DNA from: Nostoc sp. NMS4
GTDB lineage: Bacteria > Cyanobacteriota > Cyanobacteriia > Cyanobacteriales > Nostocaceae
Assembly: GCF_017115095.1 (NCBI RefSeq)
Contig: NZ_JABXKI010000037.1
Location: forward strand, 1 to 41,321
Direction of reading: 5' to 3'
DNA: 41,321 nt
Positions 1 to 41,321 of the stretch are shown here, piece by piece; position 1 is the first letter of the stretch, and each line of letters begins with the position of its first letter. The notes under the pieces are model-generated. The model was not told the origin of the DNA and made no database searches. It saw nothing but the letters and a program-made list of their open reading frames with translations. The translations under genes were made by a program, and so were the position numbers.

Positions 1-1065
1 CGCTAATTGTTGGCGTTTCACTAATCTCAGGTGATGTGGTGCTAATTGTTGGTGCAATCGCAGTTTGACTAATCTCAGATGGTATGGTGCTAAATTTTGG
101 TGCGATCGCTTGCTGAATAATCTCAGGTGATGTGGTGCTAATTACTGGTTCTTCACTAATCTCAGGTAATGTGGTGCTAGTTGTTGGTGCGATCGCTTGC
201 TGAATAATCTCAGGTGATGTAGTGCTAATTACTGGTGTTTCAGTAATCTCAGATGATGTGGTGCTAATTGTTGGTGCGATCGCTTGCTGAATAATCTCAG
301 GTGATGTAGTGCTAATTACTGGTGTTTCAGTAATCTCAGATGATGTGGTGCTAATTGTTGGTGCGATCGCTTGCTGAATAATCTCAGATGGTATGGTGCT
401 AAATTTTGGTGCGATCGCTTGCTGAATAATCTCAGGTGATGTGGTGCTAATTACTGGTACTTCACTAATCCCAGGTAATGTGGCGCTAATTGTTGGTGCG
501 ATCGCTTGCTGAATAATCTCAGATGGTATGGTGCTAAATTTTGGTGCGATCGCTTGCTGAATAATCTCAGGTGATGTGGTGCTAATTACTGGTACTTCAC
601 TAATCTCAGGTAATGTGGTGCTAGTTGTTGGTGCGATCGCTTGTTGAATGATCTCAGATGATGTAGTGCTAATTGTTGGTGCGATCGCTTGTTGAATAAT
701 CTCAGGTGATACGGCGCTAATTGTTGGTGTTTCACCAATCTCAGATGGTATAGTGCTAAATTTTGGTGCGATCGCAGTTTGACTAATCTCAGATGGTATG
801 GTGCTAATTACTGGTACTTCATTAATTTCAGGTAATGTGGTGCTAGTTGTTGGTGCGATCGCTTGTTGAATAATCTCAGATGATGTAGTGCTAATTGTTG
901 GTGCGATCGCAGTTTGACTAATCTCAGATGGTATGGTGCTAAATTTTGGTGCGATCGCTTGTTGAATAATCTCAGGTGATGTAGTGCTAATTGTTGGTGT
1001 TTCACCAATCTCAGATGGTATGGTACTAAATTTTGGTGCGATCGCGGTTTTACTAATCTCAGGTA
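1..1065 (-). repeat. In-gene tandem repeat with 48-bp and 39-bp units carrying HIP1
   Basis: The left 1.06 kb is built from 48-bp units (16 codons) mixed with 39-bp units (13 codons). Most 48-bp units contain a perfect GCGATCGC octamer, read as codons for A-I-A; I count about 14 perfect copies and one degenerate copy (around 56). Units differ by scattered substitutions and by whether the tail encodes QQAIAP, QTAIAP, SETP, GETP or NEVP. Unit order shows higher-order duplication, for instance near 200-300 and 300-400. The array continues beyond the window. Confidence 0.9.
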
Positions 1066-2212
1066 GTGCTAAGATGGGATGACTTTCTGTAGACTCGCTG
1101 GTAGTTTTCTCGACGTTGCTGTAACGTTGCAGGAAAGTCACATTTGCTGAGACATCTGAAACATTAACCACCATTGGAGACTGTGACTCGGAAGTGACTA
1201 ACTCTTCATTATTATCAGAGTTTCTGAACAGACTAGGTGTGTCTTCAATAATATTGGCTGAGGTCGGTGTTAACTGAACAGGTACACTGGCTGGAGACTC
1301 ACTCGTAATACTAGAATCAGTTCCTTGTTCTACTGTTATATTATTAGGCAAAGGAAATTCTACAAAGGAAGTTTCTGCTAATCCACTTGTGCTTTCGTCT
1401 AATTTATTTTCTTGTTGTAATGGCGAAATTCTTTCTATCCCATACGAGTCTGCACTTGTCAAAATAGATGTTAACTCAGAATTTACTTGCAGTTCATCTT
1501 TAGAAGTCTTCCTGAGCAAAGTCGATTTACTTTCAATACTAGGCGAAGTCGATACCGTTAGATTAGTAACAGAATCACGATCGTTTGTAGTATTTTCTGA
1601 AGCAATATTCTGTTGTAAAGTAGGACTTTCAGAATGAATCTCTACCTGTTGAGGTTCATCTGACACTAATAAACTATTTTCATTAAAACTAATAGGAATA
1701 TTACTTTCATCAACCAATTGCTTAATATTTTTAGCTGCTGATGATTTTACTGCTTTTTTAGTTCTATTTTTTGGTTTTGTCTTTGGTGGTTCTTGAGACT
1801 TATTTGTTTTTTTTGATTTAGATTTAGTTTTACTATTTGTTTCTGATAGCGGGTCGTTACTCGTATTGTTCTCAATGCTAGTTGGCATAATCTCTGGAAT
1901 ACTTTTTTTTCCAGGATTACTACTATTAATATTACTATTTTCGGGTTGAATTATTGAGTCAAAAGAATCAAACTCAAATAATGGATACTCACTATTTATA
2001 TCGTGAGTATCCCAACCTATTAATGGTTGAATCGACGATTCATATTTACGAGACAAGAAAAATCTAGAAGATGTGACTAATGGTGATTGATTTCCTATAT
2101 AACTGAGAAAATTAGACTCTTTCCTCAATCCTATATTGTGAAGATTAGATAAAGATGATCTTACCCCCAGTGGATGAATATTGTTTCCTAGTACAGGTTG
2201 AATAATTTGCAT
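1..2212 (-). CDS. Large Ser/Thr/Pro-rich repeat protein beside tail tube gene (3' end outside window)
   Basis: An open frame of 737 codons runs from an ATG at 2212 to the left edge without a stop, so the C-terminus is missing. Residues 1-110 are Asn/Ser-rich. A Lys-rich stretch (KTKSKSKKTNKSQEPPKTKP) follows near residues 130-150, then an acidic Ser/Thr-rich region. From about residue 385 onward the frame is all tandem repeats: 16-residue units close to TISTTSPEIIQQAIAP alternate with 13-residue units such as VISTIPSEINEVP. No signal peptide, membrane segment or enzyme motif is visible. It starts 23 bp after the tail tube gene and is probably co-transcribed with it. I do not recognise the family. 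Because of that context it could be a cargo, fibre or cell-surface component of the contractile injection system, but this is inference. The repeat frame agrees with the N-terminal frame, so this is one gene. Confidence 0.75.
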   Translation of the reverse strand, partial: MQIIQPVLGNNIHPLGVRSSLSNLHNIGLRKESNFLSYIGNQSPLVTSSRFFLSRKYESSIQPLIGWDTHDINSEYPLFEFDSFDSIIQPENSNINSSNPGKKSIPEIMPTSIENNTSNDPLSETNSKTKSKSKKTNKSQEPPKTKPKNRTKKAVKSSAAKNIKQLVDESNIPISFNENSLLVSDEPQQVEIHSESPTLQQNIASENTTNDRDSVTNLTVSTSPSIESKSTLLRKTSKDELQVNSELTSILTSADSYGIERISPLQQENKLDESTSGLAETSFVEFPLPNNITVEQGTDSSITSESPASVPVQLTPTSANIIEDTPSLFRNSDNNEELVTSESQSPMVVNVSDVSANVTFLQRYSNVEKTTSESTESHPILALPEISKTAIAPKFSTIPSEIGETPTISTTSPEIIQQAIAPKFSTIPSEISQTAIAPTISTTSSEIIQQAIAPTTSTTLPEINEVPVISTIPSEISQTAIAPKFSTIPSEIGETPTISAVSPEIIQQAIAPTISTTSSEIIQQAIAPTTSTTLPEISEVPVISTTSPEIIQQAIAPKFSTIPSEIIQQAIAPTISATLPGISEVPVISTTSPEIIQQAIAPKFSTIPSEIIQQAIAPTISTTSSEITETPVISTTSPEIIQQAIAPTISTTSSEITETPVISTTSPEIIQQAIAPTTSTTLPEISEEPVISTTSPEIIQQAIAPKFSTIPSEISQTAIAPTISTTSPEISETPTIS

Positions 2213-2235
2213 AGTTATGGTTAAAAAATAGCCAA

Positions 2236-2793
2236 TTAGCTAGAAGGAAAATATCCGGTTTTTTTAATCCGTTCTACAGCAGAGCCTCCTCCTGTTGTTT
2301 GTCCGACTTGTAAACCTTCATAAGCTAAAGTTAATTCTTCAATTGCAACTGCCTTTCCATCTGCTTGGAGTGTAGGTGTTTTCCAGGTTATAGGAATAGC
2401 ACCAATCAAAGTCCAACTCATCATTGTGTCACCAGCTTGATTGAAAACTAGAATATTGACATTGCGTCGAAGTGTCACGTTTTTTTCATCAAAAACTTTA
2501 CTCATCCAGTTCCAAAAACCTTGATGATTGGTAACTCCACGTTTAAGAGTTATATCTGCAAATTCCGTATAACCTAAATAAATTCTTTGCTGGTCGTTGA
2601 CACCACCTTCATTAAAAACATTTTTCTTAATTTGAACACTTAATCCTGAACATTCAGTAAAGGATGCAGCAATAGAACTGTCTATCTCTACATAGAAACG
2701 ATTATCAGTGACATAATCTAATTCGTGAGTAATGTTGCCATTATTAGCAACTGTACCAAACACGTTTGAGAGCTTTGAGAGTAATGAAGCCAT
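2236..2793 (-). CDS. Contractile injection system tail tube protein (gp19-like)
   Basis: This 185-residue protein has the features of phage tail tube proteins of the T4 gp19-like family: an N-terminal FYVEIDSSIAASFTECSGL segment, a central KRGVTNHQGFWNWM segment typical of the family, and a C-terminal region on Thr/Gly-rich strands (ITWKTPTLQADGKAVAIEEL). Such proteins stack to form the inner tube of extracellular contractile injection systems, including the thylakoid-anchored type reported in cyanobacteria. An ATG at 2802 (MVVM) is possible, but I prefer the ATG at 2793: it overlaps the upstream stop as TGATG and has a GGTGG ribosome site five bases away. It lies in a minus-strand string with the 79-aa gene upstream and the repeat protein downstream. 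Sheath, baseplate and ATPase genes are not in the window. Confidence 0.85.
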   Translation of the reverse strand: MASLLSKLSNVFGTVANNGNITHELDYVTDNRFYVEIDSSIAASFTECSGLSVQIKKNVFNEGGVNDQQRIYLGYTEFADITLKRGVTNHQGFWNWMSKVFDEKNVTLRRNVNILVFNQAGDTMMSWTLIGAIPITWKTPTLQADGKAVAIEELTLAYEGLQVGQTTGGGSAVERIKKTGYFPSS

Positions 2794-3032
2794 CACAACC
2801 ACCTCTGAGAACGATAATTACCGAGCCTTTCTCGCTGCGATCGCAGGTCTTCTAGCAAAAGTTTATACACATGTTGGGTAAGCTCGTTTAAAAGTATTGA
2901 GTCGTTGAGGTATTTACCCGCCGCAATAGCTGCTTGTTCAGCATCAGATCCCGCCGAAATCCCGACGTATCCAGCAGTACCGCCAACATCTCCATCGAAC
3001 ACGAAAAAACTTTGTTGCTGATTTGAGTCCAT
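2793..3032 (-). CDS. Small accessory protein of contractile injection cluster
   Basis: This 79-residue protein has a Gly/Ala-rich N-terminal half (DGDVGGTAGYVGISAG) and a helical, charged C-terminal half with the pattern LTQHVYKLLLEDLRSQRER. From memory, similar short proteins with a V-Y-x-L-L-L-x-D-L-R-x-x-R-E-R segment are common next to tail tube or baseplate genes of contractile injection clusters, but I cannot name a family. An AGGAGAG ribosome site precedes the ATG by about 13 bases. The stop overlaps the preferred tail tube ATG (TGATG), which implies translational coupling. It is the first gene of the visible minus-strand string, so the promoter should lie in 3033-3420. Confidence 0.7.
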   Translation of the reverse strand: MDSNQQQSFFVFDGDVGGTAGYVGISAGSDAEQAAIAAGKYLNDSILLNELTQHVYKLLLEDLRSQRERLGNYRSQRWL

Positions 3033-3420
3033 AAATAAAAAAGCTCTCCTATAGTCAAGGCTAAAGCTACTGCATCAGAATCAAAAGTAGCCAAAAGTCT
3101 AACTTGGACTTTGCCTAAATTTAGACTTTTGATGAATTAATGTTAAAACTGCGATCGCCTGAGCTTATAGCGTGCGTTAACCAAGTGCGATCGCCACTTT
3201 TGTAGGGACTGGGTTTCCCGAAAATTTAGACAGGCGGCTCACTGACCATCGGAGACATCGCTTTACATTGAGTGACTAATGACTAATAACGCTTAGGAAC
3301 ATGGATTAAATAAGATGCAAAACTTTATCCTGTCTCTAGCTTCCCTCTCCTTTATAAGGAGAGGGATTGAGGGTGAGGTAAACCAGGGATATAAATTGTA
3401 TGTTATTTAATTCTCATTCC
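3033..3420. other. Intergenic, no gene seen
   Basis: The stretch holds two HIP1 octamers (around 3153 and 3187) and a short palindrome, CCTCTCCTTTATAAGGAGAGG at about 3347, followed by the GATTGAGGGTGAGG tail seen in many Nostoc intergenic repeats. The promoter of the injection-system genes should lie near 3040-3120, but no clear -35/-10 pair can be singled out. Confidence 0.5.
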
Positions 3421-4368
3421 TTAAGAAGCCGATCGCTGCTGGTCAATTTGCAGTGGAATATTTTCTAGCACGAGTTGCCAAAAGTGCTTAATGGGGGGAA
3501 TTTGCAGACGGTCTTGAGTTGTCACCATCACTACCCGACGAGTCAAACCGGAACCGTCTGCCAAACCACTAGTGTTATTGCTAGCTAAAGAACGAATCGC
3601 CAGGGTAGGGTCAAGACGAGCTTCCAGTAATGCGGATTGAGGTAGCAAAGCTATCAATTGTCCTTGGCGCACGACTCCCCGAAAGGCATCTAGGGTATTT
3701 ACCTCTAAAGCCGACTGGAGTTTAGCTTCCATCCGCTCAAATCTATCTTGTATTAAGCGTTGCATCCCATAACCATCTTTAAAAACCACTTGGGGATAAC
3801 GAATTAACTCCGACCAAGGGACGGATTCATATTGGGCTAGGGGATGATTGGCTGCGGTTAAAATTTCTATAGGTTCATCATAAAGTACTTCTACCACCAT
3901 TTCTCTACTGGTGGTTAAAAAGCGATTATTCATCACAATTGCTAAATCCACCAATCCATCTTTGAGGACTTTCAGGGCGCGATCGCTTCCTAATGAAGTT
4001 ACCCGCAGTTGCACATCTGGATAATCATGACAAAATTTTTGCAACACTGGCGGTAAGTAAGATCCGCACAGAGAGTGAATCACCGCAATGCAAAGTTCTG
4101 GTTGCTTTCCGGCGATTAAATCGGCTAATTCTTCTGTAGCAGTCTGCCACTCTTGGCAAATTTTGCGGACGCGCGGTAGCAAAAGTTCACCTCCTAGCGT
4201 TAGCTTGGCATGACTGGTTCTGTGAAACAGTTCTATCCCCAAATCTGCTTCTAATGATTGGATTTGGCGGCTAATCGTCGATTGGGTAATACCACACGTT
4301 CGTGCTGCTTGTTGAAAGCTGCCGGTTTGGGCGATCGCTAAAAAGGCTTGCAACTGCTCTAGGCGCAT
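3421..4368 (-). CDS. ntcB: NtcB, LysR-type activator of nitrate assimilation
   Basis: This 315-residue LysR regulator has an N-terminal winged helix-turn-helix (residues 1-60: MRLEQLQAFLAIAQTGSFQQ, then TQSTISRQIQSLEADLG) and a periplasmic-binding-type effector domain (about 90-300). The N-terminal sequence closely resembles cyanobacterial NtcB as I remember it. NtcB activates the nirA operon when nitrate or nitrite is present, together with the global nitrogen regulator NtcA. Its position 4.4 kb from nirA, on the same side as nirB, parallels the nitrate gene region of Anabaena. A chance-level GTA-N8-TAC match lies at 4375-4388, only a few bases before the start codon, which is too close for ordinary activation. 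The length is normal for the family. An alternative is another LysR regulator such as a Cbb type, but the context makes NtcB the better call. Confidence 0.8.
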   Translation of the reverse strand: MRLEQLQAFLAIAQTGSFQQAARTCGITQSTISRQIQSLEADLGIELFHRTSHAKLTLGGELLLPRVRKICQEWQTATEELADLIAGKQPELCIAVIHSLCGSYLPPVLQKFCHDYPDVQLRVTSLGSDRALKVLKDGLVDLAIVMNNRFLTTSREMVVEVLYDEPIEILTAANHPLAQYESVPWSELIRYPQVVFKDGYGMQRLIQDRFERMEAKLQSALEVNTLDAFRGVVRQGQLIALLPQSALLEARLDPTLAIRSLASNNTSGLADGSGLTRRVVMVTTQDRLQIPPIKHFWQLVLENIPLQIDQQRSAS

Positions 4369-4505
4369 TTTTATGTAGCCTGAATTACATTTATCGGTTT
4401 CATTAAGTTAACGGATTTTTAATAATCATATAAAAACCTCACTCCCAAGCTCTCTTTGTAAGTTCAAAAAGGGGTTGGGGGTGAGGTATAGCTTAACCTA
4501 AATCT

Positions 4506-4804
4506 TATTAAGAAAGAATTCAGGAGTCAGAATGCAATTAGTTGGGGATTTAGACCCGCAAGTTTCTTGTTGGTTGGCCACCAATTTTTCAATTTGGTGT
4601 GGTGTTTCACCGTTTATTCAGACGCGACGCTCGTGACGCTCGATGACTCGCTAACGCTGCGCTATCGCTCTTAGCGTCTCCCCTTGGGAGAAGACTCGCT
4701 AACGCTACGCTATCGAGTACTCGCTAACGCTGCGCTATCTTATCTGCCAGTCGTACAGAATTCATTCTGAATTCTGACTCCTGACTCCTGAATTCTGTTC
4801 GATA
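4506..4804. repeat. Repeat family B, copy 1 (GAATTCAGGAGTCAG inverted ends)
   Basis: The left end reads AGAATTCAGGAGTCAGAATG and the right end CTGACTCCTGAATTCTGTTC then GATAA, forming terminal inverted repeats. The copy is about 300 bp, longer than its relatives because of a block of gene-free short repeats at 4619-4741. The internal TTTATTCAGACGCGACGCTC also occurs in copy 4. No open reading frame of note is inside. Confidence 0.75.
4619..4741. repeat. Cluster of GACTCGCTAACGCTGCGCTATC short repeats
   Basis: Three near-identical copies of ACTCGCTAACGCTGCGCTAT occur here, separated by TTAGCGTCTCCCCTTGGGAGA-type spacers. Single copies or inverted versions occur at about 7940, 19205, 31385, 35420 and 36930. 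They are dispersed short palindromic repeats of Nostoc-type genomes with no coding potential. Confidence 0.8.
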
Positions 4805-4842
4805 AGGCAATACAGTTCAGTTAGCGCCAAAAACCTTAAATA

Positions 4843-5601
4843 CTATTTTCTAATGCGAGAACCTGTTACTTCATCAGGATCGCTATAAGCTCGGACTTTT
4901 TCACGATTACGCAGTCCTGCTAAACCAGCTAAACCCAACAAACCTAGCCAACCCCAATCAAAACCGCGATCGCTAGTTCTTTCCGAAGTTGTAACGCCTG
5001 TATTCCTGTTAGTACCTGTGGCATCAGTACCTGTAGTTCCAGTACCTGTGGAATCAGTACCCGTAGTTCCACTACCCGTGGTTCCATTACCTGTGGAATC
5101 AGTACCCATTGTTCCACTACCCGTGGTTCCATTACCTGTGGAATCAGTACCCATTGTGCCTGTTGTACCAGTGCCTGTGGTTCCAGTACCTGTGGTTCCA
5201 GTACCTGTTGTGCCAGTGCCTGTGGTTCCAGTACCTGTTGTGCCAGTACCTGTTGTGCCAGTACCTGTGGTTCCACTACCTGTAGTTCCAGTGCCTGTGG
5301 TTCCAGTACCTGTTGTGCCAGTACCTGTGGTTCCAGTACCTGTTGTGCCAGTACCTGTGGTTCCAGTACCTGTGGTTCCAGTACCTGTAGTTCCAGTGCC
5401 TGTGGTTCCAGTACCTGTTGTGCCAGTACCTGTGGTTCCAGTACCTGTTGTGCCAGTACCTGTGGTTCCAGTGCCTGTGGTTCCAGTGCCACCACTGGAA
5501 CCTCCACTTTGGGCAAAAACTGAAGGAGGTAAGGACACAGAAGCGAAACTGATGGCAAAGACAGTAGCTAAAGCAGCTTTAGATAAATTGAAAGGCTTCA
5601 T
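4843..5601 (-). CDS. Secreted Gly/Thr-repeat protein with WGxxGxxG-type C-terminal anchor
   Basis: This 252-residue protein has three parts. Residues 1-30 form a signal peptide (Lys near the start, hydrophobic core ALATVFAISFASVSLPPSVF, cut near AQS). Residues 35-190 are about thirty tandem GTGTT or GTDST pentapeptides. The C-terminus reads GFDWGWLGLLGLAGLAGLRN plus a basic tail. That end matches the WGxxGxxG C-terminal sorting-type segment found in many cyanobacterial exported proteins, a single hydrophobic helix followed by Arg/Lys. It is therefore probably exported and held at the membrane or cell surface. The repeat is low-complexity and can be expected to vary in length between strains. 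It lies between ntcB and nirB but shows no link to nitrate use. A reading frame of similar length on the other strand is an artefact of the 15-bp period. Confidence 0.8.
   Translation of the reverse strand: MKPFNLSKAALATVFAISFASVSLPPSVFAQSGGSSGGTGTTGTGTTGTGTTGTGTTGTGTTGTGTTGTGTTGTGTTGTGTTGTGTTGTGTTGTGTTGTGTTGTGTTGSGTTGTGTTGTGTTGTGTTGTGTTGTGTTGTGTTGTGTTGTMGTDSTGNGTTGSGTMGTDSTGNGTTGSGTTGTDSTGTGTTGTDATGTNRNTGVTTSERTSDRGFDWGWLGLLGLAGLAGLRNREKVRAYSDPDEVTGSRIRK
5050..5490 (-). repeat. 15-bp tandem repeat encoding GTGTT
   Basis: Units of GGTACTGGAACCACA or GGTACTGGCACAACA are repeated about 30 times within the coding region. Substitutions are mostly at third codon positions. The distal (C-terminal) part has 45-bp higher-order units that include the GTDSTGNGTTGSGTM variant. 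Because the period is a multiple of three, all frames stay open. Confidence 0.9.
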
Positions 5602-6332
5602 GTTTATGGTTCCTTTTATGTTCTAGATTTCTATGCTTGATTGATTTCCAAAACCGATATTCTCTCCTCAATCCACTGTTAAATTAGGTAAATTTTGAAA
5701 AGATAGATTGAGGAGTCTTTTACCTAGCTTTTGTTGAAAAAGTTGAAAGTATTTGAAGATACCACAACAACTTATTATTCGTCACATCAAGCAAAATAAT
5801 TCATAATCAGTAATTACTACTTCAGGGTTATGAATTCACGACCAAAGTCGTTTGTTCACAAGAAAAATGAACAATAATATTTATTTTTAGAATAAAATTA
5901 TATTCACTTTCATCCCATTTTCATTTAATTACTTATTGTGAATTATTTTGTTACTGTTACATAGCATAGCTGCTAGTTTTTCGCTGGGCTTCTACCATAA
6001 GAGTCAAACCACTAGTACCGCAAGGCGGAATTCAAAATTCAAAATGAATAAAGCGCAAGGGTTTCATTGATTTAGAATGGGTGGTTTATTTCCGCCGTGC
6101 TGTACTAGTGGCTAGAGACTCTATTAAGAATACTTCATAATATTATTTAACCTGCGAACTTATAACTTCATACTCCAGGTGTGTCTTACTTTAGACTTAA
6201 GGAATAGTTTTATTGTCAGTTAAGTAGGAGGGCATAAATAACTAAAGGTTTGTAGTAAGGGCTTGAGTCCTCTCTTCTTTACGAAAAGCTGCGCCAACGA
6301 AACACTATGCGATTAAAAGTTGACAGTAAAAT
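5602..6332. other. Intergenic region with one small inverted-repeat element
   Basis: About 730 bp without a supported gene. The right third holds the CCACTAGTAC element described separately. The rest is AT-rich; the promoter of the minus-strand Gly/Thr-repeat gene should be in 5602-5700, but no convincing boxes are visible. Confidence 0.5.
6009..6111. repeat. 103-bp MITE-like element, CCACTAGTAC ends
   Basis: The left end CCACTAGTACCGCAAGGCGG and the right end CCGCCGTGCTGTACTAGTGG form an imperfect inverted repeat of about 20 bp. AGAGTC outside the left end and GACTCT outside the right end may extend the inverted repeat. The centre is AT-rich (TTCAAAATTCAAAATG). No coding capacity, and no second copy in the window. 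Confidence 0.7.
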
Positions 6333-7631
6333 TTACCATTCGGCTAAAGCGATCGCTATTCTTTGTTTGAAATCTGCTGGGATTGCATCACTATTTGCTA
6401 ACTGCTGCAATTGTTGATGTGCAGCTTCCCCATCCAGATTTTTTAGTGCGGCGATCGCATGTAGTCTCACCGATGTATTAGAATCGCCTAACAGCAAGAT
6501 CAATGGTTCAATTGCTTGGATTTTGCCTAACTGTCCTAAAGATAAGGCGATCGCACTTTTGATGTTAGCAATCTTGATGACTGGATAGTGCGACCGCAGT
6601 ATTTGCAGTAAGATTTCTGCGGCTGGTGTAGTTAAGTGCGGTTTTTGCACTCTTCCCAAAACTGTGACAATTTCTTGGCAAAGTGTCTCAGAAGTGCTTT
6701 GATTGAATACTTGTTGCAAATATTCCAAACTTGATAACGTCCCCACCCAACTTAAAGCGCGGATGGTTTCTAATTGTAGCCTTATCGGTGTCTGGGGTAA
6801 AATCAGCAAATCAAATAAATATTTGGCAGCATCATCACTACCCATACGAGAAAGGGTAACTGCGGCTGCACAACTAACATCAAGGTTAAAGTCGTAAAGT
6901 TTGGGTTGCAGTTTCGTTACTAAATCTAATGGTTGGTATAAGTTGGGGCGAAAACCTAAACCTAGCACTGCTACACGCCTCACCGTTGCGGCTATATCAT
7001 CCAAAGCTTTTAATAATACTGGTGGTACACGTTCGTCATGAAAACTGCTGAGGGCTTCAATTGCGGCGGCGCGGATTGTTGCTTGCGGATCTTGCACTAC
7101 ACTTAACAGAGGTATGATGGTTTCTGGTTGCCGAATACAAGAAAGCGATCGCACTGCTAACAATCGTGTATTTTCATCTAACAGAAGTTCAGTTAGTGAA
7201 GCAATCGCAACAGTACCCATTTGTCCCAGTGCTGTAGCTGCGATCGCTTTGAGTTCTTCATCGTCATCATTTTTCAACAATTCAACTATTGATGCGATCG
7301 CTTGTGGGTGTTTAAATTCGCCCAAAGTCCTTGCCGCATACCAGCGCAATTCTTCTTCTGCGTTTTCATCTTCTAATATTTCAATCAGAGGTGGAATGGC
7401 AATATTGCCCAACTGAGTCAACACTTTGGTAATTTCCCACCGTTGTTGAAAATCCCCAATTTCTAACACCGAAAGTGTTAATTTCAGGAGATATTCTCGA
7501 TTTTTAACCATCTCTGGATGTTCCGAGTCTACCCCTAAAATTAACTGTTGCAAATATTGAATTAGTGATGACCAATCAGCTGCATTATATGCTGCCTCGG
7601 CTTGCATCAAAAGCTGGTTGATGTTACTCAC
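6333..7631 (-). CDS. nirB: NirB, HEAT-repeat protein for nitrite reductase (cyanobacterial type)
   Basis: This 432-residue protein is almost entirely HEAT/PBS-lyase-type helical repeats. Recognisable units include LRWYAARTLGEFKHPQAIAS, ELKAIAATALGQMG, TIRAAAIEALSSF, TVRRVAVLGLGF and, near the C-terminus, TSVRLHAIAALKNLDGEAA. It has no catalytic motif, signal peptide or membrane segment, so it should be a cytoplasmic protein-protein scaffold. In Anabaena a protein called NirB, encoded near nirA, is needed for full nitrite reductase activity and interacts with NirA. The length, repeat type and position (ntcB - nirB - Rieske - nirA) fit that gene. This NirB is unrelated to the enterobacterial NADH nitrite reductase subunit of the same name. 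A generic HEAT-repeat protein remains possible from sequence alone. Confidence 0.7.
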   Translation of the reverse strand: MSNINQLLMQAEAAYNAADWSSLIQYLQQLILGVDSEHPEMVKNREYLLKLTLSVLEIGDFQQRWEITKVLTQLGNIAIPPLIEILEDENAEEELRWYAARTLGEFKHPQAIASIVELLKNDDDEELKAIAATALGQMGTVAIASLTELLLDENTRLLAVRSLSCIRQPETIIPLLSVVQDPQATIRAAAIEALSSFHDERVPPVLLKALDDIAATVRRVAVLGLGFRPNLYQPLDLVTKLQPKLYDFNLDVSCAAAVTLSRMGSDDAAKYLFDLLILPQTPIRLQLETIRALSWVGTLSSLEYLQQVFNQSTSETLCQEIVTVLGRVQKPHLTTPAAEILLQILRSHYPVIKIANIKSAIALSLGQLGKIQAIEPLILLLGDSNTSVRLHAIAALKNLDGEAAHQQLQQLANSDAIPADFKQRIAIALAEW

Positions 7632-7718
7632 GACACTCTGTTTTAATTTTTAATTATGCAAAGCAGTACTAATGGTTTTTGACACTCTCAGCACTAAAAG
7701 TGACTGAGATTCTTGAAA

Positions 7719-7786
7719 AGTAATGAGTAATGAGTAATGAGTAATAAGTAAATACCCATTACTTATTACTTATTACTCATTACTTA
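7719..7786. repeat. TAATGAG direct repeats forming a long hairpin
   Basis: GTAATGAGTAATGAGTAATG is followed after a short loop by ATTACTTATTACTCATTACT, giving an imperfect stem of about 30 bp between the Rieske gene and nirB. There is no T-run after either arm, so it looks like a dispersed repeat more than an intrinsic terminator. Similar GAATTACGAATTA runs lie at 7930-7995 and 15997-16015. Confidence 0.65.
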
Positions 7787-7997
7787 GTCACAGCAGTTAA
7801 ATAAAACTGCCGTTTGCTTCTACTCACGGCTGAAGCCTCTGAGCTTGTCAGCAAATCGTGTTATTTCTTGTCAATGTTGGGTTACGCAAAGCCTCCACCC
7901 AACCTACAATTTTTTTGCTTGGTCATCCATTACGAATTACGTTAGCGCAGCGTTAGCGAGTATTCGAGGGTCGCGTCATTACGAATTACGAATTATT

Positions 7998-8411
7998 TTA
8001 AGTTGGCTTGACTACAATCGAATTACCCTCAATTTTGGCGGCGTAGGTTTTCAGGGGGTTTGTTGCTGGGCCTTTTTGCACTTTACCATCGGCTCCATAT
8101 TCCGAACCATGACAGGGACAAGCGAATTTTTTCGCATCAGCTTTCCATGCTACAGTGCAACCTGCGTGAGTACAGGTAGGGTTAACAGCAGTGAGAGTTC
8201 CGGCTTTAGATGTGCCGACTACCAGCACAGGCCCAGCAGGTGAGTTTTTTGCCAGCAATTGACCTGTTTTATCTAAATCTGCCGATGTACCGACTGTTTG
8301 CCAATCTTTAGATGCTGGAGTTGTTTGAGAAGAACAAGCTGCGATCGCTACAGGTAAAGAACTCGCAATCAAACCCAAACCTACCCAATTGATAAAATCA
8401 CGACGTTTCAT
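7998..8411 (-). CDS. Rieske [2Fe-2S] lipoprotein, PetC4-like
   Basis: This 137-residue protein begins with a twin-arginine-like, lipoprotein-type leader (RRDFINW, hydrophobic stretch, then AIAAC with Cys26). It continues with a compact Rieske domain: Cys80-Thr-His82-Ala-Gly-Cys85 and Cys98-Pro-Cys100-His101-Gly-Ser. Cys80/His82 and Cys98/His101 would hold the cluster, and Cys85/Cys100 would form the usual disulfide. It lacks the long transmembrane helix of the main cytochrome b6f Rieske protein (about 180 aa), so it is a small atypical form. From memory, Anabaena has several petC genes, and the fourth (petC4) lies immediately upstream of nirA, as here. It is divergent from nirA and shares the 400-bp regulatory region. 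A role in redox chemistry linked to nitrate use is only inference. Confidence 0.8.
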   Translation of the reverse strand: MKRRDFINWVGLGLIASSLPVAIAACSSQTTPASKDWQTVGTSADLDKTGQLLAKNSPAGPVLVVGTSKAGTLTAVNPTCTHAGCTVAWKADAKKFACPCHGSEYGADGKVQKGPATNPLKTYAAKIEGNSIVVKPT

Positions 8412-8551
8412 AGCTTCTGAAATAATATCTAAGTTTTAGCTAAAATCTGCCACTTAATTTTGGATTTTAGATTAATCTATGGCGATCCAAAATTGCTGCG
8501 GTCATCTCAAACACCGTTGATTAAGGGTTTTGCATCGCTTTCTGACTTTTA

Positions 8552-8585
8552 TGCAAAAAATACATTAAAATATGTAATTTTTGCA
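8552..8585. promoter_or_regulatory. 34-bp dyad upstream of NtcA box, candidate NtcB operator
   Basis: The left arm TGCAAAAAATACAT and the right arm ATGTAATTTTTGCA match in 13 of 14 positions around a 6-bp AT spacer. It ends 16 bp before the NtcA box. LysR proteins bind such interrupted dyads just upstream of the promoter, and TGCA half-sites have been described for NtcB-dependent nirA promoters as I recall. Assignment to NtcB is inference; the dyad itself is plain in the sequence. Confidence 0.6.
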
Positions 8586-8601
8586 ACTTTCTCAAAAAAA
8601 C

Positions 8602-8643
8602 GTAACAATTTATACGATTTTAACAAAAATCTCATCTTAAGTT
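8602..8643 (+). promoter_or_regulatory. NtcA-activated promoter of nirA
   Basis: GTAACAATTTATAC at 8602-8615 matches the NtcA consensus GTA-N8-TAC exactly. TAAGTT at 8638-8643 fits the TAN3T -10 box with 22 bases between, the spacing of class II NtcA promoters. Transcription would begin near 8650, leaving a leader of about 160 nt before nirA. This is the pattern expected for genes used when ammonium is absent. Confidence 0.8.
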
Positions 8644-8811
8644 ATGAGTATCGAAATTGTTACATGAACATTATCTAAACCAGCTTGACAAATTCCCAAG
8701 ATGTAAATGGCGACAAGTTTTCCTTAACTAACCACGGATTTGAAGTTTCGCGTTGGAATGCTCTTGAGTAAAAATAATCAGCCGTAATTAAATATTAAGT
8801 TTTTATTCCCT

Positions 8812-10458
8812 ATGATAGACATCGCAACTACTACTAGTCTCAATAAGTTCGAGAAATTAAAAGCAGAAAAAGATGGACTCACCATCAAGAATGAGATAGA
8901 TAAATTTGCCTCCTTGGGTTGGGAGGCAATGAACGAAACAGATCGCGATCATCGACTCAAATGGGTAGGCGTGTTTTTTCGCCCAGTTACCCCAGGCAAG
9001 TTTATGATGCGGTTGCGGATGCCTAACGGTATTCTTAGCAGCAGTCAGATGCGTGTTTTGGCTGAAGTGGTGCAGCGTTACGGTGATGATGGTTGCGCTG
9101 ATATTACCACGAGACAGAATATCCAATTACGGGGGATCAGAATTGAAGATTTACCAGATATCTTTAATAGATTTCACGCAGTTGGTTTAACCAGCATTCA
9201 GTCAGGAATGGATAACGTTCGCAATATTACAGGCGATCCTGTGGCGGGGTTGGATGCAGATGAGTTGTACGACACGCGAGAGTTGGTACAACAAATTCAA
9301 GATATGCTTACCAACAAAGGCGAAGGGAACCCAGAGTTTAGCAACTTACCACGGAAGTTTAATATTGCGATCGCAGGTGGAAGAGACAATTCAGTTCACG
9401 CTGAAATTAACGATTTAGCCTTTGTGCCAGCATTTAAAAATAGTGCTGAGTGCCGAGTGCTGAGTGCTGAGTCTTTTTCCCACTCAGCACTAGCTCAACG
9501 CCCCGCTACCGCTAACAGCACTCAAGACTCAGCACTCATTTTCGGGTTTAACGTTTTAGTCGGTGGCTTTTTCTCAGCCAAACGTTGTGAAGCGGCGATT
9601 CCTCTAAATGCTTGGGTGGCTCCTGAAGATGTGGTAGCTGTATGTAGAGCCATTTTAGAAGTTTATCGTGACCACGGCTTACGCGCTAATCGCCAAAAAT
9701 CCCGCTTGATGTGGCTAATCGATGAATGGGGTTTCGATAAATTTCGAGCAGAAGTAGAAAGTCGTTTGGGTAAATCATTAATATCCGCAGCCGCAAAAGA
9801 CGAAATCGACTGGGAAAAACGCGACCACATTGGGGTATATAAACAAAAACAACCAGGATTAAATTACGCAGGTTTGAACATTCCTGTCGGTCGCTTGGAT
9901 GCCGAAGGTATGTTTGAAATCGCTCGGATGGCAGAAGTTTACGGCACTGGCGAAATCCGGTTTACAGTTGAGCAAAACATTGTTATTCCCAACATTGCTG
10001 ACTCGCGTTTAGCAACATTTTTAACAGAAACGTTGCTAGAAAGATTTTCCATTAATCCTGGTTTACTGGCGCGATCGCTAGTATCTTGCACAGGTGCAGA
10101 ATTTTGCAACTTTGCCCTGATTGAAACCAAAAACCGCGCCCTAGCAATGATTAAAGTCTTAGAAGAAGAGTTAACCTTCACTAAACCAGTGCGAATTCAC
10201 TGGACAGGTTGCCCCAACTCTTGCGGACAACCCCAAGTTGCAGACATCGGCTTGATGGGAACTAAAACTCGCAAAAATGGCAAAACCCTCGAAGGCGTTG
10301 ACATATATATGGGTGGCAAAGTCGGCAAAGATGCTCATTTGGGAACTTGCATCATCAAAGGCATACCATGCGAAGACTTGCAACCAATATTGCAAGATTT
10401 ACTCATCCAAAAGTTTGGAGCAAAACTCAATAAAGAAGCCCTATTAGTTGGTAACTGA
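8812..10458 (+). CDS. nirA: Ferredoxin-nitrite reductase NirA with in-frame insert
   Basis: This 548-residue enzyme reduces nitrite to ammonium with six electrons from ferredoxin, using siroheme and a [4Fe-4S] cluster. The two ferredoxin-like nitrite/sulfite reductase half-domains are present (RLRMPNGILSSSQMRVLAEV near 65; the second half from about 340). The cluster ligands are Cys426-x5-Cys432 (SCTGAEFC) and Cys467-x3-Cys471 (GCPNSC). Residues about 210-243, between the native-looking AFKN and FGFNVLVGGFF, come from a palindromic repeat. They read SAECRVLSAES, then HSALAQRPATANSTQDSAL, and are not expected in the family; without them the length (about 515) is normal. It is the first gene of the nirA-nrtP-narB group and is driven by the NtcA promoter upstream. 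The reading frame is intact, so the enzyme may still work. Confidence 0.95.
   Translation: MIDIATTTSLNKFEKLKAEKDGLTIKNEIDKFASLGWEAMNETDRDHRLKWVGVFFRPVTPGKFMMRLRMPNGILSSSQMRVLAEVVQRYGDDGCADITTRQNIQLRGIRIEDLPDIFNRFHAVGLTSIQSGMDNVRNITGDPVAGLDADELYDTRELVQQIQDMLTNKGEGNPEFSNLPRKFNIAIAGGRDNSVHAEINDLAFVPAFKNSAECRVLSAESFSHSALAQRPATANSTQDSALIFGFNVLVGGFFSAKRCEAAIPLNAWVAPEDVVAVCRAILEVYRDHGLRANRQKSRLMWLIDEWGFDKFRAEVESRLGKSLISAAAKDEIDWEKRDHIGVYKQKQPGLNYAGLNIPVGRLDAEGMFEIARMAEVYGTGEIRFTVEQNIVIPNIADSRLATFLTETLLERFSINPGLLARSLVSCTGAEFCNFALIETKNRALAMIKVLEEELTFTKPVRIHWTGCPNSCGQPQVADIGLMGTKTRKNGKTLEGVDIYMGGKVGKDAHLGTCIIKGIPCEDLQPILQDLLIQKFGAKLNKEALLVGN
9441..9538. repeat. Palindromic repeat inserted in frame in nirA
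   Basis: The segment starts with AGTGCTGAGTGCCGAGTGC and ends with GACTCAGCACTCA, so the ends are inverted repeats. The inner CAACGCCCCGCTACCGCTAACAG recurs with small changes at about 28291-28318 and 27322-27345. The AGTGCTGAGT ends recur in a gene-free element at 25106-25173, so this is a dispersed repeat and not part of ancestral nirA. No clear target duplication is visible. Confidence 0.8.
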
Positions 10459-10497
10459 TTGGGCATTGGGCGTTAGGAGTGCTGAGTTAGAAGTAGA

Positions 10498-10515
10498 GAC
10501 GCGATTAATCGCGTC
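10498..10515. repeat. Perfect 18-bp palindrome between nirA and nrtP
   Basis: GACGCGATTAATCGCGTC is flanked by AGTAGA and TGTACA. It is a dispersed palindrome common in cyanobacterial intergenic DNA. A stem of 9 bp with no loop and no T-run makes a terminator unlikely. The surrounding 10460-10620 is repeat-rich (AGTGCTGAGTTAG; CTTGTCTCCCTTGTCTCC). Confidence 0.65.
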
Positions 10516-10623
10516 TGTACAAGAGTAAGAGTTAGGAGTTTTGTTTATCTCCTTGTCCCCTTGTCTCCCTTGTCTCCCTCGTCTTCCTCATCTCCGTCAC
10601 TTCATTTAATTACAAAGATTGGA

Positions 10624-12120
10624 ATGCTTAAAAACTTATTTTCATTTAGCGATCGCTACCGCATCTTACATCAAACTTGGTTTGCTTTCTTTCTCACCTT
10701 TGTTTGTTGGTTTAACTTTGCACCCTTTGCTACAACCATTGGCAGAGAGCTACATTTAGCGCCAGAGCAAATTAAAACTTTAGGTATCTGTAACCTCGCC
10801 CTCACAATTCCTGCACGGCTAATTATTGGGATGCTTCTGGATCGTTTTGGCCCCAGAATCACCTACTCAATATTGCTGATGTTTACGGTTATTCCTTGTT
10901 TGGCGACGGCGCTAGCGCAAGATTTTAATCAACTAGTTATCAGTCGTTTGCTGATGGGAATTGTCGGCTCTGGGTTTGTGGTGGGTATCCGCATGGTGGC
11001 AGAATGGTTCCAGCCGAAGGAGATGGGAATTGCTCAAGGCATTTACGGCGGTTGGGGAAACTTTGGAGCTTTTGGTGCAGAATTTGCCTTACCGATGATT
11101 GCAGTTTCTACCAGCTTTTTCGCTGGTGGTGCTTCTAACTGGCGGTTTGCGATCGCATTTACAGGAATTATTGCAGCTATCTACGGCGTAATTTATTACA
11201 ACAGCGTCCAAGATACGCCCGCAGGTAAAGTTTACAAGAAACCTAATAAAAATGGTTCTCTAGAAGTGACCAGTATTAAAAGCTTCTGGGCGATGATTGT
11301 CTCGAATTTTGGTTTGATTTTCGCCTTGGGTTTATTAGCTTGGCGCTTGGAACAAAAGAAAATTCACTTCTTAACTTTGAGCCAAATGTATCTTACTTGG
11401 TTGCTATTAGCGGGATTATTTGCTTACCAAAGTTACAAAGCTTGGGAAGTAAACCGAGAATTGCTAATTGGTAAGAAAACTTATGCTCCATCTGAACGCT
11501 TTCAATTTGGTCAAGTAGCTTTACTTGAATTCACTTACATAACTAGCTTTGGCAGCGAACTTGCAGTTGTTTCCATGCTCCCAGCATTCTTTGAAAAAAC
11601 TTTTGCTTTAGAGCATGTTATCGCTGGGATGATTGCCGCTAGCTATCCCTTTTTAAATTTGGTTTCTCGTCCCAGTGGTGGCTTAATTTCTGATAAATTT
11701 AGCTCCCGAAAGTGGACAATGACAATTATCAGTGCTGGCATTGGTGTTAGTTATTTGATGGCACATTTTATTAATAGTAGCTGGCCGATTCCAGCTGCGA
11801 TCGCAGTTACAATGTTTGCCGCTTACTTTGCCCAAGCTGGCTGCGGTGCGACTTACAGCATTGTCCCCCTAATTAAGAAAGAAGCTACTGGACAAATTGC
11901 CGGAAATGTGGGAGCTTACGGTAATTTTGGCGGCGTAGTTTACCTGACAATTTTTAGCTTAACCGACGCTCCAACCCTGTTTTCTACAATGGGTTTAGCT
12001 GCTTTAGTCTGCGCCTTTATGTGTGCCTTTTTCCTCAAAGAACCAAAAGGTTCCTTTGCGGCTGCATCTGAAGGTGAATTAGCAGAAACCCCAGCAAACA
12101 TATTGTTAACTGAAGAATAA
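10624..12120 (+). CDS. nrtP: NrtP, MFS nitrate/nitrite transporter
   Basis: This 498-residue membrane protein of the major facilitator superfamily belongs to the nitrate/nitrite porter (NNP) family. It has twelve hydrophobic segments, the MFS motif GMLLDRFGPR after the second helix, and both nitrate signatures: GGWGNFGAF (about residue 141) and GAYGNFGGV (about 431). A cytoplasmic loop containing WRLEQKKIHF separates the helix bundles. It imports nitrate and nitrite across the cytoplasmic membrane for NarB and NirA. The frame is open back to a TTG at 10561, but that part is CTTGTCTCCC repeat; I take the ATG at 10624 (MLKNLFSFSDRY). The gene follows nirA by 165 bp and is probably in the same transcription unit. 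This porter type replaces the ABC transporter NrtABCD found at the same place in Anabaena. Confidence 0.93.
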   Translation: MLKNLFSFSDRYRILHQTWFAFFLTFVCWFNFAPFATTIGRELHLAPEQIKTLGICNLALTIPARLIIGMLLDRFGPRITYSILLMFTVIPCLATALAQDFNQLVISRLLMGIVGSGFVVGIRMVAEWFQPKEMGIAQGIYGGWGNFGAFGAEFALPMIAVSTSFFAGGASNWRFAIAFTGIIAAIYGVIYYNSVQDTPAGKVYKKPNKNGSLEVTSIKSFWAMIVSNFGLIFALGLLAWRLEQKKIHFLTLSQMYLTWLLLAGLFAYQSYKAWEVNRELLIGKKTYAPSERFQFGQVALLEFTYITSFGSELAVVSMLPAFFEKTFALEHVIAGMIAASYPFLNLVSRPSGGLISDKFSSRKWTMTIISAGIGVSYLMAHFINSSWPIPAAIAVTMFAAYFAQAGCGATYSIVPLIKKEATGQIAGNVGAYGNFGGVVYLTIFSLTDAPTLFSTMGLAALVCAFMCAFFLKEPKGSFAAASEGELAETPANILLTEE

Positions 12121-12175
12121 TCAACTCAAAGATAAATTAGTGAAATTAACTCTAGCCCTTCTCTCTTGAGTGTAA

Positions 12176-12266
12176 TAAGCTAATCGGCATTTAAGTTGCA
12201 TAAAAGCAGGGCTGAAGCCCTTACTAAAAGCGAATCATTCTGGAAAAATGAATGACGATTAGCTTA
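12176..12266. repeat. 91-bp inverted-repeat element, TAAGCTAATCG ends
   Basis: The left end TAAGCTAATCGGCATT and the right end AATGACGATTAGCTTA pair at 15 of 16 positions. The middle contains a smaller hairpin, GGGCTGAAGCCC. It is a MITE-like or REP-like element between nrtP and narB with no coding capacity. Confidence 0.7.
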
Positions 12267-12314
12267 CAGACCCTAGCATTGGTGAGTAAGATTCAAAGCC
12301 TCTCCTAAAAGGAG

Positions 12315-12447
12315 CTACGGTGTACACACAAGTCAAATTACCCCCCTTATAAAAAGAAATCTAGTTCCCTCCCCTTTGCAAGGGGAGGGTTAGGGTGGGG
12401 TAAAACCTTAGTTAATCAGCTATTTCAGACTTGTGTGTACACCGTAG
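12315..12447. mobile_element. MITE family A, copy 1 (133 bp)
   Basis: The terminal inverted repeats are CTACGGTGTACACACAAGTC and GACTTGTGTGTACACCGTAG, perfect over 18 bp or more. An 11-bp direct repeat CCTAAAAGGAG flanks both ends exactly (12304-12314 and 12448-12458), the expected target duplication. The inside carries CCCTCCCCTTTGCAAGGGGAGGG, shared with copy 2. There is no transposase, so it is non-autonomous. It lies in the leader between nrtP and narB. Confidence 0.9.
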
Positions 12448-12533
12448 CCTAAAAGGAGAGAGCAATGGAAGTGAGGTCAAAATGTATTGCTTCCATTCGA
12501 GAAAGGCTATATCAAAATTCATGAAAATCTCTT

Positions 12534-12573
12534 TTTCTTCTCTCTGCGCTCTCTGCGTCTCTGCGGTTCGATA
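12534..12573. repeat. Dispersed repeat TCTCTGCGCTCTCTGCGTCT
   Basis: A TTCTCTCTGCGCTCTCTGCG run followed by TCTCTGCGGTTCGAT lies about 90 bp before narB. Similar sequence appears at about 35372-35405 and, inverted, at about 36983-37013. No function can be assigned. Confidence 0.55.
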
Positions 12574-12660
12574 AAAAGCTTTTTGCATAACATACAAATT
12601 CCTCAAACACTCGCTACATCTGAGGTTGCCCAATCAAAATAACAAAATGCTACAACTGCC

Positions 12661-14886
12661 ATGAGTGAATTTACTAAAACTCTCTGTCCCTACTGTGGTG
12701 TTGGCTGTGGTTTAGAAGTTTCACCTCCAGCGCAACTTGGCAAAGCAACTAATCGAGATGGCCAAGGAAATCCCATTTGGCGGGTGCGGGGCGACAAAGC
12801 CCATCCATCTAGTAAGGGAATGGTTTGCGTTAAAGGCGCAACGATCGCAGAATCTTTAGATAAAAATAGATTACATTACCCAATGGTGCGCGACTCATTA
12901 GATCAAGAGTTTCGCCGCGTTAGTTGGGATGAAGCTTTCGATTTGATCGCCAAACGCATTCAAACCGTGCTACTCACCCAAGGGTCAGAAGCTTTATGTA
13001 TGTACGGTTCCGGTCAGTTTCAAACCGAGGATTATTACATAGCCCAGAAACTCATGAAAGGCTGTTTGGGTACTAATAATTTTGATGCCAACTCACGTTT
13101 ATGTATGTCTAGTGCTGTGTCTGGGTACATTCAAAGCTTTGGCTCAGATGGGCCGCCCTGCTGTTACGATGACCTAGAATTAACTGACTGTGCATTTTTA
13201 ATTGGTACTAATACGGCTGAATGTCACCCCATCGTTTTCAATCGGCTGGAGAAATATCACAAAAAGAATCGCAAAGTCAAAATGATTGTGGTCGATCCCC
13301 GTCGCACACCAACCGCAGAAGCTGCTGATTTGCATTTAGCCATTCGTCCCGGTACAGATATCGACTTATTGAACGGCATCGCCCACTTGTTGATGCGCTG
13401 GCACTACATTGATGCGATATTCATAGATGAGTGTACCAGCAACTTTCCGGCTTATGCTGAAATAATTCGCCACTCTCCGCCCGAAGTAGTGGCTCGTCAA
13501 TGTGGAATCAGTATTGAAGATTTAGAAACAGCAGCACATTACTGGGGTAAATCTGAGCGGGTACTGTCTTTGTGGTCAATGGGTGTAAATCAATCCTCAG
13601 AAGGGACGGCTAAGGTTAGAACTATCATTAACCTCCACCTGATGACTGGACAGATTGGCAAACCTGGGGCTGGCCCTTTTTCCCTCACTGGTCAACCCAA
13701 CGCGATGGGAGGACGGGAAGTTGGAGGTTTGGCCAATTTATTACCAGGTTATCGGACGGTGAAAGATCCCCAGCACCGTGCAGAAATTGAGCAGTTTTGG
13801 GGACTCCAACCGGGACAAATTTCGCCCAATCCCGGTTTGACTGCTTGGGATATGATTACTGAGTTAGAAAATGACGCTGTAGAGTTACTGTGGATTGCAG
13901 CTACTAATCCAGCTGTGAGTATGCCAGATTTAGAGCGGACTAAAAAGGCGTTGTTGCGATCGCCTTTCACTATTTACCAAGACGCTTATTATCCCACAGA
14001 AACCTCTGCCTACGCTCACGTTTTGCTACCAGCAGCCCAGTGGGGTGAAAAAACTGGTGTGATGACAAATTCCGAACGGGTGGTAACTCTGTGTTCAGCC
14101 TTCCGCCAACCGCCAAGAGAAGCGAAAGCAGATTGGGAAATTTTTGCAGAAGTTGGACGCAGATTAGGTTTTGAGAAAGAATTCGCCTTTGCTAACTCTG
14201 CTGAAGTTTATGCTGAGTTTGTCCAACTAACTAAAAACCGCCCCTGCGAGATGACAGGTATCAGTCACGCGCAATTACAAGCAGAAGGCCCGACTCAATG
14301 GCCTCATCCAGAAGAGAGCAGGGGGAGCAGAGGAGCAGGGGAAGCAGGGGGAGAAGCATCTGCAAATTGCTCTGGGAAACGATTATACACCAATCTCCGC
14401 TTTCACACTCCTGACGGACGCGCTCGATTTGGGGCATATTATTCCAAGGGATTGGCAGAACCACCAGACCCCGATTATCCGTTTGTGCTAACTAATGGAC
14501 GACTTTACGGACACTGGCATACGCAGACACGCACCGGTCGAGTTGAAAAAATTTGCAAAATGCATCCCCAACCATTTATCGAAATTCATCCCCGTGATGC
14601 TGCTAAGTTAGGTATTGTAGATAACCAGTGTGTAGAAGTGCGATCGCGTCGCGGTCAAGCAAAGTTTCCTGCTAAAGTAACAAAAGCGATCGCACCTGGT
14701 ACAGTTTTTGTCCCCATGCACTGGGGTTCCCTGTGGGCAGACAATGCCGAAGCTAACGCCCTCACCCATCCAGAATCGTGCCCCGATTCGTTGCAACCAG
14801 AATTAAAAGCCTGTGCGGTGCAGTTGATACCAATTTTGGTGGAAGTTCCCATCAAAAATCATCAACTCCAATCCTTACAATGGTAA
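12661..14886 (+). CDS. narB: Ferredoxin-nitrate reductase NarB
   Basis: This 741-residue molybdopterin oxidoreductase reduces nitrate to nitrite with electrons from ferredoxin. The N-terminal [4Fe-4S] ligands are Cys9-x2-Cys12-x3-Cys16-x39-Cys56 ([13 protein letters not shown]). The probable Mo-ligating Cys148 sits in SRLCMSSAV, as in NapA/NarB enzymes. The C-terminal molybdopterin-binding domain includes [19 protein letters not shown] and FVPMHWG. Residues about 551-570 ([17 protein letters not shown]) are encoded by a purine-rich repeat and look like an insert in a variable loop before [19 protein letters not shown]. The 540-bp gap after nrtP is filled with repeats, so an own promoter cannot be excluded. 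With nirA and nrtP this completes uptake and reduction of nitrate to ammonium. Confidence 0.95.
14311..14370. repeat. Purine-rich GAGCAGGGG repeat inside narB
   Basis: The run consists of imperfect copies of GGGGAGCAGAGGAGCAGGGG and GAAGCAGGGGGAGAAGC. The same kind of sequence (GGAAGCAGGGGAAGCAGAG) lies in gene-free DNA at 27211-27271, so it is a dispersed low-complexity repeat read through in frame. Confidence 0.75.
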
Positions 14887-15497
14887 GCTGCAAAGTGTCG
14901 CTCCAAAGCGATAATTTATAACCAGCAATAGGTAATTTCGTCAATAATCAATAGTCAATAGTTATTATCAGTTTTTATGACTCTCTAATTTTGACTGTTG
15001 CCAATTACTATATCTAAAGAAGTAAATTGTTAGTAACAAAGAGATTTACTAGACTTAATTTTAGCAATGGATAAATAATAAAAAATAGTTAGAAAACTTA
15101 CAAAGCATAGCAAGGAATGGCACTAAGTTAAGACACAGCCCTTGCCCTGACTGGTTCCCAGCCTGGAGGCTGGGAGGCTCTGCCTCCAGTGGCTTAATGC
15201 TACGGTGTACACAAAAATCGAATTACCCCCCTTAATCCCCCGGATGCATTGGGGGAAGACTGGAAATCTAGTTCCCTCCCCTTTGCAAGGGGAGGGTTAG
15301 GGTGGGGTAAAACCTTGGTTAATCAGCTATTTCAGACTTGTGTGTACACCGTAGGTGACTTAATGAGAGGCAGCAGCCCTCTCGTAATACGTTCCCATCC
15401 TCCAGGCTGGGAACGAGGTAACACAAGACTTTGGGCTTTTAACAAGCGTGCCATTCGCATCAGCAAGTAATCTTTTTCCAATCCTCTAGATTTATCT
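14887..15497. other. Intergenic, nested repeats
   Basis: About 610 bp with no gene. 14887-15130 is plain AT-rich DNA. 15140-15420 holds a TTCCCAGCCTGGAGGCTGGG hairpin repeat, itself split by MITE A copy 2 (see findings). The short frame across 15249-15470 consists only of repeat sequence. Confidence 0.7.
15200..15354. mobile_element. MITE family A, copy 2 (155 bp)
   Basis: It begins CTACGGTGTACACAAAAATC and ends GACTTGTGTGTACACCGTAG. Flanking direct repeats are GTGGCTTAATG (15189-15199) and GTGACTTAATG (15355-15365), 10 of 11 identical. The right 85 bp is almost identical to copy 1. It is inserted in the middle of another palindromic repeat. Confidence 0.9.
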
Positions 15498-15530
15498 ATG
15501 GGATTTTATTTTAAAATCGGGTGCAGCATT

Positions 15531-15989
15531 ATGAAAAAGTTACTCAGGGAAATTTTAAGAGCTACCAAAGACGAGAACTTCATGCACATCATTGAAAACA
15601 TAGAAGTGCTAGTTTCTAAAGTTCTATCTATTTTCATGGTAATTGTAATTTTGGTAGCAATTACAGATTTAGGAATATTTATTTTCAAAGAATTATTTAC
15701 AATCCCTTATGGGAAGTTTAACACAACACTGTATAAGGTTTTTGGTTTATTTTTAAATATTTTAATTGCCTTAGAAATCTTAGAGAATATTACAGCCTAT
15801 TTACGAAGACACGTTTTTCAAGTTGAATTAGTTATTGTCACTTCTTTAATTGCTGTTGCCAGAAAAATTATTATTCTTGACCTAGAAAAAATTGGAGGTC
15901 TTGATATAATCGGTCTAGGTGTAGCTATTCTTTCCTTATCGATTAGTTATTTGATAATTCGTTCCAGTAATTCCAAAGATGCAAGTTAA
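15531..15989 (+). CDS. PsiE-like four-helix membrane protein
   Basis: This 152-residue membrane protein has four hydrophobic segments (about IFMVIVILVAITDLGIFIF, FGLFLNILIALEIL, VELVIVTSLIAVARKIIIL and GLGVAILSLSISYLII). The layout and the LRR/ARKIIILDLEK region resemble the PsiE family (phosphate-starvation-inducible E), whose biochemical role is unknown. I take the ATG at 15531 (MKKLLREIL); an in-frame ATG at 15498 would add 11 residues, and neither has a strong ribosome site. In Anabaena a small gene of unknown function lies between narB and narM and can be co-transcribed with the nirA operon; this gene is in the same position, but whether it is the same gene cannot be judged here. Confidence 0.75.
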   Translation: MKKLLREILRATKDENFMHIIENIEVLVSKVLSIFMVIVILVAITDLGIFIFKELFTIPYGKFNTTLYKVFGLFLNILIALEILENITAYLRRHVFQVELVIVTSLIAVARKIIILDLEKIGGLDIIGLGVAILSLSISYLIIRSSNSKDAS

Positions 15990-16103
15990 GATAATTTGTA
16001 ATTCGTAATTCGTAATGGGGATCTATACCCCGCCACAAAACTTGCCGCTACTCCCGATTGCCCATTCCTCATCCTCACCCATCAACTTTGGGTTTGTCCA
16101 ACA

Positions 16104-16556
16104 ATGACAGATTTCTTTCAATTTGAAGCAGAATTTGTTGATTCTTTGCGTTGCATCCCTATGCAGGTGCGTTGTAAATTAGATACCTGTGGCATCAAAC
16201 TAAAATTGTCTGATTGGAATCAAATGGCTACAGATCAGCGTCAAGTTTTAGTCGAATTACCTTGCACTACAGAAACGGAAATTCAGTCTTACCGCGAGTA
16301 TATCCAGCAATTAATCATACAACGTACAGGTATACCAGCTACAAAATTATCCATCGAACCTCATCCTGCATGGCTAGACTCTGCCATAGTGCCAGCTAGC
16401 CTTCAGGAAAAAGCTCAAGAAATAGGTGTAACCCTGACACAGCAAGACTGGACAGCATTAACACCCTTACAGCGTTTTGCCTTGATTAAACTCAGCCATC
16501 CAGGACATGAAAACAAAAATTTTAAGAGAGCGATCGCAGAATTTCATCTGCTTTAA
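16104..16556 (+). CDS. narM: NarM, nitrate reductase maturation partner
   Basis: This 150-residue soluble protein matches the conserved cyanobacterial nitrate-reductase-associated family: F-x-F-E-x-x-F-V-D-S-L-R-C-I-P-M-x-V-R at the start, KLSDWNQM in the middle, LTPLQRFALIKLSHPGHENK near the end. In Anabaena NarM is required for active nitrate reductase and interacts with NarB. Its position 1.2 kb downstream of narB on the same strand fits. Cys17 and Cys24 flank the early basic segment (RCIPMQVRC), but their role is not known to me. No GTA-N8-TAC site is visible just upstream, so it may depend on readthrough or another promoter. Confidence 0.85.
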   Translation: MTDFFQFEAEFVDSLRCIPMQVRCKLDTCGIKLKLSDWNQMATDQRQVLVELPCTTETEIQSYREYIQQLIIQRTGIPATKLSIEPHPAWLDSAIVPASLQEKAQEIGVTLTQQDWTALTPLQRFALIKLSHPGHENKNFKRAIAEFHLL

Positions 16557-16747
16557 TTAGTCAATAGTCATTAACAAAACAAATCTGTAGGGTGGATTAC
16601 ACTTTGTTAACTTGCAGCCATCAAATGATACATTAAAACACAATTAGTGTTGTAATGTATCAAAAATTCATGTAGATGTTAACGACTAAAATAACTGATT
16701 ATAAATTAATATTTACTTTATAACAATTAAAAATAAGGGTAAAAAAT

Positions 16748-17350
16748 ATGGCTGCAAAGAAACTTTTGATGCTTGTTGGCGACTATGTAGAAGACTATGA
16801 AGTGATGGTGCCTTTTCAGGCATTGCAAATGGTAGGACACACTGTTCATGCAGTTTGCCCCGACAAAAAAGCTGGCGACAAAGTGCGGACAGCAGTTCAC
16901 GACTTTGAAGGAGATCAGACTTATAGTGAAAAACCCGGACACAATTTCACTTTAAATGCTACGTTTGCAGAAATAGAAGCCTCAACCTACGATGCCTTAG
17001 TCATTCCCGGAGGACGCGCACCAGAATATATCCGCTTGAATCAGCAGGTGCTAGAAATCACCCGTCACTTTGCCCAAACGAATAAACCGATTGCTGCCAT
17101 CTGCCACGGCTTGCAGATATTGGCGGCGGCTGATGTACTGCAAGGTAAGCGATGTACTGGCTACCCCGCTTGTAGCCCAGATATCAAGAGTGCTGGAGGG
17201 ATCTATGTTAATATCCCTGTCGATCGGGCAATAGTTGATGGTAACTTGGTGACAGCACCAGCTTGGCCGGCTCACCCGCATTGGCTAGCAGAATTCCTCA
17301 CAGTACTTGGAACTAAGATTGAACACCCAGAACTGACTACAGTTGTTTGA
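16748..17350 (+). CDS. DJ-1/PfpI family protein
   Basis: This 200-residue protein has the flavodoxin-like DJ-1/PfpI fold. It starts [15 protein letters not shown] with Glu15 in the usual active-site position, has [13 protein letters not shown] near residue 83, and the nucleophile elbow AAICHG with Cys119-His120. Members include glyoxalase III, protein deglycase and stress proteins; the exact substrate cannot be told. It stands alone, 190 bp after narM, with an AT-rich upstream region and a weak AAGGGTAAAAAAT ribosome site. No signal peptide, so cytoplasmic. Confidence 0.9.
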
Positions 17351-17788
17351 GGCAAGATACCAGAAATCTTTTGGTTAAATCTTCATAACAGTTTCTTTCC
17401 CCACTCCCAACACCAAAAGAGCTTTGGCAAAAACAACTGACAACAGACGACTGAAAATTATATATTTTTAAAATGGAACTAAATGCAGTAAAAAATACTA
17501 TTTTTTAATAAATTGCAGTAGCTTTAATTTGCCGCTACGATGTCAAAAGTAGAGCATCGAGACAAACTGATTTATCCGCCTAAGAAGCCACTTTTAGGAC
17601 AAACTCTCAGCAGATGGAATACTTCTTTACATGAGGTGAAACAATTTGGAATTTTGCATCAATAATTTTAAATTTCTTAGCAGTAAGTGAAGCTATAGTG
17701 GATTTAGCAATGCTGCTGCTAATGTGGCTAAGGTTAGTCCTGCTGCCAAATTATGTGAAGAATTAGTTTAGAAACGCACTTCTTATCG
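17351..17788. other. Intergenic, nothing clear
   Basis: 440 bp with no supported gene or strong repeat. A short frame just before 17770 (SNAAANVAKVSPAAKLCEEL then stop) could be a gene remnant, but its upstream part is closed by stops. Confidence 0.4.
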
Positions 17789-19171
17789 ATGACAGGCAAA
17801 AACGCAAGACATAATGCATTTCTGCGGCTAGTGTCTGGTAATGGGGCAGCTTTGGGAGCAGAATCTCGCTACTCCCTGCCCCCCAGTAAAGAGATGGTAA
17901 TTGGACGCGACCCCAGCTGCCAAGTTGTCTTGGATGCCATGACGTACCGAATGGTGTCTCGTCGTCATGCAGTGGTTCGTCCCCTCTCTCTATCCCCAGA
18001 TAGCAAATTTAGCTGGGTGCTTTGTGACTTGAATAGTGCTAATGGCACTTATTTGAATGGACAACGCTTATATGAATGTCAGGAATTGCACCCAGGCGAT
18101 CGCATTTCTCTAGGTGCTGATGGGCCACAATACATTTTTGAATACGAGTATACCTCACTGACTCCGGCAACGACAGTCAACCAAATTACACCACTGCCTT
18201 CGGCAACAAACTACCACAACCACACGCAATTAAAGCAGCCAGATTCTGTTAGTTTCACCCAACTTTTTCCGATTATTTCCACTGGTAAAGATTTAACTAG
18301 TAAAGCTTACCTCGTACCGGGAATACTGACCGTAATTTTTGTGGTGCTGATGTTCGCTACAGTCGGTCGTCCCCAAGCTAATCAAGTGATCGTAGCAAGT
18401 TACATCGCCTTCGCTGCCTACTATTTTGTTTACCAACTTTGCGGTAAACAAAAGCCTTGGTGGGTGCTAATGGCTACATCATTGGGGACAATCCTGATTT
18501 TGCTCAGTCCGTTGTTGGATCTATTTATTTTCGTATTTCGCGGCATCCTACCTGGAAGCTTGCCCACACCCCAAGAATCTATTACCTTCACAGAGTTACT
18601 GGTGCGGATGTTTTTTGGCGCTGGGTTGATGGAGGAATTACTCAAGGCATTACCTGTACTAGGGGCTTTTGCCATCGGGAGAATGTTGTCTTCACCTTGG
18701 CGGGAACGCATCGGCATCTGGGAACCTCTAGATGGCATTCTCCTGGGTACAGCTTCTGCTGTGGGCTTCACTCTCTTAGAAACCCTCGGTCAGTATGTAC
18801 CTGATATAACTCAAAATGTCACGCAACAGGTGGGTATAGGGGCTGCTGGTCAACTGGCAGGTTTACAACTGCTAATTCCGCGAATTTTAGGCTCTGTAGC
18901 CGGACACATGGCTTATAGTGGCTACCTGGGTTATTTTATCGGGTTAGCTGTCCTCAAACCTAGTAGAAGTTGGCAAATTCTCTCTATTGGTTATCTGAGT
19001 GCCTCTGCACTCCACGCTCTGTGGAATGCTACAGGATCGATCAATGCCTTGCTGTTGGTAGTTGTTGGGGTGTTATCTTATGCATTTTTGATGGCGGCAA
19101 TTCTCAAAGCACGGGCGCTGTCACCGACGCGATCGCAAAATTTTGCTACCCGATTTCTTGGGCCAAAGTAG
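17789..19171 (+). CDS. FHA domain fused to PrsW-type membrane protease
   Basis: This 460-residue protein joins two modules. Residues 12-120 form an FHA phosphothreonine-binding domain (VIGRDPSCQVVL, SRRH at 57-60, NSANGTYLNG at 82-91). Residues 175-450 form a polytopic membrane domain of the PrsW family, with the Glu-Glu motif MEELLK (Glu282, Glu283), Glu331 in TLLETLGQY, His373 in GHMAYSGYLGYF and His409 in SALHALWN, the expected metalloprotease-like residues. PrsW proteases cut membrane proteins to release signals such as anti-sigma factor activity. Fused to FHA, cleavage may be tied to Ser/Thr phosphorylation. It converges with the 215-aa, CHAT-FHA and PP2C genes. The target is unknown. 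The ATG at 17789 has no strong ribosome site. Confidence 0.85.
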   Translation: MTGKNARHNAFLRLVSGNGAALGAESRYSLPPSKEMVIGRDPSCQVVLDAMTYRMVSRRHAVVRPLSLSPDSKFSWVLCDLNSANGTYLNGQRLYECQELHPGDRISLGADGPQYIFEYEYTSLTPATTVNQITPLPSATNYHNHTQLKQPDSVSFTQLFPIISTGKDLTSKAYLVPGILTVIFVVLMFATVGRPQANQVIVASYIAFAAYYFVYQLCGKQKPWWVLMATSLGTILILLSPLLDLFIFVFRGILPGSLPTPQESITFTELLVRMFFGAGLMEELLKALPVLGAFAIGRMLSSPWRERIGIWEPLDGILLGTASAVGFTLLETLGQYVPDITQNVTQQVGIGAAGQLAGLQLLIPRILGSVAGHMAYSGYLGYFIGLAVLKPSRSWQILSIGYLSASALHALWNATGSINALLLVVVGVLSYAFLMAAILKARALSPTRSQNFATRFLGPK

Positions 19172-19681
19172 GGGAGATTAACAATTCAAAATTCAAAATG
19201 ACGCTCGCAGACTCGCTAACGCTGCGCTAACAAAATTCAAAATTAAAGACGTTTTCAGACGGGGATTTAAACCCCGACTGAAAATGATGCTACCTGTAGA
19301 GGTAGGGGTCTTAAATCCTTGGATTTACGATAAAAAACTCTCAATGCTTGAGTATTTACCTCTTGGGATAGATGGCCTAATTTGAAAATCAGCGTAGTGT
19401 AAATTTATTATGGAGTAATTATACCTAGAAAAACAAAAATCATAAAGCTTCTTGCGAAAGTCTTGATTTTTGACTCTTTTTTGCGTAGGGCAACCAACAT
19501 CTTTGCAAAACACACCTCTAAACAGAGTAAATGCAAAGCGCGGGTTACGCGAACACAATGAACGGATAAGGAAAACTTTTTCTATTCCCTACTCCCCATA
19601 TTTCTCTACGAGAGGCTGCGTCAACGACTGTGCTACCTCGACAAGCTCGGCACAAGTCAGTACAAGTTCCCCATTCCCGAT
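19172..19681. other. Intergenic between converging genes
   Basis: 510 bp. 19200-19320 is dispersed repeat (ACTCGCTAACGCTGCGCTAA; GGGGATTTAAACCCCGACTG hairpin; GGTAGGGGTCTTAAATCC). The remainder has only short frames without motifs. No clear intrinsic terminator for either converging gene. Confidence 0.5.
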
Positions 19682-20329
19682 TCATACTTCAGGCTGAGAC
19701 TTGTTAAGTTCGGTAAAAGCATAAGAAGCGATCGCTAAACTAACCTTTGCTTTCTCTACTTCTGATAAAGCTGTCCACTCGCTATTTTGCAGATTTCTGA
19801 GTGCAGATGCCGCATTTTGTGATTCGCTACTTCGCATGGCGTAAGCAAAAGGACGAGCTAAAACGATCAGATCCTCTGTTCCCCAAGTTGGTAGTACACT
19901 CTGAACGCACTCAACTAGTTGCTCGCTAATTAATTGACGAGCCGCGAATATCTCAGCAGCTTTGGTGGCGATGGTATTGAGCAATATTTGGGGTACACAG
20001 GCGGAAAAATTAGTACGTAATATTTCTTGAAGGTTAAGTACTACTGCCTGTTGGAGGTGATGATTTTCGTCTGGTGTAGGAGTGATACCAGACCAAAGTG
20101 TATCTAGATGTCCGTAAAAATCTTGCGATCGCCTCATCAGTTCTTCATCAAGCAAACCTTCCATTCCAAACTGTTGTTCTAGTTCCTGAAAATAAGCTTC
20201 TGATTCATCATCACCCGGATTCCAGGGATAGTTAGCATCCTCTGGTTCTAATAACGCTTCTAATAACTCTAAATCTACTTGAGATGGCAAAGATGAGAAA
20301 GTGTCTGAGCCATTAATTTTGTGAGCCAT
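19682..20329 (-). CDS. Unknown acidic helical protein paired with CHAT-FHA
   Basis: I do not recognise this 215-residue protein. It has an acidic N-terminal third (LELLEALLEPEDANY, NPGDDESEAYFQELEQQFG), a middle with WSGITPTPDENHHLQQAV, and a helical C-terminal half (ATKAAEIFAARQLISEQLVE, EKAKVSLAIASYAFTELN). No signal peptide, membrane helix or catalytic motif. The frame is open to 20395, but the ATG at 20329 (MAHKINGSD) has a GAGGGAAG ribosome site ten bases before it. It follows the CHAT-FHA gene by about 150 bp on the same strand. In that setting it could be a substrate, inhibitor or partner of the caspase-like protein; this is inference. Confidence 0.7.
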   Translation of the reverse strand: MAHKINGSDTFSSLPSQVDLELLEALLEPEDANYPWNPGDDESEAYFQELEQQFGMEGLLDEELMRRSQDFYGHLDTLWSGITPTPDENHHLQQAVVLNLQEILRTNFSACVPQILLNTIATKAAEIFAARQLISEQLVECVQSVLPTWGTEDLIVLARPFAYAMRSSESQNAASALRNLQNSEWTALSEVEKAKVSLAIASYAFTELNKSQPEV

Positions 20330-20476
20330 ATTTTCTTCCCTCATGATTATTTGGTGGTATTGACAGCTACAACTCCTCAGAAGAGATTTCCGCAAAAAAA
20401 GTTGATTTCTTGTGCAAAAAAAACAGATTTTAGAAGTTGATACTTAACACAAAAATCTATTTATGCAATGGCTTTG

Positions 20477-22051
20477 CTAGGAGTCCTGAATAATAAACTC
20501 CCAGGTTTCACCCCTAGCACTTCCAAACTTTAACTGCATTCCCGATTTCAAAGGGACTTCCTCTCGGAGGATTTGTTGCCAACCATTAGGGCCTAAAAAC
20601 CAGGTTGTCCCGTAGGTGGAAAAATCTTGCAAATAATAAGTTCGCACCAGTGTAGCATCTGTAAGAGTGTTGCGGCAGAAGATTTCGGCGTGGCGTTTGG
20701 ATACAGATGGTTCGGGGATGACGATATCATTGTCTTTCGTGCGACCGATGCGGGTAACTCCATAACGCAGTACCCAAGTTTTACCTTTGGGAGTGAGCGA
20801 TCGCAAACTTGCAATTGGAAGCGAGGAACCGACATCAGGAATGGCTGTATCTGGTAGTTCGGTAATACCTTCATCCAGATTCTTAATCAGTTCGCCATTA
20901 AAATCTGGATGCAGGTAGAGAACAGGCAAAGTCCAGGCAGGTTGATTAAATTTATACAATGTTAACAACTCTTGCCTTGCCTGTGCTACGGCTTCATCAA
21001 TTGGCTTGTGCGATCGCAAAGCTTCGGTAAAGGCTTGAATAAAACTGTGGCTTTCGTGGTCAGCAATTTCATCGCGCATCCCCAAAACCGCAGGTACACC
21101 GTGACGAATCAGTACTTCTGCTAAACTGCTGGCAGGGATAGCTTGATGATTGATTGCAGCTGGTTGTGCGCCCCAACAGGCGTTGAAAACTGCTAATTTT
21201 ACACCTGTACGGGTCAAGACTTGCGCCAATTCTATGCCGTTGAGGGGCATATCTTGGCGCAAAAACAGTAACCCTCCGTCTGGATCTGGCAAACCGTGTC
21301 CAGCGTAAAAGAAAACATTGTATTCTTTAGTTTCTAATTCATCAATCAACTGTTGTGGAGTTGGTTGGATGAGTTGATTCACTACACAAGGCGCGTATCT
21401 TTGGGAATTACCAGGTGTATCTACCAAAGCTTGCTGTAAGATAGCGGCTTCTTGTTCTAGTTGCAGCTTGTCATCATGACCTAAAACCAGCAGAATACTT
21501 AAAGCTTGGTCAGTTCGCAAATGCGGTAAAGCGTCAACTTCAGTAGTGGTGCGACTAAATAGCAAATCTTGCGAGAGAGACATCGCCGATTGACCAGGCT
21601 CACGCTGCATAATTTCCCAAGGGAAAGCGATCAGATCCGGGTCACGAATTTCTAGTCGAAAACGCAAACGTGTATGCTGACCCATAGCAATACCGCGACT
21701 GCGTTCTAAACTACCAAGAATTTGCCCGTCGAATACCCAGCGCCATAAATTCATTCCCAAGTATTGCATCAGACGACTGCTGTAGGGGCCAGTAGTTTGA
21801 CCCGAAGGCGGTGAAATCCAATCTATGGGGAGTGGGTTGACCTTTTGAGATGTTGAGTTTGGGGGAATATCTAGGTGACTATGACCAGCAAACATCTGCT
21901 GCCATTCTTGCCATACTTGGGTCAGTTCAACAGGCCATACACAGTCACGTAAAACGTAGCCACTGGGATAGGGAGCCTTGACCACCCAAATAGCGAAGTT
22001 GTCAGTGCCAGTGTTTACGAGACGGGCGATCGCCAAATTCAGGGATGGCAT
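20477..22051 (-). CDS. CHAT (caspase-like) protease with C-terminal FHA domain
   Basis: This 524-residue protein has three parts: an N-terminal region of about 170 residues with a conserved-looking LRFRLEIRDPDLIAFPWEIM segment; a CHAT caspase-like domain (about 180-380) with the catalytic pair His252 in FFYAGHG and Cys292 in FNACWG; and an FHA domain (about 425-520) with RIGRTKDNDIVI, SVSKRHAEI and LQDFSTYGTTWF. CHAT proteins are cysteine proteases used in bacterial signalling and defence. The FHA domain should bind phosphothreonine, giving control by Ser/Thr kinases or by the neighbouring PP2C phosphatase. No leader or membrane segment is seen, so it is cytoplasmic. The upstream gap to the PP2C gene (313 bp) contains a family B repeat. 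Confidence 0.9.
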   Translation of the reverse strand: MPSLNLAIARLVNTGTDNFAIWVVKAPYPSGYVLRDCVWPVELTQVWQEWQQMFAGHSHLDIPPNSTSQKVNPLPIDWISPPSGQTTGPYSSRLMQYLGMNLWRWVFDGQILGSLERSRGIAMGQHTRLRFRLEIRDPDLIAFPWEIMQREPGQSAMSLSQDLLFSRTTTEVDALPHLRTDQALSILLVLGHDDKLQLEQEAAILQQALVDTPGNSQRYAPCVVNQLIQPTPQQLIDELETKEYNVFFYAGHGLPDPDGGLLFLRQDMPLNGIELAQVLTRTGVKLAVFNACWGAQPAAINHQAIPASSLAEVLIRHGVPAVLGMRDEIADHESHSFIQAFTEALRSHKPIDEAVAQARQELLTLYKFNQPAWTLPVLYLHPDFNGELIKNLDEGITELPDTAIPDVGSSLPIASLRSLTPKGKTWVLRYGVTRIGRTKDNDIVIPEPSVSKRHAEIFCRNTLTDATLVRTYYLQDFSTYGTTWFLGPNGWQQILREEVPLKSGMQLKFGSARGETWEFIIQDS

Positions 22052-22088
22052 GGATTCATTAAACTAAAAGCTAAAAAAATAATTTCAA

Positions 22089-22257
22089 GAGAATTCAGAA
22101 TTCAGAATTCAGAATTCAGAATAAATGAGTGGGAGATTTAAACCCGACATTAATTGTTTTGCACTGAGTTTCGACTGCGCTCAACTACCGCCGATCGTTG
22201 TGTTGTATATAAATTCATTCTGAATTCTGACTCCTGACTCCTAAATTCTGTTTTGAT
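22089..22257. repeat. Repeat family B, copy 2
   Basis: The left end is GAATTCAGAATTCAGAATTC (a short tandem expansion of GAATTCA) and the right end CTGACTCCTAAATTCTGTTT then TGATA. Inside lies TGGGAGATTTAAACCCGACA, as in copy 3. It separates the PP2C and CHAT-FHA genes and could affect their co-transcription. Confidence 0.7.
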
Positions 22258-22364
22258 AAAAACTCCCCAAGGTGAAAATTTTTTACTCTTTTACCTCGCA
22301 AATTTTTTACTCTAGTTGTTACCTGTTATTATTCCAGGTTTTCACAAGTTTATCGAGTATTTGA

Positions 22365-24632
22365 TTAAGTTGGACTGGTATCAGGTGGTTCGGTAACTGG
22401 CGGTTGCGTGACAGTTCTACATGGATTTGGTACGTCTGATTGTACAATAATGCCAAAACGGTTGATTTGGGAGGAGTTTAGCAATACTGTTGCGGGCAAA
22501 GGTTTTGAATTTGCTGGAACTGAATTAGTTACGGCTGGGGTATTAGAATTAGCTGGAGTTTGTGTATTTTTATTGGCACAGACTCGCATAGACACCAAAA
22601 AACTCCCAGAAGCAGGATTTGGATTTGATTTTTTCTCAATAACTTCTAAAAAAGTCCCACGGGGAAGTGATTTGTTGTTTCCCAAGGAGATGTCATTATT
22701 AGTTTGAATTACCCAACCAGGAGAAAGATTAGTCAGCGATCGCGGTGTAGGTGTCGCTTCGATGCCAGGGTTTTGAGTTTGTAATGGATTGGAAAAAATT
22801 GGAGAAGCACCTGATGGCGATCGCAGTTGCTTAACGAACAATCCTAAAAAACCTGCTGCTAGCACAAATATTAATGGAACTATCCACTGTAGGGGGAACT
22901 GGCGAGCTTTAGCAGGTTCGGTGTCTGGAATCACCTGAGTCTTGTGATTTGGGCTGCCTAAAACTGTCGGAGCTGTCGCCTTGGATGTTAAATCAACAGT
23001 TTTGGCAGAATAACTTTGGGGAATCACTGCTTGGATAGTAATTTCTGGTTCCCAATATTGGACTTGATAGTGAACTAAAGCGACGGTGACATTATCGTGT
23101 CCATTTTTAGTATTAGCAATTTCGACTAATCGATCGGCAACAGTGGCTATATTTGCTTCCCCAACTAGAATCGGCAAAATTTCTGTTTCCCAGTATTCTT
23201 CCACGCGATCGAAGTCACTCAAACCATCGGATGTGAGCAGAAAAACAGCATCTTCATCGAGCATAAACCGTCCCGATGTGGGATGCAATGAACTGCTAGA
23301 CCCCATCCCCAAAGCTTGAACGAGAGAGCCAGCCGCACTCTGTTGTACTGCCTCGCGGTAAATGGCATAACCTAGTCGCACTTCGCGGGAGGCGACATCA
23401 TCATCGAGGGTAACTTGATAACAGCCGTGGCGTGTAATCCAGTAGGCACGACTATCGCCGACGTGGGTAATGTACATTTCATGAGCAACAGGTAATGCCA
23501 TGACTAAAGTTGTACCCATGCGCTGACGACCTTGGCGATTTTCACCGTCATTGCGCTGACTGATTTTGTCATTGGCCATTGCCACTGCCTTATCTAGGTC
23601 ATTTAACAGCAGTTCCGGGTCTATGTGGTCGTAGGGAACCTTTGTTAGTTGCTGTACCTGCTGCTGGATGGTTTCAATGGCTAAATTTGAGGCGACATTG
23701 CCACCCTCATGTCCACCAATGCCATCACAGACAATTGCTAAGGCTGTTGGCTGGGGTGGTTTGCTCACCAGAGTTCCACTGGGAGGGCTACAGGCATCTT
23801 CGTTCCGTTGGCGACTTGGCCCGGTGTCGGTTTTGGTGATAATCTGGATCGTGGGTGTTTGCGATCGCCCTAACCCAGCCAGTCCCCGATCTAAAACTCC
23901 GATTAATTGATCGGTTGAATTAATTTCTCCCTGAATTAAAGCCAGGCTCACGCGATCGACAAATTCTGTTATAGCTGGTTTGGCAGTGCTGACCAACTGT
24001 TGCCAAAATCCACCTAATTGGGGTAATTCTGGTGATGTGGCGCTGTCGAAACGCAGTTCTAACAACCGGACTAACGATCCTTCTACCCGTAATACATCAG
24101 AGTCAAGTAAGCTAGAGGCGACACCTTCACTCACAAGAGGTTGCCACAGATGAGCTATTTGCCATAACCAATTTAGTTGGCGCATCGATGTTGCATCACG
24201 CCAAGCGGTAGTTAATTCGCTGCCCAATTGCACTTGTTGGGTAGTGTCATCTACTAATAATGGCGGTTTTTCTAAGAGTAATATTTCTCGTTCGGAAGAC
24301 CCGTCAGCAACAAAAAGCACTCCATATACCTGTGGTACGTGTAAACGGTAGGGAATCAGTCTCAGGTAGGCTTTTAGAGGCTGCAAATTATGTAACTCAG
24401 GCGTTAGCGATAAGAAACCGGGCTTCGTATCTAAAAGAAGAAATTTATCAAGGATTAAATAGCGATCGGCTAATATTTCTCCAGGGCTACCCACACTTGG
24501 GCTATCTACCACAGCCCAGAGATAATTTTTGGGTAGCGGCGTGGAACATCGCTGGCAAAACTTGTGAGTCAGGGGGTTGGCAGCCTGACAATTTTCGTTT
24601 GGACAGTGGAGCGTTGCCGCGTCATTTTCCAT
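22365..24632 (-). CDS. PP2C protein phosphatase with zinc ribbon and membrane anchor
   Basis: This 755-residue protein starts with a zinc ribbon (Cys10-x4-Cys15, Cys26-x2-Cys29). A region of about 200 residues follows (EILADRYLILDKFLLLDTKPG) that resembles the start of a Ser/Thr kinase fold but lacks kinase catalytic motifs. A PP2C domain spans about residues 262-520: RQRNEDA, VCDGIGGHEGG, MGTTLV, HVGDSRAYW, LLTSDGLSD and HDNVTVALV supply the metal-binding aspartates. A single membrane helix (WIVPLIFVLAAGFLGLFV, about 585-602) precedes a Pro/Thr/Asn-rich C-terminus. It should remove phosphate from Ser/Thr of partner proteins, probably including those read by the two nearby FHA proteins. The catalytic part precedes the helix. 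No kinase gene is in the window. Confidence 0.9.
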   Translation of the reverse strand: MENDAATLHCPNENCQAANPLTHKFCQRCSTPLPKNYLWAVVDSPSVGSPGEILADRYLILDKFLLLDTKPGFLSLTPELHNLQPLKAYLRLIPYRLHVPQVYGVLFVADGSSEREILLLEKPPLLVDDTTQQVQLGSELTTAWRDATSMRQLNWLWQIAHLWQPLVSEGVASSLLDSDVLRVEGSLVRLLELRFDSATSPELPQLGGFWQQLVSTAKPAITEFVDRVSLALIQGEINSTDQLIGVLDRGLAGLGRSQTPTIQIITKTDTGPSRQRNEDACSPPSGTLVSKPPQPTALAIVCDGIGGHEGGNVASNLAIETIQQQVQQLTKVPYDHIDPELLLNDLDKAVAMANDKISQRNDGENRQGRQRMGTTLVMALPVAHEMYITHVGDSRAYWITRHGCYQVTLDDDVASREVRLGYAIYREAVQQSAAGSLVQALGMGSSSSLHPTSGRFMLDEDAVFLLTSDGLSDFDRVEEYWETEILPILVGEANIATVADRLVEIANTKNGHDNVTVALVHYQVQYWEPEITIQAVIPQSYSAKTVDLTSKATAPTVLGSPNHKTQVIPDTEPAKARQFPLQWIVPLIFVLAAGFLGLFVKQLRSPSGASPIFSNPLQTQNPGIEATPTPRSLTNLSPGWVIQTNNDISLGNNKSLPRGTFLEVIEKKSNPNPASGSFLVSMRVCANKNTQTPANSNTPAVTNSVPANSKPLPATVLLNSSQINRFGIIVQSDVPNPCRTVTQPPVTEPPDTSPT

Positions 24633-25217
24633 AGTTTTCGCACCGATCAGCGATTGGCAATTTCTTTAATAGCATTAGTAGGGACAATCTAGACCGCTCA
24701 TCTTTCTTAAACTTGACATATCCAGACTTTAGATGATGATTTTAGCTGGCGGATATCAGCAGGTGCTAATACAAAACTTATCCAAAAAATACGCTCCTAA
24801 GTCAACCCTACAGCCTAATCATAGCTTCTATTGCCCTGTGACTCTCCATCGCCAAAGCAACTAACCCAACCCTGTCACCAAAGCATAACCCAAGCATAAC
24901 TGCATGATTTGCTTTTGCTAAATTATCCCATCATCAACAAGCAGATCATTTTGCTATTTATTTAGTTTATAAGTAGGATAGCAAGAATTAACTTTAATTA
25001 AGAATTAAGAATAGCAAATATTAATTTTGGCAAAAGTACCTGATAAATCCAGTGGCTCTAAAAATCTCTTGAGGACTGGTGTTAGTGGATAGGGAGGGTT
25101 GAGCCAGTGCTGAGTTAAGAAGTAGACTTATGAATCGTTCCAATCTAAGCCGAGGCACTTTTAACTCAGCACTCTTGGTACAGAAGGGTTCAGCTAGCCC
25201 GCTACTAACTCATTTGC
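24633..25217. other. Intergenic, one small repeat
   Basis: 585 bp of mostly unique AT-rich DNA upstream of the PP2C gene. The only clear structure is the AGTGCTGAGTTAA inverted repeat at 25106-25173, near the end of ndhM. Confidence 0.5.
25106..25173. repeat. 68-bp inverted-repeat element, AGTGCTGAGTTAA ends
   Basis: AGTGCTGAGTTAA on the left and TTAACTCAGCACT on the right are perfect 13-bp inverted repeats. The ends match the repeat found inside nirA (9441-9538), which shows that both belong to one dispersed family. Confidence 0.75.
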
Positions 25218-25577
25218 TTATTGTTTATCGTCAATGGCAACTTGAGGGACTCCCATACTGTAGTTGGTAACACGGGCAGAAAGATTGTAGCTGACTTCGC
25301 CGAGTTGCAGGAGCGATCGCAGATAATGCTCTAAGTCTGATCCTACACGGCGCAAGTTATAGTCTGTGAGGTCTGCGCCACTAGATGCTTCTACTAGTTC
25401 ATCAAATTTTCGATAAATTTTTTGCAGTGCATCTTCATTCCAATTAAATTCGTTATCTGGGTCAACATCTAAGGTTAAGACTTGTTGACTAGGAACTAGA
25501 TCGCCATCCCGGTCAATTTCACCTGCAAAAATGCGGATATGCCGGGTTGTGGACTTGAGCAGCATCGGGTTATCCAT
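25218..25577 (-). CDS. ndhM: NAD(P)H-quinone oxidoreductase subunit M
   Basis: This 119-residue protein matches cyanobacterial and chloroplast NdhM: MLLKSTTRHIRIFAGEI at the start, LTLDVDPDNEFNWNEDALQK in the middle, LTDYNLRRVGSDLEHYLRSL and ending YSMGVPQV. NdhM is a peripheral subunit of the NDH-1 complex on the thylakoid surface, found only in oxygenic phototrophs, and supports cyclic electron flow and respiration. The ATG at 25577 (MDNPMLL) is used here; the internal Met5 (MLLKSTT) is closer to the start I remember for other NdhM proteins. It is monocistronic. Confidence 0.92.
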   Translation of the reverse strand: MDNPMLLKSTTRHIRIFAGEIDRDGDLVPSQQVLTLDVDPDNEFNWNEDALQKIYRKFDELVEASSGADLTDYNLRRVGSDLEHYLRSLLQLGEVSYNLSARVTNYSMGVPQVAIDDKQ

Positions 25578-26443
25578 AAAAAGGTGTAAGATTTGCGTGA
25601 ATTACACTGAAATTATTGTAGACGTTATCTTCGAGCTTGAATGCTCTCAATTTCAAAGCTTTGAATGCAGTTTCAAAAGGCTATATTGGATGGGCATAAG
25701 TAAAAATATCACCTTTACTGATTAGTTTGCTACTTCTGTTATGAGTTAAAGATATATTTAGTTGCTAGTACTGACAGTAGTCGAATTATTTTTCTGTAAA
25801 AATTAATGGGGAGAGTATTTTCATTTGCTGTACTAATCTTAACTACTGCTAAGATTTTGAGACTCAATCAAGCCCAAAAGACAGTAGGGGAAAGCACTTG
25901 GCAGGAATAATTTGATCTGTGTACATTTTTTTTAGAGAACAAAAATTTTTACATTAATAATTATGCCGAGCAATTTCTCCTAGATTTTCTATTGCAAAAA
26001 ACGTACATCAAGTAATTTTACTGAATAGCGCTACATCGACTGCTGGCTTTAATAAACTCAAAAAAATTAAGCGGTTTTACTTACGTATAAACACCAAAAT
26101 TAGAGTAACAAGTCAAACTGTTGTTGACGTTTACATAAAGTTGATGTAAAAACCTTTAAAAAGGTTGCACAACTTCTTACAGAAACTTTATTGTGTAGAA
26201 TCTTAAAAACTGAATAATAGTTATGGCTTACCATAAGCTACATCTGGCACAAAAAAGTCAAAATCTAGACACTGAAAATCTAGCTTGAAAATACACCACA
26301 GGAGAGTGAAATAGAATACAAAGGTGATTGATGAAGAAAAATTCTTAATTCAAGCACTTTGGATTCAAAAGAGATATAAAGAATTTTGCTGGACATCTAC
26401 CTCCTTGCCCTCATGACAACCAAGTAAAGGAATCTCAATAGTT
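25578..26443. other. Long AT-rich intergenic region, nothing identified
   Basis: 866 bp between divergent ndhM and the 94-aa gene. It contains no HIP1 octamer, no family A or B element and no convincing frame. It must carry both promoters, and part may be a long leader or an unrecognised small RNA; nothing in the sequence decides this. Confidence 0.4.
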
Positions 26444-26728
26444 ATGAACTCCAAAGCATTGCCACGCCAGATAAATAATCTCGAAGTAGGTGTTTATGAG
26501 TGCGAAATCCATCTCAAATTCCGGTTGATTGAGGAAAAGAGTCTATTAAGCGATCGCGAACAACTCTTACAGGTGCTACTTGATGCTTTAACTGAAGGTT
26601 CCGATGACTTTCTAGAAACGCTACAAGCGTCCGTTAAAGCCCAGGAAGTATCTGAGATTAAAGCTTCACCCCAAATGCGCCGTCAGCTAATGCGCTTGCG
26701 TAATGTTGCTGAAAATTATCCCACTTAA
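26444..26728 (+). CDS. Small conserved-looking protein of unknown function
   Basis: This 94-residue protein is not one I recognise. It is soluble, with an N-terminal strand-rich segment (EVGVYECEIHLKFRLIEE) followed by charged helices (DREQLLQVLLDALTEGSDD, QMRRQLMRLRNVAENYPT). An AAAGGAA ribosome-like site lies about 12 bases before the ATG. The codon use is ordinary and the frame contains a HIP1-like GCGATCGC. It stands alone after a long gene-free leader and may be independently regulated. Confidence 0.6.
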   Translation: MNSKALPRQINNLEVGVYECEIHLKFRLIEEKSLLSDREQLLQVLLDALTEGSDDFLETLQASVKAQEVSEIKASPQMRRQLMRLRNVAENYPT

Positions 26729-27384
26729 AGGTGTAATTTAAGTAGTAAAAAAACGTGAATTGGGCATCAAATCAAATGTTGATCCCACACCCCTGTTGCC
26801 ATAAAAACTAAGCAGTCAGTAGATTTCATAAAATTTCATAAAATATTGTGATTTCTACTTTGTGAAAGTCTTATTTAGCAGCACAAAGTCCCAGGAACAG
26901 TTTCCGCTATTAAAAACTTTGTAGCAAAGGTTACTGGTAGAATCTGAAAGCAAATTCAGCCGGGTGCATTTTACCGAGTTTTTATCAAAACATTGCAGAA
27001 TAATAAAACCCTGTGTCTTTACAGATGGGGAATTGGACAACCAGGCGCAAATCTAATGAAAACCTAAAAGACCAAAGTAAAAATAGATCACCTTTCTTTT
27101 AGCTTTTTGCTGAAGCTAAGTGCCTGATTTGCTGAAATACTTATGTTTTATATATTACTGGTAATAGGTCATGGTTTCGCAGCCAGTTACCTATTACCGA
27201 TTGCCCAGGAGTAGGGGAGATGAGGAAGTAGGGGAGATGAGGAAGCAGTGGAAGCAGGGGAAGCAGAGAGATAAATAAAACTCCTAACTCCTAACTCCTA
27301 ACTCCTAACTCAGCACGGGCTAAACCTTAGCTATCCGCTAACAGCACTCCTAATGACAAATGACAAATGACAAATGACCAATGA
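26729..27384. other. Intergenic with purine-rich low-complexity repeats
   Basis: 656 bp. 26729-27180 shows nothing clear. 27205-27380 is low-complexity: GGAGTAGGGGAGATGAGGAA copies, GCAGGGGAAGCAG, four copies of ACTCCTA/CTAACTCC, and four TGACAAA units. The GCAGGGGAAGCAG type also occurs inside narB. Confidence 0.6.
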
Positions 27385-28080
27385 CTATTTAGCAAGACCG
27401 TGTTCGAGAGCAAAACGAACTAACTCTGTACGGCTATTGGTGCCGGTTTTACTAAATAAACGGCTGACGTATTTTTCTACATTGCGGACGCTGGTTTCTA
27501 AGCGACGGGCGATTTCTTTGTTCATCAACCCTTCAGCGACTAAATTTAAAACACTTTGTTCTCTGGGAGTCAAATCAATTTTAAAAGGGGCTGGCGATTG
27601 AGAAATAGCATTTCTTTGAGTTAACAATGCCTTAATTTGGGCAATCTGATTGGCTAGTTCAGCAAGATCGGGGGTTTCGCCGTCTTCTCCCGTACTTGCG
27701 GCTTTAGCGGCGCGGCGGGCTAGCAAATTTTCGACTATAGCCACTAACTCATCTGGATCGAAGGGTTTGGGTAGATAGGCATCAACACCAGCATGATAGC
27801 CTTGGATGCGATCGCCTGTCATACCTTTAGCAGTTAAAAATACTACCGGTAGAGCTTGGAAACGGGGATCTTCTCGTAGTTGCTTCAGGAACTGATAGCC
27901 ATCCACTTGAGGCATCATCACATCTGAAATCACTAAGTCAGGTGTATTCAGCTGCATCCATTCCCAACCTTCAAGGGCGTTACTGGCGACTTGAACGCTG
28001 AAACCGCTCTCTTGCAAATAATCTTTCACGGCTTCCCGTATCCCTGGTTCATCATCCACCAGTAACAATTGTGCTGACAT
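27385..28080 (-). CDS. REC-LuxR response regulator (Ycf29/Rre1-like)
   Basis: This 231-residue two-component response regulator has a receiver domain at 1-125 with the acidic pocket Asp9-Asp10, phosphoacceptor Asp53 in VISDVMMP, Thr83 and Lys105 in LPKPF. A linker with ELANQIAQIKALLTQ follows, then a LuxR/NarL-type helix-turn-helix at about 165-231 (LTPREQSVLNLVAEGLMNKE, SVRNVEKYVSRLFSKTGTNS). The receiver resembles the cyanobacterial Rre1/Ycf29 group as I remember it (LPVVFLTAKG, GYHAGVDAYLPKPF), but I would not name the ortholog from memory. No histidine kinase lies next to it, as is common for that group. It should bind DNA after phosphorylation. Confidence 0.9.
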   Translation of the reverse strand: MSAQLLLVDDEPGIREAVKDYLQESGFSVQVASNALEGWEWMQLNTPDLVISDVMMPQVDGYQFLKQLREDPRFQALPVVFLTAKGMTGDRIQGYHAGVDAYLPKPFDPDELVAIVENLLARRAAKAASTGEDGETPDLAELANQIAQIKALLTQRNAISQSPAPFKIDLTPREQSVLNLVAEGLMNKEIARRLETSVRNVEKYVSRLFSKTGTNSRTELVRFALEHGLAK

Positions 28081-28265
28081 TTAAAATTCCCTTAAGTTTA
28101 CCTTTCCAATTTAGCGAAAGTTGGTAGGCATTGAACAACTTGAATTCACCTCTACCGCCCCCAAAGCTTTTAAAGTTGATATCTCTGCCTCCGTCAACCC
28201 TTTTACCCTATTAACAAGGAGCGTCATTATGAATATTATCAATTAGGAATTTTTTAATTGAAGAA

Positions 28266-28475
28266 GAATTCAGAAGTCAGAAGTCAGAATGGGCTAAACG
28301 CCCCGCTATCGCTAACAGGAGTCAGAATAAATTAGTGGGGGATTCAAACCCGCCACTAATTGTAGACCGCTAAATTTTCAATGTTTAGGGGGTTTTAAAC
28401 CCGTTTATTCATTCGCCACTCGCACAGAACTCAATTCTGAATTCTGGCTCCTGACTCCTGAATTCTGTTTTGATA
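28266..28475. repeat. Repeat family B, copy 3
   Basis: The left end GAATTCAGAAGTCAGAAGTC and the right end CTGACTCCTGAATTCTGTTT then TGATA are inverted. Inside lies a copy of GCTAAACGCCCCGCTATCGC, which also occurs in the nirA insert, so one repeat is nested in the other. The inner GGGGGATTCAAACCCGCC is shared with copy 2. Confidence 0.75.
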
Positions 28476-28479
28476 ATCC

Positions 28480-30465
28480 TTACCATTGAGGATTTTGCAT
28501 AATTAATGCCTCTGCTGCCGAGCTATTTAATGGAACTGAGAAAAAATGTCCTTGGCTATATTTACAGTTTAACTTTCTTAGAAGTACTAGTTGCTCTTTT
28601 GTCTCTACCCCTTCGGCAAGCACATCCACACCTAGCTTGTGTGCCAAGGTGACAATTATCTCAATAATTTCTAAATTTTTACTATTTGTGGCCATTGTGC
28701 TGATGAAAGAGCGGTCAATTTTCAACACACTAATCGGAAAGTTATAAAGACCACCTAATGAGAAATAGCCCGTACCAAAGTCATCAATTGATAATTCAAT
28801 GCCCATCTCTCGAAGTTGGAAGATTGCGGTAGTTACCTTATCGCCATTTTCCACAATTGCGTTTTCAGTAATCTCTAGCATTAGACTGCCAGCATCAAGA
28901 CCAGTTGAGTGCAAAATTTGCCCAATCTGCTCAATCAAATCCGGCTGAGAAAATTGCTTAACGGAGAGATTAATACTAATTTTCTCTAGTAAGTTGGAAC
29001 GATGGTATACCCGCCAAGCTTGCATCTGGCGGCAAGCTTCATGGAACGCCCATTTGCCAATGGAGAAAATTAGTCCAGTTTCCTCGGCTAGGGGAATAAA
29101 ATCTGCTGGATTAAGCAGACCGCGCTCTGGATGCTCCCAGCGCAATAGAGCCTCAAAACCTAAAATAGAGCCACTAGTGAGCGAAACAATCGGTTGGTAA
29201 TAAACCTGAAATTCTTGGCGTTCAATTGCTCGGCGCAAATCAGTCTCTAACCGCAATCTCGCCAGAGCATTAGCATACATATCTGAGTTAAATAGCTCAT
29301 AACGCGCTCTACCTAGCATCTTGGCTCGGTACATTGCTGTATCGGCATCCCTCAACAGTTCTTCTGGGTGTTGATAGTCTACTGTCGAACTCAAGGCGAT
29401 GCCAATACTTGCTGTAATGAAGACTTCTTGTCCTTCAAGCTCAATGGGTAAGGCTAGTTCCTGTTGAATCCGTTCAGCCACTGTAATGGCATCTGACACA
29501 TGATGGATTCCCTCAAGCAGGATTGTAAATTCGTCTCCCCCAAGTCGTGCTGCTGTATCTATGGAGCGTACACATATTTCTAGTCTACTTGCTATTTCAA
29601 GTAGAAGTTGGTCTCCATTCAGGTGTCCAAGACTGTCATTAATCACCTTAAAGCGATCTAGGTCGATAAATAGCACAGCATATAGATAATCTGAATGCCG
29701 TTTTGAATAATTTATCGCATGTGTTAAACGGTTCATAAATGCAACGCGGTTTGCCAGACCCGTCAGTGCATCGTGAAAGGCAAGGTGCAGTAGTTTTGAC
29801 TCGACTCGCTTACGCTCTATAATTTCATTTAACAATTTCTGATTTGCTTTTACCAGTTCTGCTGTCCGTTCTACCACCCGTATTTCTAACTCACTGTAAG
29901 CTTGGTGCAACATTTCTTCAGCTTGTTTACGTTCAGTGATATTGCACACCACCCAACGCCAACCAAGCTGCTTCCCATCGAAGTCGTAGACTACAGACGC
30001 TTTCACACTAGCAGGGAAAGACATTCCTCCCCGTGGCTGTAGATGAATTTCCCAGTTCAGTATCTCCTGCAAATTGTTTATTTGACAGCTAAAGGACTGG
30101 CGGTCTTGTTGAGCAATAAAAAGAATTAATGGTTTACCTACTAAATACTTTTGTTGGACACCGAGCAAAGTTGCTGCTACATTGTTAGCCTCTTGAATTG
30201 TCCCGTCGGTATTAGTTACCAAGTAACCATCTGGAGCAAATTCAAACAAATCTTGATAACGCTGGCGCTCTTTCTCTACTGCCACTCGTGTTACCTTTAA
30301 CTCCTCGGAGGCTGTCAATAGTTCTTCCATTATGGTGTTAAGTTCCTCGAAAGCCTCTGTTATTATCTCTTGTTGGGAGTTTGGCTTAGTTCCATCGCAT
30401 TCTAATATTTCCTCTATCTGTGAATACAATTGCTCTATCTGCTGGCTAAATCCATCGACTTTCAT
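28480..30465 (-). CDS. PAS-GGDEF-EAL cyclic-di-GMP enzyme
   Basis: This 661-residue protein has an N-terminal coiled region, a PAS sensor (about 70-185: YQDLFEFAPDGYLVTNTDG, GWRWVVCNITERKQAEEML), a second helical linker (RVVERTAELVKANQKLLNEI), a GGDEF diguanylate cyclase domain and an EAL phosphodiesterase domain. GGDEF is intact at 309-313, and an inhibitory-site RSID lies five residues before it. EAL is intact at 438-440, with LEITEN, DDFGTGY, LKIDRSF and AEGVET carrying the metal-binding and catalytic residues. Both synthesis and breakdown of cyclic di-GMP are therefore possible. No membrane helix, so cytoplasmic sensing through PAS. The gene is single; a family B repeat lies at its 3' end. 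Confidence 0.95.
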   Translation of the reverse strand: MKVDGFSQQIEQLYSQIEEILECDGTKPNSQQEIITEAFEELNTIMEELLTASEELKVTRVAVEKERQRYQDLFEFAPDGYLVTNTDGTIQEANNVAATLLGVQQKYLVGKPLILFIAQQDRQSFSCQINNLQEILNWEIHLQPRGGMSFPASVKASVVYDFDGKQLGWRWVVCNITERKQAEEMLHQAYSELEIRVVERTAELVKANQKLLNEIIERKRVESKLLHLAFHDALTGLANRVAFMNRLTHAINYSKRHSDYLYAVLFIDLDRFKVINDSLGHLNGDQLLLEIASRLEICVRSIDTAARLGGDEFTILLEGIHHVSDAITVAERIQQELALPIELEGQEVFITASIGIALSSTVDYQHPEELLRDADTAMYRAKMLGRARYELFNSDMYANALARLRLETDLRRAIERQEFQVYYQPIVSLTSGSILGFEALLRWEHPERGLLNPADFIPLAEETGLIFSIGKWAFHEACRQMQAWRVYHRSNLLEKISINLSVKQFSQPDLIEQIGQILHSTGLDAGSLMLEITENAIVENGDKVTTAIFQLREMGIELSIDDFGTGYFSLGGLYNFPISVLKIDRSFISTMATNSKNLEIIEIIVTLAHKLGVDVLAEGVETKEQLVLLRKLNCKYSQGHFFSVPLNSSAAEALIMQNPQW

Positions 30466-31890
30466 GTTGGTTGGTCAACTCACAAAACTAATGAAGCGTG
30501 GCTGTGAATAAAAAGAGCAGGAGAAGCAAACCCCATGATTTTCTCAAAGCTTCACACGCTATTGAGTAGACAAGGAGTAGGTTACTTGCAAGAGTGGACA
30601 CTCTATAAATAAATATGAAAGAACTTGGTTTTTTGATTCACTAACTTATTTATAGGAATCTGATTTGATTGATGACAAAAATTAGTTATTCTAGTCTGCG
30701 TTAGAGGGAACGTCGTAACGTACCAAACCATTCTAAACGGTGCTATATTCTCGGCGCTAACACAACACTAGTTCGCTAAAGTCGGGAAACCTGCTCACAC
30801 AAGTGACTCCCTTCGTGTCTTTTCAACAATCAAATAAGAACCGTATATATTCAATGATGAGAAAGAAATCAATTTTGTACAGGCTCAAATCAAATTTTCA
30901 CCCTATTCAGTTGCCACAAACTTGTCCAATAACGACTAATATGCAAAGTTGCAGCAAGCCTTACCTACTGAAATTTTTATTTTATTTTTTTATTAAATAC
31001 AAGGTATTGAAGTTAATACTCTATAAGTAACACCATATTTGCTTCCCCTGTTTTTGGCAATACTTCTTAAGTAAGATATATTCGCTTTTATGAGCTAAGG
31101 AAAGAATAAGGGTGTCAGTCAATGCTTTTGGGCTGACAGGAGCATTTTTGCTTAGGTGTTGCTGAATTCAGGTGTGAAAATGATTTTGCATGATTTCAAA
31201 ACCTTTGTAGAGACGTTGCAATTGCTAGTCTCTACACCAAGATTTATCGAACAGAATTCAGGAGTCAGGAGCCAGAATCAATTAAGTATGGTTTTACACT
31301 ATGCTTAATTGTAGACCGCCTATAGAGGCGGGGGTATTAAACCCATTTATTCAGACGCGACGCTCTCTACGAGACGCTAAAAGCGAACGACGACTCGCTA
31401 ACGCTGCGCTATCCACTTTTTCGTTCAGAATTCAATTCTGAATTCTGGCTTCTGACTCCTGAATTCTGTTTTGATAAATTTAGTTGCTCTGTATCCTTTT
31501 CGTTTTCGGTTATTATTGCTTAAACAAAATCTGTAATTACTGAGATAAATAACATTTTTTACACACAAAATCAATTTGCGTTTCAGGCTTCTTAGAGATA
31601 AAAACTCTACTAAACCCTTATTTTCTAAGTCATTTATACAGATAGTATAGGCGTATTTATCAAACTTGAGATGTAATATTTACTACTACTTAAAACTAAA
31701 GTAGTTCAAATTACCCATGACTACTGAGATTAAGATTTGCTAACGTAGTCTTAACATATTGAAAAATTTGCTGAGAAAGCTGAGAAAGTAGCAGCCGATA
31801 CTAATCTAATTTTTAGTGTTGGTTCTTTCTCATCCAGAGATGTGGCGTTTTGGTGTGTTAAGAATATATATTTTTCTTTCAGAGGGGGTT
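30466..31890. other. Longest gene-free stretch (1.4 kb)
   Basis: It holds the family B copy at 31245-31476 and a GTAGAGAC/GTCTCTAC hairpin at 31207-31235. The frame at 30803-31030 ends in a run of Phe and Lys with no motif or ribosome site and is probably chance. 30480-30790 and 31480-31880 are AT-rich without visible structure. Confidence 0.5.
31245..31476. repeat. Repeat family B, copy 4 (best preserved ends)
   Basis: The left end TATCGAACAGAATTCAGGAG (then TCAG) and the right end CTGACTCCTGAATTCTGTTT (then TGATA) pair over about 24 bp with two mismatches or fewer. The total is 232 bp. It contains CAGACGCGACGCTC and ACTCGCTAACGCTGCGCTAT blocks, as in copy 1. No flanking duplication is obvious. 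Confidence 0.8.
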
Positions 31891-32577
31891 ATGGTTGTAA
31901 ATTTGGCCCGTACTACAGCTTCGGCAGAACTTTTAAAGCAAGTATTCCGTAACATTGATGCACATAGTTGTCCAAGGTTATTTAACTTTCACATGCACAC
32001 TATCTACTCGGATGGAAGGTTGCAGCCGAGTGGATTGATGGAACAGGCGATCGCTATTGGGTTAAAAGGGTTAGCGATCACCGATCATCATGGTATTGTC
32101 GGCTATCAAGCGGCACTTGCTTGGTTAGAAGACTGGAAGTGGAATAATCCTGATGCAACGACTCCTCACCTGTGGAGTGGCGTAGAAATCAATGCCAACC
32201 TTTTGAATACAGAAGTTCACATTTTGGCTTACTCTTTTGCAACAGACCACCCTAGTATGAAACCCTATCTGCAAAGAAGGCCGACTACAGGGCAAGAATA
32301 TCAGGCAAGTAACGTGATTGCCGCTATTCATCAAGCTGGGGGATTGGCAGTTCTGGCTCATCCTGCTCGTTACAAGCGATCGCTTTTTGACTTAATTCCA
32401 GCTGCGGCTCAAAACGGGATCGATGGCGTGGAAACTTTCTATGCCTACAATAACCCTAACCCTTGGAAACCCAGCACAGTGGAATCGGAACAAGTGCAAA
32501 AATTAGCTGATGAATACTTTCTATTCAATACCTGTGGTACTGATACCCACGGTTTGAGTCTTCTACAACGCTTGTAA
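31891..32577 (+). CDS. PHP-domain metal-dependent phosphoesterase
   Basis: This 228-residue protein has the PHP domain metal-binding motifs: FNFHMHTIYSDG near residue 37, AITDHHGIVGY near 70, SGVEINA, LAHPARYKRS near 155 and TCGTDTHG near 218. Such proteins hydrolyse phosphoesters, for example nucleoside 3',5'-bisphosphates or short RNA, using two or three metal ions; the substrate here is unknown. The frame is open from 31816, but the ATG at 31891 (MVVNLARTT) has an AGAGGGGG ribosome site and a normal family start. The gene ends 24 bp before a strong intrinsic terminator and is probably monocistronic. Confidence 0.88.
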   Translation: MVVNLARTTASAELLKQVFRNIDAHSCPRLFNFHMHTIYSDGRLQPSGLMEQAIAIGLKGLAITDHHGIVGYQAALAWLEDWKWNNPDATTPHLWSGVEINANLLNTEVHILAYSFATDHPSMKPYLQRRPTTGQEYQASNVIAAIHQAGGLAVLAHPARYKRSLFDLIPAAAQNGIDGVETFYAYNNPNPWKPSTVESEQVQKLADEYFLFNTCGTDTHGLSLLQRL

Positions 32578-32600
32578 AGATGAATCCATTTTTTTGAAAT

Positions 32601-32638
32601 CTCCTGGTTCAATCTACCAGGAGGTTATCTTTTTTTTG
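32601..32638 (+). terminator. Intrinsic terminator of PHP gene
   Basis: The stem CTCCTGGT pairs with ACCAGGAG around a 7-base loop, followed by GTTATC and a run of eight T. The opposite direction lacks a T-run, so it serves the plus-strand gene and not arsH. Confidence 0.88.
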
Positions 32639-32651
32639 AGATGTTCAATAG

Positions 32652-33320
32652 TCAATTTGTTTTATTAAAGTTAATTTCAAGAGATTGAGAAGCAATCATG
32701 ATTGTTTCTTTGGCAGCTTTTTCCTGACGTTCACTGTAGCGGTCTGTGAGATAATCAACTTTGTCACGCAATAGCAAGGTAAATTTGTAAAGTTCTTCCA
32801 TAACATCGACAATGCGATCGCGGTATGGTGAATCTTTCATAGTCCCGTCTTCATTAAACTCCTCGTATGCTTTAGCCACTGAAGATTGATTAGGGATAGT
32901 GAACATCCGCATCCAGCGTCCAAGAATTCTTAATGTGTTGACGGCATTAAAAGACTGAGATCCACCACTCACTTGCATGACTGCCAAAGTTCTGCCTTGA
33001 GTCGGGCGAACGGCTCCAATAGTGAGGGGAATCCAATCGATCTGGTTTTTCATAATGCCGGAAATTTGACCGTGCAACTCTGGGCTAGACCAGACCTGTC
33101 CTTCTGACCACAAGCTTAATTGGCGCAACTCCTGCACCTTTGGGTGGGTGTCGGGTACGCTGCCATAAATCGGCAGTTCACGGGGATCGAAAAACTTTAC
33201 CTCTGCCCCAAATTCTTCAATGATGCGTGCGGCTTCTTCTGCTAATAAGCGACTATAGGAACGCTCACGCAGGGAACCATACAAAAATAAAATTCTGGGG
33301 GGATGGTCAAATGTCGTCAT
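32652..33320 (-). CDS. arsH: ArsH, NADPH-dependent FMN reductase of arsenic resistance
   Basis: This 222-residue flavodoxin-like protein is typical of ArsH. It has the FMN-binding [10 protein letters not shown] near residue 15, [33 protein letters not shown] and the family-specific [20 protein letters not shown], ending in a helical tail. ArsH oxidises trivalent organoarsenicals and reduces quinones or flavins. It is the last gene of the minus-strand arsenic operon, seven bases after arsC. Full length and intact. Confidence 0.95.
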
Positions 33321-33328
33321 GGTAATTC

Positions 33329-33721
33329 CTAATTCACAGACTCAATTAATTGAGTGACTCGTTCTTTAATCTCATCGCGGACTGTCGGAAAAATTTCGGG
33401 TTGTTCTGCTGGATCGTCTAACTGCCAATCTTCAAAGACTTCGCGTGTCACCCACTCCGGCGGCAAATTTATGCCACAGCCACACAAAGAAATCACGACA
33501 TCAAAATCTTGTGCTTGAAAATCACTCAGGGGTTTGGAGTGTTGATCGGTAATATCGATACCAATTTCTTTCATGGTGGCGATCGCTTCTGGTCTAACCT
33601 GACTTGCTTCTAAGCCAGAACTAATTACTTCAATCTTTCCTTTACCAAGAGTTTTGGCAAAACCTTCAGCCATTTGGGAACGGGCAGAATTTTTTTTGCA
33701 GACAAACATTACACGTTTCAT
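33329..33721 (-). CDS. arsC: Arsenate reductase ArsC (low-molecular-weight phosphatase fold)
   Basis: This 130-residue protein has the P-loop VCKKNSARS with nucleophile Cys8, plus Cys80 and Cys82 in SLCGCG. These three positions are the catalytic cysteines of the hybrid cyanobacterial arsenate reductase known from Synechocystis, which uses the phosphatase fold but glutaredoxin/glutathione as reductant. It turns arsenate into arsenite for export by the Acr3 pump encoded just upstream. It lies between acr3 (31-bp gap) and arsH (7-bp gap). Intact. Confidence 0.95.
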
Positions 33722-33752
33722 GGTTCAACTCCTGGGAATAATTTGACTAAAT

Positions 33753-34817
33753 TTAAAAGGTTCTCGGTTCAGATGGCGAAAAATAACGTTTCTCTAACCA
33801 GAAAGCAACATTCACCAGACCAATCAATACAGGCACTTCCACCAGAGGCCCGACGACGGCAGCAAAAGCAACACCCGAATTAATGCCAAACACTGCGATC
33901 GCAACTGCAATTGCCAGTTCAAAATTATTTCCTGCCGATGTAAACGCCACACTTGCGGCTCTAGAATAGTCTGTTTTAATCCGCCAAGCCATGTAAAAGC
34001 TGACGAAAAACATGATGATGAAGTAGACGATCAACGGAATTGCAATTTTGACTACATCCAAGGGAATTTGAACAATTAAATTCCCTTTCAAGCTGAACAT
34101 CACGACGATTGTAAATAATAGAGCAATCAGCGTGATCGGGCTGATTTTAGGTACAAATTCTTCGTGATACCACTGCTTACTCTTGGCTTTCACTAAGAAG
34201 TAACGAGTGAAAAATCCAGCTAAAAAGGGAATACCGAGATAGATAAACACACTTTTGGCAATCTCAGCAATGCTGACATTAACAACACTGCCTTGTAACC
34301 CAAATAGTGGCGGTAGTACAGTGATGAAGAACCACGCATAAGGACTATAAAATATGACTTGAAAGATACTGTTAAAGGCAACTAATCCAGCCGTGTATTC
34401 TGTATTGCCTCGTGCCAAATCGCTCCACACAACTACCATTGCAATACATCGGGCTAATCCAATCAGGATCAATCCCGTCATGTATTCTGGATAACCGTGT
34501 AAGAAGATAGTCGCCAGAGCAAACATCAAAATTGGCCCAATTATCCAATTTTGAACTAGTGAAACACCAAGAATTTTTCCGTTGCGAAATACATCCCCTA
34601 ATTCTTCATACCGCACCTTGGCTAAGGGCGGATACATCATCAAAATTAACCCAATTGCGATCGGTATATTGGTTGTTCCCACTTGGAACTGGTTAATAAA
34701 GGCTTCTACTCCCGGAAAGAAATAGCCCAGACCAACACCGATCGCCATTGCTAAAAAAATCCACAAGGTTAGGAAGCGGTCAATAAAGGAGAGGCGTTTT
34801 GAAGTCTTTTTTTTCAT
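33753..34817 (-). CDS. acr3: Arsenite efflux permease, ACR3 family
   Basis: This 354-residue membrane protein has about ten hydrophobic segments and the ACR3 hallmarks [17 protein letters not shown] near residue 58, [32 protein letters not shown] with the essential-type Cys124, and [20 protein letters not shown] near the end. It exports arsenite using the proton or membrane potential. The gene is often called arsB in cyanobacteria, but the family is ACR3, not the ArsB of E. coli. It follows arsR by 105 bp and precedes arsC. Confidence 0.94.
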
Positions 34818-34922
34818 TGACCGATATCAAGAACATACCTCTATCATTTCAAAAAAAATTGATTTGTCAATATCTAAAGAGCGAGAAAGAAACAAAACAT
34901 TATAAAAAAAATTGATGGATTT

Positions 34923-35249
34923 TTAAGTCTCGCAGGGGGGACGAATCGGTAATATGGGGCTAAATCGGCGGAATTCTGCTAGATACTGCTCTAGGGCAAC
35001 AAACTGCGGTAGATTGAGGCTGTAGTAAATCCAGCGCCCTTCTTGACGAGCGCGAACTAAACCAGCTTCTTTCAGAGTTTTGAGGTGAAAAGATAGTTTA
35101 GACTGAGTGGTTCCCAGGTGGTCGCACAGGTCACACACACATAGTTCTTGAGAGCGCAGCAGTTCTAAGACCTGAATTCGTAGTGGGTCAGACAGGGCAT
35201 GAAAGCCAGCAGCGATCGCATCTGGAGTGAAGGTGGTATTAGAAGCCAT
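34923..35249 (-). CDS. arsR: ArsR, arsenite-responsive repressor
   Basis: This 108-residue winged-helix repressor of the ArsR/SmtB family has the metal motif ELCVCDLC, with Cys37 and Cys39 as arsenite ligands in the helix before the recognition helix (TTQSKLSFHLKTLKEAGLV). Another Cys sits three residues from the end (PPCET). The ATG at 35249 is used; the TTG directly before it is also in frame but unlikely. An operator-like dyad overlaps the start. It should repress the arsR-acr3-arsC-arsH unit until arsenite or antimonite binds. Confidence 0.93.
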   Translation of the reverse strand: MASNTTFTPDAIAAGFHALSDPLRIQVLELLRSQELCVCDLCDHLGTTQSKLSFHLKTLKEAGLVRARQEGRWIYYSLNLPQFVALEQYLAEFRRFSPILPIRPPCET

Positions 35250-35263
35250 CAACTTTTTTTGAA
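35248..35263. promoter_or_regulatory. Candidate ArsR operator overlapping arsR start
   Basis: ATCAA-N6-TTGAA resembles the ATCAA-N6-TTGAT dyad I recall for ArsR/SmtB operators in cyanobacteria. It overlaps the arsR ATG, so binding would block initiation. A second small dyad, ATTGATTTGTCAAT, lies in the arsR-acr3 gap at 34858-34871. Confidence 0.5.
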
Positions 35264-35377
35264 GTGTTCCTTTATGCTAAAGTCTAAATCATCGGTTAAA
35301 CAAAACCTTTACCAAGAAGAAAAGTCTGTCTATAGTCCAATACAGTTCAGTTAAGAAATTTGCTCCTTCTCTTTCTT

Positions 35378-35460
35378 TTCTCTGCGTTCTCTGCGCCTCT
35401 GCGGTACCCTGCGGGAAGCCGTTCGCGTAGCGTCTCGTAGAGAAGCGTCTACGTTAAAAA
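35378..35460. repeat. Dispersed repeats downstream of cobI
   Basis: CTCTGCGTTCTCTGCGCCTC is followed by GCGGGAAGCCGTTCGCGTAG and GCGTCTCGTAGAGAAGCGTC. These are Nostoc-type dispersed repeats, in part inverted relatives of the block at 36925-36985. No gene here. Confidence 0.6.
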
Positions 35461-35505
35461 AACGACTTTGGCAAAGACTACTAGCCTTAACCCAAGCCTA
35501 TTGGT

Positions 35506-36216
35506 CTATAGTCGATTCTTAGTAGGAATCACAATCATCGAGAAATAGGGTACTTCATCTGGATTAACTTCATCCAGGGGTACGATGCGTTGCTGTGATG
35601 TTGATGCCCGCTCAATATATCTTGCCCGTGATGCTAGCCCTAATTTATGCAAGATATCCCGTACTTTGGTAAAATGACGGCCTAGCTTCATAATTGCGGC
35701 GGCATCAGTCATCAGCAGATGTGTAGTCAGTTCTTCTGCTGGTAGTGGGGCGGGTAAGACTGTGAGGATATCGGTGTAGTAAGTAAAAGGTACACCCAAA
35801 GCTACCGGACAAGCCATTAGCGAGGAAACTCCCGGGACAACTTCTGTTTCGTATTGGTCACATAACCGCGTGAATAGGTACATGAACGAACCATAGAAAA
35901 ATGGATCGCCCTCACATAGCACCACGACATCTCGACCGGCTGCTAAATGCTCGGCGATTGGTTCAATTTCCTGATCATAAATAGACTTGGCCTTTTCTGG
36001 CTCCAAAGCGCGAGGGAGATGAAATAGTACCTCTATTTGATGGCCAGGAAGATATTGTGCCACGATCGCTCTAGCGATACTTTGTTTATCTGTGGCTGAT
36101 TGATAAGCTACCACAGGAGCCGCACGTAATAAACGCAGTGCTTTCAGAGTCAATAGTTCGGGATCGCCTGGGCCGACACCAATTCCATAAAGACGACCTT
36201 TGGATTTCATATTCAT
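35506..36216 (-). CDS. cobI: Precorrin-2 C20-methyltransferase CobI
   Basis: This 236-residue SAM-dependent tetrapyrrole methylase has the family motifs GRLYGIGVGPGDPELLTLKA at the start, VVVLCEGDPFFYGSFMYLF near 98, VVPGVSSLMACPVALGVPF near 128, and IMKLGRHFTKVRDIL. It methylates precorrin-2 at C20 in cobalamin synthesis. Its ATG overlaps the cobH stop by four bases (ATGA), so translation is coupled. It is the last gene of the visible cobG-cobH-cobI unit. The ancestral-looking length suggests full function. Confidence 0.94.
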   Translation of the reverse strand: MNMKSKGRLYGIGVGPGDPELLTLKALRLLRAAPVVAYQSATDKQSIARAIVAQYLPGHQIEVLFHLPRALEPEKAKSIYDQEIEPIAEHLAAGRDVVVLCEGDPFFYGSFMYLFTRLCDQYETEVVPGVSSLMACPVALGVPFTYYTDILTVLPAPLPAEELTTHLLMTDAAAIMKLGRHFTKVRDILHKLGLASRARYIERASTSQQRIVPLDEVNPDEVPYFSMIVIPTKNRL

Positions 36217-36839
36217 TCTTCCTCCCTTGCCAGGGCGTTAACTGCTGCTGCCGCGATCGCACTTCCACCGCGCCGACCGTGTAAGGTTAAAAATGGTACA
36301 TTCCTGTTGTCTGCTGCTAATGCGGCTTTCGATTCGGCTGCACCAACAAACCCCACTGGAAAGCCTAAGATAATTGCAGGTTTGGGCGTTCCTTCATCGA
36401 GCATTTCTAACAGTCGAAACAGGGCTGTGGGTGCATTGCCAATTGCAATTACCGATCCTTCAAGGTGCGATCGCCATAATTCTAAAGCCGCCGCCGACCT
36501 TGTAGTACCCATACTCTGAGCAAGTTCTGGCACTTCTGGCTCGTTGAGGGTACAGATAACTTGATTATTTGCAGACAACCGCCGTCTGGTAACGCCATCG
36601 GCAACCATCCGGCAATCGCATAGAATTGGCGCTCCTGCTGCCAGTGCTGCCCTTGCGGATTGTACTGCTGTTGGTGAATATCCCAAGTCTGTGATGATAT
36701 CCGTCATCCCACAGGCATGAATTAGACGCACTGCAACTTTTGCTACATCCGATGGCAGCACATCTAGGTTCGCTTCTGACCGGATAATTGCAAAAGAATT
36801 GCGGTAAATTTCGTTGGCATCTCGGATATAGTCGGGCAT
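36213..36839 (-). CDS. cobH: Precorrin-8X methylmutase CobH
   Basis: This 208-residue protein matches CobH/CbiC: FAIIRSEANLDVLPSDVAKV near 16, VRLIHACGMTDI with the catalytic-type His43, GAPILCDCRMVADGVTRRRL near 90, IGNAPTALFRLLEML, and GFPVGFVGAAESKAAL near 160. It moves a methyl group from C11 to C12 to make hydrogenobyrinic (or cobyrinic) acid. It sits between cobG (179 bp upstream) and cobI (4-bp overlap). Confidence 0.95.
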   Translation of the reverse strand: MPDYIRDANEIYRNSFAIIRSEANLDVLPSDVAKVAVRLIHACGMTDIITDLGYSPTAVQSARAALAAGAPILCDCRMVADGVTRRRLSANNQVICTLNEPEVPELAQSMGTTRSAAALELWRSHLEGSVIAIGNAPTALFRLLEMLDEGTPKPAIILGFPVGFVGAAESKAALAADNRNVPFLTLHGRRGGSAIAAAAVNALAREEE

Positions 36840-37018
36840 TCAATTTGGGATTTTAGATTTGGGATTTTGGATTGATTAGTTAGTATAGATACTTCTTTTT
36901 CAATAGAAGAATACCTAATTAATTAACCGCAGTAGACGCTTTGCGGCTACTCTACGAGAACGCTAAGAGCGAACCCGCAGGGTGGCACAGAGAACACAGA
37001 GTCAGAGAAAGGGAGGAA

Positions 37019-38674
37019 TCATCTGTATTTATCTATGGTTCCATTTTCTAAGTATTTATTAAATAACTGGTGTAATTGTGCGATCGCATAGCGATTAGCA
37101 AATTCCCCAAAGGATTGATCGGAATTTAAGCGTTGAATTTTATATACATCTAGCATCCGCTCTATTAATGCAGTTAGTTCGGCAAAAGTTACATATTGAT
37201 ATAGTTCGCGTCCGAATTTGTGCTTGCTGTCACCAACATAAACGTGATAGCCTTCCACAGTTTCATTGTCAGCCTCAATGCTGACACCAAGGAGAGTAAT
37301 ATCACTCTTGCCATGCTGGGCGCAAGATTTTTCGCAGCCAGTGAAGTGGATATTAACTGGGTAATCGATAGTCAGGCGAGTTTTAAGATACTCTGCTAAT
37401 GCCAACGCATGATTTTTGGTATCTGTAGCAGAAGCGGCGCAACCCTTTTTTCCAGAACAGGCAATTAATGCCCCCTTGATGTTGGTTGCTGAAGAATCTA
37501 ATCCTAATAAAGTAATTTGACTTTCGACATCAGCAACCCATTGCTGAGGAATATCTGTAAGGAGCAAATTTTGCCAAGGGGTTAACCTGAGAGTTCCACT
37601 ACCGTATTTTGCTGCTAAATCTGCTAAACCCCGCATCTGTCTACTCTGCAATCGCCCAAGAGGTAAGACGACACCAATGTAAAATAAGCCTTGCTGACGT
37701 TGGGGATGGATGCCAATATGCTGATATTTTTTTCCCTTGCCTTGGTCTACGGTGTACACACATCTTGGTAATGAAGCGCAAACCCTGGATTTACCCCCCT
37801 TATTCCCCCCTTGCAAAGGGGGGAAATATCCGGTTCCCGGTTCTCCCCCTTGCCAAGGGGGAGTTAGAGGGGGTGAGAAGGACTTGTGTGTGTGTGTACA
37901 CCGTAGCTTGCCTTCCTGGGGGAGTAGGTCTTTTCTGATTTCACTGTACAAAAGAGAAAAAGGTAAACGCTGTTCAACTTCCTGAAGATAATTTTCACAG
38001 CCCAAAGTATTCAATAACTCTAAGAGACGGAGCCGCCGCTTATTGGTAGTATGACTATAAGCTAGATAGACATCCGTTAAAGCTGCCAAGACGGGCAAAC
38101 ATTCCTCTGGTGATAATAAAATTCCTGTATCGCTGGGCGGTTGACCCTTCTCGCCGACACTGAGATAGAGGCGAAAATAAACATTACCATTAACTAAGAC
38201 AGCAGCAAAGGCGATATCATTTAAGCGATCGCACACCCGAATTATCCCACCACCATCAAAGCAAACGCTAAATTTTGCCGACAGTCCCGAAAGCGCCGGA
38301 TGTGCAGCAATATAATTATCCCAACCTTCGACAAAAGGGCGAGTGTCGATTAATTCCTGGGGATCGATGCCAGCAGTCGGACTGGTCATAATATTACGGA
38401 TTTGGTCTACAACTGTATTGTCAGAACCCAATCCCATATTTTGTAGGTACTTCAAAACCTCAGCATTTATCCCCGTGCGGATTTCACGAACTTGTAGGTT
38501 AGCTCGATTAGTCACATCTATATAGCCGCCACCATGCTGTTCTGCTATATCTGCGATCGCACAGCACTGCTGACTACTAATAATTCCACCTGGTATTCTA
38601 ATACGAGATAATATACCATCTGCGGCGGGAGTAGCATAAAACAAGCCAGGACAAGTGGCAAATCCAGAAACCAA
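37019..38674 (-). CDS. cobG: CobG-like precorrin-3B synthase with 57-residue MITE insert
   Basis: This 551-residue homologue of nitrite/sulfite reductases has two half-domains (SRIRIPGGIISSQQCCAIAD, then GVVLPLGRLQSRQMRGLADL) and the cluster ligands ACSGKKGC and TGCEKSC (Cys-x5-Cys, Cys-x3-Cys). CobG uses them to form precorrin-3B in the aerobic cobalamin pathway. The frame is open to 38812, but the first 46 codons are riboswitch; a TTG at 38674 lies eight bases after AAGGAG and gives a normal N-terminus (VSGFATCPGLFY). Between QEGK and GKKYQHIG there are 57 residues (from LRCTHTHKS to CVYTVDQGK) encoded by a family A MITE and its target duplication. Without them the protein is 494 residues. 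Function with the insert is unproven. Confidence 0.88.
   Translation of the reverse strand: MVSGFATCPGLFYATPAADGILSRIRIPGGIISSQQCCAIADIAEQHGGGYIDVTNRANLQVREIRTGINAEVLKYLQNMGLGSDNTVVDQIRNIMTSPTAGIDPQELIDTRPFVEGWDNYIAAHPALSGLSAKFSVCFDGGGIIRVCDRLNDIAFAAVLVNGNVYFRLYLSVGEKGQPPSDTGILLSPEECLPVLAALTDVYLAYSHTTNKRRLRLLELLNTLGCENYLQEVEQRLPFSLLYSEIRKDLLPQEGKLRCTHTHKSFSPPLTPPWQGGEPGTGYFPPLQGGNKGGKSRVCASLPRCVYTVDQGKGKKYQHIGIHPQRQQGLFYIGVVLPLGRLQSRQMRGLADLAAKYGSGTLRLTPWQNLLLTDIPQQWVADVESQITLLGLDSSATNIKGALIACSGKKGCAASATDTKNHALALAEYLKTRLTIDYPVNIHFTGCEKSCAQHGKSDITLLGVSIEADNETVEGYHVYVGDSKHKFGRELYQYVTFAELTALIERMLDVYKIQRLNSDQSFGEFANRYAIAQLHQLFNKYLENGTIDKYR
37747..37906. mobile_element. MITE family A, copy 3, inside cobG (160 bp)
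   Basis: The ends are CTACGGTGTACACACATCTT and TTGTGTGTGTGTACACCGTAG. Direct repeats CTTGCCTTGGT (37736-37746) and CTTGCCTTCCT (37907-37917) flank it, 9 of 11 identical. Element plus duplication is 171 bp, a multiple of three, and no stop occurs in the cobG frame. The interior differs from copies 1 and 2 and contains two CCCCCTTGCAAAGGGGG-type palindromes. Confidence 0.92.
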
Positions 38675-38739
38675 ATTTAGAACTCCTTCCCCGTGCAACG
38701 CAGGGAGTAGACGGTGAGTGTGTCTTGAGGACATCCTGA

Positions 38740-38880
38740 GAGTTGGCATTCTGACTTGGGTAATCCCATCACAGCTGCGGCACAGTCCCGGAATTTCACC
38801 GGAGTTTCCCAACTCCCAGCTTGAGTAATTTAGATTTTGTTTAGGTTATAGATTTAAACCAGACATCATCCAGATAATTA
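38740..38880 (-). promoter_or_regulatory. Cobalamin riboswitch upstream of cobG
   Basis: Read on the minus strand, the conserved adenosylcobalamin riboswitch core is present: GGGAAACTCCGGTGAAATTC, then CGGGACTGTGCCGCAGCTGTGATGGG in part, and AGTCAGAATGCC closing the aptamer at about 38745-38756. The 5' boundary is less certain (placed near 38880). It should lower cobG-cobH-cobI expression when cobalamin is plentiful. Its placement shows that the ATG at 38812 lies inside the aptamer and is not the real start. Confidence 0.85.
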
Positions 38881-39122
38881 TCTTACATTACTATTGCGAT
38901 AAATTTTACCTGAGCTTATTCACTACCGATCGAAAGATATAGCTCTTGAAGCTAGTGGTCTCTCAAAATTAATGAAACAGACTACTAGTCTATAAATTGA
39001 ATTTAGTCATGGCTACAGGCAGGGATGCTTGAGCCTTTTTGCTGCAAAACTTGCTTTAGAAAAAGTTAGCCGGTCTAAGTTGAGGTTTTTTCGGACTCAT
39101 GCTTTTTTGAATTTTGAATTGC

Positions 39123-40283
39123 TTATACAGGCTGTGGTTTGAGTAAATCTGTTTTGGTAACAAATTCACTGAATGTACTTGCAACCTGCTGCGGTAATGC
39201 AATGCCTGGGGTTTGCACTGGTAAGCGGGGAAATAATAATTCTGCGACTCGATAAGCTTCTTCGAGATGGGGATACCCTGAGAAAACGAAAGTATCAATT
39301 CCTAAATCGGCATATTCCAGCATTCGCGCTGCAACTGTCTCTGGATCTCCAACTAAGGCAGTCCCAGCACCTCCACGCACTAAGCCAACACCTGCCCATA
39401 AGTTGGGGCTAATTTCTAAGTTTTTACGTTCGCGTAGCGTGCCGGAGGCAACCTCGCCATTGTGTAGTTGGGTCATGCGACGTTGTCCTTCTGATTCCGA
39501 CTCAGCAAACCGCCGATGTGCAGCCGCGATCGCCTCATCATCGACATACTGAATTAGTTCATTGGCCGCATCCCAAGCTTTTTGCGTAGTTTCGCGGACT
39601 ATAACGTGCATCCGAATCCCAAAGCGTACCGTTCTACCTTGTTCTGCTGCTAATTGGCGTACCTTTGCAATCTTTTGGGCAACTTGATGTGGTGGTTCAC
39701 CCCAAGTTAAATACACATCAATGTGTTTGGCAGCAACTTGGAGCGCCGCATCTGAAGAACCACCAAAATATAAGGTGGGGTAAGGCTTTTGTACGGGAGG
39801 GAATTGGAGTTTTGCGCCTTGAACTTGCAAGTGGCGACCATTAAAGGTTACTTCGTCACCTTGCATGAGCGATCGCCAAATTGTCAAAAACTCATCTGTG
39901 AGTTCATAACGCTGATCGTGATCTAAGAAAATCCCATCTTTTGCAAGTTCTTTTGTATCGCCACCAGTGACAACATTCAGAATAATTCGACCATTAGAAA
40001 TCTGGTCAAAAGTCGCAGCCATCCTAACTGCCAAAGAAGGCGACATAATTGCCGGACGAAAGGCTACGAGAAACCGCAAGCGTTCTGTAACTGAAATTAA
40101 TGAAGTAGCTACAATCCAAGTATCCTGTTTTTGTCCAGTACCAATCAGCATCCCACCATAACCCAATTTATCAACAGCTTGGGCGATTTGCTGCATATAG
40201 GGATAAGTGGCTGGTCGTCTGCCGATTGTAGTACCTAAATAACGCTCATCTCCCTGTGTCGGCAAATACCAAAAAACTTCCAT
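39123..40283 (-). CDS. ssuD: FMNH2-dependent alkanesulfonate monooxygenase
   Basis: This 386-residue bacterial-luciferase-type monooxygenase is typical of Ssu[21 protein letters not shown] at the start, [93 protein letters not shown] and [19 protein letters not shown]. It uses reduced flavin and oxygen to split alkanesulfonates into aldehyde and sulfite, for use as a sulfur source. It follows ssuA by 17 bp on the same strand. The flavin reductase (SsuE) is not in the window. Confidence 0.95.
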
Positions 40284-40300
40284 TTTCCTATCTCCTGGCG

Positions 40301-41321
40301 CTATTTCTGGCTAATGGTTTCCGGTGTTATAGCTGCATATTGTTCGCTAGTCAGCATCGCTTCTTTAATATTAATTGGCTTAGGTATCACTTTTTCTTTG
40401 GCAAACAAATCTGCAATCTTCTGTTGATTTTCCATGATTTCTGGCGTAATTGGTCTTAAACCATAAGTTCGCCTTTCAACCATTGTTGTTAAAATATCTT
40501 CATCAATTTTCAGATGAGGAATAATAAGTTTCACAACTTCCGCTCGGTTTTTCTCACCCCATTTACCTGTGTTATCTATCTCCTCAAGAACTAATCGCAC
40601 TAATTTCGGATTTTCTGTGGCAAATTTTCGCGCCGCCATGTAATATCCGCCCTGAGTAGCAATGCCACTAGCATCTCTCAAAACACGAGCATTTGCCTTT
40701 TTTTGGGCTACTGCTAAATAAGGGTCCCAAGTTACCCAGGCATCAATTTTTCCTTGAATAAAAGCATCACGGGCTTCTGAAGGAGGGAGGCTAATAGCTT
40801 GAATATCACTATATTTCAAACCAGCCTCTTCCAAAGCTTTTATTAATAAGTAATGGGAAGCAGAACCCTTTTGAAAAACTATTTTTTTACCTTTGAGATC
40901 GGCTAAATTCCGAATCGGTGAATTATTTTGGACGATAATTCCGCTTCCTTTACCAGTACTGGGTTTATTACTAGCAACATAAACTAAAGATGTACCAGCT
41001 GCTTGGGCAAATATCGGCGGAGTCTCGCCTACAGAGCCAATATCAACCCTACCCACATTCATCGCTTCCATCAGTTGTGGCCCGGCGGCAAATTGTGCCC
41101 ATTCCACGGAAACACCTAAAGGTTTTAGACGCTTTTCGATCAATCCTTTAAGTCTGACAATATCCCCAGAAGTCTGATATCCCATACGGACAGTTTTGGT
41201 TTTCAAGCCAGTGGTTTCATTTTCTGCTTTTGGGGTTTGGACTGAGCAACTAATTAAGGTTATTGAGATTGTTAATAATCCAGGTAATAAAAATAGTGAA
41301 AAACCTTGGAAAATATTAATT
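40301..41321 (-). CDS. ssuA: Aliphatic sulfonate ABC transporter binding lipoprotein SsuA (5' end outside window)
   Basis: The frame is open through the right edge, so the start codon lies beyond the window. The visible N-terminus is a lipoprotein signal ([19 protein letters not shown], with the Cys after LIS as lipidation site), followed by the binding domain: [57 protein letters not shown] and [15 protein letters not shown]. It should capture sulfonates outside the cytoplasmic membrane for an SsuBC permease. The TTG at 41206 sometimes taken as a start lies after the signal peptide and is wrong. It pairs with ssuD 17 bp downstream. Confidence 0.92.

Follow-up and report, generated by a model that had tools for sequence, protein, structure and literature searches.

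Repeated in-frame growth of the CobG interdomain linker by a MITE family in Nostoc

The DNA analyzed here, henceforth the window, is a 41,321-nucleotide stretch of the genome of Nostoc sp. NMS4 (contig NZ_JABXKI010000037.1, positions 1 to 41,321), which on its reverse strand carries a cobG gene coding for a 551-residue precorrin-3B synthase (37019..38674). In profile searches the window protein matches the CobG family TIGR02435 with 346.6 bits against a cut-off of 234.8, and it displays the nitrite/sulfite reductase fold. The frame is free of stops from a mechanical start at 38812 down to the stop at 37019; however, the upstream part of this longer ORF overlaps an AdoCbl-II (cobalamin) riboswitch in the leader (38736..38819, reverse strand; Rfam RF01689, 43.9 bits against a gathering threshold of 36.5). 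The codon at position 38674 is TTG in all 63 aligned sequences, the window included, this being the set of alignments that reach the start residue (the remaining 16 of the 79 align only further in). Given this conservation and the riboswitch covering the upstream part, the conserved TTG at 38674, rather than the start of the longest ORF, is most likely the true start. By Pfam and NCBIfam matches and a structure model, the protein divides into an N-terminal half (37958..38674) and a C-terminal half (37022..37726), both on the reverse strand. The four cysteines of the CX5C/CX3C motifs (residues 406, 412, 447 and 451), which we take to be the 4Fe-4S ligands by analogy to the nitrite/sulfite reductase family, are all in the C-terminal half, and not distributed over both half-domains as a first-pass annotation of the DNA had it.

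Between the two halves lies a linker (residues 240–316; 37727..37957, reverse strand) that houses a 160-bp MITE at 37747..37906. Its ends, CTACGGTGTACACACA and TGTGTGTACACCGTAG, are perfect 16-bp terminal inverted repeats (TIRs; 16/16 positions, i.e., 100% complementary) separated by 128 nt, and it contains no transposase gene. It is bracketed by two copies of an 11-bp target-site duplication, CTTGCCTTGGT (37736..37746) and CTTGCCTTCCT (37907..37917), which are identical to each other at 9/11 positions. Read on the reverse strand, the element amounts to 53 codons (LRCTHTHK...RCVYTV), and together with one duplication it makes up 171 bp, i.e., 57 codons, across which the cobG frame stays open throughout. 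The ends, allowing up to two mismatches, occur at 91 places on each strand of the element's own genome, whereas the reversed control occurs once on one strand and not at all on the other. It is these counts that identify the element as a MITE and rule out a chance repeat. Thus, the first-pass description of a MITE with perfect inverted ends and an 11-bp duplication, adding 57 stop-free codons to cobG, is borne out in each of these particulars.

To characterize the family further, we surveyed 97 of the 100 end places listed out of a total of 182 (i.e., without C162, C177 and C202), along with 30 loci. In the 268 kb around most of the places listed there are 39 facing pairs, 38 of which have both flanks present; of these, 19 score best with a duplication of 11 bp and seven with one of 10 bp, while the other 12 fit different lengths, some of them poorly. 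Two further copies lie in the window itself, one of 133 bp (12315..12447; target duplication 11/11) and one of 155 bp (15200..15354; 10/11), neither with a long ORF running across it.

An element with the same ends that is capable of coding for its own transposase is present in a related genome (G026; L225:619-2126). It is 1508 bp long, with 19-bp TIRs (CTACGGTGTACACACAAGT) enclosing a single transposase frame. The product matches the IS4-family profile NF033590 with 383.5 bits (cut-off 160) and the Tn5 transposase in the PDB with an E-value of 1.3e-36; its match to the Pfam DDE_Tnp_1 domain (22.0 bits) falls slightly below the cut-off of 23. The terminal repeat of this element also supplies the stop codon of the transposase. 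A second copy of the Tn5-like element, interrupted by another IS, is found in the genome G019. The genome of Nostoc sp. NMS4 gave no full parent transposase; the matches there were two short stretches of 31 and 32 aa, both to its N-terminal 162 residues. In the genome G014, there are elements whose ends stand about 790–970 bp apart, with masked middles. Thus, by its transposase the 1508-bp element belongs with the Tn5/IS50-type members of the IS4 family, whose range of target duplications the length seen here approaches. It is likely the parent of the MITE, from which the cobG copy differs in being devoid of a transposase. Since the ends are shared, the MITE is presumably moved by such a Tn5-like IS4-family transposase. 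The whole assemblage conforms to the Type I, IS-derived MITEs in being short, non-coding and present in many copies, and in having TIRs, a target duplication and an IS with the same ends. A cyanobacterial MITE, Nezha, invites comparison with the cobG element as to type.

We then compared cobG linkers across relatives. The cobG query found matches in all 59 genomes searched, though the distant ones may be nitrite reductases. The linker is readable at 76 of the 79 named loci (without L162, L170 and L175), or in 77 sequences with the window, and its length in these 77 ranges from 45 to 291 bp. Four of the 76 carry a MITE, all with an open frame, whereas the linkers of the remaining 72 showed no MITE end, just as had been anticipated for most Nostoc CobG proteins; empty sites in relatives read DLLPQ-QGKGE-KYQHIG. 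An insertion private to the strain is ruled out by the four relatives with the MITE: In Nostoc cf. edaphicum LEGE 07299 (L097) it occupies the same site as in the window. In Nostoc sp. KVJ20 (L098) it sits in the second hairpin of a palindromic repeat that is itself widespread in these linkers, with a perfect duplication (11/11), and in Desmonostoc muscorum FACHB-395 (L114) in the first hairpin of that repeat (10/11). In Nostoc sp. LEGE 12450 (L112) the left flank is that of one site and the right flank that of the other, with no duplication (4/11); these mixed flanks suggest that the site was later rearranged. Hence, at least three target positions, counting that of the window, have been used in a single linker, and the finding is more general than first annotated, with the same site occupied in LEGE 07299 and other linker sites in three more strains. 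All five MITE alleles (window, L097, L098, L112 and L114) are in frame and stop-free. Those of L098, L112 and L114 are read in another frame, and their peptide differs from that of the window.

The underlying linker repeat (LTPQPPSL...LGERS) was recognized in 23 of the 54 sequences (of the 79) parsed by script, and the genome of Nostoc sp. NMS4 has nine matches to it. In Mojavia pulchra (L138) the last part of the CobG linker is SPIPNPKSQIPNPPN, by its looks a further type of repeat. As a separate observation, in Anabaena subtropica FACHB-260 (L136:2501-4627) CobG and precorrin-8X methylmutase domains, both scoring above cut-off, are found in one frame, a CobG–CobH fusion; similarly long frames are seen at L135, L137, L143 and L148.

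We next considered what the insert does to the protein. An AlphaFold2 model built on an alignment of 32 sequences (mean pLDDT 80.3, pTM 0.79) has most of both halves above a pLDDT of 80, whereas residues 248–314, comprising linker and insert, fall below 50 and have no secondary structure; the insert is thus predicted to lie in a disordered linker between the halves. The open frame extends across both halves at all 78 loci examined for it (L097–L174, leaving out L175). On the branches bearing the MITE, dN/dS is 0.19–0.21 for the window, 0.19–0.25 for L097, 0.18 for L098, 0.21 for L112 and 0.09 for L114, close to the 0.14–0.21 seen on four MITE-free branches; therefore, cobG with the MITE is still under selection. 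These results uphold the first-pass claim that a mobile repeat was taken into the cobG reading frame as a segment in phase with it; by its sequence the gene carrying the insert looks functional. The insert itself behaves differently. Between the window and L097 its dN/dS is 0.64, with 1, 6 and 6 changes at the three codon positions (only 13 changes in all), as against 0.19 and 31, 11 and 68 changes for the cobG core. The higher ratio and the want of a third-position excess point to a frame that is kept while the peptide drifts.

Taken together, these observations favor, with a probability of about 0.8, the interpretation that a non-autonomous MITE entered the disordered linker of CobG and was kept as tolerated in-frame filler, the linker being tolerant of repeated insertion. 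On this interpretation, a MITE with Tn5-like IS4-family ends would have inserted, with an 11-bp duplication, into the unstructured segment between the half-domains. It would have been retained because the bases it added chanced to be a multiple of three in number and to contain no stop. CobG would thereby have gained about 57 disordered residues and would still work; the long form is likely to be made, with the added segment present in the finished protein. Selection would act on the open frame only, with the inserted peptide being filler. The insertions would recur because such a linker tolerates any length. It may also grow by nesting, with the hairpins of the other palindromic repeat common in Nostoc CobG linkers offering themselves as targets.

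A question of history arises within this explanation, and is not opposed to it, concerning the insertion common to the window and L097. In a cobG-core tree of 27 of 29 chosen sequences from the 79 (L101 and L108 were left out), L097 forms a group together with MITE-free strains (100/99 support); the window branches just outside it (90/54). This topology runs counter to the two having simply inherited their common insertion. Constraining the window and L097 to be sisters on the cobG core is rejected by the AU test (p 0.0039), as is a single clade for all five MITE alleles (p 1.6e-93), the latter speaking for recurrence. Moreover, when 19 other copies of the family were compared, six proved closer than the L097 copy to the MITE of the window, and the linker state of L163 is also at odds with the tree. 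The rejected sister grouping, these closer copies and the state of L163 count in favor of separate hits on one site in the two strains, or of one insertion exchanged by recombination. On the other side, the two MITEs sit at the same site in the same orientation and agree with each other at nine columns where the majority of other copies differ. Their duplications have worn in both strains (9/11 in the window, 8/11 in L097), so both insertions look old. The spacer between cobG and cobH (36840–37018) is also largely common to both, with differences at 12 of 150 positions. This spacer aligns poorly with those of the MITE-free neighbors compared, a likeness between the two strains that might hint at exchange or at retained ancestral states. 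We accordingly regard an old insertion with subsequent loss, a local exchange and two hits on one site as possible histories, and give separate hits or exchange somewhat less than an even chance against one old insertion lost later.

The inserted peptide is not confined to CobG. A screen of 53 genomes of the genus with the 53-residue insert peptide yielded matches in 28, and in two of them (G020 and G010) the same MITE frame is read within open frames of 609 and 633 aa that code for RluA-family pseudouridine synthases (PF00849). These frames with the MITE peptide in the linker are located at L272:868-2691 and L275:853-2709; in G034 (end of L285) an RluA-family frame enters the same peptide just where the contig ends. 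The 11-mers flanking the MITE in G010 match at 9/11 positions. Of 12 RluA-family orthologues, nine have readable linkers, two with the MITE and seven without, and in four of the latter a different proline-rich repeat can be seen by eye at the same spot; G034, readable as far as its contig end, is one of the three others. Thus, two unrelated proteins, the window's CobG and an RluA-family enzyme, have the MITE read in the same frame.

The sites chosen by the family also have a distinctive character. Nine of 21 elements with good duplications have targets palindromic at five of six pairs, in contrast to 3.0% of 4200 random 17-mers drawn from the same loci; in a stricter test with a fixed register, 7/15 reach six of eight pairs, against 0.5%. 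Hence, the family prefers palindromes. In cobG this is clear only for L098, with five of the six pairs, whereas L097 and L112 have three, the window two to three and L114, whose site occupies one hairpin arm and does not span the hairpin, two. In two MITE-free relatives, the folding of the linker repeat is much stronger than that of its shuffled versions (z −5.3 and −7.1), while the empty site at L144 shows no advantage over chance (z −0.8). The target preference may add to the recurrence of the linker insertions, and palindrome targeting enters the explanation of cobG as a weak component. A more ambitious reading would have these elements acting as a ratchet: a linker that tolerates insertion first receives a small palindromic repeat, the hairpin of this repeat attracts the MITE of a Tn5-like IS, and the copies that fall in frame persist, so that the same disordered peptide comes to occupy unrelated Nostoc enzymes, with CobG and the RluA-family enzyme as two instances. 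We hold this reading only tentatively, and weight it lower because L098 has the only clearly palindromic site in cobG.

Most copies in the genome of Nostoc sp. NMS4 lie outside genes. When 140 end places (up to three mismatches) were examined by a mechanical criterion for long open frames, three elements were located inside such frames, namely those in cobG, C26 and C94, of which we count two: the C94 element is set aside as it precedes the likely start. Among the 39 facing pairs listed, the cobG pair alone has more than 100 open residues on both sides. In C26 (C26:5500-13000; L269:1706-6205) the element, recognized by one end only and with two mismatches, sits within a single 1500-residue frame, between the two NHLP bacteriocin-export ABC transporter domains; the frame exceeds the cut-offs of TIGR03796 and TIGR03797 alike, and this is an apparent gene fusion through the MITE. 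An 883-residue frame in G059, behind whose element lies what we take to be a RecJ-like gene, was likewise not counted, with the element preceding the likely gene start. In-frame residence is also hard to attain by chance: across 38 elements, only six of 228 combinations of strand and frame, that of the cobG copy included, are stop-free and of the right length.

These facts bear on three other explanations. One could suppose that the insert was kept for a useful peptide or hairpin, serving in the regulation of cobG, in oligomerization or in docking ferredoxin. The repeated insertion into one linker and the use of the same MITE frame in an unrelated enzyme would accord with such a role. We nevertheless consider it improbable in view of the drift of the insert, so unlike the core, its predicted disorder and the different peptide in L098, L112 and L114. 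Less probable still is that RNase III cuts the mRNA at the hairpin of the MITE, giving two half-proteins that assemble. Such cutting has been reported for some other MITEs, and the element does fold strongly as a single strand (z −7.8, with DNA parameters), but a cut message need not keep its frame, and yet all five MITE alleles have kept it, as opposed to the 6/228 expected of arbitrary combinations. The decay of cobG, with an open frame by luck, as chance would allow for about 2.6% of insertions, is very hard to reconcile with the dN/dS of 0.09–0.25 on the MITE branches, the intact cysteines and riboswitch and the open frames at all loci examined.

Returning to the MITE as tolerated filler, precedents for its components exist. 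The linker repeat resembles the small dispersed repeats of cyanobacteria that Elhai reportedly described in 2008, work to which PMC3733652 refers; this is a likeness by description only, namely of short repeats in Nostoc. In Anabaena sp. 90, 15 of 147 MITEs lie in ORFs and are counted as making pseudogenes; it was through pseudogenes that these MITEs were first discovered (PMC3542288). Palindromic elements residing in frame have been described chiefly in Rickettsia: a review presents the Rickettsia palindromic elements (RPEs) as about 150 bp in length and inserted in frame, with a conserved peptide, in unrelated protein genes, nearly half of the copies in the first survey being in ORFs (PMC10969869). 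The present MITE is comparable in residing in frame in cobG, where dN/dS supports selection, and in an RluA-family gene, with the same reading frame used in these unrelated proteins. Unlike the RPEs, it is found in ORFs in only two elements (three by the mechanical test) among the 140 end places, and not in a large share of copies. Moreover, in the present case an IS sharing the MITE's ends has been identified along with an 11-bp duplication. The likeness to the RPEs drawn here is one of behavior. The literature searched, beyond whose reach most subscription papers lay, yielded no in-frame MITE in a cyanobacterial cobG. Thus, the kind of event is itself known, and what is new relative to Rickettsia is that an IS shares the ends of the element, that insertions are nested and that one linker was hit repeatedly. 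What we observe is an interdomain linker that has grown time and again through insertions of one MITE family with an identified likely parent, filtered for frame and in part nested within an older repeat. Since the element and its duplication, the IS that shares its ends, the empty sites, the repeated hits on the linker and a second host enzyme are all visible in a free-living genus, the growth of protein linkers by mobile DNA becomes directly testable.
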